A DNA stretch of 64,000 nucleotides from Pseudomonas sp. ADAK18 (GTDB lineage Bacteria; Pseudomonadota; Gammaproteobacteria; Pseudomonadales; Pseudomonadaceae), in the NCBI RefSeq assembly GCF_012935695.1, contig NZ_CP052859.1:4195001-4259000 (forward strand), given 5' to 3'. Both the position numbers and the translations under genes were made by a program. The notes beneath the pieces are model-generated. The model did no database searches. It was not told where the DNA came from and saw only the letters and a list, made by a program, of their open reading frames with translations. How positions within the stretch are numbered: the stretch's first letter is position 1; each line of letters begins with the position of its first letter. Positions 1 through 64,000 of the stretch are shown in pieces.

Positions 1-2
1 AC

Positions 3-2429
3 GTCACCCACGCCGTAAGTCGCTACAACTTCCAGTCGACCGCCGGGGAAATGACTGGCGAATATGTGGTCACCAGCATCCAGGCCAACACTCAGTTGGA
101 CTCCGCCGAGGCTTTCGCTGCAATCCCGCTCAAAACCCACGATGGCAGCGTGGTACACCTGAGTGATGTCGCCAGGGTGGAAATGGGCGCCGAGAACTAC
201 AACTCCTTCAGCAGCTTTGACGGTAAACCCGCCACCATTATCGCCATCAAGGCCGCGCCAGGAGCCAACCCCCTGGCACTGGGCGATGAAATACGCAGCC
301 TCATGCCTGACTTGCAGAGCCACCTGCCACCCAACCTGAAAGCCCAGATCGCCTTTGACTCAACACTTTTTATCCAGGCATCCATGGATGAGGTGGTAAG
401 CACCTTATTCGAAGCTGTGTTGATCGTAAGCCTGGTGGTGTTTTTGTTTATCGGGTCGCTGCGCAGCGTAGTGATTCCGGTCATCACGATTCCTCTGTCG
501 CTGATTGGCGTGATGTTCTTCATGCAGTTGATGGGCTACTCCCTCAACGTGATGACGCTGCTGGCCATGGTCCTGGCCATCGGGCTGGTAGTGGATGATG
601 CCATTGTGGTGTTGGAAAACGTTCATCGACATGTCGAAGCGGGCAAGTCGCCCCTGGAGGCAGCCATTAAAGGGGCTCGGGAAGTGTGCATGCCCGTGAT
701 ATCGATGACCGTCACGTTGGCCGCCGTGTATGCGCCTATCAGCTTTCTCGATGGACTGACCGGGGCCTTGTTCAAGGAGTTCGCCCTGACCCTGGCCGGG
801 GCCGTGGTGATTTCCGGGATTGTGGCACTCACGCTGTCACCGATGATGTGCGCGCTGTTGCTGCGCCCCACCGACCAGCCTGAAGCGGTGGCCCTGCATC
901 TGGACCGTTTTTTCAATAATTTGAAGCAACGCTACCAACGACGACTGCATGACGTGCTGAACACCCGGCCAGTGGTGATGGTATTTGCCGCGATCATTTT
1001 TTGCCTGATTCCGTTGATGATAAAGCTCACCGTTACGGAACTCGCTCCTGATGAGGACCGGGGAATAATTTTCATGTTATCCAACGCCCCGCAACCCACC
1101 AACCTGAACTACCTCAACACCTATACCGATGAGTTCGCCAGCCTGTTCAAAACGCTTCCTGAACATGCCGCGTCCTTCCAGATCAATGGGTTGCAGGGCG
1201 TACACAGCGGAGTCGGCGGTATTCTGCTCAAACCCTGGAACGAACGCAGCCACACTCAGATGCAGTTGCTGGCGCAGGTCAGTGAACGACTGGATACCAT
1301 TCCCGGGTTGCAAGTCTTCGCCTTCAACCTGCCGGCCCTGCCCGGCTCCGGCGAAGGCCTGCCCTTTGGTTTCATTATCAGTACGCCAAACGACCATCGC
1401 TCATTACTGGATGTCGCCGAACGGATCAAACAGCGCGCCATCGACTCAGGAAAGTTCGCCTATCTGGACATCGACCTGGCCTTTGACCGGCCAGAAGTGG
1501 TGATCGACGTCGACAGGGTCAAGGCGGCACAAATGGGTGTATCCATGGAAGATCTGGGGCTGACCCTCTCAACCCTACTGGCTGAACCACAAATCAATCG
1601 TTTCAGCATCGACGGGCGTAATTACAAGGTTATTGCTCAAGTCGAGCGGGCCTATCAGGACAATCCGCAATGGCTGAACAACTACTACGTCAGGAACGCC
1701 AAAGGCCAATTACTGCCACTGTCCACGCTGATCAGCATTTCCGAACACCAGGCGCGTCCACGGCAGTTGAACCAGTTCCAGCAATTGAACTCGGTACTGA
1801 TCACTGGCTTCCCGATCATTGGCATGGGCGACGCTATCGACACGATAAACGCCATTGCCCAGGAGGAGGCGCCCTCGGGCTACACCTTCGACTACAGCAA
1901 CGCCGCCCGCCAGTTTGTCCAGGAAGGTCATGCTCTGTGGGGCACATTCGGCCTGGCGTTGGCAATTATCGCCCTCGTCCTCGCGGCGCAGTTTGAAAGC
2001 TTTCGCGATCCGCTGGTGATACTAGTGACCGTACCGTTATCGGTAAGCGGGGCGTTGGTTGCGCTGTTCCTGGGCTGGTCGACCCTGAACATCTACACGC
2101 AGATTGGATTGGTAACCCTGATCGGCCTGATCAGCAAACACGGCATCCTGATCGTGGAGTTCGCTAACCAACTGCGCCAGGAAAAAGGCCTGACGCCTCG
2201 CGAGGCGGTAGAGCAGGCGGCGGCGATCCGCCTGCGTCCTGTGCTGATGACCACGGTGGCAACGGTGCTGGGGGTTTTGCCGTTGATCCTGTCCAGTGGC
2301 GCGGGGGCCATCAGCCGCTTCGATATCGGTCTGGTAATTGCCACCGGCATGTCCATCGGTACTTTGTTCACCCTGTTTGTGTTGCCTTGTGTCTACACCG
2401 TGATGGCCAAACCGGACAACATCGACTGA
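3..2429 (+). CDS. mexW: RND multidrug efflux permease, MexW-like (5' partial)
   Basis: Inner-membrane proton/drug antiporter of a tripartite RND pump. The reading frame is open from the first base, so the start lies upstream; about 808 residues of a family length near 1,020 are present. The transmembrane relay region is visible (GLVVDDAIVVLENV, with the paired Asp of RND TM4), and the second half repeats the fold and ends in a typical TM10-12 block (GLISKHGILIVEFANQL). The name MexW comes from synteny: in P. aeruginosa mexVW lies next to the inaA–colS–colR block, as here. The adaptor gene (mexV) would be expected just upstream, outside the window. The RND family is certain; the subfamily name is an inference. 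Confidence 0.85.
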   Translation, partial: VTHAVSRYNFQSTAGEMTGEYVVTSIQANTQLDSAEAFAAIPLKTHDGSVVHLSDVARVEMGAENYNSFSSFDGKPATIIAIKAAPGANPLALGDEIRSLMPDLQSHLPPNLKAQIAFDSTLFIQASMDEVVSTLFEAVLIVSLVVFLFIGSLRSVVIPVITIPLSLIGVMFFMQLMGYSLNVMTLLAMVLAIGLVVDDAIVVLENVHRHVEAGKSPLEAAIKGAREVCMPVISMTVTLAAVYAPISFLDGLTGALFKEFALTLAGAVVISGIVALTLSPMMCALLLRPTDQPEAVALHLDRFFNNLKQRYQRRLHDVLNTRPVVMVFAAIIFCLIPLMIKLTVTELAPDEDRGIIFMLSNAPQPTNLNYLNTYTDEFASLFKTLPEHAASFQINGLQGVHSGVGGILLKPWNERSHTQMQLLAQVSERLDTIPGLQVFAFNLPALPGSGEGLPFGFIISTPNDHRSLLDVAERIKQRAIDSGKFAYLDIDLAFDRPEVVIDVDRVKAAQMGVSMEDLGLTLSTLLAEPQINRFSIDGRNYKVIAQVERAYQDNPQWLNNYYVRNAKGQLLPLSTLISISEHQARPRQLNQFQQLNSVLITGFPIIGMGDAIDTINAIAQEEAPSGYTFDYSNAARQFVQEGHALWGTFGLALAIIALVLAAQFESFRDPLVILVTVPLSVSGALVALFLGWSTLNIYTQIGLVTLIGLISKHGILIVEFANQLRQEKGLTPREAVEQAAAIRLRPVLMTTVATVLGVLPLILSSGAGAISRFDIGLVIATGMSIGTLFTLFVLPCVYTVMAKPDNID

Positions 2430-2514
2430 ATCGACAGCATCGCACCCTATTTACCTGGGTATTCAGACCAGCCGGGCTTCGCCGACATTGCCCTACCCCC
2501 GGGGCAGAGCAAAA

Positions 2515-2541
2515 AAAAGGCCTCGCAATGCGAGGCCTTTT
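2515..2541. terminator. Bidirectional intrinsic terminator
   Basis: A GC-rich stem (AAGGCCTCG with CGAGGCCTT, loop CAATG-like) is flanked by an A-run on the left and Ts on the right. It lies between the convergent efflux gene and the small minus-strand gene ending at 2560, so it probably serves both. Confidence 0.8.
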
Positions 2542-2559
2542 CAGGGGGTTTCAATCGTT

Positions 2560-2787
2560 TCAACTCTGCGGCCTCATTCCTTGAGACATCCCGAACATAA
2601 ACAGCAACAAGTCATGATCAGGCCGCGCCGGAATACTCACCTTGGCGACCCGAGGCAACAGACACTGTCCGCCACCTTGCACCGCACTGAGCACTTGTGT
2701 CCGGGGCTGCTCCCAGGCGGCCAGGGCCAAGGAAGCAATCCCCAGGGCCCCCACCAGAAACAAACCTCGTGCTATTTCTAGCTTCAT
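2560..2787 (-). CDS. Small exported protein of the ColRS-linked operon
   Basis: 75 residues with an N-terminal hydrophobic signal segment (residues 5-23) ending in an Ala-rich site, followed by a short polar domain with one Cys. I do not recognise a family. Its ATG overlaps the TGA of the upstream kinase gene (TGATG), which implies translational coupling and supports it as a real gene. A small hypothetical gene sits at the same place next to inaA in P. aeruginosa (PA4377 position), as far as I recall. Function unknown; the context suggests a role in the envelope. Confidence 0.6.
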   Translation of the reverse strand: MKLEIARGLFLVGALGIASLALAAWEQPRTQVLSAVQGGGQCLLPRVAKVSIPARPDHDLLLFMFGMSQGMRPQS

Positions 2788-3503
2788 CAGGTTAAACCTT
2801 TGATCGCGCTGCCAAACGCCGTCTCATAAAAGTAGCTGAGTTTTTGCCAATCGGTACTGTTCCACGACGAGTGGCGACGTAATTGACGCATGTCGTGGGA
2901 CGCCGCCTGCCGAGCGGTCATGCGCTGGCGGCACTTCTCAAAATCCAGCAACGCCACTTCAACAGTGGCCGAATCACCTTCACCCGTGACCCGCACAAAA
3001 ACATGCTTGATATACAGGCATCCGTGTTGCCACCGGCCCTTGTGCATACGTGCCAGGGTTGCGGCCAGTTCCTGGAGAAGGCGCTCATGCACCGCCTCTC
3101 CGTACTGCTCGCGGCCACCGGCGGCATACCAGTTTTCGATCTCGTCGAATCCGTCCAGCGCCGCCGTCACCAGCAAGGCCTCCCACTGATGCTCCGGATC
3201 ACGGCGAGCACCGCAGAACACCAGCTCCGGCACACGTACATCCAACAAGCGCAGGCCTTTGAGGGCATCACGCTCGCGTAATACGGTCGGGCGTCCAAAA
3301 GGATGGAGCCAACTGCGGTAGATATGGCCTGTCTGGCGTTTGCTATAGAGCAAACGCCCGTTGGTGCCGACCACGCGTTGCACACCACTTTCACCGCCGC
3401 GACGACGGTTGGGCTCCTCGACCCACTCGCCCGTCTGGCGCCAGAAATAATCAAATCTCTCTTCGGGAGCTACTTCACTACCTGCTAAACACTCAACTGC
3501 CAT
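2787..3503 (-). CDS. wapQ: Lipopolysaccharide kinase InaA/WapQ family protein
   Basis: 238-residue cytoplasmic kinase-like protein of the lipopolysaccharide-kinase/InaA family, thought to phosphorylate heptose in the LPS inner core. Kinase-like features include the HxxG/H-x-D-like segment LARMHKGRWQHGCLYIKHVF and the metal-binding LLDFEKCR. The ATG at 3503 was chosen over upstream codons because AGAGG sits about 8 nt before it and because it follows the methyltransferase stop by 4 nt. Order methyltransferase–wapQ directly downstream of colRS matches the ColRS-regulated orf222/wapQ operon described in P. fluorescens WCS365. The exact acceptor phosphate is inferred from the family. Confidence 0.85.
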   Translation of the reverse strand: MAVECLAGSEVAPEERFDYFWRQTGEWVEEPNRRRGGESGVQRVVGTNGRLLYSKRQTGHIYRSWLHPFGRPTVLRERDALKGLRLLDVRVPELVFCGARRDPEHQWEALLVTAALDGFDEIENWYAAGGREQYGEAVHERLLQELAATLARMHKGRWQHGCLYIKHVFVRVTGEGDSATVEVALLDFEKCRQRMTARQAASHDMRQLRRHSSWNSTDWQKLSYFYETAFGSAIKGLT

Positions 3504-3507
3504 CCTG

Positions 3508-4188
3508 TTACCTCTTGCGTAATACATACACTCGCCACATGGCGTAGAGCGGAATGAAGTCCAAATGTTCCTGAACCCGGAAACCGGCTTGTTCAAACTC
3601 AGCCTCAACAGTAGCAGCCGGTAACACAAACCTATTCTGGTAACCGCCCTGCTCCCCTTTGTTGCGACGTCGCACTTCGGAACGCTTGCGTTTCCAAGCC
3701 TTGAAATTGCCATCTACCCACAACGAAATAATCACGCTGTCGCGGGTAACCCGCTGAAATTCCTTCAATATTGCGAGCCGGTGTTCAGGCTCGCCGATGT
3801 GGTGCATCAGACGCATGCAGAAAATGCTATCAACCGCGTTGTCTGGCAAATCGATATCAAAGGCTGACGTCTGCAAGGGGCGTACCCGTTTCACCACATC
3901 CGCCGGTTGGGCCATGGTGGCGATCTTCAACATCGACTCTGAGTTATCTGCACCGATGATCACACGATTGGGTTTTTCTGCCAGCAACGGCCAGAAACGC
4001 CCCGCCCCGCAAGGCAGGTCCAGCACCAGACCTGGCTCGCCGGCCATGGCCAGCGCACCGCGAGCCAATTGCTCGTCGCGTTTGTGGGACATCCGACGCG
4101 CGAAAGTGTCCTGATGTTTGAGCAAATAATTCTGCGCGTGCTGATCGTCGTACTTTTCGGAAAAATCGAGCTTGATCGGACTAGACAT
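3508..4188 (-). CDS. warA: Class I SAM-dependent methyltransferase (WarA/Orf222-like)
   Basis: 226-residue Rossmann-fold methyltransferase. Motif I is LVLDLPCGAGRF (about residues 54-65), followed by the acidic IIGADNSESML strand and the IFCMRLMHHI motif typical of Methyltransf_11/25 proteins. It heads the operon with the LPS kinase and the small exported protein. The ATG at 4188 is preferred to the TTG at 4191 because GGAG lies about 9 nt upstream. In P. aeruginosa the gene between colS and inaA is called warA and is linked to LPS modification; that name is carried over by synteny. The methyl acceptor is unknown. Confidence 0.8.
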   Translation of the reverse strand: MSSPIKLDFSEKYDDQHAQNYLLKHQDTFARRMSHKRDEQLARGALAMAGEPGLVLDLPCGAGRFWPLLAEKPNRVIIGADNSESMLKIATMAQPADVVKRVRPLQTSAFDIDLPDNAVDSIFCMRLMHHIGEPEHRLAILKEFQRVTRDSVIISLWVDGNFKAWKRKRSEVRRRNKGEQGGYQNRFVLPAATVEAEFEQAGFRVQEHLDFIPLYAMWRVYVLRKR

Positions 4189-4256
4189 CAACGGGTCTCC
4201 GGTTACTGATGCCTACGACCTTATGTTTCGGTCTGTCATCGTCCGGTCAACCCTTT

Positions 4257-4271
4257 GTGAAAAAAACGTCG
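4257..4271 (-). promoter_or_regulatory. Possible ColR box upstream of warA
   Basis: The minus strand reads a TTTTTTTCAC core about 70 bp upstream of the methyltransferase start. ColR boxes reported in P. putida end in TTTTCAC, but the upstream half here matches the consensus only in part. Known ColRS control of this operon makes the site plausible. Confidence 0.3.
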
Positions 4272-4350
4272 CGTCTAAGGGTAAAACAATACAAAGTTTT
4301 ACAAGATAACATCGTGGCATGGGGCCATCTTCGGCGAAAAGCCGGGATCT

Positions 4351-4368
4351 GCCTCTGAGAGTAGAGGC
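4351..4368 (-). terminator. Hairpin downstream of colS
   Basis: A 6-bp stem (GCCTCT/AGAGGC, loop of 6) begins 10 nt after the colS stop. There is no clean T-run directly after it, so it may be a weak or Rho-assisted end, or an RNA-stability hairpin. Confidence 0.35.
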
Positions 4369-4378
4369 AGGGCAGGAC

Positions 4379-5659
4379 TCAGGGTTTGACCTGGCTCAAC
4401 TCGACGTGGAAACGGCAGCCGTTGGGTTCCATGGTGCTGAGACTGACGGTCCAGCCCTGGTTCTCGCAAATACGCTGGACCAGTGACAGGCCCAACCCAA
4501 GGCCTTCGCCGCGTTTCTCGCTACCGCGCACAAACGGCTCGAACATCGCTTCACGCTTGTCCTCGGGAATCCCGACACCGCTGTCCTCCACCACGAACCC
4601 GCTAGGTTCCAAGGTCAATCGGATAAAACCGCGCTCGGTGTAATGCAGGGCATTACGCAGCAAGTTGCCCATCACGGCGTGCAGGAAGGTGGCGTTATAG
4701 CGGGTGTCCAGTGGGTTGCCCGGCTGGTAGGTCAGTTCGATGCCTTTGTCTTCGATAGGCTCACGCCAGATCCCCAGCAAGTCGTCGGCCACCTGGGTCA
4801 GGTTGACCTGGGGCGACATGCTGGCGTCTTCCCGCTGAGCCCGTGCCAGCATCAGAAAGGTCTGCACCAACTCACGCATTTCTTCGCAGGCGCGGGCGAT
4901 ACGCTCAACCTGATTACGGCCACGCTGGTCAATCGCCGGGTTTTCCAGCAACAGCTCACAGGAACTGGCCAATACCATCAACGGCGTGCGCAACTCATGG
5001 CTGACATCGCTGGTAAACAACCGCTCCCGGGACAGCGCCTGACGCAAACGCCCGAGGGTGGCGTCGAACGCCACCGCCAATTCACCGACTTCGTCCGCGG
5101 CATAGTCCGGAGCCAAGGGTGGGGCCAAGCCGAGCAATTGGTCACGATGACGAACCTGACGGGCCAGCCGTACCACTGGCGCCATCACCTTGCGGGCCAG
5201 GACCCAGCCGAGGAACACCGCCAGCGCCAGGCTGAGGACAAAGCCCACCAGCACTACGGCAAATAGCACCCGCTCGCGTTCTTCGAAGTCGCTCTGGTCT
5301 TGCAGCAGGACGTAGCGGCGCCCATCGACGATCTCGACCATCGCATGGTAGGAAAGCTGCTCACGAAACACCTCATGAAAACCTGCGTCCAGGTGGCGCA
5401 GGTCCTTGGGCAACTCAAAGTCGCCCAGGCCACCGCTAAAGTAGAACAACTGGTCTGGCTCGGGGCGGTGACTCCAGTCCTCGACACTGTCCATCAGCAA
5501 CAGGCGCTGCAGATCACCGCCCAGGCCGGCAGAGATCAACTTCTCTTCCACCAGGTGCACCGTCGCGACGATGCCCATGGCGAAGGCCCCCGCCACCAAC
5601 GCGCTCATCAACGCAAAGGCAATGATGATCCGCTGGGCGAGGCTTTGCTTAAACTCCAT
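4379..5659 (-). CDS. colS: Sensor histidine kinase ColS
   Basis: 426-residue inner-membrane kinase: TM1 (about 10-32), a periplasmic loop of about 100 residues, TM2 (about 132-152), HAMP, HisKA (SDVSHELRTPL) and HATPase (GLGLGLSLVQ). ColS is known to sense excess zinc and iron, and the periplasmic ligands I recall from P. putida ColS are all present at matching positions: H35, E38, H95, E96, H105 and the ExxE pair E126/E129. This agreement supports the ATG at 5659, which overlaps the colR stop by 11 nt; an upstream in-frame start would break it. The gene is co-transcribed with colR. Confidence 0.93.
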   Translation of the reverse strand: MEFKQSLAQRIIIAFALMSALVAGAFAMGIVATVHLVEEKLISAGLGGDLQRLLLMDSVEDWSHRPEPDQLFYFSGGLGDFELPKDLRHLDAGFHEVFREQLSYHAMVEIVDGRRYVLLQDQSDFEERERVLFAVVLVGFVLSLALAVFLGWVLARKVMAPVVRLARQVRHRDQLLGLAPPLAPDYAADEVGELAVAFDATLGRLRQALSRERLFTSDVSHELRTPLMVLASSCELLLENPAIDQRGRNQVERIARACEEMRELVQTFLMLARAQREDASMSPQVNLTQVADDLLGIWREPIEDKGIELTYQPGNPLDTRYNATFLHAVMGNLLRNALHYTERGFIRLTLEPSGFVVEDSGVGIPEDKREAMFEPFVRGSEKRGEGLGLGLSLVQRICENQGWTVSLSTMEPNGCRFHVELSQVKP

Positions 5660-6332
5660 CACGGCCCTCGGCCAGGCGATAGCCCACACCGTGCACCGTT
5701 TGCAGCAACGGTTTGGCGAAGGGCTTATCGATCACCTGACGCAGTTGATGGACGTGGCTGCGCAGGCTGTCGCTGTCCGGGCAATCATCGCCCCACAGGG
5801 CCTCTTCGAGAATTTCGCGGCGCAATACGTGAGGGCTTTTCTGCATCAACACCGCCAGCAGCTTCAGGCCTACCGGGTTGAGCTTGAGCAGGCGCCCTTC
5901 GCGGGTCACTTCCAGGGTATCGAGGTCGTAATGCAGGTCGCCTACCTGCAAGGCACGGCGGCCGCCACCTTGGGCGCGACGCAGCACGGCTTCGATCCGT
6001 GCAGCCAGTTCCGACAGGGCGAACGGCTTGAGCAGGTAGTCATCAGCGCCAGACTTGAAGCCTTGCAGCCGGTCATCCAGTTGATCGCGGGCGGTGAGCA
6101 TGATCACCGGGGTATCACGGCGGGCGTCTTCACGCAGGCGTTTGCACAGGGTGTAGCCATCGATCCCCGGCAGCATGATATCGAGCACGATCAGGTCGTA
6201 GTGTTCGGTGGCGGCCAGGTGCAGGCCCGACAAACCGTCCTGCGCACAGTCCACGGTATAACCCTTGAGCCCTAGGTAGTCGGCCAGGTTGGCCAGAATA
6301 TCGCGGTTGTCTTCAACCAATAAAATTCGCAT
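5649..6332 (-). CDS. colR: Response regulator ColR (OmpR/PhoB family)
   Basis: 227 residues: receiver domain with acidic E7/D8 pocket, phospho-acceptor D51 (LIVLDIMLPG) and K101-region DYLLKPF, then a winged-helix DNA-binding domain ending in the typical QTVHGVGYRLAE. Partner of the overlapping colS. ColR controls outer-membrane and LPS genes, and the probable targets warA/wapQ lie just downstream. GGAG about 10 nt before the ATG supports the start. Transcribed away from the LTA-synthase-like gene from a shared 200-bp intergenic region. Confidence 0.93.
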   Translation of the reverse strand: MRILLVEDNRDILANLADYLGLKGYTVDCAQDGLSGLHLAATEHYDLIVLDIMLPGIDGYTLCKRLREDARRDTPVIMLTARDQLDDRLQGFKSGADDYLLKPFALSELAARIEAVLRRAQGGGRRALQVGDLHYDLDTLEVTREGRLLKLNPVGLKLLAVLMQKSPHVLRREILEEALWGDDCPDSDSLRSHVHQLRQVIDKPFAKPLLQTVHGVGYRLAEGRDGV

Positions 6333-6532
6333 GGGCAGTTTCTCCGTACGCGGTACAGCCGTCTTGGCTCGCGCAGCTTAAGGCCAACTTTGGCTCAGGG
6401 CTAGGCCTGAGGGAGCCGCCGATCAATTGTTTCAACCAATTGAATGACTTAACAAGTTTTTCACTATAGGTTCACACCCTGACTACAGACGCGGCGCGAA
6501 GATCGCATCCCATTGATATAAGGAACATAGAC
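6333..6532. promoter_or_regulatory. Divergent intergenic region colR / LTA-synthase-like gene
   Basis: AT-richer than its surroundings. It contains two CAATTG hexamers (6424-6429 and 6437-6442) and a TTTTCAC motif (6458-6464) like the core of ColR boxes, about 70 bp before the plus-strand gene. AAGGAA stands about 10 nt upstream of the 6533 ATG. Control of the sulfatase by ColR is a guess. Confidence 0.35.
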
Positions 6533-8482
6533 ATGGGTTATCCCAAAACCGCGCCAATGCGCTATTTATTGTTGGTAACGGGTGCCTGGCTGGTGGTTTT
6601 CCTGCTGACTCGCAGTGTATTGCTACTGACCCACCTGGACGAAGTCGGCGGTAATCTGTTGCCGGTATTTGGTGTCGGTTTACTCTACGACCTGGGTTTC
6701 CTGGCCTATGCCGCCCTGCCCCTGGGCCTGTATGTGCTGCTGTGCCCACCCGCCCTGTGGCGTCGCCGTGGCCATCGCTGGTTCCTGCAAGCGCTGTTGA
6801 CCGTCAGCCTGTTTGCCATGCTGTTCACGGCAGTGGCGGAATGGTTGTTCTGGGATGAATTCGGCGTGCGCTTCAACTTTATCGCCGTCGATTACCTGGT
6901 GTACTCCGACGAGGTGTTGAACAACCTGCTGGAGTCTTACCCAATCGGCAAATTGCTGAGCCTGCTCGCCATGCTGGCGGTTGTCTTGAGCCTGGTATTA
7001 CGCAAGCCCTTCAATGCTGCCGTCAATGCGCCAATGCCGCCCATGCGCCGCCGCCTGCTCAATGCCCTCGGTTTGTTGGTAGTCGCCGGCCTGAGCCTGC
7101 AACTGATCAGCCAGGACAGCCCGCGCAGCCAAGGCGGCAATGCCTACAAGAATGAATTGGCCAGCAATGGTCCATATCAGTTCTTCGCCGCCTTCCGTAA
7201 TAACGAGCTGGATTACTCGCAGTTTTACAAGAGCCTGCCCGCAGAGGTCGTCGCCAAACAGCTTCGCGCCGAACTCAGCGAACCTAACGCACGCTTTATC
7301 GGCACCGACCCGCTGGATATCCGCCGTGCCATCACCAACCCGGGCACCTTGCGCACCCCCAATATCGTGCTGGTGACTATCGAAAGCTTCAGCGCCAAGT
7401 ACATGGGCAGTAACGGCGACGGGCGCAACCTGACCCCCAACCTCGACGTGCTGCGCAAACAAAGCCTGTATTTCAACAATTTCTACGCCACCGGCACCCG
7501 CACTGATCGCGGCCTGGAAGCCATTACGTTGGCGATTCCACCGACGCCTGGGCGCTCCATCGTCAAGCGTATCGGTCGGGAAAGCGGCTTTGCCAGCCTT
7601 GGCCAACAGCTCAGTGCGGTCGGCTATGACAGCGTGTTTGTCTACGGCGGTCGTGGCTACTTCGACAACATGAACGCATTTTTCAGCGGCAACGGTTATC
7701 GCGTGGTGGATCAGAGTAGCGTCGACGAAGCGCAAATCTCCTTCAAAAACGCGTGGGGCATGGCTGATGAAGACCTCTACAACCAGACCCTGAAACTGGC
7801 CGACGCCGACTACGCCAAGCAGCAACCGTTTTTGCTGCAACTGATGACCACTTCCAACCACCGTCCTTATACCTACCCGGAAGGCCGTATCGACATCAAA
7901 TCCGGCAACGGTCGCGACGGTGCAGTGAAATACACCGACTACGCCATCGGCCAGTTCCTGGAGGCCGCGCGCCAAAAGCCGTGGTTCGACAACACGATCT
8001 TCGTCTTCGTCGCCGACCACACTGCCGGCAGTGCGGGCAAGGAAGATTTGCCCATCAGTAACTACCAGATCCCATTGTTCATCTATGCACCGAAGCTGAT
8101 CGAAGCCCGGGAAACCGCACAACTGGCCAGCCAGATCGACCTCGCACCAACCTTGCTCGGCTTGCTCAACCTGAGCTATGAATCGACCTTCTTTGGCCGT
8201 AACCTGCTGCAAGACAACCCACTGCCACCGCGTGTGGTGGTCGGTAACTATCAGCACCTGGGCCTGTTTGACGGCAAAGACCTGGCCATTCTCAGCCCTC
8301 GCCAAGGCCTGCGTCGTCATGACCAAGCCCTGGGCGAGAGCCAGGAATCGCGCGTCAACAGTGATGACCCGTTGATCCAACGGGCGATCACCTATTACCA
8401 AGCCGCCAGCTATGGTTTCAAACAACAATTGCTGAGCTGGAGGGCGCCCAAGGACGCGGCCCCACAGCTCGGCGAACGCTAA
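6533..8482 (+). CDS. LTA-synthase-family phosphoglycerol/phosphoethanolamine transferase
   Basis: 649 residues: about five N-terminal TM segments (residues 11-31, 41-71, 87-105, 138-156, 176-192) and a periplasmic alkaline-phosphatase-superfamily domain. Catalytic elements match LtaS: metal ligand E284 (IVLVTIESFS), nucleophile T324 in GTRTDRGLEA, substrate motif TTSNHRPY (439-446) and metal ligands D495/H496 (FVADHTAG). Gram-negative bacteria do not make lipoteichoic acid; relatives move phosphoglycerol or phosphoethanolamine onto glucans or LPS. A PAP2 phosphatase follows, which could recycle the lipid by-product. The substrate cannot be read from sequence. Confidence 0.85.
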   Translation: MGYPKTAPMRYLLLVTGAWLVVFLLTRSVLLLTHLDEVGGNLLPVFGVGLLYDLGFLAYAALPLGLYVLLCPPALWRRRGHRWFLQALLTVSLFAMLFTAVAEWLFWDEFGVRFNFIAVDYLVYSDEVLNNLLESYPIGKLLSLLAMLAVVLSLVLRKPFNAAVNAPMPPMRRRLLNALGLLVVAGLSLQLISQDSPRSQGGNAYKNELASNGPYQFFAAFRNNELDYSQFYKSLPAEVVAKQLRAELSEPNARFIGTDPLDIRRAITNPGTLRTPNIVLVTIESFSAKYMGSNGDGRNLTPNLDVLRKQSLYFNNFYATGTRTDRGLEAITLAIPPTPGRSIVKRIGRESGFASLGQQLSAVGYDSVFVYGGRGYFDNMNAFFSGNGYRVVDQSSVDEAQISFKNAWGMADEDLYNQTLKLADADYAKQQPFLLQLMTTSNHRPYTYPEGRIDIKSGNGRDGAVKYTDYAIGQFLEAARQKPWFDNTIFVFVADHTAGSAGKEDLPISNYQIPLFIYAPKLIEARETAQLASQIDLAPTLLGLLNLSYESTFFGRNLLQDNPLPPRVVVGNYQHLGLFDGKDLAILSPRQGLRRHDQALGESQESRVNSDDPLIQRAITYYQAASYGFKQQLLSWRAPKDAAPQLGER

Positions 8483-8489
8483 CCAGAAC

Positions 8490-8518
8490 GCCCCGGCCAG
8501 GTCTGTCCGGGGCTTTTT
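8490..8518 (+). terminator. Intrinsic terminator after the LTA-synthase-like gene
   Basis: Stem GCCCCGG/CCGGGGC with a 10-nt loop and five Ts, starting 8 nt after the stop codon. It ends only 3 nt before the ATG of the PAP2 gene, so that gene has no separate promoter space unless the hairpin is leaky. Confidence 0.8.
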
Positions 8519-8520
8519 CA

Positions 8521-9279
8521 ATGTCCGAGTTCGCCATGTCATCCACTGCTGTCCGCCCGACCTCCAAACCCCTCAACTTTTGGCTGTGCCTGGGAGTACC
8601 CGCCGTCGCGGCGGTAATCTTGCTGTTGCTGCAACTGACGTCACTGGACATGGACCTGGCCAAGCTGTTCTACAACTCGACCGACGGTAGTTTCATCGGT
8701 CGCCACAGCTTTTTCCTTGAAGACATCCTCCACGACCGCGCCAAGCAACTGGTCATCCTGTTCTCGCTACTGGCGGTACTGGGCTTTATTGGCGCGTTCA
8801 TCCTTGAGCGTCTCAAACCCTACCGCCGCGAACTGGGTTGCCTGGTGCTGTCCCTGGCCCTGTCCACGGCCTTCGTCACCCCGATGAAAGCCGTCACCGC
8901 CGTGCAATGCCCATGGAGCCTGAAGGAGTTCGGCGGCAAAGAAACCTACAGCGAACTGCTCAGCCCACGCCCACCAACCGACAAACCTGGGCGTTGCTGG
9001 CCCGGTGGTCATGCCGCGACCGGCTTTACCTTGTTCGCGCTGTTCTTTGTCTTGCGCGACCGCCGGCCACGCATGGCACGTAACGCCTTCATCTTTGCCG
9101 CCAGCCTGGGAACGGTGTTCTCCATTGGCCGGATGATGCAAGGGGCGCACTTCTTTTCCCATAACGTGTGGACGGCGATTTTTTGCTGGCTGATCTGCCT
9201 GGGGGCGTATTACTTCCTGCTGTATCGACCGGCGAAGACCGCTGAACCCACTTTCCAGAACCAGACCGCAACCCCCTGA
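8521..9279 (+). CDS. PAP2-family membrane phosphatase
   Basis: 252 residues with about five or six TM helices. PAP2 motifs are recognisable though variant: RCWPGGHAATGF (PSGH motif, here PGGH) and GRMMQGAHFFSHNVW (SRx5H motif). Likely a periplasm-facing lipid phosphatase or a kinase/transferase of the LpxT type acting on undecaprenyl diphosphate or phosphatidate. The terminator hairpin lies just before the 8521 ATG and no clear ribosome site is seen; an in-frame ATG at 8536 is an alternative. Downstream lie the RstA/RstB-like genes in the same direction. Confidence 0.8.
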   Translation: MSEFAMSSTAVRPTSKPLNFWLCLGVPAVAAVILLLLQLTSLDMDLAKLFYNSTDGSFIGRHSFFLEDILHDRAKQLVILFSLLAVLGFIGAFILERLKPYRRELGCLVLSLALSTAFVTPMKAVTAVQCPWSLKEFGGKETYSELLSPRPPTDKPGRCWPGGHAATGFTLFALFFVLRDRRPRMARNAFIFAASLGTVFSIGRMMQGAHFFSHNVWTAIFCWLICLGAYYFLLYRPAKTAEPTFQNQTATP

Positions 9280-9351
9280 TACACAGCCCTTGCCTAGCCG
9301 GGGGCAAGGGCGCAACACTGCGCCCTCCCCTGGCAATGATCACCCTGAGTC

Positions 9352-10050
9352 ATGTCCGACACCCTGCTGCTGATTGAAGACGACCTGCCACTGGCGGCAC
9401 TGACAGCCGAATTCCTGCGCGCCGAGGGTTTCACCGTCACCGTGGAACACCGAGGCGATCTCGCCGCCCAGCGCATCCACGACGAACAGCCGGCGCTGTT
9501 GATCCTGGATGTCATGTTGCCGGGGATCGACGGTTTCACCCTGTGTCGGCAGATTCGCGATCAGTACCCCGGGCTGATCCTGATGATGACTGCACTGGAT
9601 GAAAACGCCGAGCAACTGATCGGCTTTGAAGCCGGAGCCGATGACTACGTGGTCAAGCCGGTAGACCCGCTGTTGTTGCTGGCGAGGATCCGCTCGCTGC
9701 TGCGTCGCCACCCTCAAGCCCCTCGTGCCTACTATCAATGGGGGCAGTTCAAGCTGGACTTGAACAATCACTTCGCTTGGCTCAATGAAGTGCCCTTGCA
9801 GTTTTCCCTCGCCGAGTTCGAGCTGCTGGCCATTTTTGCCCGTCACTGCGGGGTATTGCTGACGCGGGAAAAACTACTACAGCGCCTGCGTGGCCTGGAG
9901 TACGACGGGCTGAACCGCTCCATTGATATGCGCGTATCGCGCCTGCGCAAAAAGCTCATGACCCTTGAGTGCCCGGTGACCATCCAGACCATTACTGCCC
10001 AGGGCTACCTGTTTGTCGAAGTCCCGGCAGGTCATACCCATGCCGTCTAA
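9352..10050 (+). CDS. OmpR-family response regulator, RstA-like
   Basis: 232 residues: receiver with phospho-acceptor D53 (LLILDVMLPG) and a winged-helix domain. The recognition-helix region LRGLEYDGLNRSIDMRVSRL closely resembles E. coli RstA (LRG-YDGLDRSVD-ISRLRKKL), which is why I call it RstA-like. It overlaps the following kinase gene by 11 nt. Its place after two envelope-lipid enzymes suggests it controls cell-surface functions. Confidence 0.85.
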   Translation: MSDTLLLIEDDLPLAALTAEFLRAEGFTVTVEHRGDLAAQRIHDEQPALLILDVMLPGIDGFTLCRQIRDQYPGLILMMTALDENAEQLIGFEAGADDYVVKPVDPLLLLARIRSLLRRHPQAPRAYYQWGQFKLDLNNHFAWLNEVPLQFSLAEFELLAIFARHCGVLLTREKLLQRLRGLEYDGLNRSIDMRVSRLRKKLMTLECPVTIQTITAQGYLFVEVPAGHTHAV

Positions 10051-11338
10051 GGTGCGCCCATGGATGGCGGTGGTGGCCGGTACCAGTTGGGCGGCCCTGA
10101 CGCTTTACTTGCTGTGGCTGTGCACCAACGCTTCGGTGTTTGTCGGCGAAGACAGCTTCCTGCGCCTGATGGCGGGCCCCGGCTACCTGGTGGCCGAGCA
10201 ACTCAAAGCCTTGCCGGCCGAACAGCGCGAGGCACGCATTGAATCACTGCAGGCACGCTTCCAGTACCCGGTGAGTCTGGAGAAGATCGAAGACATCGAA
10301 TTGCCGCCTGAAGCCCTTGTCATGCTGGAACACCACCAGCCCGCCATGAACAGTGACGAAGACGTCACCTACTTCCCGCTGGACGATGACACGGTGATTC
10401 AATTCGGCCCCATGTGGGGCACCGCGGAAACCAAGGATTTGCTGCGCTTCCCCGTCTATTGGATAACCGCCTGCGTCGCCGGCCTGCCGGTGTTGTTGTT
10501 CCTCTGGTTCGGTTTGCGCGCACGACGCAAGTACGCTAACGACCTGAACGCGCTTAATGAATGCATTGGCGCCCTGGCACGCACGCCCAATGTGATGCTG
10601 CCGGCGATGAGCCAGGAATGGGCACCGTTGCTGCTGACACTGCAACGGCATGCCCAGGAAATCACCTCGATGGGTGAACGTCACCGAGAGGTTTCCCAGG
10701 CGGTGTCCCACGAACTGCGCACGCCTCTGGCCCGAATGCGCTTTGCCCTGGCATTGCTGAGTAAAAGCGAAGACCCCATCACCCGCACGCGTCTGCAGGA
10801 GCGTTTGCAAACCGACATCGAAGAACTGGAATCCCTGGTTCGCGCCAGCTTGGCCTTTGCCCGGCTGGCCGACGCGCCTGCGGACCTGCACCACGAGCCC
10901 ATCAATATCCGCGCCTGGCTGCAGCAGGAGTTTGCCTTGCTCGATGGCCACCATCGCCTGCTGACCCTGGAAACCGATCCACCGGGCCTGGAGCTCGTGG
11001 GTGATCGCTCATTGCTGCACCTGATCGTGCGCAACCTGTTGAGCAACGCCATCACCTATGCCCGTGAGCAGGTGAACGTCAGCGTGTCGTACCACGATCA
11101 ACAGCACCTGGTGTTGCACGTCGACGACGACGGCCCCGGGGTACTCCCGGAAAATCGCGAAAAAATCTTCGAGCCCTTTGTCCGCTTGGCCCTGGGCAGC
11201 GATGAGCCCAGCGGCTTTGGTCTTGGCCTGGCCCTGGCCAAGCGCGCCACCCATTGGCACCGTGGCCTATTGTCGGTTTCCCGCAGCCCTCTGGGCGGCG
11301 CACGCATGAGCCTCATATTGCCACTACGGCCCTTGTAG
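10040..11338 (+). CDS. Sensor histidine kinase, RstB-like
   Basis: 432 residues: TM1 (about 9-32), a periplasmic loop of about 100 residues, TM2 (about 142-162), HisKA with AVSHELRTPLARMRFAL and HATPase with DDDGPGVLPENREKIFEPF and GFGLGLALAKR. Similar to E. coli RstB in the H-box and the ATP lid. The ATG at 10040 (GGCAGGT 8 nt upstream) was chosen; it lies inside the end of the regulator gene, giving coupled translation. The signal is unknown. Confidence 0.83.
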   Translation: MPSKVRPWMAVVAGTSWAALTLYLLWLCTNASVFVGEDSFLRLMAGPGYLVAEQLKALPAEQREARIESLQARFQYPVSLEKIEDIELPPEALVMLEHHQPAMNSDEDVTYFPLDDDTVIQFGPMWGTAETKDLLRFPVYWITACVAGLPVLLFLWFGLRARRKYANDLNALNECIGALARTPNVMLPAMSQEWAPLLLTLQRHAQEITSMGERHREVSQAVSHELRTPLARMRFALALLSKSEDPITRTRLQERLQTDIEELESLVRASLAFARLADAPADLHHEPINIRAWLQQEFALLDGHHRLLTLETDPPGLELVGDRSLLHLIVRNLLSNAITYAREQVNVSVSYHDQQHLVLHVDDDGPGVLPENREKIFEPFVRLALGSDEPSGFGLGLALAKRATHWHRGLLSVSRSPLGGARMSLILPLRPL

Positions 11339-11482
11339 CCCCGAATAGCCAGCCTGTTACAGCCGGTGACAGTGAACCGTTCCCACTCCCGTTAACCTCC
11401 CGAGCTGATTCAGGACCGCTCGGTCACTTGCCAGCGCTCGCCCTGAGTCCACCCCCCCTGGAACAGGTTGGAGAGTCACCTC

Positions 11483-12925
11483 ATGCGTCACCCTAAACGG
11501 CCAAGCACTGCACTGGTGCTATCGCTGTGCATCGCGGCCAGCGCATTACTCACCTGCACCGCCTCGGCCAAGAGCCATCCCGCCCCTTACTATCCCGGCA
11601 CCATCGCCCCTGATCATTTGCCCCAGGCCGACATGGATCAGCAACTGGCCACTTTCTATAAAGCCTGGAAAGCGATTTATCTCTCCGACGAGTGCGGCAG
11701 CGGCCGTTACTTCGTCAAGGTCAACGCTGACCATAAGCCGGTGGGCGGCGATACCGCACCGGGCACCATCACCGTGTCCGAGGCCCATGGCTACGGCATG
11801 CTGATCAGCGTGATGATGGCGGACTATGACACCGACGCACAAAAGATCTTCGACGGCATGGTGCGTTACTTCGAGGACCATCCGGCTACGTCCGACCCAG
11901 GCCTGATGGCCTGGAACCAGATCGAAGGCTGCGCTAACTCCACCGGCCGGTTCCGGGGCGACGTCAGCGCCACCGACGGCGACCTGGATATTGCCTACGC
12001 CTTGCTCCTGGCCGACCAGAAGTGGGGCAGCCAAGGCATCATCGACTACCGCAGCGAAGCCAACGCCGTCCTTGCAGCGATCCTTAAACATGAAGTCCAC
12101 CCCAGGACTCACCACTTGATGATCGGCGACTGGGCCGGCACCGATGGCGATCACGAAATCGAGTACACGACCCGCAGCTCGGACTTCATGCAATCGCATC
12201 TCTATGGTTTTTACGCCATCACCGGTGATAAGCGCTGGCAGGCCGTTCGCGACAAGACCTACTCGATCATCAACACCTTCAACCAGCGCTACACCCCAAA
12301 AAGCGCCTTGTTGCCGGACTTCATCAGCCACCTGGACACTTCGATGACCCCAGCTCGCGCCGAGTTGGTGGGCGACAAGCGCGACGGTGACTACGCCTGG
12401 AACGCCGCCCGCTATCCCTGGCGTGTCGGCCTGGACTACCTGCTGTACGGTGATCCTCGAGCCCTTGAAACGTTGACGGTATTCAACCGTTGGGCACGCT
12501 CGACCACCCATGATGATCCGACGACGTTCAACAGCGGTTACAGGATCGACGGCGGCGCCCTCGCCGATGAGGGCAGCAACGCCCTGGCGTTTGTCTCGAC
12601 CCTGGGGGTCAGCGCGATGATCAGCGCCGACAATCAGCCCTGGGTCAACAGCGTCTGGGACAACCTGCAACGCCAGTCGATCAACGATAACGCCTACTAC
12701 GGCAACACCCTCAAACTGCTGAGCATGGTCATCATGTCCGGCCATTGGGAACGTCCCAGGCCTGCACCGAGTAAAAAGACAGCACACGTGTCTGCTGATC
12801 AGCAACTCACCCCAACTCGAGCGCCTATGGGATCTGTGCCAGTTGCCGTGAATCCATCTGCCCGGCTGGAGCTTGCCCGTGGGTTCACGTTCAAGAAGCT
12901 GCTGCGCCGACGGGGATTGGGTTGA
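11483..12925 (+). CDS. Secreted glycoside hydrolase family 8 enzyme
   Basis: 480 residues: signal peptide (residues 1-29, ending TASA), then an (alpha/alpha)6-barrel. GH8 signatures are the acid Glu in TVSEAHGYGM (E100) and the acidic cluster ATDGDLDIAYALL (residues 163-175). The family hydrolyses beta-1,4 links in cellulose, chitosan or xylan. There are no bcs cellulose-synthesis genes next to it, so it is not an ordinary BcsZ; the last 50 or so residues are a basic, low-complexity tail ending KKLLRRRGLG. GGAG 9 nt before the ATG at 11483 decided the start. The substrate is open: chitosan or an exopolysaccharide is possible. Confidence 0.82.
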   Translation: MRHPKRPSTALVLSLCIAASALLTCTASAKSHPAPYYPGTIAPDHLPQADMDQQLATFYKAWKAIYLSDECGSGRYFVKVNADHKPVGGDTAPGTITVSEAHGYGMLISVMMADYDTDAQKIFDGMVRYFEDHPATSDPGLMAWNQIEGCANSTGRFRGDVSATDGDLDIAYALLLADQKWGSQGIIDYRSEANAVLAAILKHEVHPRTHHLMIGDWAGTDGDHEIEYTTRSSDFMQSHLYGFYAITGDKRWQAVRDKTYSIINTFNQRYTPKSALLPDFISHLDTSMTPARAELVGDKRDGDYAWNAARYPWRVGLDYLLYGDPRALETLTVFNRWARSTTHDDPTTFNSGYRIDGGALADEGSNALAFVSTLGVSAMISADNQPWVNSVWDNLQRQSINDNAYYGNTLKLLSMVIMSGHWERPRPAPSKKTAHVSADQQLTPTRAPMGSVPVAVNPSARLELARGFTFKKLLRRRGLG

Positions 12926-12953
12926 CCGCACGGCCCACATCCCAGCCATAAAA

Positions 12954-12987
12954 AAGCCCCGCCTGCATCACTGCAGGCGGGGCTTTT
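12954..12987. terminator. Bidirectional terminator between GH8 gene and groEL
   Basis: A 13-bp stem (AGCCCCGCCTGCA with its complement, loop TCAC) flanked by A-run and T-run, between two convergent genes. Confidence 0.85.
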
Positions 12988-13008
12988 CAGTATCGGAGTA
13001 AGGCTGGC

Positions 13009-14664
<1,656 letters not shown>

Positions 14665-14702
14665 TTAAATACTTTGTAGTAACGGGAAAATGAGCGGGGA
14701 AA

Positions 14703-14999
14703 TCAGCCTTCCAGAACAGCGAGAATCTCGTTCTCAGCCATTACCAGCAGGTCTTCGCCGTCGATTTTCACAGTGTTGCTGCCGGAGTAAGGGCCGAATA
14801 CAACCTTGTCACCCACTTTCACAGCCAGCGCACGTACTTCACCGTTTTCCAGGGTTTTGCCTGGACCAGCAGCCAGAATCACACCGTGGTTGGCTTTTTC
14901 AGCAGCCGAACCTGGCAGAACGATCCCACCAGCGGTTTTCTTTTCTTCTTCACTGCGACGGATGACGACGCGGTCATGCAGAGGACGAAGCTTGCTCAT
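14703..14999 (-). CDS. groES: Co-chaperonin GroES
   Basis: 98 residues, with the conserved start [12 protein letters not shown] and the mobile-loop region [12 protein letters not shown] that binds GroEL. GGAGAG upstream of the ATG is the ribosome site. First gene of the groESL operon. Confidence 0.98.
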
Positions 15000-15140
15000 T
15001 GTCGATCTCTCCTAATTGTGTTTTTCATCGGCCGGTGTCAATTCCGGCAGGTTAAATTCCGGCGGCGCCGGTCGCGGTTCGCAGGACGAAACGCGGAAGT
15101 CTGTCTGGTGTTGCCACCAGAAACCTTGCGGTGACCGTTA

Positions 15141-15169
15141 CATAAGGGCGCATAAGCTTATTACAAGGC
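15141..15169 (-). promoter_or_regulatory. Candidate heat-shock (sigma32) promoter of groESL
   Basis: On the minus strand CTTGTAA is followed after 12 nt by CCCTTAT, close to the sigma32 pattern CTTGAAA–CCCCATT, about 140 bp before groES. No CIRCE repeat was seen. Confidence 0.4.
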
Positions 15170-15237
15170 TTGGAGATGAAATTTTTTGTGTCTTTAAAAG
15201 CAACACAGCACCCGAAGGTGCCGTGCAGGTGAAGGGA

Positions 15238-15714
15238 TTACTTGGCGTCGCGGTGTTCGAACTCGCCTTCGATCACATCACCCTCGCGCCCCAGGGGCTG
15301 GCGGGGAGCCGGACCACCGCGCGGCTGCAGGTCATCGGCGAACGCGCGCTGACGAATCGCAGCCTCTTCGGCACGCTGGCGCATCTTGCCCGCCAATAGC
15401 CGACGGGTGAACGGCATCAACAGCACCAGGGCGACCACGTCGCTGACAAAACCCGGCAGGATCAACAGGCCGCCAGCCAAAGCCATCATCAGGCCTTCAA
15501 GCATGGTCTGGGCCGGCAGCTCGCCGCGATTCAAACTTTCACGGGCGCGCAGCGCGGTGGCCAATCCGGCGATACGCAGCACGAATACGCCGAGCATCGA
15601 GCCGAGAATAATCAGCAGCAGGGCCGGGAAAAACCCGATGGCCGCACTGACCTTAACGAATACGAACAGCTCCAACACCGGGAACAGCAGAAAGAGCAAT
15701 AAAAAAGGGCGCAT
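15238..15714 (-). CDS. fxsA: FxsA family membrane protein
   Basis: 158 residues with a hydrophobic N-terminal two-thirds (segments about 3-20, 26-48, 76-100) and a polar tail. The MRPFLLLFLLFPVLELFVF start and the LPGFVSDV turn are FxsA features. FxsA (YtfF) family proteins are linked to phage-exclusion suppression in E. coli. GAGGAA 7 nt before the ATG at 15714 sets the start instead of an upstream TTG. It precedes groESL in the same direction, as in other pseudomonads. Confidence 0.85.
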   Translation of the reverse strand: MRPFLLLFLLFPVLELFVFVKVSAAIGFFPALLLIILGSMLGVFVLRIAGLATALRARESLNRGELPAQTMLEGLMMALAGGLLILPGFVSDVVALVLLMPFTRRLLAGKMRQRAEEAAIRQRAFADDLQPRGGPAPRQPLGREGDVIEGEFEHRDAK

Positions 15715-15780
15715 CAAATGGTTCCTCAACGCAAGAATGCCTTGCTAGTTCACCTTAGATGACGTCGCCGTTTCGTGAAT

Positions 15781-16512
15781 TCAAGCTTCGGCAACCGCTT
15801 TTTTCGGCCAAGCCTGCGCGTGAGCCAGGAAAACCAAGGCTTCGCGTACTTGTGTCGGCGTGTTGCAAGGCTCGGCAAAGGGTAGCCAGTACAGCGCCTG
15901 ACCGATGCGCAGGTGCATCCCTTCACTGTCGATACCAGCCAACTGAGCAGGCTCTGTTGTCGGCAAGCCAGCCAGCTCAACATAGTGGGCAATGGCCTTG
16001 GTGTGGTCACTGTTCATATGTTCGATCATGCTCAGCTCGGCCTTGCCGGCGAACGGATTGGCCAAGGCCAGTTGATCGACCCAATGGATCGCGCCAAAAC
16101 CACCGATATAACGATGGCGCACCGGCTTGAGCACCCAGAAATCAAAATCATGGGCCTTGTGGTAATTCGCCGAATCAGGGAAATAACGGTAATAACGCTC
16201 GGCGGCCGCTTCGATCGCCGCAGCATCCGTGATCTTTTGCGCCTCAGCCAGGTAGGTCAGACGCCCTACTGCCTGCACATCGTCCGCCTCGCGCTCCCCC
16301 ACCAGCAACGAGCACTTGGGGTCTTTCTGCAGGTTATGGGTGTGCTGCGCGATGCGGCTGATCAGAATCAGCGGCTGGCCTTCGGCATCCAGGCAGTAAG
16401 GCACCACCGAGCCAAAGGGGAAACCAGGCATGGCCTTGGACAGCGTGGAGAGCGCTCCACGGTATTCCTTGAGCAGTAGTTCTCGGGCATTCTTGGCAAC
16501 GTGCGCGCTCAA
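15781..16512 (-). CDS. HugZ-like haem-utilisation / PNPOx-fold protein (TTG start)
   Basis: 243 residues: an N-terminal split-barrel flavin/haem-binding domain of the pyridoxamine-phosphate-oxidase type (FGSVVPYCLDAEGQPLILIS, about 33-52) and a C-terminal DUF2470 domain (IEHMNSDHTKAIAHYVELAG). HugZ-family members bind or degrade haem. The start is a TTG with a strong AAGGAG 7 nt upstream; no ATG is available near it. Function inferred from the family only. Confidence 0.75.
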   Translation of the reverse strand: MSAHVAKNARELLLKEYRGALSTLSKAMPGFPFGSVVPYCLDAEGQPLILISRIAQHTHNLQKDPKCSLLVGEREADDVQAVGRLTYLAEAQKITDAAAIEAAAERYYRYFPDSANYHKAHDFDFWVLKPVRHRYIGGFGAIHWVDQLALANPFAGKAELSMIEHMNSDHTKAIAHYVELAGLPTTEPAQLAGIDSEGMHLRIGQALYWLPFAEPCNTPTQVREALVFLAHAQAWPKKAVAEA

Positions 16513-16587
16513 CTTATGACTCCTTCGGTAAAATTCGTCAAAAAACGGACTAGGGTGAGCGCTTAAATCTGCTCACAGGACATGCGA

Positions 16588-17346
16588 ATGCATCTCAACG
16601 ACAAAGTAATCATTATCACCGGCGGTTGCCAGGGTTTGGGCCGGTCCATGGCCGAGTATTTTGCAGGCAAAGGCGCCAACCTGGCGCTGGTGGACCTGAA
16701 TAAGGAAAAACTCGACCAGGCGGTCGCCGCTTGTCAGGCCCGTGGCGTCAAGGCCCGTGCCTATCTGTGCAATGTGGCCAATGAAGAGCAAGTCGTCCAG
16801 ACAGTCGCGCAGATTGCCGAAGATTTCGGTGCTATTCACGGTTTGATCAACAACGCCGGGATCCTGCGCGATGGCTTGCTGCTCAAGGTCAAGGACGGCG
16901 AGATGACCAAGATGAGCCTGGCTCAGTGGCAGGCGGTGATCGACGTCAACCTGACCGGCGTGTTCCTGTGCACCCGCGAAGTGGCGGCAAAGATGGTGGA
17001 GTTGAAGAACCAAGGCACCATCATCAACATCTCGTCGATTTCCCGGGCGGGTAATGTCGGCCAGACCAACTACTCGGCCGCCAAGGCCGGGGTGGCTGCG
17101 GCGACCGTGACCTGGGCCAAGGAACTGGCTCGGTACGGCATTCGTGTGGCAGGCATTGCGCCAGGTTTTATCGAGACCGAGATGACGCTGGGCATGAAGC
17201 CTGAGGCGCTGGAGAAAATGACGGCGGGGATTCCCCTCAAACGCATGGGACGGCCCGAGGAGATTGCTCATTCGGCGGCGTATATTTTCGAGAACGACTA
17301 TTACACCGGCCGGATTCTGGAAATGGATGGCGGCTTGCGGTTGTAA
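16588..17346 (+). CDS. Short-chain dehydrogenase/reductase, FabG-like
   Basis: 252 residues, classical SDR: dinucleotide motif [12 protein letters not shown] (INNAGIL), catalytic Ser (NISSIS) and YSAAK, with the C-terminal MDGGLRL. Probably reduces a 3-oxoacyl thioester or a related carbonyl with NAD(P)H. The second ATG (16588) fits better than the one at 16582, because AGGA lies 7 nt before it and touches the first. Monocistronic, followed by a REP palindrome. Substrate not determinable. Confidence 0.85.
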
Positions 17347-17424
17347 GAACCAGCCCTTTCAAGGTCTTTGAGAACGCAGCCAAACACGGTTGAAACATCC
17401 AGCTCAGGGTAGTGAAGATCAACC

Positions 17425-17465
17425 GTGGGAGCGGCGGTGCGACGACTCGACTTGCTCGCTCCCAC
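17425..17465. repeat. REP palindrome
   Basis: GTGGGAGC at the left and GCTCCCAC at the right frame a 41-bp imperfect palindrome containing the ACTTGCTCGC core found in most other REP copies in this window. It lies between convergent genes. Confidence 0.8.
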
Positions 17466-17487
17466 ATTTTGATCGCACTCGGCCTGA

Positions 17488-18495
17488 TTACCAGGTCACG
17501 CCAAAACCTGCGGTATAGCGCGTCTTGCTCAAGTCACTGTCCGAGCCGCCACTAATAATGTCGCGCTCAGCCTTAAGGTTGAGAGACGCCCATTCAGTGA
17601 CCTTGTAGCGCAAACCCATTTCCGCATCGAGGGAATAGTCGGTAGGTCCTGTCAGCGGTTTGCCCAATTCGCCGTTGGTAAAGAACTCCACCGTCTTGCC
17701 AACCAGGTAACGGTTGTAGCTCCATTTCATGGCCAACGAGTAGAAATTGTCTTTACCGCCGTCGGCGTATTCATAGTCGGTACGGTTCAACAACGAGCCC
17801 AAGGAAAACGCGCCCAATTCGTCATCCCAGAACTGGTAGCCCGGACCGGTACCGATGGTGCGCTGGCGCGACAGGTCTTCGATCTTGTCGCGTTTGTAGG
17901 TCAAGCGACCTTGCCAGAACCACTGTTCGGTGAGGAATCGGTCCAGGTCGTACTCGGCGCTCCAGTTGTCGGTCGTCACGACGTCGTTCTGGAACTCCCG
18001 GTTGTATTCGCCCTTGGCCGTATGCCGCCAGGCGCCATGACGGGCGCTGGTCTTGAAGTCGATGTCGTAGTCGTTGGTGTCTTTTTCTGCGCGCTTGTAG
18101 TCCAGCGCCACGTCAACATTGCCCTTCCACACCAGGTCTTCGATCACAGGTTTGGGCTTGATGATCTGCTGGATGCTCGCCAACTCGACGGTCTTCGGTG
18201 CCTCACCATTGGCCAAGGTGACCTTGCCGGGCTCGGCGGCCTGCAGGGATTTGGCTTTCTCGCCCGTGTAGGCATCTTGCTTGACCAGCAACTCCTGGTC
18301 GCTTTCCAGGGTTTTCACCTGTTTCCAGTCCACCGGAATGGAGCCGGCATAGTCGGTCTGGATCAGCAGTTTACCGCCATCGAAGACTTTGATTTTGCCG
18401 GTCAGGCGATCACCGTTTTTCAACCAGACGGTATCGGCGAGCAGAGGCGTGGAGGCGCTGAAAACAGCGAGGCATAGCAGGGTTCTGGACAGCAT
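17488..18495 (-). CDS. DUF481 outer-membrane beta-barrel protein (YdiY-like)
   Basis: 335 residues: signal peptide (1-20, cut after LLA), a small N-terminal SH3-like region (TVWLKNGDRLTGKI) and a C-terminal domain with alternating aromatic beta-strands. It ends in Phe-Gly-Val-Thr-Trp, an aromatic C-terminus as used by the BAM machinery. DUF481 proteins are often salt-induced porin-like proteins of unknown function. Preceded by its own AT-rich promoter region. Confidence 0.8.
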   Translation of the reverse strand: MLSRTLLCLAVFSASTPLLADTVWLKNGDRLTGKIKVFDGGKLLIQTDYAGSIPVDWKQVKTLESDQELLVKQDAYTGEKAKSLQAAEPGKVTLANGEAPKTVELASIQQIIKPKPVIEDLVWKGNVDVALDYKRAEKDTNDYDIDFKTSARHGAWRHTAKGEYNREFQNDVVTTDNWSAEYDLDRFLTEQWFWQGRLTYKRDKIEDLSRQRTIGTGPGYQFWDDELGAFSLGSLLNRTDYEYADGGKDNFYSLAMKWSYNRYLVGKTVEFFTNGELGKPLTGPTDYSLDAEMGLRYKVTEWASLNLKAERDIISGGSDSDLSKTRYTAGFGVTW

Positions 18496-18658
18496 AAGCA
18501 GATGACGGACTCAAGTTTGCGAAAAAAAAGGGCATTATCGTCAAGGATAAAGTCTTAGCAAGGACTGACTCGACTCTCTATATTGAGTTCAATTCTCATT
18601 GCCATTTTTACAGACATTTCTTACAAATAGACTGACGATTTCAACGGGATACGCTCAA

Positions 18659-19012
18659 GTGATTGACCCCGCCGACGAAGAACAAAGCCCTGCCCAGATA
18701 CGCCGAACGGCGCTCTACCTGACCCTCGCCCAAGTGCCAGAGGGTTATGTGGTGAGTTATGGCGAGTTGGCACACCTTGCGGGTTTGGGTCGCGCGGCCC
18801 GTTGGGTCGGCCGTACCCTCAGCCAACTCCCCGGCGACACCAAGTTGCCCTGGCACCGGGTGCTGGGTGCCGGCGGTCGGATAAGTCTGCCCGTGGGGAG
18901 TGCCTCTGGGGACGAGCAACGTGCGCGTTTGCGCAGTGAAGGTGTCAGTATCCTGAACAATCGCGTTGATATTCGGCGTCATGGCTGGCGCCCGGTAGAG
19001 CACAGCGGTTAG
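18659..19012 (+). CDS. Alkyltransferase-like protein (ATL), DNA repair
   Basis: 117 residues, the DNA-binding half of the MGMT fold with helix-turn-helix VVSYGELAHLAGLGRAARWVG. The active-site PCHR motif of methyltransferases reads PWHR here (LPWHRVLGAGG), so it cannot accept alkyl groups. ATL proteins bind O6-alkylguanine, kink the DNA and flag it for nucleotide-excision repair. A GTG start at 18659 is proposed, because the alignment begins there and GGGA lies about 10 nt upstream; the upstream TTG would add an unlikely 20-residue tail. Confidence 0.8.
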   Translation: MIDPADEEQSPAQIRRTALYLTLAQVPEGYVVSYGELAHLAGLGRAARWVGRTLSQLPGDTKLPWHRVLGAGGRISLPVGSASGDEQRARLRSEGVSILNNRVDIRRHGWRPVEHSG

Positions 19013-19055
19013 AGTGCGCGCTTTGTTTCCGCAAATCTGAGGCAGACTCCAGCCC

Positions 19056-20588
19056 ATGCCCCGTAAAACCTGGCGCGCCGCGCTCGCTGCCTATGCCAGC
19101 CCCTCGACGTTAGTGCTGTTGCTGCTCGGCTTTGCTGCCGGCCTGCCTTACATGTTGGTGTTCTCGACGCTCTCGGTGTGGCTGCGCGAAGCCGGCGTGG
19201 CCCGCGAAACCATCGGGTATGCGAGCCTGATCGGCTTGGCCTATGCCTTCAAATGGGTCTGGTCGCCGCTGCTCGACCAATGGCGCCTACCGTTACTCGG
19301 CAAGCTTGGGCGTCGTCGCTCCTGGCTGGTACTGGCCCAGTCGCTGGTAATCCTAGGATTGATCGGCATGGGTTTCTGCGATCCGCAGAAGCACTTGTCC
19401 TGGCTGATTGCTATTGCCGTAGTTGTCGCCTTCGCGTCCGCCACCCAGGATATCGCCGTGGACGCCTATCGCCTGGAAATCGCCGACGATAGCCGTCAGG
19501 CCGCCCTGGCTGCCAGCTATATGTCGGGCTACCGGATCGCCGCGTTGTTGGCCACCGCCGGCGCGCTGTTCTTTGCCGAAGGCTTCGGCTCCACCGGTTT
19601 CAACTATAAGCATTCGGCCTGGACCGGCACCTATGTGCTGTTCGGCCTGCTGATGATCCCGGCCCTGCTGACCACCTTCTTCATGCGCGAACCCGACGTA
19701 CCGCTGCGAACCCAATTGCAAGCCGGGCGCTACAGCTTCGTCCATCAACTGGTCTCGGTGTTTGTGTTGATCGTGTTGCTGGTGTCGGTACCCGCAATGT
19801 TTACCCAGCTGTACAACACTGACTTCGCCAGCGTGCTGTTCCAAGGCGTCAGCCTGCTCGACCTGCTGCTGGAAGACCGGGCATTCCTGCGGGCCATCCT
19901 CTACATCACCCTTACCACCCTGTGCCTCTCGGCGATGGGCCGTCGAGGCCTGGCGCCGGTGCTGACACCGGTCAACGACTTTATCCTGCGTTATCGCTGG
20001 CAGGCATTCCTGCTGCTGGGGCTGATCGCCACTTATCGCATGTCCGACACAGTCATGGGCGTGATGGCCAACGTGTTCTATATCGACCAGGGCTTCACCA
20101 AGGACCAGATCGCCGGTGTCAGCAAGGTCTTCGGCCTGATCATGACGCTGGTAGGCGCCGGCATGGGCGGCCTGCTGATCGTGCGCTTCGGGATCCTGCC
20201 AATCCTGTTTATCGGCGGTGTCACTTCGGCCGGGACCAACCTGCTGTTCCTGATGCTCGCCGACATGGGCGCGGACCTGCAGATGCTGATCTTCACCATT
20301 TCCCTGGACAACTTCAGCTCGGGACTGGCGACGTCGGCGTTTGTTGCCTACCTGTCGAGCCTGACCAACCTCAAGTTCTCTGCCACCCAATATGCGTTGC
20401 TCAGTTCGATCATGCTGTTGCTACCGCGATTGATTGGCGGCTATTCAGGGGTGATGGTGGAGAAGTTCGGTTATCACAACTTCTTCCTGATCACCGCCCT
20501 GCTCGGTGTGCCGACGCTGGTCCTGATTGCCTTGCACTGGTTTCAGGAAAATCGACGGATACGGTTGAATCCTCCGGCAGAAGAATGA
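19056..20588 (+). CDS. ampG: Muropeptide permease AmpG
   Basis: 510-residue MFS protein with about 14 TM helices. The N-terminal LLLGFAAGLPYMLVFSTLSV and the DIAVDAYRLEI segment (about residue 135) are AmpG hallmarks. It imports GlcNAc-anhydromuropeptides from the periplasm for cell-wall recycling and feeds the AmpR signal for beta-lactamase induction. The gene begins 43 nt after the ATL gene and may be co-transcribed with it. Synteny with P. aeruginosa PA4393 supports the name. Confidence 0.93.
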   Translation: MPRKTWRAALAAYASPSTLVLLLLGFAAGLPYMLVFSTLSVWLREAGVARETIGYASLIGLAYAFKWVWSPLLDQWRLPLLGKLGRRRSWLVLAQSLVILGLIGMGFCDPQKHLSWLIAIAVVVAFASATQDIAVDAYRLEIADDSRQAALAASYMSGYRIAALLATAGALFFAEGFGSTGFNYKHSAWTGTYVLFGLLMIPALLTTFFMREPDVPLRTQLQAGRYSFVHQLVSVFVLIVLLVSVPAMFTQLYNTDFASVLFQGVSLLDLLLEDRAFLRAILYITLTTLCLSAMGRRGLAPVLTPVNDFILRYRWQAFLLLGLIATYRMSDTVMGVMANVFYIDQGFTKDQIAGVSKVFGLIMTLVGAGMGGLLIVRFGILPILFIGGVTSAGTNLLFLMLADMGADLQMLIFTISLDNFSSGLATSAFVAYLSSLTNLKFSATQYALLSSIMLLLPRLIGGYSGVMVEKFGYHNFFLITALLGVPTLVLIALHWFQENRRIRLNPPAEE

Positions 20589-20645
20589 TTGTTAAAATGG
20601 GGCCGGCTGGGCTGGCCCTTTAAAAGCTGGACCGCAGCGCCCTCT

Positions 20646-20670
20646 ATCGCGAGCAAGCTCGGCTCCTACA
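20646..20670. repeat. Degenerate half REP element
   Basis: TCGCGAGCAAGCTCGGCTCCTACA matches the right half of the REP copies elsewhere in the window; the left arm is missing. Confidence 0.45.
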
Positions 20671-20762
20671 GACAGCTCTGCATCCTGATGCCTGTACGTC
20701 GGCAGCAAGCGCCCGTACAATCCAAAGTCATTTCAAGTCCAAGCAACCGACAACGGCCTACC

Positions 20763-22478
20763 ATGCGCACCAGTCAATATTTGCTCGCCACACAGAAAGA
20801 AACGCCATCTGACGCAGTCGTGATCAGCCATCAGTTGATGCTGCGCGCCGGCATGATCCGCAAACTGGCCTCGGGCCTGTACACCTGGCTGCCCATGGGC
20901 TTGAAGGTGATGCGCAAGGTCGAAGCGATCGTTCGTGAAGAAATGAACGCCGCCGGCTCTCTGGAAGTGTTGATGCCGAGCACCCAACCGGCCGAGCTGT
21001 GGCAGGAATCCGGGCGTTGGGAAGAATATGGCCCTGAATTGCTGCGCTTCAAGGATCGTCATGGCCGCGATTTCTGCGCTGGCCCGACCCACGAAGAAGT
21101 GATCACCGACCTGATGCGCAATGAGTTGAGCAGCTACAAACAGCTGCCCCTCAACCTGTATCAGATCCAGACCAAATTCCGTGACGAAATTCGCCCACGC
21201 TTCGGTTTGATGCGCGGCCGCGAGTTCATCATGAAGGACGCGTATTCGTTCCACGCTGACCTGCCATCTCTGCAGGTCACCTACGACCGCATGCACCAGG
21301 CCTACTGCAACGTGTTCACTCGCCTGGGCCTGAAATTCCGTCCGGTTGAAGCGGACAACGGCTCCATCGGTGGTGCCGGCTCCCATGAGTTCCATGTACT
21401 GGCCGAATCCGGCGAAGACGATATCGTCTTCAGCAACGGTTCCGACTACGCGGCGAACATCGAGAAAGCCGAGGCCGTGCCACGGGAAACTTCCCGTCCT
21501 GCGCCAAGCGAAGAGCTGCGTCTGGTGGATACACCCGAGACCAAGACCATCGCCGCGCTGGTGGAGAAATTCAATCTGCCGATTGAAAAGACCATCAAGA
21601 CCCTGATCGTGCACGCCGAAGAAGAAGGCAAGCTGATCGCCCTGGTGATCCGTGGTGACCACGAGCTCAACGAAATCAAGGCTTCCCAGCAACCTGGCGT
21701 TGCCAGCCCGCTGGTCATGGCCAGCGATGCCGAACTGCGTGACGCTATTGGCGCCGGTGCGGGCTCCCTCGGCCCGCTGAACCTGCCACTGCCGATCATC
21801 ATCGACCGTTCCGTCGAACTGATGAGCGACTTCGGCATCGGTGCCAACCTTGATGACAAGCATTACTTCGGCGTCAACTGGGAGCGTGACCTGCCCGTTC
21901 CAACTGTGGCCGACCTGCGCAACGTGGTAGCCGGCGACCCAAGCCCGGATGGCAAGGGCACACTGGAAATCAAGCGCGGCATCGAAGTCGGACACATCTT
22001 CCAGCTGGGCAACAAATACAGCAAGGCAATGAAGTGCGAAGTGCTGGGCGAGAACGGCAAGCCGGTCACCCTGGAAATGGGCTGCTACGGCATTGGCGTT
22101 TCCCGCGTGGTTGCTGCTGCCATCGAGCAGAACAACGACGAGAAAGGCATCATCTGGAGCGACGCCCTGGCGCCCTTCCAAATTGCCCTGGTACCGCTGC
22201 GCTACGAAACCGAGCAGGTACGCGAAGCCACCGACAAACTGTATGCCGAACTGACGGCCGCCGGTTTTGAAGTGCTGCTGGATGATCGGGACAAGAAAAC
22301 CAGCCCCGGCATCAAGTTCGCCGACATGGAACTGATTGGCATCCCGCACCGGATCGTGGTCAGTGACCGCGGCCTGGCCGATGGCAATCTGGAATACAAG
22401 AGCCGGACCGAAGCCGAAGCCCAACCGTTGCCGGTGGCTGACGTGCTGCCTTTCCTTCAGGCGCGTATTCGTCGCTGA
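20763..22478 (+). CDS. proS: Prolyl-tRNA synthetase
   Basis: 571 residues, bacterial-type class II ProRS. Catalytic motifs: class II motif 2 ([20 protein letters not shown]) and motif 3 ([13 protein letters not shown]). The YbaK-like editing domain is inserted at about residues 220-400, and the anticodon-binding domain is at the C-terminus. Charges tRNA-Pro with proline. The ATG at 20763 is the conserved MRTSQYLL start. Confidence 0.97.
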
Positions 22479-22498
22479 AAACCAGATCAAGAGAAGTC

Positions 22499-23452
22499 AT
22501 GTTCAAGCGAAACACCCAAGCCCTGGGGGGCGCCGCCTTGTGCGGCGCCCTGCTGGTCAGCGGCTGCGCTAATCAGATGTCGCAACGTAGCGAGCACGAG
22601 GAACGTATCGAGCGCAAATTGCTCGACCATAGCCTGCAGATTGATGTGGGCGAGCCTAAAGCGCTTGAGCTGCCGCAACGCCGGGTTCGGATTCATGAGC
22701 AAAAGACCTTCGAAGTCACCGAATTCGAAGTGACCCGTCGTTACGATCGCTACACGCCCTACCAGCCATGGCGCAAGGTCTATGAGATCCCGCTGGGCGC
22801 GGTGGCGTTGGTGGCAGGTGTCGGCGCTAACGTGGCCAACATCTTCGCGCTGGGCAACCTTCCCACCAGCATGACGCGTGACTGGCTCAGCTACGGCGTG
22901 GACGGGCTCAACCCGTTCATGAACGTGCAATCCCACGGACGGGCACAACAAAACCTGGCAGGTATCGATGAAGTCCAGCGCGACAAGCGCCTGGAGTATT
23001 CCAGCCTGCCCTGGAGTGAACGCCCGGTGCAGGTTACCGCGGGCAAGCTGACCCATGAGCTGACCACGGACCGCAGCGGTGTGCTGCGCCTGAACCTGCT
23101 GGACAGCCCGTTTGCCGAGCAAGACCTGAACCGTATCGGCACACTGAAGATCAGTGTCGAAGATGCCCAGGATGACGTGCATTCGGATTCTTCCCTGGCA
23201 ATCAGTAATACCCTGCGGGGCAAATTGCTGGAAGCCCATGGTTTGATCTACGACGACCTGGAAGATGACGAAGTCAGTCAGTGGGTGCATCGGGTCAAAC
23301 GCTTGTCGGAGCTGGGCCTGGAGGAAGAAGCCAGCGAGCTGGAGCAAAGCCTGATCGAACTGACTCGCAATGATCCTGAGTTACAACAGGAATTTCTTAA
23401 GGCCTTGACCAAGGATGCGGGGCGGTTGGTGGCGGATCCTGGGGCAGGCTGA
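22499..23452 (+). CDS. Lipoprotein of unknown function
   Basis: 317 residues with a lipoprotein signal peptide and lipobox LLVSGC (Cys about 24), so it is probably anchored in the outer membrane. After the signal comes a charged region, a Gly/Ala-rich hydrophobic stretch (about 100-122, possibly membrane-associated) and an acidic C-terminus rich in Glu and Leu, likely helical. It starts 20 nt after proS with AGAGAAG upstream, so it is probably co-transcribed. I do not recognise a domain. Confidence 0.7.
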   Translation: MFKRNTQALGGAALCGALLVSGCANQMSQRSEHEERIERKLLDHSLQIDVGEPKALELPQRRVRIHEQKTFEVTEFEVTRRYDRYTPYQPWRKVYEIPLGAVALVAGVGANVANIFALGNLPTSMTRDWLSYGVDGLNPFMNVQSHGRAQQNLAGIDEVQRDKRLEYSSLPWSERPVQVTAGKLTHELTTDRSGVLRLNLLDSPFAEQDLNRIGTLKISVEDAQDDVHSDSSLAISNTLRGKLLEAHGLIYDDLEDDEVSQWVHRVKRLSELGLEEEASELEQSLIELTRNDPELQQEFLKALTKDAGRLVADPGAG

Positions 23453-23478
23453 GTTCCAAACAACACCGAAAAACCAAA

Positions 23479-23656
23479 TGTGCGGGCTTGCTCGCGAATG
23501 CGGTTGTAGCCGCTGCCGAGGCACGAGGCTGCGATGCGCGTCCGCAGGACCGCCGCCTTGGGGCCGCTACGCAGCCGATCGCAGCTTCATTCTTCAGCAG
23601 CGGCTACAACCGTATTCGCGAGCAAGTCGAATCGTCGCACCGCCGCTCCCACATTT
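23479..23656. repeat. Compound REP element with long inverted arms
   Basis: GCTTGCTCGCGAATGCGGTT on the left is answered on the right by the imperfect complement AACCGTATTCGCGAGCAAG; the centre holds GTAGCCGCTGC / GCAGCGGCTAC arms. A similar central element recurs inside the tailocin at 49473-49604. Confidence 0.75.
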
Positions 23657-23667
23657 TGATTCGGTTT

Positions 23668-24726
23668 CTACCAGGCCAACTCCAGCTGTTCATTACCGCC
23701 GCTCAAATCCAGTAGCCGCACCCCAATCCCCAGCAATCGCACCGGTTTTCCTCCGCGATTGAACGCCTGTGTCAGCAACTGCTGATAACTCTCAAGATCC
23801 CGCCCCGCCCCCGCCTGCTCCAACGTGGTTTGGGTGAAGTCATGAAATTTCACTTTAACGAATGGCTTACCCGCCCGGTAGCTGCTGTCGATACGCGCTA
23901 TGCGCCCGGCCAGGGTTTCCATCAGCTCAGGTAGCTTTTCCAGGCAACTGGGCAGGTCCGGCAAGTCGACATCGTAGGTATTTTCCACACTGATGGACTG
24001 TCGGCGACTGTCGTTCTGCACCATCCGGTCATCGATCCCACGGGCTAGGCTCCAAAGCCGCTCACCAAAACTGCCGAACTCCCGCACCAGCGCCAGCTTA
24101 TTCCACTCCCGCAGTTGCAGGCAGTCCTCGATCCTCAAGCGCGCCAGTTTATCCGCCGTCACCTTGCCCACGCCGTGCAGCTTGCTGACCGGTAATGCCG
24201 AGACGAAGTCTTCCACCTGGTCAGGGGTGATCACAAACAGACCGTTGGGTTTTTTCCAGTCGCTGGCGATCTTGGCCAGGAATTTGTTCGGGGCCACGCC
24301 TGCGGAAACGGTGATATGTAGCTGATTGGAAACGCGGCGCCGGATGTCCTGAGCGATGCGCGTGGCGCTGCCGCCAAAATGCGGGCAGTCCGAGACGTCC
24401 AGGTAAGCCTCGTCCAGGGAAAGCGGCTCGATCAAGTCGGTGTAATCACGAAAGATCGTCTGGATTTCCTTCGACGCTTCTTTATAGGCATCCATGCGTG
24501 GCTTGACGATGGTCAAGTCCGGGCAGAGCTTCAAGGCGTGCCGGGAGGACATGGCCGAGCGCACACCATAAGCCCGCGCCTCGTAATTGCAGGTGGCAAT
24601 CACGCCCCGCCGGTCCGCGGAGCCTCCGACTGCCAAGGGCTTTTGTGCCAGGCTCGGGTCATCGCGCATCTCGATAGCGGCGTAGAAGCAATCACAGTCG
24701 ACGTGGATGATTTTGCGCTGCGTCAT
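23668..24726 (-). CDS. dinB: DNA polymerase IV (Y family)
   Basis: 352 residues. Catalytic acidic residues sit in IIHVDCDCFYAAIE (Asp at about 10) and in LSLDEAYLDVS (Asp-Glu at about 103-104); a helix-hairpin-helix thumb region (KLHGVGKVTADKLA) and little-finger domain follow. Error-prone translesion polymerase. A LexA box about 50 bp upstream places it in the SOS regulon. Standing alone, convergent with the lipoprotein gene. Confidence 0.95.
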   Translation of the reverse strand: MTQRKIIHVDCDCFYAAIEMRDDPSLAQKPLAVGGSADRRGVIATCNYEARAYGVRSAMSSRHALKLCPDLTIVKPRMDAYKEASKEIQTIFRDYTDLIEPLSLDEAYLDVSDCPHFGGSATRIAQDIRRRVSNQLHITVSAGVAPNKFLAKIASDWKKPNGLFVITPDQVEDFVSALPVSKLHGVGKVTADKLARLRIEDCLQLREWNKLALVREFGSFGERLWSLARGIDDRMVQNDSRRQSISVENTYDVDLPDLPSCLEKLPELMETLAGRIARIDSSYRAGKPFVKVKFHDFTQTTLEQAGAGRDLESYQQLLTQAFNRGGKPVRLLGIGVRLLDLSGGNEQLELAW

Positions 24727-24775
24727 ATAAAGAAAGAGGTGGCCAAGGCAGAAAATGCGAGTATCTCACTGACAC

Positions 24776-24791
24776 CTGTATATAGCACCAG
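24776..24791 (-). promoter_or_regulatory. LexA (SOS) box of dinB
   Basis: CTGTATATAGCACCAG fits CTG-N10-CAG with the AT-rich centre of the gamma-proteobacterial LexA operator. It lies about 50 bp before the dinB start. Confidence 0.85.
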
Positions 24792-24966
24792 TACTTTAAA
24801 TCTTCCGCCCAAACGGTAGGAAAAAACCTGATGAATTCATTTTCTCAATCGAAACAGCCCCTCCAATAGAGCTGAAAGCCTCGGCCTGACTGGCCCGCGT
24901 CCTATCAAGATGTTGCCGTGGAGAGCTAAGCGATTGAACCACAAGCGCTTTTCTTTGAATCAACGG

Positions 24967-24994
24967 TTGACACACCGTCGTTCCTCTGTAGAAT
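24967..24994 (+). promoter_or_regulatory. Sigma70 promoter of the first initiator tRNA
   Basis: TTGACA (24967-24972), 16-bp spacer, TAGAAT (24989-24994), 13 bp before the tRNA. Confidence 0.8.
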
Positions 24995-25007
24995 GCCGAC
25001 ACACAGA

Positions 25008-25084
<77 letters not shown>

Positions 25085-25090
25085 AACATC

Positions 25091-25122
25091 AAAAAAGGCT
25101 ACTCGAAAGAGTGGCCTTTTTT
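25091..25122 (+). terminator. Terminator of tRNA-fMet copy 1
   Basis: GGCTACTC–GAAA–GAGTGGCC stem-loop (one G·T/A mismatch) followed by TTTTTT, 7 nt after the tRNA. Confidence 0.85.
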
Positions 25123-25249
25123 GTGCCTGTCTGTTTTACCTCTCCCGCAATTGTCCGACAAAAAAACCGTTTCCAATCGAGCACTTACCGCGCTCAGGTG
25201 ACGATGAACGGTTAATTCGCACTTATTTGACCCATCGGCCGATTAACGG

Positions 25250-25277
25250 TTGACACCCTGCCGTTGCTCTGTAGAAT
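25250..25277 (+). promoter_or_regulatory. Sigma70 promoter of the second initiator tRNA
   Basis: TTGACA (25250-25255), 16-bp spacer, TAGAAT (25272-25277), nearly the same as the promoter of copy 1. Confidence 0.8.
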
Positions 25278-25290
25278 GCCGCCACACAGA

Positions 25291-25367
<77 letters not shown>

Positions 25368-25373
25368 AACATC

Positions 25374-25405
25374 AAAAAAGGCTGCTCGAAAGAGTGGCCT
25401 TTTTT
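25374..25405 (+). terminator. Terminator of tRNA-fMet copy 2
   Basis: GGCTGCTC–GAAA–GAGTGGCC followed by TTTTTT; differs from the copy-1 terminator at one stem base. Confidence 0.85.
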
Positions 25406-25636
25406 GTATCCGTCGAAAAAGTTCTTTTGAAACAATGACATGGCATATTTCATGAAACCGTACACGGTTTGTAGAGTCCATCTCATTGCAAGCTATGCTC
25501 AACACTTCTCTACGACCAATGGGCGCTGTCGCCGGACCCGGTGATACGCGTTAATATTTGTAATTATTTTGTCCATAGGGATTGGTAACTTGGCTGGATA
25601 CCCCCATCCTGTCGCGCACAATCCACGAGGTGATTG

Positions 25637-28279
25637 ATGCGCGCCAACTCGTCTGAACCACAAGACACCGTCACAGCGACACAACCGATCACTCCCACCC
25701 GTTTGCGCTGGCTGGATCTGTTGAGCAAATACCGTCAACCCATCGGGCTGGCCGTCACGTTGTTGCTGTTCGCTATTGCCCTGATCGCCTGTCGCCACCT
25801 GCTGCTTGAGCTGGACCTGTACGCGCTCCACGACTCGATCCTGGAAGTGCCGAAACCGTCGTTGCTGGGCGCGCTCGCCGCGGCCATCGCCGGCTTCATT
25901 ATTCTGCTGGGCTATGAATTTTCCGGCGCCCGTTATGCTGGCGTAAAGCTGCCAGCCAAGACCCTGGCCCTCGGCGGTTTTACCGCCTTTGCCATCGGCA
26001 ATGCGATTGGCTTGTCGATGCTCTCAGGCGGCTCGGTGCGTTACCGTTTATATGCACGTCATGGCATCGGGGCGTCAGAAGTTGCCCACATGACGGTGTT
26101 CGCCAGCCTGGCCCTCGGTTGCGCCCTGCCCCCGCTGGCTGCCCTGGCCACCCTGAGCAACTTGCCGGCGGCCGCCAACGCCCTGCACCTGCCGGCCAGC
26201 CTGCTCGGCGGTATCGCCGGCGCCATCCTGCTGCTCTCCGCGGTGCTGTGCATCGGCATTTATCGTCGTCGCCTGCCAGAACAACCTTATCCAGACAACC
26301 TGCTGGTCAAAGCTGGGCGTCGTACCCTGCGCCTGCCCGGTCGACGCCTGACCTTCCTGCAACTGATCATCACCGCTCTGGACGTCGCCGCTGCCGCCAC
26401 CGTGCTCTATATGTTGCTGCCGGAAGCGCCACCTTTTGGGCCGTTCCTGCTGGTCTACCTGTTGGCCCTCGCCGCTGGCGTGCTCAGCCATGTGCCGGGT
26501 GGTGTCGGCGTGTTCGAGGCCATCCTGCTGGCGGCCTTCGCCGACAAACTCGGTGCCGCGCCATTGGCCGCCGCCCTGCTGCTGTACCGGATGATCTATG
26601 TGGTGCTGCCACTGTTGATCGCCTGTGTGTTCTTGCTGGTCAACGAAGCCCAGCGTCTGTTCCAGACCCAACAAAGTCTGCGGGTCGCTTCGGGCTTGGC
26701 CGCACCCGTGCTGGCAGTGCTGGTTTTTTTGTCCGGCGTGGTGCTGCTGTTCTCCGGCGCCACCCCGGAAATCGACTCACGCCTGGAAAACATCGGCTTC
26801 CTGATTCCTCATCGCCTGATTGACGCGTCGCACTTCGGTGCCAGCCTGATCGGCGTGCTGTGCCTGTTGCTGGCCCAGGGCCTGCGCCGACGTTTGTCGG
26901 CGGCCTGGATGCTGACCATGGTCTTGCTGCTGACCGGCGCCCTGCTGTCGCTGCTCAAGGGCTTCGACTGGGAAGAAGCAAGCCTGATGACCATGACCGC
27001 CGTACTGCTGGCGATCTTTCGGCGCTCCTTCTACCGCGCCAGCCGCTTGACCGAACTGCCGTTCTCGCCGCTGTATCTGGTGGCCAGTGTCTGTGTGCTC
27101 GGCGCCTCTATGTGGCTGCTGCTGTTCGCTTATCAGGACGTACCCTACAGCCATCAACTGTGGTGGCAGTTCACCCTAGACGCCAACGCCCCGCGCGGCC
27201 TGCGCTCACTGTTGGGTGCTGCGGTACTGCTAGTGATTGTGTCCCTGACCTGGCTGTTGCGCACCGCGCGCCCCGTGATCCACCTGCCGACCCCGGATGA
27301 ACTGGAGCGTGCCACCAAGATCCTGATGGCCTCGGCGCAACCCGACGGAGGCCTGGCGTTGACCGGTGACAAGGCGCTGCTGTTTCACCCCAACGACGAG
27401 GCGTTCCTTATGTACGCCCGCCGTGGCCGCAGCCTGGTAGCCCTCTACGACCCGATCGGCCCGACCCAGCAACGGGCCGAAATGATCTGGCAGTTCCGCG
27501 ACCTGTGCGACATTCACCATGCGCGCCCGGTGTTCTACCAAGTCCGGGCCGAGAACCTGCCCTACTACATGGACATCGGCCTGACGGCGATCAAACTGGG
27601 CGAAGAAGCCCGCGTCGACCTGAAACGCTTTGACCTGGAAGCCAAGGGCAAAGAGATGAAGGACCTGCGCTATACCTGGAACCGCGGGAGCCGGGACGGT
27701 CTGTCCCTGGAGATTTTTGAGGCGGGCCAGGCACCGATGGATGAGCTTAAAGTCATCTCCGATGCGTGGCTGACCGGCAAGAACGTGCGGGAAAAAGGCT
27801 TCTCCCTGGGACGCTTCAGCGACGACTACCTCAAGCACTTTCGCATTGCGATCATTCGCTTCGAAGGGCGCACGGTGGCTTTCGCCAACCTGCTCGAGAC
27901 CTACAACCATGACCTGGCCAGTCTCGACCTGATGCGCGCGCACCCGGACGCGCCGAAGCTGACCATGGAATTCATGATGGTCGGCCTGATTCAACATTAT
28001 AAGAGTCACGGCTACGCCCGTTTCAGCCTCGGCATGGTGCCGTTGTCGGGTTTGCAACCACGACGCGGCGCCCCCTTGACCCAACGCTTGGGTTCGATGG
28101 TATTCCGCCGCGGTGAGCAACTGTATAACTTCCAAGGCTTGCGCCGCTTCAAAGACAAGTTCCAGCCTGACTGGGAACCCCGTTACATGGCCGTGCCCGC
28201 AGGACTTGATCCGCTGGTGGCACTGGCCGATACCGCCGCCCTGATTGCGGGCGGCTTGACTGGATTGGTGAAACGCTAA
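25637..28279 (+). CDS. mprF: Aminoacyl-phosphatidylglycerol synthase/flippase MprF
   Basis: 880 residues: an N-terminal flippase part with about 14 TM helices (to about residue 540) and a C-terminal cytosolic DUF2156/GNAT-like synthase. It transfers an amino acid from charged tRNA to phosphatidylglycerol and exposes the lipid, lowering surface charge. The P. aeruginosa orthologue (PA0920) uses Ala-tRNA, so alanyl-PG is likely. GAGG 6 nt before the ATG at 25637 sets the start. Its TAA overlaps the next ATG by one base, so the two genes are coupled. Confidence 0.92.
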   Translation: MRANSSEPQDTVTATQPITPTRLRWLDLLSKYRQPIGLAVTLLLFAIALIACRHLLLELDLYALHDSILEVPKPSLLGALAAAIAGFIILLGYEFSGARYAGVKLPAKTLALGGFTAFAIGNAIGLSMLSGGSVRYRLYARHGIGASEVAHMTVFASLALGCALPPLAALATLSNLPAAANALHLPASLLGGIAGAILLLSAVLCIGIYRRRLPEQPYPDNLLVKAGRRTLRLPGRRLTFLQLIITALDVAAAATVLYMLLPEAPPFGPFLLVYLLALAAGVLSHVPGGVGVFEAILLAAFADKLGAAPLAAALLLYRMIYVVLPLLIACVFLLVNEAQRLFQTQQSLRVASGLAAPVLAVLVFLSGVVLLFSGATPEIDSRLENIGFLIPHRLIDASHFGASLIGVLCLLLAQGLRRRLSAAWMLTMVLLLTGALLSLLKGFDWEEASLMTMTAVLLAIFRRSFYRASRLTELPFSPLYLVASVCVLGASMWLLLFAYQDVPYSHQLWWQFTLDANAPRGLRSLLGAAVLLVIVSLTWLLRTARPVIHLPTPDELERATKILMASAQPDGGLALTGDKALLFHPNDEAFLMYARRGRSLVALYDPIGPTQQRAEMIWQFRDLCDIHHARPVFYQVRAENLPYYMDIGLTAIKLGEEARVDLKRFDLEAKGKEMKDLRYTWNRGSRDGLSLEIFEAGQAPMDELKVISDAWLTGKNVREKGFSLGRFSDDYLKHFRIAIIRFEGRTVAFANLLETYNHDLASLDLMRAHPDAPKLTMEFMMVGLIQHYKSHGYARFSLGMVPLSGLQPRRGAPLTQRLGSMVFRRGEQLYNFQGLRRFKDKFQPDWEPRYMAVPAGLDPLVALADTAALIAGGLTGLVKR

Positions 28280-29565
28280 TGATTCGACGCTCCTGGCGGT
28301 ATGTATTGGCATTTTTGGTGGTACTGGCACTGATTCTGGGTGGCGGCTACTGGTACTGGAATCGCACCGCACCGCAACCGACGCTGGAACAGTTCCCACA
28401 AGCCGACGGCACCGTGCTGACCCGCGTAACGCCTGGCACCGCGCCCAAGGCCCGGGTGGCCGTGGCCGTGATGGCCGACGAAACCCTGACCGATAGCCAA
28501 CTGATCGCCTTGAGCCAGGGCGCAGCTGCGCAGATCGTCCAGGTAATCCTACCCAAGGATGACTGCAAGCTGCAGGAACAAGCCCTGCAAACCGCCCTGA
28601 GCCAACTCACAGGCCCGGCGACGCTGGTCAGCGGCATCGGCCCTGGCGCAGCCCTGGCCTGGCGCTGGCTGGCCACGCAGAACGACGACAAGGCCAATGC
28701 CATCTCCGTCGGCTTCACCCTGGTCCAGGAAGGCTGCAAGGACCCGCTGCCGAAAACCTCGGCCCACGGTAACTGGCTGGTAGCGTGGAACGACAACCCT
28801 GACGATGAGAGTGCCAGTTTCGTACGGGATACCCCGCGCGCGACCACCAGCATCAGCGACTATGACATTCACTTCCCACAAATCCTGAACAACGAACTGC
28901 GCAAGCAACTGGTGGGTTCGGACAATGGTGGGCTGGCGATTCCTGTGGTGGAAGTGCCTGCCGGCCAAGCCAAGGACACCGTGACGCTGTTCCTGTCCGG
29001 TGACGGCGGCTGGCGCGACCTGGACCGCGACGTGGCCGGGGAAATGGCCAAGATCGGCTACCCGGTCGTGGGCATCGACACCCTGCGCTACTACTGGCAG
29101 CACAAGACCCCGGAACAGAGCGCCAAAGACCTCACTGAACTGATGCAGCACTATCGGCAGAAGTGGGGCACCAAGCGCTTCGTGCTGACCGGCTATTCGT
29201 TTGGTGCCGATGTTTTGCCAGCGATCTACAACCGTCTGCCGGAAAGCGAGCAGCAACGAGTGGATGCAATCATCCTGCTGGCCTTTGCCCGCACCGGCAG
29301 CTTTGAAATTGAAGTAGAAGGCTGGTTGGGTAATGCCGGCAAGGAAGCCGCCACCGGCCCGGAAATGGCCAAGTTGCCAGCTGATAAAGTGGTGTGCATC
29401 TACGGCGCAGAGGAAGTCGACGAGAGCGGCTGCACCGACAAGACTGCCGTAGGAGAAGCGGTGAAGTTGCCCGGTGGACACCACTTCGACGAGAACTATC
29501 CAGCGCTGGCCAAGCGCCTGGTGGACATCATCGAGAAGCGCCAAGGAAAAGCGAAGGAAGAGTGA
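28279..29565 (+). CDS. Periplasmic alpha/beta hydrolase, AcvB/VirJ family (alanyl-PG hydrolase)
   Basis: 428 residues: one N-terminal membrane anchor (about 8-26), then two related domains. The second carries the serine-hydrolase elbow GYSFGADV (Ser about 303) and a late His in LPGGHHFDENY. P. aeruginosa PA0919, coupled to mprF in the same way, hydrolyses alanyl-phosphatidylglycerol in the periplasm and so adjusts the MprF product. Translation is coupled by the TAATG overlap. Annotated elsewhere as virulence protein AcvB. Confidence 0.85.
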   Translation: MIRRSWRYVLAFLVVLALILGGGYWYWNRTAPQPTLEQFPQADGTVLTRVTPGTAPKARVAVAVMADETLTDSQLIALSQGAAAQIVQVILPKDDCKLQEQALQTALSQLTGPATLVSGIGPGAALAWRWLATQNDDKANAISVGFTLVQEGCKDPLPKTSAHGNWLVAWNDNPDDESASFVRDTPRATTSISDYDIHFPQILNNELRKQLVGSDNGGLAIPVVEVPAGQAKDTVTLFLSGDGGWRDLDRDVAGEMAKIGYPVVGIDTLRYYWQHKTPEQSAKDLTELMQHYRQKWGTKRFVLTGYSFGADVLPAIYNRLPESEQQRVDAIILLAFARTGSFEIEVEGWLGNAGKEAATGPEMAKLPADKVVCIYGAEEVDESGCTDKTAVGEAVKLPGGHHFDENYPALAKRLVDIIEKRQGKAKEE

Positions 29566-29593
29566 TTGAGTAGCCGGCGCTACTCGGTCAAAT

Positions 29594-29655
29594 GTGGGAG
29601 CGGGCAAGTCGAATCGTCGCACCGCCGCTCCCACACAAGCCAGCTCCCACAGTGG
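29594..29655. repeat. REP palindrome plus half copy
   Basis: GTGGGAGC…GCTCCCAC palindrome (29594-29636) followed at once by a further CAGCTCCCACAGTGG half copy. Confidence 0.7.
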
Positions 29656-29690
29656 ATAGCATTCCAAATCAAGTAGTCTGCCCACAAAAA

Positions 29691-29724
29691 AGCCCCCGCT
29701 GCCGCAAGGCAACGGGGGCTTTTC
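29691..29724. terminator. Bidirectional terminator between hydrolase gene and kup
   Basis: AGCCCCCG…CGGGGGCT stem enclosing a smaller TGCC/GGCA hairpin, flanked by A-run and T-run. Confidence 0.85.
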
Positions 29725-29731
29725 ATTGGGC

Positions 29732-31633
29732 TTACATTTCTACCTGAGTGCCCAGCTCAATCACCCGGTTCACCGGCAGCTTGAAGAAGCGCAGGTTGCC
29801 GTTGGCGTTCTTGAGCATGAAGGCGAACAACGCTTCTCGCCAGCGCGCCATGCCATCGAGCTTGGAGGCAATGACCGTCTCGCGGCTGAGGAAGTAGGTG
29901 GTACGCATTGGGCTGAAATCCAGGTCGTCCAAGTGGCACAGTTTCAGCGCCTCGGGCACGTCTGGCTCATCGACGAAGCCAAAGTGCAGGATCACCCGGA
30001 AGAACCCATCACCGTAGGAATCGACCTCAAAACGGCGCTGGGCCGGCACACGGGGAATGTCCTCGTAGACCACCGTCAGCAACACCACCTGCTCGTGCAG
30101 TACCTGGTTATGCAGCAGGTTATGCAACAGGGCATGAGGCACCGCATCAGGCCGTGCGGTCAGGAACACCGCCGTGCCCTGCACCCGATGGGGCGGCTGT
30201 ACGCGGATACTGCTGATAAAAATCGGTAGCGGCAGCCCACCCTCATCCAGGCGATCCACCAACAGCTCCTTACCGCGCTTCCAGGTGGTCATCAGGACAA
30301 ACAACACAATCCCCGCCAATACCGGGAAGGCACCGCCCTGGACGATCTTCGGCACGTTGGCGGCAAAGAACAGCCCGTCCACCAGCAGGAAACCGATCAA
30401 CACAGGGATCGCCAACACCGGTGGCCATTTCCACAGCAACAGCATCACCGCCGACACCAGGATACTGGTGATCAACATGGTGCCCGTCACTGCTACGCCG
30501 TAGGCCGACGCCAGGGCGTTAGAGGACTCGAAGCCCAGCACCAAAAGGATTACGCCAAACATCAATGTCCAGTTCACCGCTCCGATGTAGATCTGGCCCT
30601 GTTCGGCACTGGAGGTGTGCTGGATGTGCATACGCGGGATGTAACCGAGCTGGATCGCCTGGCGGGTCAGGGAGAACGCCCCGGAAATCACCGCCTGGGA
30701 CGCAATCACCGTCGCCAGGGTCGACAGCACCACCAACGGAACCAAGGCCCAGCTCGGCGCCAACAGGTAAAACGGGTTACGCGCGGCTTCCGGATTTTCC
30801 AGCAACAGCGCGCCCTGGCCGAAATAGTTGAGTACCAGCGCCGGCAGCACCAAGGCGAACCAGGCGCGGGCAATCGGCTTGCGGCCGAAGTGGCCCATGT
30901 CGGCGTACAAGGCTTCGGCACCCGTCAGCGCCAGCACCACCGCACCGAGAATCGCCACCCCCATGCCAGGGTGGACGATAAAGAAGCGCACGCCCCAGAC
31001 AGGGTTCAGCGCGTTGAGCACCTCAGGATGCTGGGCAATCCCATGCACGCCCAGGCCAGCCAGTACCAGGAACCACACCACCATCACCGGCCCGAACAGC
31101 TTGCCGATACGGTCGGTGCCGTGTTTCTGGATCAGGAACAGCGCCACCAGAACCACCAGCGCCAACGGCACGACCCAGCGCTCAAGGCCATCGAAGGCCA
31201 ACTCCAAGCCTTCCACCGCCGACAACACCGAGATCGCCGGGGTGATCATACTGTCGCCGTAAAACAGCGCCGCGCCGATCAAGCCAAGAATCACCAACAC
31301 CGCGCGCAGCCGTGGATAAGGTGCCGCCGCCCGCCGGGCCAGCGCCGTCAGGGCCATGATGCCGCCCTCGCCCTGGTTGTCCGCACGCAGGATAAACAGC
31401 ACGTACTTGATCGAAACGACCCAGACCAGCGACCAGAAAATCAGCGCCAGAATCCCGAAGACCCCGTCGTGGTTGACCTGAACCCCGTAACCACCAGCAA
31501 ACACCTCTTTGAGGGTATAGAGCGGGCTGGTGCCGATATCGCCGTAAACCACCCCCACTGCGGCCACCAGCATGCCGATCGGCTTTGCGTTGGAATGCTC
31601 GGCACCTGCTGCCTGACTACTTGCCTGACCCAT
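29732..31633 (-). CDS. kup: Low-affinity potassium uptake protein Kup
   Basis: 633 residues with 12 TM helices and a cytosolic C-terminal domain of about 170 residues. The N-terminal signature [18 protein letters not shown] and the following [17 protein letters not shown] are diagnostic of the KUP/HAK family. Proton-coupled K+ import, important at low pH or when other systems are off. GGAG 7 nt before the ATG supports the start. Single-gene unit. Confidence 0.96.
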
Positions 31634-31938
31634 TAACCACTCCTGCCCTTTTTTGACCTGAGGTCTTTTATAAACAGCACATCCGTAGGCCGGCGCCTAA
31701 GCTGTGCACAGCATGCGCTGTTTTACTTCTCGTTACAGACGATTTATTGACCACAGGGTTTCACCCAGGTGCAACGGCGCGAAGCATAGCGCAGCACTCG
31801 TCGTATTTCCCTGCATAAAGCTGGTCAAGAGCGATTCCCGTCGATAGAATTGCGCACTTTTTGATCAGAGGCACACCAAGTGCCCGTCCGCCGCCTTGCC
31901 CTTCACGGTGGCGGCGTCATTCAATGCCGAGGTTAGAC
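31634..31938. other. Intergenic region kup / rimO
   Basis: 305 bp between divergent genes. A TAGAAT -10-like hexamer lies near 31845, with a poor -35 17 bp upstream, and GAGG stands 6 nt before the rimO ATG. A TTG-initiated extension of rimO back to 31861 is open but has no ribosome site. No hairpins or known riboswitch seen. Confidence 0.5.
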
Positions 31939-33279
31939 ATGTCCACCACCATCGCAAAAGCCAACCCCAAGGTCGGCTTTGTATCCCTGGGTTGCCCAAA
32001 GGCTCTGGTCGACTCTGAACGCATCCTCACCCAGCTGCGCATGGAAGGCTATGACGTCGTGTCCACCTACCAGGACGCGGACGTGGTGGTGGTCAACACT
32101 TGTGGTTTTATCGACTCGGCCAAGGCGGAATCCCTGGAAGTGATCGGCGAAGCCATCAAGGAAAACGGCAAGGTCATCGTCACCGGCTGCATGGGTGTCG
32201 AAGAAGGCAACATCCGCAAGGTGCACCCGAGCGTGCTGGCCGTGACCGGCCCGCAGCAGTACGAGCAGGTGGTTAATGCCGTGCACCAAGTGGTCCCACC
32301 GCGTCAGGATCACAACCCACTGATCGATCTGGTACCGCCACAAGGCATCAAGCTGACCCCGCGTCACTATGCGTACCTGAAGATTTCCGAAGGCTGCAAC
32401 CACAGCTGCAGCTTCTGCATCATCCCGTCGATGCGCGGCAAGCTGGTGAGCCGTCCGGTGGGTGACGTACTGGACGAGGCCCAGCGCCTGGTCAAGTCCG
32501 GCGTCAAAGAGTTGCTGGTGATTTCCCAGGACACCAGCGCCTACGGCGTCGACATCAAGTACCGCACAGGCTTCTGGAACGGCGCGCCGGTGAAAACCCG
32601 CATGACCGAACTCTGCGAAGCCTTGAGCAGCCTCGGCGTGTGGGTACGCCTGCACTACGTCTACCCGTACCCGCACGTTGACGAGCTGATCCCGTTGATG
32701 GCCGCCGGCAAGATCCTGCCGTACCTGGACATCCCGTTCCAACACGCCAGCCCGAAAATCCTCAAGGCCATGAAACGCCCGGCCTTCGAAGACAAAACCC
32801 TGGCGCGGATCAAGAACTGGCGCGAGATCTGCCCGGAACTGATCATCCGCTCCACGTTCATCGTCGGCTTCCCCGGCGAGACAGAAGAAGACTTCCAGTA
32901 CCTGCTGGACTGGCTGACCGAAGCACAACTGGACCGCGTTGGCTGCTTCCAGTACTCACCGGTGGAAGGTGCTCCGGCCAACCTGCTGGACGCAGCGATT
33001 GTTCCAGATGACGTCAAGCAAGACCGTTGGGAGCGTTTCATGGCGCACCAACAGGCCATTAGCTCGGCGCGCCTGCAACTGCGCATCGGCCGGGAGATCG
33101 AAGTGCTGATCGACGAAGTCGACGAGCAAGGCGCGGTTGGCCGCTGCTTCTTCGACGCACCGGAAATCGACGGTAACGTGTTTATCGACGATGCCAGCGA
33201 CCTGAAACCAGGTGACAAAGTCTGGTGCACCGTGACGGATGCCGACGAGTACGACCTCTGGGCTGAAAAGCGCGCATAA
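31939..33279 (+). CDS. rimO: Ribosomal protein S12 methylthiotransferase RimO
   Basis: 446 residues: N-terminal UPF0004 domain with its three Fe-S Cys (LGCPKA, NTCGF, TGCMG), radical-SAM motif CNHSCSFC (CxxxCxxC) at about residues 155-162, and a C-terminal TRAM domain. It adds a methylthio group to Asp88 of ribosomal protein S12. The conserved [16 protein letters not shown] start supports the ATG at 31939. Confidence 0.96.
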
Positions 33280-33297
33280 GGTGTAAAGAATTGAAAA

Positions 33298-33331
33298 AGC
33301 CCCGCTCTTTAACAAGATGCGGGGCTTTTTT
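33298..33331 (+). terminator. Intrinsic terminator after rimO
   Basis: AGCCCCGC…GCGGGGCT stem, 13-nt loop, followed by TTTTTT, 19 nt after the stop. Confidence 0.85.
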
Positions 33332-33382
33332 AGGTCTATCGTTTTGCCCATCAGCGCCAATCATTGGCAAGGGGCAGCGGGC

Positions 33383-33856
33383 ATGCGTCAGCATTCGGTT
33401 ATCCATACACCCAAATCCAGCGACTATCAGGAACTGGCCCGCATCTGGGAGGCGTCGGTGCGAGCCACCCATGACTTCCTGCCGGACAGTTACATCGAGT
33501 TGCTGAAAAACCTGGTGCTGACCCGCTACCTGGATGCAGTGATGCTGATCTGCACCAAGGACTCGCGCCAGCACATCACCGGCTTTGCGGGCGTGGCGGC
33601 GGGCAAGGTCGAGATGCTGTTTATCGACCCTGCACACCGTGGCCAGGGCCTGGGCCGACAACTGCTGCGCTATGCGATCGAGCAGTTGAATGCCGATGAG
33701 CTGGACGTCAACGAACAGAACCCGCAAGCCCTGGGGTTCTACTTCAAACAGGGTTTTGAAGTCATCGGACGCACCGACCATGACGGCATGGGGCAACCTT
33801 ATCCTTTGCTGCATATGCGTTTGCGCCAGGGACAGCAGCAGGCGCGCAGTGGCTAA
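33383..33856 (+). CDS. GNAT acetyltransferase, YjaB-like
   Basis: 157 residues. The acetyl-CoA motif is HRGQGLGRQLL (Q/RxxGxG/A) at about residue 88. ATHDFL, LDVNEQN and YPLLHMR match E. coli YjaB, an acetyltransferase with a partly known role. AAGGGG 8 nt before the ATG at 33383 fixes the start; a longer frame upstream runs through the rimO terminator and is rejected. Confidence 0.8.
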   Translation: MRQHSVIHTPKSSDYQELARIWEASVRATHDFLPDSYIELLKNLVLTRYLDAVMLICTKDSRQHITGFAGVAAGKVEMLFIDPAHRGQGLGRQLLRYAIEQLNADELDVNEQNPQALGFYFKQGFEVIGRTDHDGMGQPYPLLHMRLRQGQQQARSG

Positions 33857-33938
33857 AAGCCGCAGCACTGAAATGGGGCCGGGATTAACCGGCGCCACAC
33901 AGGTACAATAGCAGCCCCCTTTTGTTACGGCCCTTGTC

Positions 33939-34649
33939 ATGACTGACCCCATACGTCTCTCCAAACGCCTCATCGAACTGGTCGGCTGCTCCCGTCGGGA
34001 GGCTGAGCTGTTCATCGAAGGCGGCTGGGTCACGGTGGACGGCGAAGTGATCGACGAACCGCAGTTCAAGGTCGCCACCCAAAAAGTCGAACTGGACCCC
34101 GACGCCAAGGCCACGGCCCCGGAGCCGGTGACCATCCTGCTGCACGCACCGGCTGGCGTGGACGCCGAGACTGCGATGCAGTCCATCAGCGCCGAGACCC
34201 TGTCGGATGAGCACCGCTTCGGCAAGCGCCCGCTCAAGGGCCACTTCCTGCGCCTGACCGCCAGCGCCGACCTGCAAGCCAACGCCAGCGGTCTGCTGGT
34301 GTTTACCCAGGACTGGAAAATCCTGCGCAAATTGACAGCCGATGCTGCCAAGATCGAGCAGGAGTACGTGGTTGAAGTGTCCGGGGACATGGTTGCACAC
34401 GGCCTCAACCGCCTGAACCATGGCCTGACGTACAAGGGCAAGGAGTTGCCAGCGGTGAAAGCCAGCTGGCAGAACGAGAACCGCCTGCGCTTTGCGCTGA
34501 AAAATCCGCAACCGGGTGTGATTGCCTTGTTCTGCGAAGCCGTTGGCTTGAAGGTCGTCGCCATTCGACGCATCCGCATTGGCGGAGTCTCCATCGGCAA
34601 AGTGCCGGTGGGCCAATGGCGCTATCTGTCCGGCAAAGAGAAGTTCTAA
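33939..34649 (+). CDS. S4-domain, pseudouridine-synthase-like protein lacking the catalytic Asp
   Basis: 236 residues: N-terminal S4 RNA-binding domain (RLSKRLIELVGCSRREAELFI as seen in RsuA/RluF, about 5-50) and a RsuA/RluB/E/F-like C-terminal fold ending in IRIGGVSIGKVPVGQWRYL. The catalytic GRLDxxTxGLL motif reads SADLQANASGLLVFTQD, so the essential Asp is replaced (Gln by my alignment). The LNKP and NRQIRR motifs are also lost. It should bind structured RNA, but activity as a pseudouridine synthase is doubtful. Usually annotated rRNA pseudouridine synthase in pseudomonads. Confidence 0.75.
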   Translation: MTDPIRLSKRLIELVGCSRREAELFIEGGWVTVDGEVIDEPQFKVATQKVELDPDAKATAPEPVTILLHAPAGVDAETAMQSISAETLSDEHRFGKRPLKGHFLRLTASADLQANASGLLVFTQDWKILRKLTADAAKIEQEYVVEVSGDMVAHGLNRLNHGLTYKGKELPAVKASWQNENRLRFALKNPQPGVIALFCEAVGLKVVAIRRIRIGGVSIGKVPVGQWRYLSGKEKF

Positions 34650-34725
34650 CCGCTCTTTCGCCGCCGAACCTCTCGACACCGCCTCTCTGGGCGGTGTTCA
34701 CAGTTGAATGACCAGGATTGCCAAC

Positions 34726-35187
34726 ATGATTCACAACGACGTACTGCGCAGCGTGCGCTACATGCTCGACATCAGCGACAACAAGATGGTCGAGATCATC
34801 AAGCTCGGCGGCATGGATGTCACCAAGGACGACCTGCTGACCTACCTCAAGAAAGACGAAGAAGAAGGCTTTGTGTTCTGCCCGGACGACGTCATGGCGC
34901 ATTTCCTCGATGGACTGGTGATCTTCAAGCGTGGCAAGGACGAGAGCCGTCCACCACAGCCGATCGAGTTGCCGGTGACCAACAACATCATCCTGAAGAA
35001 ACTGCGGGTCGCCTTCGAACTGAAGGAAGACGATATGCACGCCATCCTCAAGGCTTCCGAGTTCCCAGTGTCCAAGCCGGAACTGAGCGCACTGTTCCGC
35101 AAATTCGGCCACACCAACTACCGCACTTGTGGCGATCAGTTGCTGCGCAACTTCCTCAAGGGCCTGACGCTGCGCGTTCGCGCCTAA
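34726..35187 (+). CDS. DUF1456 (YehS-like) protein
   Basis: 153 residues, two copies of an approximately 65-residue helical repeat: IHNDVLRSVRYMLDISDNKM near residue 2 and NNIILKKLRVAFELKEDDMH near residue 87. Resembles E. coli YehS; function unknown. The ATG at 34726 is favoured over an upstream one because the conserved family start is MIHNDVLR and AGGA is about 9 nt before it. TrmO follows after 3 nt. Confidence 0.83.
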   Translation: MIHNDVLRSVRYMLDISDNKMVEIIKLGGMDVTKDDLLTYLKKDEEEGFVFCPDDVMAHFLDGLVIFKRGKDESRPPQPIELPVTNNIILKKLRVAFELKEDDMHAILKASEFPVSKPELSALFRKFGHTNYRTCGDQLLRNFLKGLTLRVRA

Positions 35188-35190
35188 GCC

Positions 35191-35886
35191 ATGAGCTACA
35201 GCGTCTCGCCCATCGGCTTCGTCCGCTCCTGCTTCAAGGAGAAGTTCGCCATCCCGCGCCAGCCGCAACTGGCGCCCGCTGCCCGAGGCGTGCTGGAGTT
35301 GGTGGCGCCGTTCGATCAGGGCGAGGCGATACAAGGCCTGGAACAGGTCAGCCACGTGTGGTTGCTGTTTCTGTTTCACCAGGCCCTGGAAGAAAAGCCC
35401 CGCCTGAAAGTCCGCCCGCCGCGCCTGGGGGGTAACAAATCCATGGGGGTTTTTGCCACCCGTGCCACTCACCGCCCCAATGGCATCGGCCAATCGGTGG
35501 TGAAACTAGACAAGGTGGAAGCCAATCGCCTGTGGATATCCGGCATTGACTTGCTGGATGGCACGCCAATTCTCGACATAAAGCCGTATGTGCCCTACGC
35601 CGACATCATCGATACAGCGACCAATAGCATCGCCAGTGCCGCGCCGCAGCTGATTCCCGTGCAGTGGCTGAAGTCTGCCCTGCAACAGGCACAAGGCCAC
35701 GCTCAGCGCCTTGGGGAGCCATTAGTCGCGTTGATTGAGCAGTGTTTGGCACAGGATCCACGACCGGCGTACCAGACGCCAGGGCCCGAGCGGGAATATG
35801 GGGCGCGGTTCTGGGATGTGGACGTGCGGTGGCACTATCCAGAAGCCGGAATGATTTGTGTGCTGGAAGTGGTTGCGGCCGGGTAA
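35191..35886 (+). CDS. trmO: tRNA (t6A37) N6-methyltransferase TrmO
   Basis: 231 residues, YaeB/TsaA family. A single-sheeted beta-barrel SAM-binding domain carries FATRATHRPNGIGQS (about residues 88-102) and DLLDGTPILDIKPYVPYAD (about 110-135). It methylates threonylcarbamoyladenosine at position 37 of tRNA-Thr. It starts 3 nt after the DUF1456 gene, so they form one transcript. Confidence 0.9.
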   Translation: MSYSVSPIGFVRSCFKEKFAIPRQPQLAPAARGVLELVAPFDQGEAIQGLEQVSHVWLLFLFHQALEEKPRLKVRPPRLGGNKSMGVFATRATHRPNGIGQSVVKLDKVEANRLWISGIDLLDGTPILDIKPYVPYADIIDTATNSIASAAPQLIPVQWLKSALQQAQGHAQRLGEPLVALIEQCLAQDPRPAYQTPGPEREYGARFWDVDVRWHYPEAGMICVLEVVAAG

Positions 35887-35901
35887 ACGCCGAAAACAAC
35901 T

Positions 35902-35988
35902 GTGGGAGCGGACTTGCTCGCGAAGGCGGAGTATCAGTTGATGCATATTTGACTGATACATCGCCTTCGCGAGCAAGCCCGCTCCCAC
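35902..35988. repeat. Long REP inverted pair between trmO and fpr
   Basis: GTGGGAGCGGACTTGCTCGC pairs with GCGAGCAAGCCCGCTCCCAC at the other end, with CGAAGGCG/CGCCTTCG and GTATCAG/CTGATAC further in. An eight-T run follows, so it could also terminate the convergent genes on both sides. Confidence 0.85.
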
Positions 35989-36006
35989 ATTTTTTTTGCG
36001 TCGCGT

Positions 36007-36786
36007 TTACTTCTCGACGAACGCACGCTCGATCAGGTAATCACCCGGCTCACGCATACGCGGCGAAACCTTCAGACCGAAGCTGTTCAACACTTCGCTG
36101 GTCTCGTCCAACATGCTCGGGCTGCCACACAGCATGGCGCGGTCGTCCTCGGGGTTGATCGGTGGCAGACCAATGTCAGTGAACAGCTTGCCGCTGCGCA
36201 TCAGGTCGGTCAGGCGGCCTTCGTTTTCGAAGGGCTCGCGGGTCACGGTTGGGTAGTAGATCAACTTGTCACGCAGGGCCTCACCGAAGAACTCGTTCTG
36301 CGGCAGATGCTCGGTGATGAATTCGCGGTAAGCGACTTCGTTGACGTAGCGCACGCCGTGGCACAGGATCACTTTTTCGAAACGCTCGTAGGTTTCCGGA
36401 TCCTGGATAACGCTCATGAACGGCGCCAGACCGGTACCGGTGCTGAGCAGGTACAGGTGTTTGCCCGGCTTCAAATCGTCCAGCACCAGGGTGCCGGTCG
36501 GTTTTTTGCTGATGATGATCTCGTCGCCTTCCTTCAAGTGCTGCAATTGGGAAGTCAGCGGGCCATCCGGGACCTTGATGCTGAAGAACTCCAGATGCTC
36601 TTCCCAGTTCGGGCTGGCAATGGAGTAAGCACGCATGAGAGGGCGGCCGTTAGGCTGTTGCAGGCCGATCATCACGAACTGACCGTTCTCGAAGCGCAGG
36701 CCCGGGTCGCGGGTGCACTTGAAGCTGAACAGAGTGTCGTTCCAGTGATGAACACTGAGGACACGCTCGTGGTTCATGTTGCTCAT
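36007..36786 (-). CDS. fpr: Ferredoxin/flavodoxin–NADP+ reductase
   Basis: 259 residues: FAD-binding RAYSIAS (RxYS, about 51-57), NADP-binding GTGLAPFMSVI (about 116-126) and a C-terminus ending FVEK as in Pseudomonas class I bacterial FPRs. Moves electrons between NADPH and ferredoxin or flavodoxin, including for bacterioferritin iron release and oxidative-stress defence. The ATG at 36786 matches the conserved MSNxNxERVLSVHHW start. Divergent from finR, its known activator in pseudomonads. Confidence 0.95.
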   Translation of the reverse strand: MSNMNHERVLSVHHWNDTLFSFKCTRDPGLRFENGQFVMIGLQQPNGRPLMRAYSIASPNWEEHLEFFSIKVPDGPLTSQLQHLKEGDEIIISKKPTGTLVLDDLKPGKHLYLLSTGTGLAPFMSVIQDPETYERFEKVILCHGVRYVNEVAYREFITEHLPQNEFFGEALRDKLIYYPTVTREPFENEGRLTDLMRSGKLFTDIGLPPINPEDDRAMLCGSPSMLDETSEVLNSFGLKVSPRMREPGDYLIERAFVEK

Positions 36787-36885
36787 GTACGGGGAACTCC
36801 TGGAAATGGGTCTGCGCCAAATGATAGATGCGCAATTGCACAGCATTCTAATGGCGGCGACAATATCTGTTAACTGGATTATTAA

Positions 36886-36898
36886 GATAAGGGTTATC
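36886..36898. promoter_or_regulatory. Candidate FinR binding site between fpr and finR
   Basis: GATAA-GGG-TTATC is a perfect 5-bp-arm palindrome, followed by a second GGTTAT half. It lies 12 bp before finR and about 100 bp before fpr, a usual place for a LysR-type site. Confidence 0.4.
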
Positions 36899-36910
36899 GG
36901 TTATATAGAT

Positions 36911-37837
36911 ATGCGATTTACTCTACGTCAACTGCAAGTCTTCGTCGCCGTCGCCCAGCAGGAAAGCGTCTCGCGCGCTGCTGGCCTTCTGGCCTTATCT
37001 CAATCCGCCGCCAGCACCTCAATTACTGAGCTGGAGCGTCAATCCAGCTGCCAATTGTTCGACCGTGCCGGTAAACGCCTGAGCCTTAATGCCCTCGGCC
37101 GCCAGCTGCTGCCCCAGGCCGTTGCACTGCTGGACCAGGCCAAGGAGATCGAGGACCTGCTCAACGGCAAGTCGGGCTTCGGCTCCCTGGCAGTCGGCGC
37201 CACCCTGACCATCGGTAATTACCTGGCCACGCTGCTGATCGGCAGCTTCATGCAGCAGCACCCGGAGAGCCAGGTGAAGCTGCATGTGCAAAACACCGCG
37301 CATATCGTGCATCAGGTGGCGCACTACGAAATTGATCTGGGTCTAATCGAAGGCGACTGCAGCCACCCGGACATCGAGGTGCAAACCTGGGTGGAAGACG
37401 AACTGGTGGTGTTCTGCGCGCCCCAGCATCACTTAGCCCAGCGCGGCCAAGCCACCATGGAGGAGCTGACTCATGAAGCCTGGATCCTGCGGGAGCAAGG
37501 CTCCGGCACGCGCTTGACCTTCGACCAGGCCATGCGGCATCACCGCAGTGCGTTGAATATCCGCCTGGAGCTGGAACACACCGAGGCCATCAAGCGCGCG
37601 GTGGAGTCGGGACTGGGGATTGGCTGCATCTCACGGTTGGCCCTGCGCGATGCCTTCCGGCGCGGCAGCCTGGTACCGGTAGAAACCCCGGACCTGGACC
37701 TGGCCCGGCAGTTCTATTTCATCTGGCACAAACAGAAATACCAGACCTCGGCCATGCGTGAGTTTCTGGAGCTCTGCCGGTCTTTTACCGCAGGGGTGCA
37801 GCGCAGCGACGAGATCGTGCTGCCCAACATTGCCTGA
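36911..37837 (+). CDS. finR: LysR-type regulator FinR
   Basis: 308 residues: N-terminal winged HTH (LRQLQVFVAVAQQESVSRAA, with SQSAASTSI as recognition helix) and a LysR substrate-binding domain. FinR activates the divergent fpr gene in response to superoxide in P. putida and P. aeruginosa; the name rests on that synteny and family match. dgkA converges 4 nt after its stop. Confidence 0.88.
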   Translation: MRFTLRQLQVFVAVAQQESVSRAAGLLALSQSAASTSITELERQSSCQLFDRAGKRLSLNALGRQLLPQAVALLDQAKEIEDLLNGKSGFGSLAVGATLTIGNYLATLLIGSFMQQHPESQVKLHVQNTAHIVHQVAHYEIDLGLIEGDCSHPDIEVQTWVEDELVVFCAPQHHLAQRGQATMEELTHEAWILREQGSGTRLTFDQAMRHHRSALNIRLELEHTEAIKRAVESGLGIGCISRLALRDAFRRGSLVPVETPDLDLARQFYFIWHKQKYQTSAMREFLELCRSFTAGVQRSDEIVLPNIA

Positions 37838-37841
37838 AGCC

Positions 37842-38204
37842 TTAGATCAGGATCACGGCCCACACCAGGGTAATCATGGTCAACGCCACGAACTGCGCGG
37901 CGCTGCCCATGTCCTTGGCGTTCTTCGACAAGGGGTGACGATCCAGGGAAATCCGGTCAATAGCCGCTTCTACCGCCGAATTGAGCAGTTCGACGATCAA
38001 CGCCAGCAGACAGACCGCGATCAACAACGCCCGTTCGACCCGGCTGACATTCAGGAAAAAACTCAGCGGAATCAGGATGACGTTGAGCAACACCAACTGG
38101 CGAAACGCCGCCTCGCCAGTGAAAGCCGCGCGCAGGCCATCCAGGGAATAACCGCCTGCGTTCAGAATACGTTTGATACCGGTTTGACCTTTGAAAGGCG
38201 ACAT
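37842..38204 (-). CDS. dgkA: Diacylglycerol kinase DgkA
   Basis: 120-residue three-TM integral membrane kinase with the family signature ELLNSAVEAAIDRISL (about 72-87) and SKNAKDMGSAAQF. It phosphorylates diacylglycerol released by membrane-glycan or LPS transferases, returning it to phospholipid synthesis; it could recycle the lipid left by the LTA-synthase-like enzyme of this window. Downstream of erdR with a 75-nt gap. Confidence 0.95.
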   Translation of the reverse strand: MSPFKGQTGIKRILNAGGYSLDGLRAAFTGEAAFRQLVLLNVILIPLSFFLNVSRVERALLIAVCLLALIVELLNSAVEAAIDRISLDRHPLSKNAKDMGSAAQFVALTMITLVWAVILI

Positions 38205-38279
38205 AGAGTAGGCAACTGCAAAAAAAGGAGTGGGGAAACTAGAGCACGCAAAGTCAAAAAAGCGTGAATGTATACCGTC

Positions 38280-38930
38280 TTACTGTTGTGAAATTGACTC
38301 AAGTTGTTGCAAGAGCAGCGCCGCCTGGGTTCGTGTACGCACCCCAAGCTTGCGGAAAATCGCCGTTACATGAGCCTTGATGGTCGCTTCGGACACGCTC
38401 AGCTCGTAGGCAATCTGCTTGTTCAACAACCCTTCGCAAACCATGGTCAGCACCCGGAACTGCTGGGGCGTCAGGCTGGCCAGGCCATCACGTGCGGCCT
38501 TGGCTTCATCGGAGACGTTGATCTCTTCGAACGCTTGTGGCGGCCAGGAGACATCGCCGTCCAGCACCATGCGCACAGCTTTTTGAATCTCTTCCATGGA
38601 ACTGGATTTGGGAATAAAACCGCTGGCCCCGAACTCCTTGGAGCGCACCACCACCGATGCTTCTTCCTGGGCCGAAACCATCACCACGGGAATCTGCGGG
38701 TATTGCCCGCGCAGCAGCACTAGCCCCGAAAAACCATAGGCGCCAGGCATGTTCAGATCCAGCAACACCAGGTCCCAGTCGGATTTTTCGGTGAGGCGGG
38801 TTTCCAGCTCGGCAATACTGGCGACTTCGACCAAACGTACCTCCGGCCCCAGGCCCAGGGTAACGGCCTGATGGAGTGCGCTGCGAAATAGTGGATGGTC
38901 GTCGGCAATCAGGATTTCGTATGTGGCCAT
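38280..38930 (-). CDS. erdR: NarL/LuxR-family response regulator ErdR
   Basis: 216 residues: receiver with phospho-acceptor in LVLLDLNMPG (about Asp57) and a C-terminal LuxR-type HTH (LLNKQIAYELSVSEATIKAH). ErdR (PA3604 in P. aeruginosa) takes part in the ethanol-oxidation and acetate regulatory cascade. The erdR–dgkA order as in P. aeruginosa supports the name. Confidence 0.88.
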   Translation of the reverse strand: MATYEILIADDHPLFRSALHQAVTLGLGPEVRLVEVASIAELETRLTEKSDWDLVLLDLNMPGAYGFSGLVLLRGQYPQIPVVMVSAQEEASVVVRSKEFGASGFIPKSSSMEEIQKAVRMVLDGDVSWPPQAFEEINVSDEAKAARDGLASLTPQQFRVLTMVCEGLLNKQIAYELSVSEATIKAHVTAIFRKLGVRTRTQAALLLQQLESISQQ

Positions 38931-39191
38931 TTTTCAAATGATCCTGTTTTTTATGGGAGCACCGATGGGTTCAGTGCTCGCCAAGGCAACACAAGGTGTC
39001 TGCAAGGCAGGCACCACAGGGCACGTTCAACGCCAAAAGCACAACTCACGACGTTTGAAATTTACGGCGGTGCCCTAATCGGCGCCAAGCATGCCCAGCG
39101 CAGCCTAGGTGGTCAAGCGCTACGCCCGTGGGTATTTTACCGGGTACGACGGTTGCCTTGCCATCATGCCAAGGTCCTCTGGCCAGGATGC

Positions 39192-39902
39192 CTATAGATA
39201 AGGTGTCAGGCGTGTATGAACAACGTCCTGCGGATCCAGCGCCAACTGAAACTTGGCAGCCAGATAGTGAGTACTGAAGACGTCCAGATAAGCGTCCAGC
39301 ACCTCGCTGGCCGGCTGATCTCCCGCCAGCTCAAGGCACAGGGCAGCGACTTCTGCGGTACAGAAGTGATCATCACGCTTGGAGCGCCGCAGCTTGTAGC
39401 GCGATAGCTGCTCAGGTTCCAGGCTCAGTACCGGTAAGTGCTCAAGGTACGGGCTCTTGCGAAACATCTTGCGTGCCTCGCTCCAGGTTCCGTCCAGCAG
39501 GATGAACAGCGGACGCTTGCCAGGGGCCAGCTTGACCTTGTTGACCACCCGTTCAGGGGCCACGAACTCACCGGGAAACACGATATAAGGCTGCCACTGC
39601 GGGTCTGCCAACAGCGTCAGCAGTTCAGGCTCTACCTCGGTTCGCGACCAAGGGAACGCCGTCGTGTCGTCGATCACATCCGCAATCAGCCAGCCGGTGT
39701 TACTGGGTTTCATGGGTTCCACGTCATGCATCAACAGGCACATGGCCGATTTGGCCTGGACCTTCGGCCGCCAGGCACACAGGCAATACTCGGGGATGAC
39801 CCGGCAGCCTGGACAGCGCTCGGCGCGAGAACCACGGGCGACAAAAGGCTTGATGGCCCGGGCCAGGCGCTGGGTGCGCAAACGGGAGACGGCGTGGCTC
39901 AT
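39192..39902 (-). CDS. tapT: tRNA-uridine aminocarboxypropyltransferase TapT (DTW domain)
   Basis: 236 residues: N-terminal zinc-binding CxxC-type cysteines (ERCPGCRVIPEYCLCAW), MHDVEPMKPSNTG and the DxxW signature (LLDGTWSEARKMF). Strong similarity to E. coli YfiP/TapT, which makes acp3U at position 47 of tRNAs. The ATG at 39902 aligns with the E. coli start (RLARA-KPF-ARG); an ATG at 39959 would add an unrelated 19 residues. No clear ribosome site for either. Confidence 0.88.
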   Translation of the reverse strand: MSHAVSRLRTQRLARAIKPFVARGSRAERCPGCRVIPEYCLCAWRPKVQAKSAMCLLMHDVEPMKPSNTGWLIADVIDDTTAFPWSRTEVEPELLTLLADPQWQPYIVFPGEFVAPERVVNKVKLAPGKRPLFILLDGTWSEARKMFRKSPYLEHLPVLSLEPEQLSRYKLRRSKRDDHFCTAEVAALCLELAGDQPASEVLDAYLDVFSTHYLAAKFQLALDPQDVVHTRLTPYL

Positions 39903-40112
39903 CGGGTGCGCCAACGCAAAGCAGTGAAGATCAACACAGATAGAACTCGGGAAAGGCATAAAGTCGCGGCAGTTTACCAGAGCCCGCCACCCTCACCTGC
40001 ACTTCCCGCAATACGCTGGCCGTACTGGCCCAGCGTCACCTATAATCCCGCGCCACTGAACGCACAGCGCAGTGGCTGGTCATAGCACCAGTACCCGAAT
40101 CAGGAGATTTCC

Positions 40113-40553
40113 ATGCTGCGTTTCATGCTGCGTTATGCCGCCCCCTCCATCGCCCTCGCGTTGGTTTTGCCCGTGGGCGCCCAAGCGGCTTCCTTGCTGG
40201 AACTTCAACTGAACAAGAAGCTGCAGAGCGTTGCGGCGGAAAGCAACAAAGATCTGCCAAGGGAGCTGGATGAAAAGACCCTGGAAGTGGCCTACACCGT
40301 GGAAGGTTCGCAACTGATTGATCATCTCAGCGTCCAGACCGACCGTGCCGAACAAATGCGCGCCAACCCGAAGGCTGTGTATTTCCAACTGGGCCAGAGC
40401 GTTTGCCTGAACAAGGGTTATCGCGAACTGATGGCCAAGGGTGCGGTGATGCGCTACGAAATCACCGAGAACAAGACCAATCGTCCTGTAGCCTCGGTCA
40501 AGTTTCAGGAAGCTGATTGCCCGGCACCGGCTGCAGCGAAGAAGAAAAAGTAA
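40113..40553 (+). CDS. QSregVF-like periplasmic protein (PA3611 family)
   Basis: 146 residues: signal peptide (1-25, cut after AQA), a small domain with two Cys (about 93 and 136) likely forming a disulphide, and a Lys-rich tail. It resembles P. aeruginosa PA3611, a periplasmic protein described as a quorum-sensing-regulated virulence factor with a solved structure but no known activity. AGGAG 6 nt before the ATG. Confidence 0.7.
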   Translation: MLRFMLRYAAPSIALALVLPVGAQAASLLELQLNKKLQSVAAESNKDLPRELDEKTLEVAYTVEGSQLIDHLSVQTDRAEQMRANPKAVYFQLGQSVCLNKGYRELMAKGAVMRYEITENKTNRPVASVKFQEADCPAPAAAKKKK

Positions 40554-40969
40554 GCAATGCCCTTTCGCACGCCGCTGATCAGCGGCGTGCAATACCCCCT
40601 CCGTAATGCCCCTCTGCTCTGTTCATATCAGCGACTAAACTCCGTGATGAGTGATCAATAAGCTGTTGCCAGCCAAGACTTTATAGGCTCATGATCAAAT
40701 CATCCCGAAAGCCAGCAACCTGCGGCTTTTATGTTGTTCTGTAACATTTTCAGGGCAAAAGAGGATTGCTTCGCCTGGCTTGCAGTGCAAAGGTTTTTAA
40801 TCACAAGGAACATACAGAGCCTGTTTCGCCCACCTCGCTCATCAGAGGCCTGGCGAACCCCGTGTAGAGCCCGGCCATGCGCCGAGGCCAACAGCGACAC
40901 ATGCAGTGTCGTGGCCCCCCGACGAATCTCTCGTCGGCACCCTGGGTTCTGTGAAGAAGGAGAAGTTGA
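40554..40969 (+). other. Gene-poor leader region upstream of the LOG gene
   Basis: 416 bp. It starts with a perfect 10-bp palindromic hairpin (40567-40590, loop GATC, no T-run) after the QSregVF gene. The middle part (40600-40860) has no supported ORF. Two adjacent hairpins precede the LOG ribosome site. Confidence 0.5.
40886..40937 (+). promoter_or_regulatory. Two tandem hairpins in the 5' leader of the LOG gene
   Basis: Hairpin 1 (40886-40916): GGCC-…-CGACAC / GTGTCG-TGGCC. Hairpin 2 (40919-40937): CCGACGA / TCGTCGG, loop ATCTC. They end about 20 nt before AAGGAG of the LOG gene. There is no T-run, so they are not terminators; an RNA-level control element is possible. Confidence 0.45.
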
Positions 40970-42079
40970 ATGCCTTACGAACCGAATGACCTCCTGCTCC
41001 GTCACTTTCAAGAAAACGGGACCGACCTCACGCAGCAGGTCGACGCGCAACTCAACCTGATTGCCCCCAATAGCCCGAATATTCCTCTTTATCGTGACAT
41101 GATCTTCACCGTGTTGCGCATGGCGCAGGACGATCGCAGCCGCTGGAACGCCAAGATCACCCTGCAGGCGATCCGCGAACTGGACCATGCCTTCCGAGTC
41201 CTGGAGCAATTCAAAGGCCGGCGTAAAGTCACTGTCTTCGGTTCGGCGCGTACCCCCGTAGAAAGCCCGCTGTACGCATTAGCCCGGGAAGTCGGTGCTG
41301 TCCTGGCACGCTCAGACCTGATGGTCATTACCGGTGGCGGTGGCGGCATCATGGCAGCGGCCCATGAAGGTGCCGGCCTGGAACATAGCTTGGGGTTCAA
41401 CATCACCCTGCCCTTCGAACAGCACGCCAACCCGACCATCGATGGCACCGAGAACCTGCTGTCCTTCCACTTCTTCTTTACCCGCAAGCTGTTCTTCGTC
41501 AAGGAAGCCGACGCCTTAGTGCTGTGCCCAGGTGGTTTCGGCACCCTGGATGAAGCGCTGGAAGTCCTGACCCTGATCCAGACCGGCAAAAGCCCGCTGG
41601 TTCCGGTGGTACTGCTGGATGTACCGGGTGGTGGTTTCTGGCAAGGGGCGCTGGACTTTGTTCGTAGCCAGTTGGAAGCCAACCGCTACATCTTGCCCAC
41701 CGACCTCAAGCTGGTGCGCATGGTGCACAGCGCCGAGGAAGCGGTAGAGGAAATCAACCAGTTCTACGCCAACTTCCACTCCACCCGCTGGTTGAAGCGC
41801 CAATTTGTGATCCGTATGAATCACCCACTGAGTGATCGCGCACTAGCACATCTACAGGAAGCGTTTGCCGACCTGAGGCTCAGTGAGGACTTTCATCAAC
41901 ATGCTTATGAAGGCGAGGGATACGACGAGCCACGCTTCAACCATCTGACGCGGCTGGTGTTCAACTTTAATGGCCGTGATCAGGGCCGCCTGCGGGAGTT
42001 GGTGGATTACATCAACTTGCCGGAGAACTGGGCACAAGCTCAAGGGAAAGCGCAGCAGCGGGTGACAGAACCGGCATAA
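40970..42079 (+). CDS. LOG-family nucleotide nucleosidase-like protein
   Basis: 369 residues. The central LOG (lysine-decarboxylase-like) domain has VFGSAR (about 91), GGGGGIMAAAHEGA (about 122-135) and PGGFGTLDEALE (about 183-194), the nucleotide-binding and catalytic motif. Such enzymes cleave nucleoside 5'-monophosphates to base and ribose phosphate; E. coli PpnN is a distant, ppGpp-regulated relative. Extensions on both sides of the domain make it longer than plant-type LOG (about 200). Often misannotated lysine decarboxylase. Confidence 0.82.
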   Translation: MPYEPNDLLLRHFQENGTDLTQQVDAQLNLIAPNSPNIPLYRDMIFTVLRMAQDDRSRWNAKITLQAIRELDHAFRVLEQFKGRRKVTVFGSARTPVESPLYALAREVGAVLARSDLMVITGGGGGIMAAAHEGAGLEHSLGFNITLPFEQHANPTIDGTENLLSFHFFFTRKLFFVKEADALVLCPGGFGTLDEALEVLTLIQTGKSPLVPVVLLDVPGGGFWQGALDFVRSQLEANRYILPTDLKLVRMVHSAEEAVEEINQFYANFHSTRWLKRQFVIRMNHPLSDRALAHLQEAFADLRLSEDFHQHAYEGEGYDEPRFNHLTRLVFNFNGRDQGRLRELVDYINLPENWAQAQGKAQQRVTEPA

Positions 42080-42092
42080 GCCAAACGCAAAA

Positions 42093-42122
42093 AGGCCCGC
42101 TATTTTCATAGCGGGCCTTTTT
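42093..42122 (+). terminator. Intrinsic terminator after the LOG gene
   Basis: AGGCCCGCTAT / ATAGCGGGCCT stem with a TTTC loop and five Ts. Confidence 0.9.
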
Positions 42123-42154
42123 GTATGGTGTCGGTGTATTCAGGTGGAACGAGT

Positions 42155-42205
42155 GTGGGCTAGGGCCGCTACGCAGCCCAACGGGGGCAAGCCCCCTCGC
42201 CACAG
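42155..42205. repeat. Degenerate REP-type sequence
   Basis: GGGCCGCTACGCAGCCCAACGGGGGCAAG-like sequence shared with the centre of the 23479-23656 element, with a short GGGGGC/GCCCCC hairpin. Confidence 0.5.
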
Positions 42206-42244
42206 AAGCCCTTCACCGCGGCAAAGTCGTTAGCCATAGGACAC

Positions 42245-42712
42245 TCAATCATCCATGTCCCGACCGCTTAACAAGCGGCTGATCATTTCCATCGAGAATC
42301 CGCGATAACTCAGGAAGCGACCTTGTTTCGCCCGCTCCCGAGCATCGATGGGCAGATGACCGGCAAACTTTCGACGCCAAGTGTCTTCCAACTGCGTCTG
42401 CCAACTGATGCCGCTCTCACGTAACGCGAGTTCGATATCAGCACGTTGCAGGCCGCGCTGGCTCAGCTCCTCGCGAATCCGCGCCGGACCATAGCCGGAA
42501 CGAGCCCGGTAGGACACAAAGCTTTCGAGGTAACGGGCTTCCGAAAGCAGCCCCTCTTCCGTTAGACGGTCGAGGGCTGTTTCGATCATTTCAGGAGGAG
42601 CACCGCGCTGACGCAGTTTACGCGTCAACTCAACTCGACCGTGCTCGCGTCGAGCGAGCAGGTCCATTGCAGTGCGCCTTACGGCGACGAGTGTGTCCAG
42701 TACAACTGTCAT
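42245..42712 (-). CDS. recX: RecA regulator RecX
   Basis: 155 residues of three-helix RecX repeats ([22 protein letters not shown] and [15 protein letters not shown]). It binds RecA filaments and limits their growth and activity. The gene starts 8 nt after the recA stop and is co-transcribed with it. Confidence 0.95.
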
Positions 42713-42720
42713 CGTTTGGC

Positions 42721-43773
42721 TCAGATGTCAGCGTCGGCCATATCGTCAGCGGTTTCTCGGGTTGCAGTCGATTTGACGTCGGCTGTCGGAGTCAGCAGCT
42801 TGTCGCGGATCTGCTTCTCAAGGGTCGCAGCCACATCAGGGTTATCCTGCAGGAACTTGGCCGAGTTGGCCTTGCCCTGACCGATCTTGCTGCCGTTGTA
42901 GGCATACCAGGCACCGGACTTCTCAACGAAACCGTGCAACACGCCCAGGTCGATCATCTCGCCGTTCAGGTAGATACCCTTGCCGTAGAGAATCTGGAAC
43001 TCAGCCTGACGGAACGGCGGAGCCACCTTGTTCTTCACGACTTTAACGCGGGTTTCGCTACCCACAACCTCGTCACCTTCTTTCACCGCGCCAGTACGGC
43101 GGATGTCCAGACGGACCGAAGCGTAGAACTTCAGCGCGTTACCACCGGTGGTGGTTTCCGGGCTGCCGAACATCACGCCGATCTTCATCCGGATCTGGTT
43201 GATGAAGATCACCAAGCAGTTGGCGTTCTTGATGTTACCGGTGATTTTACGCAGGGCCTGGGACATCAGACGGGCTTGCAGGCCAACGTGCATGTCACCC
43301 ATTTCGCCTTCGATTTCAGCCTTGGGTACCAAGGCCGCCACGGAGTCGATGACAATCACGTCGATGGCGTTGGAACGCACCAGCATGTCGGTGATTTCCA
43401 GCGCTTGTTCACCGGTGTCCGGCTGCGATACCAGCAGGTCGTCAACGTTGACGCCCAGCTTGCCAGCGTATTCAGGATCCAGGGCGTGCTCGGCATCGAC
43501 GAACGCACAGGTGGCGCCCATCTTTTGTGCCTGGGCAATCACCGACAGGGTCAGGGTGGTTTTACCGGAAGATTCTGGACCGTAGATTTCAACGATACGG
43601 CCTTTTGGCAGGCCGCCAATGCCGAGCGCGATGTCCAGCCCCAGAGAGCCAGTGGAAATAGCAGGGATCGCCTGACGGTCGTGATCGCCCATACGCATTA
43701 CGGCACCCTTGCCGAATTGACGTTCGATCTGACCCAGGGCCGCAGCCAAGGCTTTCTTCTTGTTGTCGTCCAT
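42721..43773 (-). CDS. recA: Recombinase A
   Basis: 350 residues. Walker [11 protein letters not shown] (about 67-76), Walker [11 protein letters not shown], and the conserved [14 protein letters not shown] segment. Catalyses strand exchange and promotes self-cleavage of LexA and of LexA-like phage repressors such as the one at 57761-58495. The ATG at 43773 gives the family start MDDNKKKAL. LexA box 41 bp upstream. Confidence 0.98.
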
Positions 43774-43813
43774 TAAAGTCCTCACGTAATCAATAAGGCC
43801 TGACGGCCAACAC

Positions 43814-43829
43814 CTGTATAAGTAGACAG
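43814..43829 (-). promoter_or_regulatory. LexA (SOS) box of recA
   Basis: CTGTATAAGTAGACAG, a CTG-N10-CAG operator, about 40 bp before recA. Confidence 0.9.
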
Positions 43830-43856
43830 TATTGTTCCACAAAGATCCGGGATCGA

Positions 43857-44357
43857 CTACCCCTGTTTTTCTATTTCGAGTGCAGCTCGTCGCAATAGCC
43901 CCTCTAACGCGGCCTTTACCGTTTGTCGGCGGACCTCGTCTCGATTACCGGGGAACTGCTGGCGTTCCGCCGTAACCTCATCACCCACACCCCAGGCCAG
44001 CCACACCGTGCCCACCGGCTTGTCCGGCGAGCCACCGTCAGGGCCGGCCACACCGCTGACCGCCACGGCAAACCGCGCCAGGCTTTTCTCCTGAGCACCC
44101 TTCACCATGGCCTCGACCACCTCCCGGCTGACAGCGCCGACTTTGGGAAACAACACTTCCGGCACATTCAACTGCCGGGTCTTCTGCCGGTTGGAATACG
44201 TGACATACCCCGCCTCGAACCAGGCCGAACTCCCGGGAATACGGGTGATTGCTTCAGCGATACCACCACCGGTACACGACTCGGCAGTGGTGACATGGGC
44301 ATTGAGCACCTGCAAGCGGCGGCCAAGTTCAGCGGCGAGTTGGGTAATTTCCTTCAC
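43857..44357 (-). CDS. pncC: Nicotinamide-nucleotide amidase PncC (CinA C-terminal family)
   Basis: 166 residues with the CinA C-terminal domain motifs [16 protein letters not shown] (catalytic Ser about 27) and [10 protein letters not shown]. Deamidates NMN to NaMN in pyridine-nucleotide recycling. Upstream of recA in the same direction; the tailocin lies on its other side. Confidence 0.93.
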
Positions 44358-44486
44358 GGTCGTCTCCAGGAGTGGGCGGGCGTTTGCCTACCCTACAGGA
44401 GCCCATCGGTCATGCAAGATACAGACAGGGACAGGATGCTAATGAATGAGGGCACGTATATAAGCCTGACAGGCCCGCAACCGTCA

Positions 44487-45170
44487 TTATGTCAGCACAT
44501 TCAACGCCTGCTGATACAGCACCCGGCGAGCCGCCGCGCCGTTCGGCGTTCTGCCTTTACTACCGGTATTGATAATGCTGCCGATATTCTGGATATCACT
44601 CACGTCAGCCAAGGCGTTGAGCCGGTTGACCGACCAGAACCATGCCGCCGACATGACGGCGTGCCATGGCTGCCCCAACAACTCAGGATGACTGACCAGA
44701 TCCAACCCCAAGGCATCTCCACACAGACGATAGTTGTGCTTTCCCGTGACCTGAATCAGCCCACGACCGCGATATTTCCAACCGTCGCCAGGGGCGGTAT
44801 TGCCCATGCGACCGGCATATACGTCGCAGGCAATCAACTCGGCTTTTCCGGCAAGGCCCATGGCCAAGGCGTTCGGTTTGTTACGCACCGTATTGTTCAT
44901 CACCGTTTTGACGTAGCCGCCCTTACCGTTCGGCTCGGCGTAACGGTTTGGCCAGGTATTGGCCAAACCGTTGGCGCTGTAGTTCAGATTTTCCACCAGA
45001 CGAGTCAGTTGGCTCGACTCATGACCGATCTGAGCGATGAAAGCCGCACTGCGTAGCCTGGTAATAATCTGATACTCGCCCATTGCCGCGCTAAGGGCTG
45101 GAGCAAAAACGCCGGCGATTCGGCCGGCGTTCGGAAGGATGAGCAGCAACTGCTGCTCGGTGATGGACAT
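44487..45170 (-). CDS. GH19 endolysin (tailocin lysis enzyme)
   Basis: 227 residues, glycoside hydrolase family 19 (chitinase-like lysozyme). Visible motifs: FIAQIGHESSQLTRLVENLNYSA with the catalytic Glu, and YRGRGLIQVTGKHNY. It cuts peptidoglycan to release tailocins after the holin opens the membrane. No signal peptide, as expected for a holin-dependent lysin. Last gene of the cluster; no spanin (Rz/Rz1) ORF was found after it or beside the holin. GGAG 6 nt before the ATG at 45170. Confidence 0.9.
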   Translation of the reverse strand: MSITEQQLLLILPNAGRIAGVFAPALSAAMGEYQIITRLRSAAFIAQIGHESSQLTRLVENLNYSANGLANTWPNRYAEPNGKGGYVKTVMNNTVRNKPNALAMGLAGKAELIACDVYAGRMGNTAPGDGWKYRGRGLIQVTGKHNYRLCGDALGLDLVSHPELLGQPWHAVMSAAWFWSVNRLNALADVSDIQNIGSIINTGSKGRTPNGAAARRVLYQQALNVLT

Positions 45171-45212
45171 GGCATTCTCCAGAAATAAATGCGCTCGTGG
45201 GTGTTCCACAGC

Positions 45213-46223
45213 TCAGGGCGCCAGCCCGCTCGCCATGATCGAACTGCGGTAACTTTGCGTCGGGTCAATGGTGTGAATCACGGTGGTGATCGACCAGCGG
45301 CCCTGCATGTACAGGGGCCAGGTTTCATCCAGCAGCAACAGGCCTTCAGCGGACAGTTGCGGGTTGCCCGGACAATCGATGGTCAGCTTCAGCCCTTCGC
45401 GCCCAACTCGGCGCAATTCACCTTGCGCCACCGCACGGGCTTCGTCTTCGTTCTGGCAACGCTGGCGCAGGATCTTGAACGGTGGATTACCGATCTCGAC
45501 CTTGCGCTGCTTACCGCCGCCGGCATCCCACCAATTGACACGGCAACCCTGGTATTTGGCCCGGGCGGTGTCGTCGAGCTTGGCGCTGATAAAGGCCTCG
45601 TCGCCGGGGCGATTGTCGTGAGTTACCGACAGTCGAACATCGGGCAGTGGCTGGTCGGTGAGCGACTTGACCTGCCCACGCTTGGCCAGCACATACAACT
45701 CGTTAACCGGCTTGGTCACCGCGTCGTAGCGGGCGGCGAGCCGGGTGATAAAGCCCATGTCGGTTTCGTTGGACTGGTCGATATGGGTGACCGGTATCGC
45801 GTCCAGGTCCGGCGCCACTCGGGGAGAAAAACCGTGGCGGGTGGTCAGTTGCCGAAACAGTGCACCCAAGGTCGTCGGCCCGTAGCTGGCGGATCGGCGC
45901 TGCCTGAAGCCGCTTTGATCGGCCACACTGAACGGCGCCGCCGAGGCCACGATGGCCAGGCGCATGGGGAACAGATGCGGGGTTCGCTGGGTGATGATGA
46001 ACTCACCTTTTTCTACCAGCCCCGACTCCAGGTAACCGACCCGCAAGCCGACTCTTCCGCCGAGGCTGGGCAAGCCGTCGAGGCCCTCGATGTTGATCAT
46101 CAGCTCCAGCCGGTCGGACTCGATACCGGCGGCGTCGGTGTGTTTCCACTGCATCAACCGTTGATTGAGCAGCGCCGCATTGGCGCCGTAAATCTCAATG
46201 GCCGGGGTATATCCCATCGACAT
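45213..46223 (-). CDS. Late control protein D / tail hub (gpD)
   Basis: 336 residues, gpD/VgrG-like hub protein of contractile tails with family segments SNETDMGFITRLAARYDA (about 173-190) and GLRVGYLESGLVEKGEF. It sits on top of the spike (gpV) and connects it with the tube. Order U–X–D is P2-like. Confidence 0.88.
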   Translation of the reverse strand: MSMGYTPAIEIYGANAALLNQRLMQWKHTDAAGIESDRLELMINIEGLDGLPSLGGRVGLRVGYLESGLVEKGEFIITQRTPHLFPMRLAIVASAAPFSVADQSGFRQRRSASYGPTTLGALFRQLTTRHGFSPRVAPDLDAIPVTHIDQSNETDMGFITRLAARYDAVTKPVNELYVLAKRGQVKSLTDQPLPDVRLSVTHDNRPGDEAFISAKLDDTARAKYQGCRVNWWDAGGGKQRKVEIGNPPFKILRQRCQNEDEARAVAQGELRRVGREGLKLTIDCPGNPQLSAEGLLLLDETWPLYMQGRWSITTVIHTIDPTQSYRSSIMASGLAP

Positions 46224-46232
46224 GTGGCCTCC

Positions 46233-46445
46233 TTAATCCCAGGCCGAAATAGCCCGCACGGCAGCAGGCCGAGCGTCCACTTCGGGCACGATCACCCAGA
46301 CACCGGCCGGTAACACCGGGCCATATTCGGCAAGCCCGGGATTCAAACGCCAGAGGATTTCTTCGGCGGCGTCATCACAACGACCAAGCTCACGGTAGAG
46401 CAACAGGTTGACCGAATCACCTGCAATACTTCGTACCCTACGCAT
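46233..46445 (-). CDS. Tail protein X (LysM-like, gpX)
   Basis: 70 residues: SIAGDSVNLLLYRELGR and LNPGLAEYGPVLPAGVWVIVP match the LysM-type gpX of P2-like tails. Overlaps the gpU end by 8 nt. Confidence 0.88.
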   Translation of the reverse strand: MRRVRSIAGDSVNLLLYRELGRCDDAAEEILWRLNPGLAEYGPVLPAGVWVIVPEVDARPAAVRAISAWD

Positions 46446-46821
46446 TGACGAACTCCTCCAGCACCAGCGTCCAGTTGATCACCATGGCGGTGCCGTCATC
46501 GATCACATCCGTTTGGTTTTCCACCACCGAATTGATCCGCCACAAACCCCAATTACGCCCGATACCATCTACCAGCGGCAGGGGCATCCGTGCATCCTGC
46601 AGGGCCCGTAACTCGTCCAGACGTTGCATGCCCAAGGCCTGCATCGCACTGCCGGTAAACGTCAGGCTTTGCAGTTTTTGCCCGCCCTGGCGCGACTGGG
46701 GTTTGCTGGCAATGATGTCCAGGTTGACCCAGCCACCATCCGACTGGCGCTGCAGCGTCTTGTACGCAAAGCCTCGCGACAGCCCGAAAATGAAGCTGCC
46801 CAACACCATTTGCTGTCGCAT
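46438..46821 (-). CDS. Tail protein U (gpU, tail terminator/completion)
   Basis: 127 residues. VLGSFIFGLSRGFAYKTLQR and GRNWGLWRINSVVENQTDVI are gpU features. The ATG at 46821 overlaps the tape-measure TGA by one base, supporting this start. Position and family indicate a role in closing the tail end. Confidence 0.87.
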   Translation of the reverse strand: MRQQMVLGSFIFGLSRGFAYKTLQRQSDGGWVNLDIIASKPQSRQGGQKLQSLTFTGSAMQALGMQRLDELRALQDARMPLPLVDGIGRNWGLWRINSVVENQTDVIDDGTAMVINWTLVLEEFVNA

Positions 46822-48722
46822 CACGCCACTCCATCGGTCAATGTCGCGCTGCGTCGAACCGCCAGCGCATCGGTCATCATCGGCATGCATTGGTTCTGCA
46901 GGGTTTGAATCACCATCGTGGCAACCTGCTGGGCGCTGTTGGGGTCCAGGCCGCTGATATTGATCACCGGACTGAGGGTGATTTGCCGGTTATCCGCCGG
47001 CGTATTGTTGGTGAGCTGTTTGCTGACCTCGTCCGGGGAGCGCAAGCGGTCGACCATGCCTCCCAGTTTGTCGCCGAGCCAGGCACCGGCATCGCTGCCG
47101 AAGAATCCGCCCAGCGCGCCACCGACGGCGGTGCCGATTCCCGGAAGGATCAAGGTGCCGAGAGCTGCACCTGCGGAGGCTCCGGCCCAGGCGCCGCCGG
47201 CGGTGCCGAGGCCCGCACCGACGGCGCGCAGGTCTCCGTTTTTTGCGCCTTGTACAACGTCAAACGCCGCAGTGGCCAGCCTCATGGGCGATGATCGGCG
47301 AATGCCGGCAGAGCCGAGCTTGGCCATCGTTCCTGTCAGGCGGCTGGTGGATATTTTTGTTGCGCGAGCGATGGAGGATTGACTCTGGACAGGCATCATC
47401 GACGGAGCAAATCCGACACCCAGAGCGGGTGGCGCTCCACGGATAACGCTCTTACTCGATACCCCAGCAGGCGGCTTGGCTGCGGCGTTACCCAAGGTCA
47501 GCCTTTTAGGCTCAAGTGAGCTGCCGACCGATCGGGTAACTGTGCCTTGCGTCTTGCCCGGCTTAGCGGTCCTGACAGTATTGACGGACCGGCTCTGTTT
47601 ACCTTGTGTACGGGTCTTGGACGGCTTCATAGGTTTGCGCGGGGTTTTCGGCCCATAGGACGGAATGCTGGAAATTTTCGCTTCAGCAGGGCAACAGCAG
47701 TCGCCTTTTTTCCCTTCATCCTTCCCTTTCAGCAAGTCACCGAGCCCTTTGGGCAAGCGTGCCGCCACTGCGTCGAGTGCCTTACCTGCGACTCGAGTCT
47801 TGGCCTCATCCAGTACAGGTCCGAGAACACCGCTGACAATCGGCCCCAAAGTGGCGCCCACTGACTTAAGGGTTCCGGCGATCTGAGGTGAACTCTCGGC
47901 GAACGAGTTTGCACCGTCGGTCATCCAGCTCAGTGCTTTGAACTTCGTGTTTTCCAACAGCGAAGGCGATGTGTCCATGGTGTGGACCAACCGCTCTTTA
48001 CTGGCCTCGTAGGCTTCACGATTGGCCTGTACCGAATTCTCGGGTGCAGCGGGCTTGCTGGCGTCAGGACTTGGCAATGCAACCTGCCCGGGCGCCGAAG
48101 CCTTGGAAACCGTAGTTTCTGCATGACGCTGTAACGTCGAGGCAACATCCATCAACCGCGCATTCAGCGTGAGGCTGGTACCCGAGCTTTCTGTCCAGGA
48201 CGCTTGATCGTGGCTTTGCCCACGCCCTGATCCTTCAGCCGTAAGAGCCAAAGCGCCAGGGTTGATCACGCTAATGGCGCCAGCCATCACACTCTGGTGG
48301 GTGATGGTCTTCAGGTCGCGTTGCTGGTTGACGAGGTTCAACAACAGATTCAGACCGGCGACGATCATTTCCAGCTTCACTACTGGCGAGGCTTCATGTT
48401 TATTGCCGGGTTCGTCCGTAGAGCCTGCGACCGCGCTGCCATCCTTCTGCTCTAGCAACGCCAGTTGCGATGACAGCGTGTTGTTGAGCGATACCAGGCT
48501 TTCCCGCAGCAGTCCTTGCTCCAGGATAAAACCATTGATCTGCAACCCCGCATTAGCCAAGGCCAGGCTCAAGCCCGACAAGGGCTCCTGGACGGCGTCC
48601 AGGGTGGAACGTCCGGCGAAGTGCTCAGGCTGAGAGAGGCGCCCGAGACTCGCATCACCATCATCAAAACCGCCCCGAGCTTCATCGAGCAGGGCGAGCT
48701 TGAGCGAATAGTTATCTTGCAT
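46821..48722 (-). CDS. Tail tape-measure protein
   Basis: 633 residues: long helical, Ala/Ser/Gln-rich N-terminal half, basic linker rich in Lys/Pro/Thr (about 345-400), and a Gly/Ala-rich hydrophobic segment near residues 530-570 as usual for tape measures. Sets tail length; by the usual ratio of about 1.5 angstrom per residue the tail would be near 95 nm (estimate). Lies directly after the frameshifted chaperone gene, the usual place. Confidence 0.87.
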   Translation of the reverse strand: MQDNYSLKLALLDEARGGFDDGDASLGRLSQPEHFAGRSTLDAVQEPLSGLSLALANAGLQINGFILEQGLLRESLVSLNNTLSSQLALLEQKDGSAVAGSTDEPGNKHEASPVVKLEMIVAGLNLLLNLVNQQRDLKTITHQSVMAGAISVINPGALALTAEGSGRGQSHDQASWTESSGTSLTLNARLMDVASTLQRHAETTVSKASAPGQVALPSPDASKPAAPENSVQANREAYEASKERLVHTMDTSPSLLENTKFKALSWMTDGANSFAESSPQIAGTLKSVGATLGPIVSGVLGPVLDEAKTRVAGKALDAVAARLPKGLGDLLKGKDEGKKGDCCCPAEAKISSIPSYGPKTPRKPMKPSKTRTQGKQSRSVNTVRTAKPGKTQGTVTRSVGSSLEPKRLTLGNAAAKPPAGVSSKSVIRGAPPALGVGFAPSMMPVQSQSSIARATKISTSRLTGTMAKLGSAGIRRSSPMRLATAAFDVVQGAKNGDLRAVGAGLGTAGGAWAGASAGAALGTLILPGIGTAVGGALGGFFGSDAGAWLGDKLGGMVDRLRSPDEVSKQLTNNTPADNRQITLSPVINISGLDPNSAQQVATMVIQTLQNQCMPMMTDALAVRRSATLTDGVA

Positions 48723-48728
48723 CCCGCT

Positions 48729-49444
48729 CTACTCCTGTTTGACGCCAAGGCGAGTGATCGCGATGTCGTAGCGGCGCAATGCTTTACCGACTTCCCAATC
48801 GAGGATTTCCGCTTCATTGACCGAGTAAATGAGCGGCACGACGTCGAGGATTACTTCGATGTCGCGCTCCGAAAGAAGGCCGCCGGTTTGTTTAAAAAAT
48901 CGTCGATGCGCTCCTGCAGTTCGGTCCAGTCGGGCACGGTCAGGCTGGCCAGGTCGGGGATCATCAAGCCGGTGCAGTGAGAGGTGATGAACTCGGCACG
49001 CTCCTTGGCCGTGGTGAGTTTTTTCATCACCTTGGTGGCGCGCAGGGCCGGCATTTCCAGGGTGACCGACGTCAGCGAGCGGCCAGCGGCGTCCAGTGGC
49101 AACAGCAGTTGCACCTGTTCGGTGGTCAGCGACTCGGAGGATTCGTTAGCCGCTTCGCCGAGCTCTTCCAGGAAGTACGATGCCGGGCGGGTCGACATGT
49201 CATGCACGTATTGGGCGATGCTGACGTAGTCCGGGCGTTTGAGTTGGTCGAGCTCTTTTACCGACAAGCCGGTGGCCAGTTTGGCCAGCTCGAAGAACTG
49301 ATCGTCCTCGTCGTCACCGGCGCGGGCCAGGGCTTCTTTTTGTGGGGCGTAGAACAGCGGTTTGAGCTGAATCTGCTCGATCGTGGCGCCGGTGTCGGCG
49401 GTGATCGGGGACAGCAGGACGTGCAGCGGGGGCATCCAGGCCAT
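48729..49444 (-). CDS. Tail assembly chaperone frameshift product (E+E')
   Basis: If ribosomes slip by -1 at the slippery site near 48893, the protein leaves the 197-residue frame and continues for about 53 residues (from QTGGLLSERDIEVILDVV to the stop at 48729-48731). The -1 frame is open exactly up to the tape-measure leader. Such gpE/E+E' pairs are a conserved device in long-tailed phages, where both products wrap the tape measure before tube assembly. Confidence 0.7.
48851..49444 (-). CDS. Tail assembly protein E (chaperone, short form)
   Basis: 197 residues from the ATG at 49444 (AAGGAA 8 nt upstream) to the zero-frame stop at 48851. Family resemblance to Mu gp41/P2 gpE tail assembly proteins: acidic, helical, with a HVLLSPITADTGATIEQI start. 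It occupies the position between tail tube and tape measure. An upstream frame into the repeat element is ruled out. Confidence 0.85.
   Translation of the reverse strand: MAWMPPLHVLLSPITADTGATIEQIQLKPLFYAPQKEALARAGDDEDDQFFELAKLATGLSVKELDQLKRPDYVSIAQYVHDMSTRPASYFLEELGEAANESSESLTTEQVQLLLPLDAAGRSLTSVTLEMPALRATKVMKKLTTAKERAEFITSHCTGLMIPDLASLTVPDWTELQERIDDFLNKPAAFFRSATSK
48890..48896 (-). promoter_or_regulatory. -1 programmed frameshift site (U UUA AAC)
   Basis: The minus strand reads TTT TTA AAC in frame, so T TTA AAC is a perfect X XXY YYZ heptamer in the right frame. It lies about 40 nt before the zero-frame stop at 48851 and leads into an open -1 frame. Confidence 0.75.
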
Positions 49445-49472
49445 GGAACAATTCCTTGGTGAGTAAATATCT

Positions 49473-49613
49473 GTGGGGGCGGGCTTGTCCGCGGTTGCGG
49501 CTGTAGCCGCTGCCGAGGCACGAGGCTGCGATGGACTGCGTAGCGGTCCCAATGGGCGGTCCTGCGGACACGCATCGCAGCCTCGTGCCTCGGCAGCGGC
49601 TACAGAGCAGCGA
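49473..49613. repeat. REP-like element with perfect 32-bp inverted repeat inside the tailocin
   Basis: Arms 49502-49533 and 49573-49604 are perfect complements (start TGTAGCCGCTGCCGAGGCAC), loop 39 bp, next to a GTGGGGGCGGGCTTG start. It sits between the tail-tube and chaperone genes and must be transcribed with them. Confidence 0.85.
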
Positions 49614-49618
49614 CAGCC

Positions 49619-50125
49619 TTACGGCATCAGCACCGCACGGCGGGCGTCACCCAGAATGTCCACGCCGTTGAGCACGAATTTCTGCGTGCGCACGTCGATG
49701 TCGATCACGGTAATACCGTTGTCCATGCGGTTGTAGGTGCGGCAGGACAGTTCCAGGGTGGTGGTGGCCTTGTCGCCCATTTTCAGCTTCGCCTCCTCCA
49801 GGGATTTGAGCTTGCCGCCAACGGTGTGGTAGGTGAAGAAGGTCCGACCATCCTGATCCTGGCCCGCTTCGCGAACGTTCAGCAGGATGTCTTCACCCAA
49901 CTTGACGCCCAGGGCCAGCATGATTTCCGGACCGGCACCTTGCAGGATCAGCTTGGCATTCAACACCTTGCCGCTCTTGGCCATTTCCTCGCCGATAAAA
50001 CGGCCGCCGGTCATGGGCTCCATGTCGAATTCAATCTTCGGCGGGGTGAACTCCTCCACGGTGGCGGACAGCGGCAGGCCTTGGAGGGTGGCCGCAATGG
50101 CCTGTCTGACTCGGTTGGTAAACAT
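49619..50125 (-). CDS. Tail tube protein (major tail tube, gpFII)
   Basis: 168 residues, P2 FII-type tube protein: KIEFDMEPMTGGRFIGEEMA and LELSCRTYNRMDNGITVIDI. Forms the inner tube pushed through the target envelope. Its ATG overlaps the sheath TAA by one base (TAATG), for coupled synthesis. Confidence 0.92.
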   Translation of the reverse strand: MFTNRVRQAIAATLQGLPLSATVEEFTPPKIEFDMEPMTGGRFIGEEMAKSGKVLNAKLILQGAGPEIMLALGVKLGEDILLNVREAGQDQDGRTFFTYHTVGGKLKSLEEAKLKMGDKATTTLELSCRTYNRMDNGITVIDIDVRTQKFVLNGVDILGDARRAVLMP

Positions 50126-51291
50126 TAGAGAACGTCCTCCAGGAATTGCTCGATGATTTCATCGCGGGCGTTGAGTTGATAAACCATGTGTTCGTTCGGC
50201 GCGTAGCGGCCGTAGTCGATAACGATGAACCAGGTGCCGTTCTTGTACTTCTCGACGCTGTTCAATTCCGGGTGCAGGTACACGCTGCCGCCGGGGATGG
50301 TTTCGTCGGCCACCAGGGTTTGCAGCCAGTCGTTGATGCGCTTGACCTCCTGATCCATGAACGACTTGGTCAGGTTCTTGGCCATGGCTTTCTGGCCGGC
50401 CTTGACCAGTTTGCGGCTGATGGCGTCTTCCAGGCCGACGTAGCTGATGAACTTGCCGGTGATGGAACGGTTGCCCAGCAGCGAGAAACCGCCAAGGATA
50501 GTGCGGGCGTAGTAGCTCACGCCGTAGCGGTTGAGCAGATCGCCTTCGGTGGAGGTGTCGAGGATGTTGTACTCAACCACGCGGGAAACGTCTTCGGCGA
50601 AGGTCACCTGGTTACCCGGGCTTTCCCACTGCTTGACCTTGGCCAGTGCAGCGATGGCCAGGGACGATGGCGCCAGGAACACATTCTTCTTCGCAGCCTT
50701 GGAGTATACCGACGGCATGTTGTGCACCAGCAGGCAACGGTCGAAGCCCAGATCGGCACCGCCCAGTTCGCCGCTGTAGGTCACTTGATCAGCAACCGAT
50801 GCGTCCTTGCCATCCAACACCACACGGGCCTTGATGCGCTTGCCGAAGGAAGCGAATTCGCCCGCCACGGCCTTGGTGCCGGTGAAGCCTGGGGCGCCGA
50901 TGATAGTCAGGTCTTCCGGGACGCTGCTCAAGGCAGCGAGGCCCAGTTTGCGGCCGGTCACAGGCTCGTTGCCGCCGATGACATTGTTCAACGTGTCGGC
51001 CGGAGTCGTGCCCTCCTCGACGATCACCACGTAGACCGGCACCTTGACCACTTTGAGGATCTGGTACACCGCGTGATACAGCGTGCCGGCTTCAGCACCG
51101 GTAGGGTCCAGCAGTGCCTGAGCGGTGAAGCTGTTGATGCGGAACGGGGCGTTTTTCGGGATCGACAAATGCGCATTGGGCGCGGTGCCGACCAGACCGA
51201 TCACGTTGTCGCCCAGGCCACCCATGGCCTCGGGGGATTCGGTGGCATTGACGGTGATACCGTTATGCTCGAAGTTCAAAACCTCAGCCAT
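50125..51291 (-). CDS. Tail sheath protein (gpFI)
   Basis: 388 residues, contractile sheath family: GDNVIGLVGTAPNA at the N-terminus and DTSTEGDLLNRYGVSYYART in the centre, with the C-terminal insertion arm VDYGRYAPNEHMVYQLNARDE-like. Shows that the tailocin is contractile (R-type). Confidence 0.95.
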   Translation of the reverse strand: MAEVLNFEHNGITVNATESPEAMGGLGDNVIGLVGTAPNAHLSIPKNAPFRINSFTAQALLDPTGAEAGTLYHAVYQILKVVKVPVYVVIVEEGTTPADTLNNVIGGNEPVTGRKLGLAALSSVPEDLTIIGAPGFTGTKAVAGEFASFGKRIKARVVLDGKDASVADQVTYSGELGGADLGFDRCLLVHNMPSVYSKAAKKNVFLAPSSLAIAALAKVKQWESPGNQVTFAEDVSRVVEYNILDTSTEGDLLNRYGVSYYARTILGGFSLLGNRSITGKFISYVGLEDAISRKLVKAGQKAMAKNLTKSFMDQEVKRINDWLQTLVADETIPGGSVYLHPELNSVEKYKNGTWFIVIDYGRYAPNEHMVYQLNARDEIIEQFLEDVL

Positions 51292-51293
51292 GA

Positions 51294-51485
51294 TTATTCA
51301 GCCTTCTTGGTGGCGGCCTTCTTGGCCTTGGTGGTGTCCAGGACGCTGGTCAGTTCCAGGCGGCCGGCGGTGCGTAGAGCGGATGCTTCGACGTCCAGCA
51401 GGTCCAGTTCCTGGCCGACGGTGGACCAGTGGCCACCTCCAGTGGGGAATGGGACGAGGACGGTGTAGGTTTGGCGGTTTGCCAT
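51294..51485 (-). CDS. DUF2635 small tail protein
   Basis: 63 residues, Mu gp38-like DUF2635 (YTVLVPFPTGGGHWSTVGQEL) with a Lys/Ala-rich tail. Immediately upstream of the sheath gene, the usual place in Mu-like tail clusters. First gene after the internal terminator at 51541-51561. Confidence 0.75.
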   Translation of the reverse strand: MANRQTYTVLVPFPTGGGHWSTVGQELDLLDVEASALRTAGRLELTSVLDTTKAKKAATKKAE

Positions 51486-51540
51486 GGATGAAATTCTCCA
51501 AGTTCAAAGCAAAGCCCTTTTACGAGGCTTTCTGAGGACG

Positions 51541-51561
51541 AAAAAAAACCGCTTTCGCGGT
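51541..51561 (-). terminator. Internal terminator between fibre cassette and sheath genes
   Basis: ACCGCGAAAGCGGT (GAAA tetraloop) followed by an eight-T run on the minus strand, in the direction of tailocin transcription. Confidence 0.75.
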
Positions 51562-51579
51562 GTCGGTAGTTACATGGCA

Positions 51580-51849
51580 TCACTCGCCGGACAACGGGTA
51601 ACGAGCCTTAATTTCCTCGACCTTCGCGCGCCATGCTTTTTCTTTGATTTCGGTCTGGTCATATTGCCACTCCATATAAAGCGGATCAGAGTCAGTTCGA
51701 TAAGCCAAACGTCTATTAAAGTCTACGTCGGCGGCTTCTTGTGTCTTTAAAGCAGCGTCAATGTCGGACCGTAAAAAACCCATATCAGACAATTGCTGAG
51801 CGGTAACATTATAAATTGTCTGACCGCCATATTTAAATTCCTTGATCAT
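51580..51849 (-). CDS. Putative tail-fibre assembly protein
   Basis: 89 residues. YRTDSDPLYMEWQYDQTE resembles small fibre-chaperone proteins that follow tail fibre genes in Pseudomonas phages. Overlaps the fibre stop by 4 nt (ATGA). Lower GC than the sheath genes. Likely needed to fold or trimerise the upstream fibre. Confidence 0.6.
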   Translation of the reverse strand: MIKEFKYGGQTIYNVTAQQLSDMGFLRSDIDAALKTQEAADVDFNRRLAYRTDSDPLYMEWQYDQTEIKEKAWRAKVEEIKARYPLSGE

Positions 51850-52697
51850 TGCTGACTCCCATCCGCCACAACATTACTAATATTACTAAGGAAGTTAGAC
51901 AAACTTCCGCGCGAGTCACGCACTACGCCTTTAACCAAATGTGCCCAAGTCTTATTCCCCGTTATCGTAGAGGCAACCGTTGAAAGAACCATCGTGCCAC
52001 CAGTCAGGTCCGCAAAAGAACTAGAGACACCGGTATCAATCGTCGTCATATTAATGTCGACTCGATAATTTGCCGTGTACCCGGAGTAAAAAATATTTCC
52101 GATTCCCAGTTTTAATTTCGAGCCCGAAAATGAAACCGAACCCTGCACAGTCGACTCTAAACCGTGGCCTCGATAGAAAAGCGAAGAACCAAAGTAAAAC
52201 CAACCTGAGGTTCCCGGTTTCAAGACGGTCGGCATAACAACATCTACCGCTCGATAGTAAACAGAACCACCCTCAAGGGAGAGAAAATGCAGGTTTGAGG
52301 TCCCTGGCGAGTATTCGCCAACTCGGGGGGTAAAAATTGGATTATCCCCACTTCCCCACCGAGCAAAAACCACCTTGTTTGATACCGCCCGATAACACAT
52401 CAGTTCATTTGGGCCAGAAAACTCATGAGCCTGAGAGGCTTTCAAATTTATCATTACATAGGGTGTTGTTCCCGTCCTAGACATAGCCTCGCCAATTGTC
52501 TTCAATGGTGCCGTGGCCGTACCGAGTGCCAAATCGCTACCATCCACAGCATCGACAAATAACTCCTTCGACATATTCGGGATTGTACGAACCGCCGCCA
52601 ATACCGAGTTATCAATTTCGGTAATTTTATTATTTACCGCCGCGGTCAAGCCATTCGCGGCACTTACAAGGGCTGCAATTTGCTGTTCTGTACTCAA
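51846..52697 (-). CDS. Putative receptor-binding tail fibre (beta-helix type)
   Basis: 283 residues. N-terminal helix (1-45), then FVDAVDGSDLALGTATAPLK, a pattern found where beta-helix tailspikes begin, followed by Gly/Ser/Thr-rich repeating beta-strands to the end. Strikingly AT-rich compared with neighbours, a sign of horizontal exchange. Probably the determinant of target specificity. No close family recognised. Confidence 0.6.
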   Translation of the reverse strand: MSTEQQIAALVSAANGLTAAVNNKITEIDNSVLAAVRTIPNMSKELFVDAVDGSDLALGTATAPLKTIGEAMSRTGTTPYVMINLKASQAHEFSGPNELMCYRAVSNKVVFARWGSGDNPIFTPRVGEYSPGTSNLHFLSLEGGSVYYRAVDVVMPTVLKPGTSGWFYFGSSLFYRGHGLESTVQGSVSFSGSKLKLGIGNIFYSGYTANYRVDINMTTIDTGVSSSFADLTGGTMVLSTVASTITGNKTWAHLVKGVVRDSRGSLSNFLSNISNVVADGSQQ

Positions 52698-52778
52698 GAT
52701 TAGTCTTCCTTATTTCGTGTTGATCTTTTTTCGCACCAGCATTAAATGCTGCCACAAGACATTGATAGTTATCAGCTA

Positions 52779-53045
52779 CTACATCCCCAGCACTACAACA
52801 CTGCCTGCACAGTCAAAATAACTTGGAGCGTTGCCACCGAGTAGACTTGAGCCAGCTGCCTTTTCTATATTAAAAAAGAACCGACTACTTACTGCGACCA
52901 TCGTGTACGTCGTTGCCTTTGCTGCAAGCACAGTCAACTTCGTCCGAAAGAAGTTTAGGGCGTGTCTGATCATCGCTGCACTTTTCGAAAACTGATCAGG
53001 CGAATCCAACGCGATTTTCGTCAGAGCCTTAAACCCCGTATTCAT
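52779..53045 (-). CDS. Small protein of the fibre cassette, unknown
   Basis: 88 residues, start coupled to the fibre-base stop by ATGA. N-terminal half basic and helical, C-terminal half hydrophobic and Gly-rich (SSLLGGNAPSYFDCAGSVVV). Not recognised. Could be a trimerisation or linker subunit between base and spike. Confidence 0.5.
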   Translation of the reverse strand: MNTGFKALTKIALDSPDQFSKSAAMIRHALNFFRTKLTVLAAKATTYTMVAVSSRFFFNIEKAAGSSLLGGNAPSYFDCAGSVVVLGM

Positions 53046-53584
53046 CTAGCTCCAGCCTTAGCCTCTAACGCCATCACCCGGAACAAAATATTAAGACCCC
53101 GAGTCATATTGTCGATGTTTGCAGCGGACATAGCGGCCAACTCTTCAGTCAACAAGACATTAAGATTTTCAGAGCCGACCACCACCGTCACGCTATCCGC
53201 CGGCAACGGCGAAATATCCAACGTAAACTTCTGCAGTACCCGCGCCGCCGCTGCCTTGTACGTCAACAACTTCCCGGCCACCGAATACACGGCCAACAGC
53301 GTCCCACTGGCGAGGTAAAAGCCGAACTCGCCAATCTCATATTCGCCCTCGCCATCAAACAACGCGGCCATCCTGAGTTGGCGGTCGCCCAGGTCCTCGT
53401 AATCCACAATTGCCACCCGCTGGCGTTCATCCCGCAGGGCGGTTTCAGTACCGTCTGGGTCATAGCGACCCGTACCGGCGCCGATGTGGGTGATCTCGCC
53501 TTTCAAACCCTGGTTCTTTGCCTGCAGCACTTCATCCAATCCCTTGGAGGTGAAGCGCACTAGGCGCGTAATGTCTTCTGTCAT
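53042..53584 (-). CDS. Tail fibre base protein (gpH N-terminal domain only)
   Basis: 180 residues equal to the baseplate-attaching domain of gpH-type fibres: LVRFTSKGLDEVLQAKNQGL, ITHIGAGTGRYDPDG, LRMAALFDGEGEYEIGEFGF. In most phages this domain begins a fibre of 500 or more residues; here the protein stops after it and the distal part is on separate genes. Preceded by gpI. Confidence 0.82.
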   Translation of the reverse strand: MTEDITRLVRFTSKGLDEVLQAKNQGLKGEITHIGAGTGRYDPDGTETALRDERQRVAIVDYEDLGDRQLRMAALFDGEGEYEIGEFGFYLASGTLLAVYSVAGKLLTYKAAAARVLQKFTLDISPLPADSVTVVVGSENLNVLLTEELAAMSAANIDNMTRGLNILFRVMALEAKAGAR

Positions 53585-54309
53585 GGCTGCGCCCTGAGGT
53601 CGTAGTCGTTGATGGTGTAGTGCCGGGCAACCCCGACACTGTTAAGCCGGGCAGCCAGCCCGAGTTCGGGCAGTGCGCCCCACAGAAACAGCTCGCCGTC
53701 ACTCAACGGGGTATGGGCCGCACTGGTTAATGAAAATCCGCCGCGCAGTTTCACTTCAGGCAACACGCCCGGGTGGCTGTCGTCACTGATGCTTAGCCCT
53801 GGGTCAGCTGCCGCCGCAACGCGCAAACCACCCCGGGTCTGGTGAACGATGGTGATCGTCGCCTGATCCCGTTCGCTCTTGGCCGCGTTGATGCGGCGGA
53901 TCAAACGGTTGTGGTCGCCGCTGGACCAACTGCGGCCGATGATCGCCTGCACGTCGAAGGTGTAAGGCAAACCCAAGGGGCGTTGTTGGTACCAGGCGCT
54001 GATATTGGGAGTGAACCCCAGCGACTCGACGGCGTAGCTCAATGCTTTGGGGGTACCTGCCTGGCGCTGGATCTGCCAGGACAGGGCAACCGTCAAGCGC
54101 TTTTCCGACTCGCTGGCGGCAGCATCCCATTCGCTGACACCACGGTCGGCAGCGAGGTACGGCAAGAATTCCACCGGTGTCTCGAGCGGATTCATCAACG
54201 CAGGAAATGGCGGCGTGACCCGATCGAGCAACTGGCCCAAGCCTTGGTCCAGCGCTTTCTCCAACGGTGAACTGTTGGCGGGCAACAAGCTTGGTTTGGG
54301 CTCACTCAT
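53581..54309 (-). CDS. Baseplate protein I (gpI)
   Basis: 242 residues, P2 tail protein I family: LPYLAADRGVSEWDAAASES and LSWQIQRQAGTPKALSYAVE. Links baseplate J with the fibre. The ATG at 54309 overlaps the gpJ TGA (ATGA), so an upstream start is rejected. Confidence 0.9.
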   Translation of the reverse strand: MSEPKPSLLPANSSPLEKALDQGLGQLLDRVTPPFPALMNPLETPVEFLPYLAADRGVSEWDAAASESEKRLTVALSWQIQRQAGTPKALSYAVESLGFTPNISAWYQQRPLGLPYTFDVQAIIGRSWSSGDHNRLIRRINAAKSERDQATITIVHQTRGGLRVAAAADPGLSISDDSHPGVLPEVKLRGGFSLTSAAHTPLSDGELFLWGALPELGLAARLNSVGVARHYTINDYDLRAQP

Positions 54310-55301
54310 AGCGTGCGCACCTCCACCTCGACGCCCGTGCAATACGGGGCCTGGAATGCCGTGGTGACGATCGGCTCCAGCGGTTCAAGTATCTGCAACT
54401 GGGCGGCACCCGCCGTATGGATGGTGTAGTCAATCCAACTCGGATCCACTCGCCCTTCCAGCCGATGGCAGGACTCGGCATAGGCTTGCAGCAATTGCTG
54501 CGCCGCTACCTGCGTCAGCCCTGAATCCGGCCCCGCATTGATCTTCGCCACCACCCGGATTTTGTAGCGCAAGATCTGCGCACCCTGCACCGTGACCAGA
54601 TCGGTTTCCGGCCGCACATCAGGCCGGGTGAAATGTTGACGAACGCCGTCGAGCAAGTCAGCCGATGGTGTGCCGTCCCCTTCTCGGGACAAGACGGTGA
54701 CCATCACCTCGCCGGGGGCGGTTCGACGGCCATTGCCATCTTTGACCTGGGCGGCATACCCGTCCGGGTCGAAGGTGTAGGTGACCGTCACCACGCCCGG
54801 CGCCGCGCTTTGCACTTTCACCGCAGGTCGCTCACCCAGGGTGAAGACCTCGCGGCGGTACTGCATCCGCGAGCCCGCTGCCGGAGCATGAGGCGCCAGG
54901 TAGTAGCGCAACCGAGCATCGTCGTCGCTTTCCAGGGTCGGCGGGACCGGCGGGAAGGCCGCCGGGTCGCCGGGGTCCAGCACTTGGCGTTCCAGGCCCA
55001 TATCGGCAAGGCGTGCGTCAAGGTTGCTGCCGTTGGCCCACCACGCCAGCATCTGCTTGATGCGGGTGTTGTACTTGCGTTCGTGGGTTTGCAAGCGTAC
55101 GCAAAAAGCTTCCAGCGCCAGGGTCAGCAACTCGCTTTCGTTTTCCAGGCTGACCTTCAGCTTTGCCGCACTTTGCGGCGAGCGGTCGGCAACGTAACTG
55201 ACCACGAATGCCTTGAATTCAGCCAGCAACGGTTCGAACTCGTCGACGGCAATGATCGCCGGCTCGGCCAGTTGGTTCTGGCCAGGTATCAGCATGCTCA
55301 T
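54306..55301 (-). CDS. Baseplate wedge protein J (gpJ/gp47)
   Basis: 331 residues, baseplate J-like domain: YNTRIKQMLAWWANGSNLDA at about 75-95 and a C-terminal domain with QILRYKIRVVAKIN. Structural wedge of the baseplate. Overlaps gpW by 4 nt. Confidence 0.92.
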   Translation of the reverse strand: MSMLIPGQNQLAEPAIIAVDEFEPLLAEFKAFVVSYVADRSPQSAAKLKVSLENESELLTLALEAFCVRLQTHERKYNTRIKQMLAWWANGSNLDARLADMGLERQVLDPGDPAAFPPVPPTLESDDDARLRYYLAPHAPAAGSRMQYRREVFTLGERPAVKVQSAAPGVVTVTYTFDPDGYAAQVKDGNGRRTAPGEVMVTVLSREGDGTPSADLLDGVRQHFTRPDVRPETDLVTVQGAQILRYKIRVVAKINAGPDSGLTQVAAQQLLQAYAESCHRLEGRVDPSWIDYTIHTAGAAQLQILEPLEPIVTTAFQAPYCTGVEVEVRTL

Positions 55302-55630
55302 GTCACTACCTCGAAGGATTGTTTGCGGTTTTTCCAGGTGCCAGCGAAGCGCAACAACAGCCCGGCGCCCTGACGGCTGGCGACGATCACCTGCGGTTCA
55401 AAATCGGCGATGCCGTTCTGCGGGTTGTAGAACGCTTGGGCGGCGTGGCTTTGGGCAAGAATCAACAGGTCATCCCCCAGGTTCTGCCCCAACAGTTGCG
55501 GGATCATCGAACCGTACAGTGGACGCTTTTGCCGGGTGCCCAGAGGGGTGGTCAGTGCCCGGGTGGCGCGCTGCACGAATTGCAGCCAGTCATCCACCGT
55601 GGCGCCGGTATTTCGATCGATTCCGATCAT
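55298..55630 (-). CDS. Baseplate protein W (gp25-like)
   Basis: 110 residues, GPW/gp25 family. TRKR-like RQKRPLYGSMIPQLLGQN and the LRFAGTWKN end are typical. Has lysozyme-like fold without activity in relatives. AAGGA 6 nt before the ATG. Confidence 0.9.
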   Translation of the reverse strand: MIGIDRNTGATVDDWLQFVQRATRALTTPLGTRQKRPLYGSMIPQLLGQNLGDDLLILAQSHAAQAFYNPQNGIADFEPQVIVASRQGAGLLLRFAGTWKNRKQSFEVVT

Positions 55631-55639
55631 GGGAAGTCC

Positions 55640-56251
55640 TTATCTGGGGCTGATGACCCGGCCCAGGTGATCCACCACCGGGCCACTGAAGTGAACACCG
55701 CCGGCATCCAGCAACATGCCAACCGCGCCGACTTTCAGTTCGAGGCTCTGGGCAGTCATGGCCAGACTGGTTGCGCCGATGCTCACGTCGACCCGGTCGC
55801 GGGAGCCCTTGAAGACCGTCGGCCCATTGCTCCAGTTGAAGACATGGCTGGCATCGTCGTAGTCGCTTTGCGTGCCGTCCTGATGACGGCGGCGGGTCAA
55901 CGTGGCGACCGTCGAGACCGGCGGAAAGCGGTCGCTGTGCAGGCCAAACAAGGCCACTGACTGCGCCCCGCCCTCGCCGCCGCCATAGTTGAGCAACAGA
56001 CATTGCTCGCCCACCGAGGGAATACGTGTCTCGGTCTGCGCACCCGCACTGGGATTGAAAAAGCGAATGGATGGGGTAAGCAGTTCGCCGTGACTGACCT
56101 TGCAGGTGTTGCTGGCGGCATCCACCTCCTGGCACACGCCGATCCGGCAGAAGCTTTCGGCACGCCGGTAGAGGTCTTCGAACTGGGTTTCCATTTCCGC
56201 CAGACGCTCGACAATCGGCGCCAATTGCATGCGTAACAGCGCGTCAAACAT
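55640..56251 (-). CDS. Baseplate spike protein V (gpV)
   Basis: 203 residues: coiled N-terminus, OB-fold region (GELLTPSIRFFNPSAGAQTE and PSVGEQCLLLNYGGG), then a repeating beta segment that forms the membrane-piercing needle in relatives. Begins just after the gp37-like stop. Confidence 0.9.
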   Translation of the reverse strand: MFDALLRMQLAPIVERLAEMETQFEDLYRRAESFCRIGVCQEVDAASNTCKVSHGELLTPSIRFFNPSAGAQTETRIPSVGEQCLLLNYGGGEGGAQSVALFGLHSDRFPPVSTVATLTRRRHQDGTQSDYDDASHVFNWSNGPTVFKGSRDRVDVSIGATSLAMTAQSLELKVGAVGMLLDAGGVHFSGPVVDHLGRVISPR

Positions 56252-56254
56252 GGG

Positions 56255-56767
56255 CTACCCCGGCAGTGCCTGATATTGATCGGGGTCATCGATGTTCGAG
56301 ACTTCCCACGTGCAGGCAAACACAGGCTTGCCTAGAGGGTCGTCGAGCAACGGCTGACCGAGATAAAGGGTTTGGGTGAAGGAGACGGTCCAGGTGTCGT
56401 AGTCGGGTTGTGTGCCGAGCAGTGTTGGCACCGCAACGATGCTCGCTGGCAAATCGCACTGCGCGGACGGCAGGCCCCAACGGTTGTCGAGCACCAGATC
56501 CATCAGTTGGCTGGCCAGATCACAGGCATCAAACGGCAATGATCCGCGAGCAACCATGGCCTTGAGCGAGATCGCCATGACATGGGCTTTGCGCCCTTCA
56601 AGGGAGCGGACCCCGGGGCCATTGCCTTCGACCGTGATCAATACGCCGGTCTTATCCTCTGCTCCCTGGAAGTCCTGGTTGCTGCCTATCCGCAAATCGG
56701 GAAAGGCACGGTGCAGCGCTTCTCCGATGGCCATCGGCAACTGGGAAGGTTTTTCGATAAGCATCAT
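56255..56767 (-). CDS. Gp37-like tail protein (DUF1834 type)
   Basis: 170 residues, likely Mu gp37/DUF1834-like tail completion protein, judged by position between holin and gpV and by LTVEGNGPGVRSLEGRKAH-like sequence. Two consecutive ATGs; AAGGAAG is 8 nt before the first. Identity moderate. Confidence 0.6.
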   Translation of the reverse strand: MMLIEKPSQLPMAIGEALHRAFPDLRIGSNQDFQGAEDKTGVLITVEGNGPGVRSLEGRKAHVMAISLKAMVARGSLPFDACDLASQLMDLVLDNRWGLPSAQCDLPASIVAVPTLLGTQPDYDTWTVSFTQTLYLGQPLLDDPLGKPVFACTWEVSNIDDPDQYQALPG

Positions 56768-56789
56768 TTAAGTAGCTTCCTTGCAACGG

Positions 56790-57128
56790 TCACGGCTGGT
56801 TGGGCGGTGGGCCTTCGTTGACCCCGATCCGCTTGGCCGCCCAGCGTTCATACAAGCCGATGGCCACGTCGGCACCGGCCATGGCGGTCAGGCAGCCAAT
56901 GGCGCCGGCGGTCCAGATCGACATGCCGGCGGCATAACACAGCATCAATGCCGAGACTCCGCAGACCATGCACGCCCCGGAGCGTAGGGCCAGACGGCGA
57001 ACCAGCGACCATCCACGGGCGCCCTCCTTGTCGGCGCGCCACATTTCTCCGGAAACCCCGCCGATCACCGCTAATACGATGACCAGCCAGATAGGCATTT
57101 CCGCTAACGCTTGCTGCTCGTTTGTCAT
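56790..57128 (-). CDS. Holin
   Basis: 112 residues with three hydrophobic segments (about 12-28, 50-70, 72-92) and a polar C-terminus, of the phage holin type found first in R-pyocin clusters (PA0614 position). Forms the membrane hole that releases the endolysin. GGAGG about 8 nt before the ATG. First gene of the tailocin operon downstream of the operator region. Confidence 0.85.
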   Translation of the reverse strand: MTNEQQALAEMPIWLVIVLAVIGGVSGEMWRADKEGARGWSLVRRLALRSGACMVCGVSALMLCYAAGMSIWTAGAIGCLTAMAGADVAIGLYERWAAKRIGVNEGPPPNQP

Positions 57129-57192
57129 GTCAGGCCTCCTGGAATGAGTGATACCGGCCTGGCGCCGGTGCGTTGATTAATCCGTATGAGTT

Positions 57193-57315
57193 TCAAATCC
57201 ATTGCGTCTCAAAGGGCGCCTTCTTCAGGTAGGCATTCCAAAAAGCCCGGTTGCCCGGGCTTTTCAGTAATGCGGTCCTTGACCTTTCGGCGCTACTGGC
57301 GCGGTACAGGTCCAT
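57193..57315 (-). CDS. Possible 40-residue leader ORF
   Basis: ATG right after an in-frame TAA, 40 codons, ending FETQWI. It reads straight through the terminator hairpin at 57241-57264 (encoding KSPGNRAF). Ribosome site weak (GGA 14 nt upstream). Could be a chance frame; if translated it would break the hairpin. Confidence 0.25.
   Translation of the reverse strand: MDLYRASSAERSRTALLKSPGNRAFWNAYLKKAPFETQWI
57241..57264 (-). terminator. Strong intrinsic terminator upstream of the holin
   Basis: AAAAGCCCGG–GCAA–CCGGGCTTTTT: six G/C pairs plus an A/T extension, GNRA tetraloop and five Ts in the minus-strand direction. It lies between the operator-controlled promoter and the holin gene. Confidence 0.8.
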
Positions 57316-57467
57316 TTAAATTGTTAGTTCCGACCACGATCCCTGTCTGCCGGATAACTGCTTCTGGTGCTTTACGCTGCACACCCGGGTCAGTTGCCAA
57401 CCCTCTGAACCGTTAAGGCCGGTTCATCGCTGCCTGTTGTTGGTAAAACGGTGGAACTAAAGAGCGT

Positions 57468-57566
57468 CGGCATCCTTGCCGGTATTGCCTGGCATCCGTG
57501 CCACCTTGGGTGGCGTCCTTGCCAATGTTGCGTGCCGTCCTTGTCTTCCCTGGCAGCATCCTTGCC
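57468..57566. repeat. Five-fold 21/22-bp imperfect tandem repeat
   Basis: C(A/G)TCC(T/G)TGCC-like cores every 21 or 22 bp on the plus strand, with only the core and short flanking complement conserved. Confidence 0.85.
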
Positions 57567-57602
57567 GCCTCCACCAGACCTTATTGGCTGGCTTGAGATG
57601 AA

Positions 57603-57631
57603 GAATATGCATGTATGCATATACAGTCAAT
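57603..57631 (-). promoter_or_regulatory. Operator-controlled tailocin promoter
   Basis: Minus strand TTGACT (57626-57631), 17-bp spacer, TATTCT (57603-57608). The spacer contains the palindrome ATATGCAT-AC-ATGCATAT, so repressor binding would block polymerase directly. Confidence 0.7.
57606..57623. promoter_or_regulatory. Repressor operator O1
   Basis: ATATGCAT-GT-ATGCATAT, perfect 8-bp arms, in the promoter spacer. Confidence 0.65.
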
Positions 57632-57638
57632 GCACAAA

Positions 57639-57667
57639 TGCATTTATTTTTGCGAAATAAATGCATA
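57639..57667. promoter_or_regulatory. Repressor operator O2 (12-bp arms)
   Basis: ATGCATTTATTT–TTGCG–AAATAAATGCAT, perfect 12-bp inverted repeat, just upstream of the -35 region. An ATGCA copy also lies at 57631-57635 between the two sites. Confidence 0.6.
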
Positions 57668-57760
57668 GCCGCATAAAGGCCTTGCAGGTAAAGGGTTTGC
57701 CGGGTTTGCACAGGCGAAAAAAAACCCGCTCGATGGCGGGCTTTGTCTTACAGAGGAAGG

Positions 57761-58495
57761 TTAACGGGCGTACATGCCCCACCAGAAAACGTGACCGAGG
57801 ATGCTGATTTGCTCTTCCTGGATTTCCTGGAAACTGTAGTCCTCGTCCGGATGTTCATCGCGATTGAAGCTGCGCAGGCGAATCCCCGAAGGCAGGCGAT
57901 AGAGCTGCTTGACCCGCAACTGGCCGTTGTGATTGATGGCGTACAAATCACCGTCGACGATGTCGCCAATCCCGCATTTTCCGGCATTGACCCCCACCGT
58001 CGCGCCGTCGCGCAGCACCGGCAACATACTGTTGCCACGTACGGTCACGCATTTGGCCTGGTCAAACTGCACGCCGTTATGCCGCAGGCTGCGCTTGCCG
58101 AAACGCAGGCTGGCCTTCTCGCTTTCCTCGATGACGAATCTTCCTGATCCAGCAGCCAATTCAACCTCGCGCAGAAAGGGGATCGACACCTCGTCATCGT
58201 TGACGGGGGTATCGTCGTCCCACAGGCTTATGTCCTTGAGTTCCGAATGCATCGGGTCGCGCTCGTCTTCCCGCGACGCTACCAATGCCGCGCGCCCGCG
58301 CAGTTGATCAGTGCTGACGCGAAAGTAGTCGGCGATGCGTGAGATGTGTTTGTCCGACGGATCAACGATCTTGCCGCTGAGAATCCGGGACAGTGTGGAT
58401 TGAGGCACGCCGGTACGCCGGTGAAGCTCCGTGGGGGAGATCCGGTCGCGATCCAGCAGCTCTCTTAAGACGATAGAAACGTTGCGTTTTTGCAT
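57761..58495 (-). CDS. LexA/CI-like self-cleaving repressor (PrtR-type)
   Basis: 244 residues: N-terminal XRE HTH (TELHRRTGVPQSTLSRILSG), linker, and S24 peptidase domain with cleavage site AAGSG (Ala-Gly), catalytic Ser in RGNSMLPVL and Lys in LRVKQLYRL. RecA filaments formed after DNA damage trigger its self-cleavage and so induce the tailocin. The ATG at 58495 has no ribosome site; the mRNA may be leaderless. Related to PrtR of pyocin clusters; no PrtN-type activator gene is nearby. Confidence 0.9.
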   Translation of the reverse strand: MQKRNVSIVLRELLDRDRISPTELHRRTGVPQSTLSRILSGKIVDPSDKHISRIADYFRVSTDQLRGRAALVASREDERDPMHSELKDISLWDDDTPVNDDEVSIPFLREVELAAGSGRFVIEESEKASLRFGKRSLRHNGVQFDQAKCVTVRGNSMLPVLRDGATVGVNAGKCGIGDIVDGDLYAINHNGQLRVKQLYRLPSGIRLRSFNRDEHPDEDYSFQEIQEEQISILGHVFWWGMYAR

Positions 58496-58502
58496 AACGC
58501 GG

Positions 58503-58531
58503 ATATTGAAGGCAGTTTTCGCGGATGGCAA
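58503..58531 (-). promoter_or_regulatory. Promoter of the repressor gene
   Basis: Minus strand TTGCCA (58526-58531), 17-bp spacer, CAATAT (58503-58508). The expected start of transcription is at or next to the ATG. Confidence 0.55.
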
Positions 58532-58554
58532 ATGCTATTTTGCATATTTATGCA
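58532..58554. promoter_or_regulatory. Operators at the repressor promoter
   Basis: TGCATA-TT-TATGCA (58541-58554) and the overlapping ATGCTATTTTGCAT (58532-58545) share the TGCATA/TATGCA half-site with the operators near 57606-57667, and lie directly upstream of the -35 box. Confidence 0.6.
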
Positions 58555-58691
58555 TTAGCCGTGCCTTTATACCGCGTCTTTGTGAACTGCGAAGCCCCGA
58601 CCTTGCGTGTTAACCTTGCGCCCATCGCAAAAAATGCTGGGCCAAGCGCCCCCTTTGCCCCATCACTTCCAACGAATTTGCTAACTATCCA

Positions 58692-61283
58692 ATGAGTAAA
58701 AACACTTCCGATCTGTCCTCCCACACCCCGATGATGCAGCAGTACTGGCGCCTGAAGAACCAGCACCCTGATCAGTTGATGTTCTATCGCATGGGCGACT
58801 TCTACGAGATCTTCTATGAAGACGCGAAGAAAGCGGCCAAGTTGCTGGACATCACCCTGACCGCGCGCGGGCAGTCGGCCGGGCAGGCGATTCCGATGTG
58901 CGGGATCCCTTATCACTCGCTGGAGGGTTACCTGGTCAAGTTGGTCAAGCTTGGCGAGTCGGTGGTGATCTGCGAGCAGATCGGCGATCCGGCCACCAGC
59001 AAGGGCCCGGTGGAACGCCAAGTGGTGCGCATTATTACCCCGGGGACGGTGAGTGATGAAGCCCTGCTGGATGAGCGTCGCGACAACCTGATCGCGGCGG
59101 TGCTGGGGGATGAACGGCTGTTCGGCCTGGCAGTGCTGGATATCACCAGCGGCAACTTCACGGTGCTGGAGATCAAGGGCTGGGAGAATCTGCTGGCGGA
59201 GCTGGAGCGCGTCAATCCGGTGGAGTTGATGATTCCGGACGATTGGCCCAAAGACCTGCCGGCGGAACGCCGCCGTGGGACCAAGCGCCGCGCGCCGTGG
59301 GACTTCGAACGTGACTCGGCGCTGAAAAGCCTGTGCCAACAGTTCTCCGTGCAAGACCTCAAGGGCTTTGGTTGCGAAACCCTGACCCTGGCCATCGGAG
59401 CCGCCGGCTGCTTGCTCAGCTACGCCAAGGAAACCCAGCGTACCGCCCTGCCCCATTTGCGCAGCCTGCGTCATGAGCGCCTGGACGACACGGTGGTGCT
59501 CGATGGCGCCAGCCGACGTAACCTGGAGCTGGACACCAACCTGGCCGGCGGCCGCGACAACACCCTGCAATCGGTGGTCGACCGTTGCCAGACCGCCATG
59601 GGCAGCCGTCTACTGACCCGTTGGTTGAACCGCCCGCTGCGGGATTTGACGGTGCTGCAATCGCGCCAAACCTCGATTACCTGTCTGCTGGATCGTTATC
59701 GCTTTGAAAAGCTGCAACCGCAGCTCAAGGAAATCGGCGATATCGAGCGGATCCTCGCGCGGATCGGCCTGCGCAACGCGCGGCCTCGTGACCTCGCACG
59801 CCTGCGGGATGCCCTCGGCGCCCTGCCGCAGTTGCAAGTGGCAATGACTGAACTGGAAGCGCCGCACCTGCAACAGCTGGCCGTGACCACCAGCACCTAC
59901 CCGGAACTGGCGGCACTGCTGGAAAAAGCCATCATCGACAACCCGCCGGCGATCATCCGCGACGGTGGCGTACTGAAGACCGGTTACGACAGCGAGCTGG
60001 ACGAACTGCAATCCCTGAGCGAGAACGCCGGGCAGTTCCTGATCGACCTGGAAGCCCGGGAGAAAGCCCGCACCGGCCTGGCCAACCTGAAAGTCGGCTA
60101 CAACCGCGTCCACGGCTACTTTATTGAGTTGCCGAGCAAGCAGGCCGAGCAGGCACCTATCGATTACCAGCGCCGTCAGACCCTCAAGGGTGCCGAGCGC
60201 TTTATCACCCCGGAACTGAAAGCGTTCGAAGACAAGGCGCTATCGGCCAAGAGCCGCGCCCTGGCCCGCGAAAAGATGCTCTACGAAGCGCTACTCGAAG
60301 ACTTGATCGGCCAACTGGCACCGTTGCAGGACACCGCTGCCGCTCTGGCGGAGCTGGACGTACTGAGCAACCTGGCCGAGCGCGCACTGAACCTTGACCT
60401 GAACTGCCCGCGCTTTGTCAGCGAGCCGTGCATGCGCATCGTCCAGGGCCGCCACCCGGTGGTGGAGCAGGTATTGACCACGCCATTCGTGGCCAACGAT
60501 CTGTCCCTGGACGACGATACCCGCATGCTGGTGATCACCGGTCCGAACATGGGCGGTAAATCCACCTACATGCGTCAGACCGCATTAATTGTGCTGCTGG
60601 CCCATATCGGCAGCTTCGTGCCGGCGGCCAGTTGCGAATTGTCCCTTGTGGACCGCATCTTCACCCGGATCGGCTCCAGCGATGACCTGGCCGGCGGCCG
60701 TTCGACCTTTATGGTGGAAATGAGCGAAACCGCCAACATCCTGCACAACGCTACCGAGCGCAGCCTGGTGTTGATGGATGAAGTCGGCCGTGGCACCAGC
60801 ACCTTCGACGGTCTGTCGCTGGCATGGGCGGCGGCTGAGCGGTTGGCGCACCTGCGGGCCTATACGTTGTTCGCCACTCACTACTTCGAGCTGACCGTGC
60901 TGCCGGAAAACGAGCCGCTGGTCGCCAACGTGCACCTCAATGCCACCGAGCACAACGAGCGCATCGTATTCCTGCACCACGTGCTGCCAGGGCCAGCCAG
61001 CCAGAGTTATGGCTTGGCCGTGGCCCAGTTGGCCGGGGTGCCCACGGAGGTGATCACCCGTGCCCGCGAGCACCTGAGCCGCCTGGAAGAGACCGCCCTG
61101 CCCCACGAGTTGCCGGTGGCCAGCCCCGCGAAAGCTGCCAGCAAATCCAGCGCTCCGCACCAAAGCGATATGTTCGCCAGCCTGCCCCATCCGGTTCTGG
61201 ATGAGTTGGCTAAGCTTGACTTGGATGACTTGACGCCGCGCAAAGCGCTGGAAATGCTCTATGCACTGAAGACACGGATCTAA
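58692..61283 (+). CDS. mutS: DNA mismatch repair protein MutS
   Basis: 863 residues. Mismatch-reading motif FYEIF ([12 protein letters not shown], about 35-46), Walker [12 protein letters not shown] (about 617), Walker [13 protein letters not shown] and a C-terminal [17 protein letters not shown] tetramer/beta-clamp region. Recognises mismatches and starts repair. Borders the tailocin on its right; this gap is the usual insertion context. Confidence 0.98.
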
Positions 61284-61425
61284 CGCAGACGCTTGCAAGC
61301 TGATAGAATCTCGCGCGGTTTGGGATGCTGCGGGCTTTTAGCCTGGCCCGCAGACTATCGCTCCCGAACCTCGCGAGCCCCGCCACAAGGGGTTTCGCTG
61401 CCGCCGCCTGAGGAGAAAATTAGAA

Positions 61426-61749
61426 ATGACCTTCGTCGTCACCGACAACTGCATCAAGTGCAAGTACACCGACTGCGTAGAAGTCTGTCCGGTGGACTGC
61501 TTTTACGAAGGCCCGAACTTCCTGGTGATCCACCCGGATGAGTGCATTGACTGCGCGCTGTGCGAGCCAGAATGCCCGGCCCTCGCCATTTTTTCCGAGG
61601 ACGAAGTCCCGGAAGAAATGCAGGAGTTTATTCAGTTGAACGTTGATCTGGCCGAAATATGGCCGAACATCACTGAGCGCAAAGACCCGATGCCAGATGC
61701 TAAAGAGTGGGATGGCAAAAAAGGCAAGATTGCAGACCTCGAACGCTAA
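61426..61749 (+). CDS. fdxA: 7Fe ferredoxin FdxA
   Basis: 107 residues with two Fe-S cluster motifs, [19 protein letters not shown] at residues 7-25 and [12 protein letters not shown] at about 40-51, fitting one 3Fe-4S and one 4Fe-4S cluster. Low-potential electron carrier; a likely partner of Fpr. AGGAG about 10 nt before the ATG. Confidence 0.95.
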
Positions 61750-61768
61750 TAGCGTCGACGCCCTCCAA

Positions 61769-61790
61769 AAGGCCCTTTGCGGGCCTTTTT
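61769..61790 (+). terminator. Terminator of fdxA
   Basis: AAGGCCC–TTTGC–GGGCCTT followed by Ts, 20 nt after the stop. Confidence 0.85.
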
Positions 61791-61825
61791 GCGTTTCTGC
61801 CTACGGGGTTTCACTTTTCTACAGG

Positions 61826-61959
61826 CAAAAAAAAGGGGCGGTATGACCCGCCCACATTTTTTCCCTAGTCCCTGTGTTCCTTTTCATCATCCTGATGAAT
61901 CGCATCCTGCGAGGTTCCCTGAGTCATCGTTCCTTGATGACTGTGTCAATCCGTGGACA
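61826..61959 (-). ncRNA. rsmZ: Small RNA RsmZ
   Basis: About 134 nt on the minus strand beginning TGTCCACGGATTGACACAG, near-identical in design to P. fluorescens RsmZ. It holds eight GGA motifs, several in loops (TCATC-AAGGAAC-GATGA, TCGCA-GGA-TGCGA, TTCATC-AGGAT-GATGAA), and ends in GGGCGG–CCGCCC with a T-run (61826-61853). It sequesters RsmA/RsmE and so relieves translational repression under GacS/GacA. Position beside fdxA is the conserved one. Confidence 0.9.
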
Positions 61960-61967
61960 CAGGGCTG

Positions 61968-61995
61968 ATCTTAGAGAGTTCCCGATTAAGTTCAA
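61968..61995 (-). promoter_or_regulatory. Promoter of rsmZ
   Basis: Minus strand TTGAAC (61990-61995), 16-bp spacer, TAAGAT (61968-61973), about 9 nt before the RNA 5' end. Confidence 0.7.
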
Positions 61996-62131
61996 CGTGA
62001 TCCAATGGACAGAATCCAGGGTCTTGCATTTAAAAACCCAATAAATAGTTATTACATTTCAGCTAGTTAGAAAACAGTACCTGCCATTCGAGCTGTCCGC
62101 GTCTGGTAAAAAAACCAAACACTTACGAAAA

Positions 62132-62149
62132 AGTAAGTAAATGCTTACA
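62132..62149 (-). promoter_or_regulatory. GacA upstream activating sequence of rsmZ
   Basis: Minus strand TGTAAG-CATTTA-CTTACT fits TGTAAG-N6-CTTACA with one mismatch, about 175-190 bp upstream of the RNA start, the distance known for this family. The rest of 61996-62200 is AT-rich with no gene seen. Confidence 0.85.
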
Positions 62150-62201
62150 CCAGCAATTACGTAAACGCCAAACGATCTCTATTAAGTGCTCTTCAGACAA
62201 G

Positions 62202-62226
62202 AAAAAGCCCCGACACAGTCGAGGCT
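62202..62226 (-). terminator. Terminator of apbC
   Basis: Minus strand AGCCTCGAC–TGT–GTCGGGGCTTTTTC, one mismatch in the stem, T-run after. Confidence 0.8.
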
Positions 62227-62244
62227 TGCCTACCCGCAGGTGAA

Positions 62245-63339
62245 TCAGTCGTCGCTGACCGTGATAGTCGGCATTGCTTGGGCGCCTGCCTCTTGCAGGA
62301 CAATCCGTGCACCAACATGACGGGCCAGTTCCTGGTAAACCATGGCAATCTGGCTGTCAGGCTCGGCGACCACGGTAGGCTTGCCACCGTCGGCCTGCTC
62401 ACGAATCACCATCGACAGCGGCAACGATGCCAGCAGCTCGACACCGTACTGGGTCGCCAGCTTTTCACCGCCACCTTCACCGAACAAATGCTCGGCATGG
62501 CCACAGTTGGAGCAGATGTGCACCGCCATGTTTTCCACAACGCCCAACACCGGGATATTGACCTTGCGGAACATCTCCACGCCTTTCTTCGCGTCCAGCA
62601 GCGCCAGGTCCTGGGGCGTGGTGACGATCACCGAGCCGGCCACCGGTACCTTTTGCGCCAGCGTCAGCTGGATATCACCGGTACCCGGTGGCATGTCGAT
62701 TACCAAGTAATCCAGATCGCCCCAAGCGGTCTGGGTGACCAGTTGCAGCAGGGCACCGGAGACCATCGGCCCGCGCCAGACCATCGGCGTGTTGTCATCG
62801 GTCAGGAACGCCATGGACATCACTTCCACACCATGGGACTCGATGGGCACGAACCACTTCTGGTCCTTGATCTTCGGCCGGGTACCTTCGGCGATGCCGA
62901 ACATCACGCCCTGACTCGGCCCATAAATGTCTGCGTCCAGAATCCCGACGCGTGCGCCTTCACGGGCCAGGGCCAGGGCCAGGTTGGCGGCGGTGGTGGA
63001 TTTGCCCACGCCACCCTTGCCAGAAGCAACGGCAACCACGTTTTTGACGTTGGCCAACCCTGGAATCTGCGCCTGGGCCTTGTGCGGCGCAATCACGCAC
63101 TGAATATCGACGGTGGCTGCGCTGACACCGTCCAGACCTTCAATGGCCATTTGCAACATCTGCGCCCAACCGCTCTTGAACAGACCTGCGGCATAACCCA
63201 GTTCAAGTTGGACCGAGACCTTGTCACCCAGCACATCAATGGCGCGAACGCACCCGGCGCTGACCGGGTCCTGGTTCAGGTAAGGGTCGGTGTACTGGCG
63301 AAGAACGGCTTCCACCGCTGCGCGATTGACGGCGCTCAT
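62245..63339 (-). CDS. apbC: Iron-sulfur cluster carrier protein ApbC (Mrp)
   Basis: 364 residues: N-terminal MIP18-like domain (1-90), deviant Walker A GKGGVGKSTT (about 107-116), DIYGPSQGVMFG, and the CxxC cluster-binding motif ICSNCGHAEHLF (about 273-284). A P-loop ATPase that carries Fe-S clusters to target enzymes. Divergent from metG, a conserved arrangement in Pseudomonas. Confidence 0.95.
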   Translation of the reverse strand: MSAVNRAAVEAVLRQYTDPYLNQDPVSAGCVRAIDVLGDKVSVQLELGYAAGLFKSGWAQMLQMAIEGLDGVSAATVDIQCVIAPHKAQAQIPGLANVKNVVAVASGKGGVGKSTTAANLALALAREGARVGILDADIYGPSQGVMFGIAEGTRPKIKDQKWFVPIESHGVEVMSMAFLTDDNTPMVWRGPMVSGALLQLVTQTAWGDLDYLVIDMPPGTGDIQLTLAQKVPVAGSVIVTTPQDLALLDAKKGVEMFRKVNIPVLGVVENMAVHICSNCGHAEHLFGEGGGEKLATQYGVELLASLPLSMVIREQADGGKPTVVAEPDSQIAMVYQELARHVGARIVLQEAGAQAMPTITVSDD

Positions 63340-63510
63340 GGGCTACTCCCGAAAAAGACTGACTAAAACAGGCGGCTATCCTAACCGTTCCTGACGGCCT
63401 GCGGCATGCTTTCGCGGTAATGGAAAACGCTGAAACAACGCCACGGGGTGAAATAAATTTCCCGGCGCTTTATAGTGGCCGACCTCCGTTTCATCAAGTA
63501 GCCGAGCCCC

Positions 63511-64000
63511 ATGTCCGAGCCACGCAAGATCCTCGTCACCAGCGCCCTGCCCTATGCCAATGGTTCAATCCACCTTGGCCATATGCTTGAGTACATCCAG
63601 ACCGATATGTGGGTGCGCTTCCAGAAGCATCGCGGCAATCAATGCATTTATGTCTGCGCGGACGACGCCCACGGTTCGGCCATCATGTTGCGCGCCGAAA
63701 AGGAAGGCATTACCCCGGAACAACTGATCGCCAACGTCCAGGCTGAACACAGCGCCGACTTTGCCGAGTTCCTGGTGGACTTCGACAACTTCCATTCGAC
63801 GCACTCTGAAGAAAACCGTGAGCTGTCGAGCCAGATCTATAAGCGGCTGCGGGACGCCGGTCACATCGCCACGCGTTCAATCACGCAGTATTTCGACCCG
63901 GAAAAGAAAATGTTCCTGGCCGACCGCTTCATCAAGGGCACCTGCCCGAAATGTGGCACCGAAGATCAGTACGGCGATAACTGCGAGAAATGTGGTGCTA
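63511..64000 (+). CDS. metG: Methionyl-tRNA synthetase (3' partial)
   Basis: The first 163 codons are present; the frame runs off the window. It begins [19 protein letters not shown], with the class I HIGH-type motif SIHLGHM (HLGH, about 20-26) and the first zinc-knuckle Cys pairs (CPKCG and CEKCG) at about 145-162. Charges Met onto initiator and elongator tRNA. The initiator tRNA genes of this window are its substrate. Confidence 0.95.

Follow-up and report, generated by a model that had tools for sequence, protein, structure and literature searches.

The leader of the tailocin operon of Pseudomonas sp. ADAK18 carries, directly behind its promoter, a dense row of CANGGANG motifs, the binding consensus of the Rsm/CsrA proteins. 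This raises the question whether an RNA made under a phage-type repressor binds the Rsm proteins of the host, and what such binding would bring about. A preliminary description of this DNA had suggested either a sponge for Rsm proteins or an Rsm-controlled switch of the tailocin itself. Here, the region was analyzed within a window of 64,000 nucleotides (contig NZ_CP052859.1, positions 4,195,001 to 4,259,000; all positions below are those of the window) and compared with related loci, Pseudomonas genomes, plasmids and viral contigs.

Organization of the control region

The control region lies on the minus strand, between a prtR-like repressor gene and the tailocin operon's holin gene. In the direction of transcription the following features are found:

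57761..58531, minus strand: PrtR-like CI repressor gene, 5' of the leader, with HTH and S24 peptidase domains (Pfam PF00717 and PF13443)
57602..57630, minus strand: promoter TTGACT-17-TATTCT with TGCAT operator-like repeats (TATGCATACATGCATA) in its spacer
57458..57595, minus strand: array module (covariance model R1), consisting of a 5' hairpin and six CANGGANG motifs
57329..57435, minus strand: structured leader RNA domain of 107 nt (model R2) with four helices supported by covariation, in a put/nut-like position in phages
57233..57273, minus strand: long, conserved, terminator-like hairpin GCATTACTG-AAAAGCCCGG..CCGGGCTTTT-TGGAATGC, which ends the leader
56790..57128, minus strand: holin gene (Pfam PF16085), the first gene 3' of the leader

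The leader begins at the TTGACT-17-TATTCT promoter and all six motifs are located within its first 140 nt. A promoter with an operator in its spacer had been placed just 5' of the motifs; a promoter with an operator-like repeat in its spacer is indeed present and the promoter is kept in relatives, with 0.5 promoters of this kind expected by chance in the stretch scanned. According to Pfam, baseplate and tail genes come after the holin gene, the start of which is more than 300 nt away from the 3' end of the array. Elsewhere in the window, a Pseudomon-groES RNA (RF01721) was observed at 15031-15141 on the minus strand.

The motif array and its fold

The six strict CANGGANG motifs span 94 nt on the minus strand (57564-57471):

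57557..57564, minus strand: Rsm motif 1, CAAGGATG, within a 7-bp hairpin
57545..57552, minus strand: Rsm motif 2, CAGGGAAG, the dispensable one
57536..57543, minus strand: Rsm motif 3, CAAGGACG, a strict CANGGANG
57514..57521, minus strand: Rsm motif 4, CAAGGACG, in GGC[ANGGAN]GCC
57493..57500, minus strand: Rsm motif 5, CACGGATG, in GGC[ANGGAN]GCC
57471..57478, minus strand: Rsm motif 6, CAAGGATG, in the hairpin CGGC[AAGGAU]GCCG

The array described initially is therefore real, but it had been counted as five motifs, since CAGGGAAG at 57552 was overlooked. The steps between those five (57564, 57543, 57521, 57500 and 57478) are 21, 22, 21 and 22 nt in this order. Within 57241-57631 the six motifs compare with a mean of 0.21 and a maximum of 3 in 20,000 dinucleotide-preserving shuffles, none of which reached four, and the densest other 110-nt stretch on either strand of the window contains two. 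Furthermore, two GGC[ANGGAN]GCC elements 3-25 nt apart occur in the array only within the whole 6.47-Mb genome (two overlapping matches), and the reversed-pattern control gave no match in this genome.

In the consensus fold, two motifs are displayed in hairpin loops, motif 1 on a 7-bp stem and motif 6 on a CGGC/GCCG stem. The internal loop beneath a GCCAUC/GAUGGC stem has motif 4 in one strand and motif 5 in the other, and motifs 2 and 3 lie outside hairpin loops. An alternative fold, which competes with the GCCAUC/GAUGGC arrangement, places motifs 4 and 5 each in a 3-bp GGC/GCC hairpin. The proposal of four GGA sites in hairpin loops consequently holds for motifs 1 and 6, and for motifs 4 and 5 in the alternative hairpins only, but not for motifs 2 and 3. 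Since the array sequence hardly varies, the helix evidence within it is thin, with 2 of 31 pairs compensated; the GCCAUC/GAUGGC helix contributes one such pair, in four rows. Thermodynamic folding of whole leaders is unreliable here. As in titrating sRNAs, several GGA/ANGGA motifs, some of them in hairpin loops, are found in the array (six ANGGA/CANGGANG).

Distribution of the array

A PrtR query matched 82 of 144 relatives, and control regions were taken from 52 close and 18 more distant prtR loci. At least five CANGGANG motifs at the same place are present in 11 of the 52 close loci, whereas in the remaining 41 no more than one is found within 700 nt 3' of prtR. On the prtR tree these 11 carriers form one clade (support 100/99), corresponding to one change. 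A search with the DNA pattern of the last hairpin returned 60 contigs, six of them already among the prtR loci; all are labelled Pseudomonas, and most are named species which we take to belong to the P. fluorescens subgroup. The carriers L082, L098, L107 and L124 are recorded under the names P. viridiflava or P. syringae and are perhaps misnamed fluorescens-group genomes or transfers.

Of 398 Pseudomonas genomes searched with the covariance model of the array, 68 gave a match at E <= 0.001. Sixty-five of these score above 130 bits; the remaining three, at about 26 bits, contain no array on inspection. Every strong carrier has one copy except G154, in which an additional copy scores 74 bits. 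This second locus (L141), elsewhere in the genome, consists of a degenerate array with two strict motifs together with promoter and domain.

In viral contigs, a two-hairpin pattern was found at at least 120 loci. Among the viral matches listed, those away from the R2 domain have two or three CANGGANG nearby, save L208 with four and L213 with five, the latter match ending 14 bases from the end of the stored sequence. Upstream of the 173 domain copies among the viral matches listed, a set enriched for arrays because the first scan had asked for them, CANGGANG occurs all-or-none: no motif in 95, one in a single case and four to six in 77.

Conservation of the motifs

From 71 array loci (11 prtR loci and 60 contigs), six duplicates and three truncated ones were dropped, which left an alignment of 62 non-redundant loci with 58 distinct rows. 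Across these rows, none of the 12 GGA columns of motifs 1, 3, 4 and 5 varies, and only 1 of 24 columns does when all fixed CANGGANG letters of these motifs are taken together. All eight of their N positions vary (those of motif 1 in only one row each), as do 31 of the 52 remaining array columns. Fisher tests of the column contrasts gave p values of 9e-7 and 3e-6, which serve as a guide only, since the rows are related. Six full motifs are present in 42 rows and five in 16; in 10 of the 58 rows motif 2 has lost its GGA. The spacing between motifs drifts by 1-3 nt among relatives. Conservation of motif 6 is in part a matter of construction, since the DNA search pattern contained it, while the other motifs were free to vary; in L140, outside the 62-row alignment, the last hairpin is one loop base short, so that motif 6 is not absolute.

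This pattern of variation is the one expected of an Rsm/CsrA-binding RNA. That the GGA sites would be kept in related tailocin loci was borne out within one clade (the 11 of 52 close prtR loci).

The downstream RNA domain and the terminator-like hairpin

The region proved richer than initially described, as it also contains a genus-wide structured RNA domain. This R2 domain (AGGCAGCGATG...GGTCGGA), located 3' of the array, is found in tailocin, prophage, phage and plasmid sequences (e.g., L012-L024, L060, L063, L068 and L131-L134), and array-less tailocins have it too. The array is a clade-specific addition to an older leader containing R2. Among 33 distinct sequences, pairing is kept in 99.7% of the pair cells, and both sides have changed in 11 of 24 pairs (27 cells vs. 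3.5 in shuffles). Within Pseudomonas, 171 of 298 genomes contain the domain. When 293 genomes were sampled across the order, there were six positives, all from the genus of the window (1 of 118 genera). It also matches 27 Pseudomonas plasmid records, one of which was inspected. Within the window, no Rfam family reached its gathering score at the domain.

HK022 put and lambda nut are structured leader RNA elements of phage operons. With R2, a conserved structured RNA at the start of a phage-type operon was likewise found in the one tailocin and two phages inspected: in tailocin DVM-2008 and phage PseuP_224 it comes after the repressor gene, and in phage Orimi01 it heads an operon divergent from a repressor-like gene. 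Small deposited genes partly cover R2, namely a Com-like gene in DVM-2008 and a hypothetical protein in PseuP_224.

The leader ends in the long hairpin, which has invariant flanks. Its core consists of ten base pairs, AAAAGCCCGG-GCAA-CCGGGCTTTT, with one further T behind the stem, and had been called a strong terminator. This core is conserved, but it lies inside the longer hairpin (57233-57273) and the terminator scan did not call it, so that it is terminator-like only; a separate scan found a stem with a U-run in 43 of 47 leaders. In L017, L031 and L034 the hairpin GCATTACTG..TGGAATGC is doubled, with a second copy some 540-700 bp away, perhaps around an inserted gene, which resembles a cassette boundary or a serial terminator. 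A consensus scan for a further sigma-70-type promoter between hairpin and holin gene found none. Therefore, the operon probably needs read-through, and for this reason a put-like role is proposed for R2, a candidate antitermination RNA.

A folding switch between motif 6 and R2, controlled by Rsm proteins, was considered and set aside. The minimum-energy fold of whole leaders suggests it, but folding is inconsistent: helix 2 of R2 has a mean P of 0.03 in 59 array leaders and 0.30 in 36 array-less leaders. Since folding of the isolated domain also fails to predict this helix (mean P 0.07, n 50), such a switch remains speculation.

Rsm and Gac context of the host

Three CsrA homologues above the Pfam cut-off as well as RsmY and RsmZ were found in the host genome, so the target proteins are present. 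The rsmZ gene lies in the same window (61828-61961, minus strand), about 4 kb from the array and on the same strand. GacA recognizes an upstream site of consensus TGTAAG-N6-CTTACA, and a GacA-type site with one mismatch stands beside rsmZ (62132-62149). No convincing GacA site was found 5' of the array promoter; the sole upstream match has three mismatches and lies about 300 bp off in prtR (57928-57945). Matches of this quality carry no meaning, since the window has 8 and its shuffles 11.3. The array is therefore probably no ordinary Gac-driven rsm gene, in agreement with the Gac independence initially envisaged.

No model of the Rfam clan CL00106 reached its gathering score in the region: the RsmY model gives 15 bits over the array (cut-off 57), and the rsmX model reaches 24.8 bits against a cut-off of 56, at a place that does not overlap the array (57240-57312). 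With a permissive threshold, Rfam gave no convincing match either. The array, RsmY and RsmZ contain 7, 8 and 8 GGA and 6, 4 and 6 ANGGA, respectively. Strict CANGGANG motifs number 6, 0 and 0, a count that is no measure of affinity, because RsmY and RsmZ work without any.

A difference was seen for rsmX (RF02144). It is above cut-off in 233 of the 398 Pseudomonas genomes and in none of the 65 strong array carriers, 32 of which have weak matches only (best 44.3 bits vs. the cut-off of 56). For the 41 prtR loci without an array, a strong rsmX match (E 2.5e-13 or better) was seen in 34 hosts and was missing from 7. This contrast is at most a hint of compensation and may reflect a single clade-level coincidence or phylogenetic event.

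Proposed function and alternative explanations

The strict motif, the invariant GGA, the free N positions, the restriction to one strand and the conservation in the carrier clade support the original reading as an Rsm/CsrA-binding RNA in the tailocin leader, and binding of RsmA/RsmE to the array is very likely. Our main reading, to which we assign a probability of about 0.6, is that the leader array is a high-affinity site for RsmA/RsmE-type CsrA proteins and would sequester them without GacA. The six sites would offer room for about three RsmA/RsmE dimers. Upon an SOS response, PrtR would be inactivated, as its S24 peptidase domain suggests, and the leader would be transcribed, giving a terminated RNA of about 350 nt or else forming the 5' end of the operon mRNA. 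By capturing Rsm proteins this RNA would relieve Rsm-repressed genes without GacA. The leader may thus be of dual use, with possible feedback on tailocin output.

Other meanings of the repeats were weighed against the same data. Five of the six motifs are spaced by 21 and 22 bp, about two helical turns, as might be expected of an operator for a DNA-binding protein. However, the invariant core NGGAN is non-palindromic and lies on the transcribed strand 3' of the promoter, the spacing shifts by 1-3 nt among relatives, and exactly the N positions of the Rsm consensus vary, all of which makes an operator very unlikely. The array could also be part of a gene for a leader peptide of 34 residues (GGAGG-8-ATG ... 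CTCTTTAG), as the ATG is present in 61 of 62 loci and the 34-codon frame in 42, with two more having one extra codon. Yet 15 of the 62 loci are out of frame with the stop and another three terminate prematurely, the distinct minority codons comprise 7 synonymous and 40 nonsynonymous ones compared to 39 and 14 in the first 34 holin codons, and CTCTTTAG is present in many array-less leaders also. These frame breaks and the nonsynonymous excess over the holin start render a peptide gene very unlikely. Equally improbable is chance, or a repeat without function: the selectively invariant GGA over 62 loci, the presence of the array in all 11 clade members and the motif-count shuffles all disfavor it, even though repeats arise by duplication and the array-less loci L014, L015, L024, L028 and L042 carry one related hairpin without GGA.

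A more serious alternative accepts Rsm binding and places its effect in cis. Here, Rsm proteins on the leader would govern the tailocin mRNA (its stability, folding of the domain, read-through of the hairpin or access of Rho), and tailocin output would therefore read the Gac/Rsm state. The six-site pgaA leader and the flhDC leader are the CsrA models for such control. That the array belongs to the leader of only one operon, with the conserved R2 domain and the terminator-like hairpin as its neighbors, agrees with it, as do data from strain SBW25, where the comparison is at the level of the tailocin and not of the array. Plasmids carried by SBW25 induce its tailocin, and deletion of gacS reverts some plasmid-induced expression changes (PMC8544851); in the accessible text the authors route the plasmid effect through PFLU4242, and reversion of the tailocin in the gacS mutant is not stated outright there. 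At best, these findings fit either titration or cis control. Against cis control, no Rsm motif overlaps the holin ribosome-binding site, array-less relatives share promoter, domain and hairpin, and the folding calculations for R2 and its helix 2 reveal no consistent switch. Cis control as the main role is possible though doubtful. As the main effect of binding, titration is preferred to cis control, at roughly even odds.

Some points count against the sponge as well. Induced cells would lyse, which would limit the benefit to the cell, and 41 of the 52 close prtR loci manage without an array, 7 of these 41 in hosts that lack rsmX too.

Taken together, it is probable that a weapon controlled by a phage-type repressor is connected to the main switch of secondary metabolism of the cell. 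The most complete version, in which a Gac-independent, SOS-induced Rsm sponge was gained once in an RsmX-less lineage and fused to an antitermination-type leader RNA, with Gac tuning the weapon, is put forward tentatively, its chances being somewhat below even. If true, a single RNA would connect DNA damage with kin-killing lysis and with the Rsm regulon in 65 of the 398 sampled Pseudomonas species genomes, and DNA damage would release a lysis weapon and Rsm-repressed secondary metabolism together. The array represents a concrete, removable element for probing the links between Gac, plasmids and tailocins, and R2 a second, genus-wide RNA domain to characterize.

Comparison with known systems

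The preliminary description knew of no precedent, and in the open-access literature (titles and beginnings of abstracts) we found no phage- or tailocin-borne Rsm-binding RNA and no work joining tailocins with RsmE. For tailocins together with GacA, or with RsmA and sRNA, this literature yielded PMC8544851, the accessible text of which does not describe the array. In P. fluorescens SS101, 16 sRNAs including RsmY, RsmZ and PrrF1 have been predicted (PMC4353343), and this set, given in part in the text available, may include an earlier prediction of the array. Genes for CsrA on phages and plasmids have been discussed (PMC7366521).

The classical Rsm sponges RsmX, RsmY and RsmZ answer to GacS/GacA (PMC7366521; PMC9928087). 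Like these CsrB-type RNAs, the array would present multiple GGA, partly in hairpin loops, on one short RNA to the same host proteins. In contrast to them, it stands in a tailocin leader behind a PrtR-type promoter without a convincing GacA site, has no Rfam match at threshold and contains more strict CANGGANG than RsmY and RsmZ of the host.

Other relatives are found among decoys and leaders. RsmV and RsmW of P. aeruginosa also bind Rsm proteins without belonging to the classical Gac-driven trio; by their general description they are set apart from the array as not being tailocin leaders. The Salmonella fimAICDHF leader helps to titrate CsrA and is thus a decoy within an mRNA leader, as is proposed for the array, which has six sites and is found in a tailocin operon of phage origin and in a different genus. 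The E. coli pgaA leader has six CsrA sites as well, which reach the ribosome-binding site, whereas those of the array end more than 300 nt 5' of the holin gene. Finally, R2 is likened to put and nut by position, not by sequence, and R2 was found in Pseudomonas only; in common they have a structured leader RNA that starts a repressor-controlled phage operon and precedes a terminator-like hairpin.
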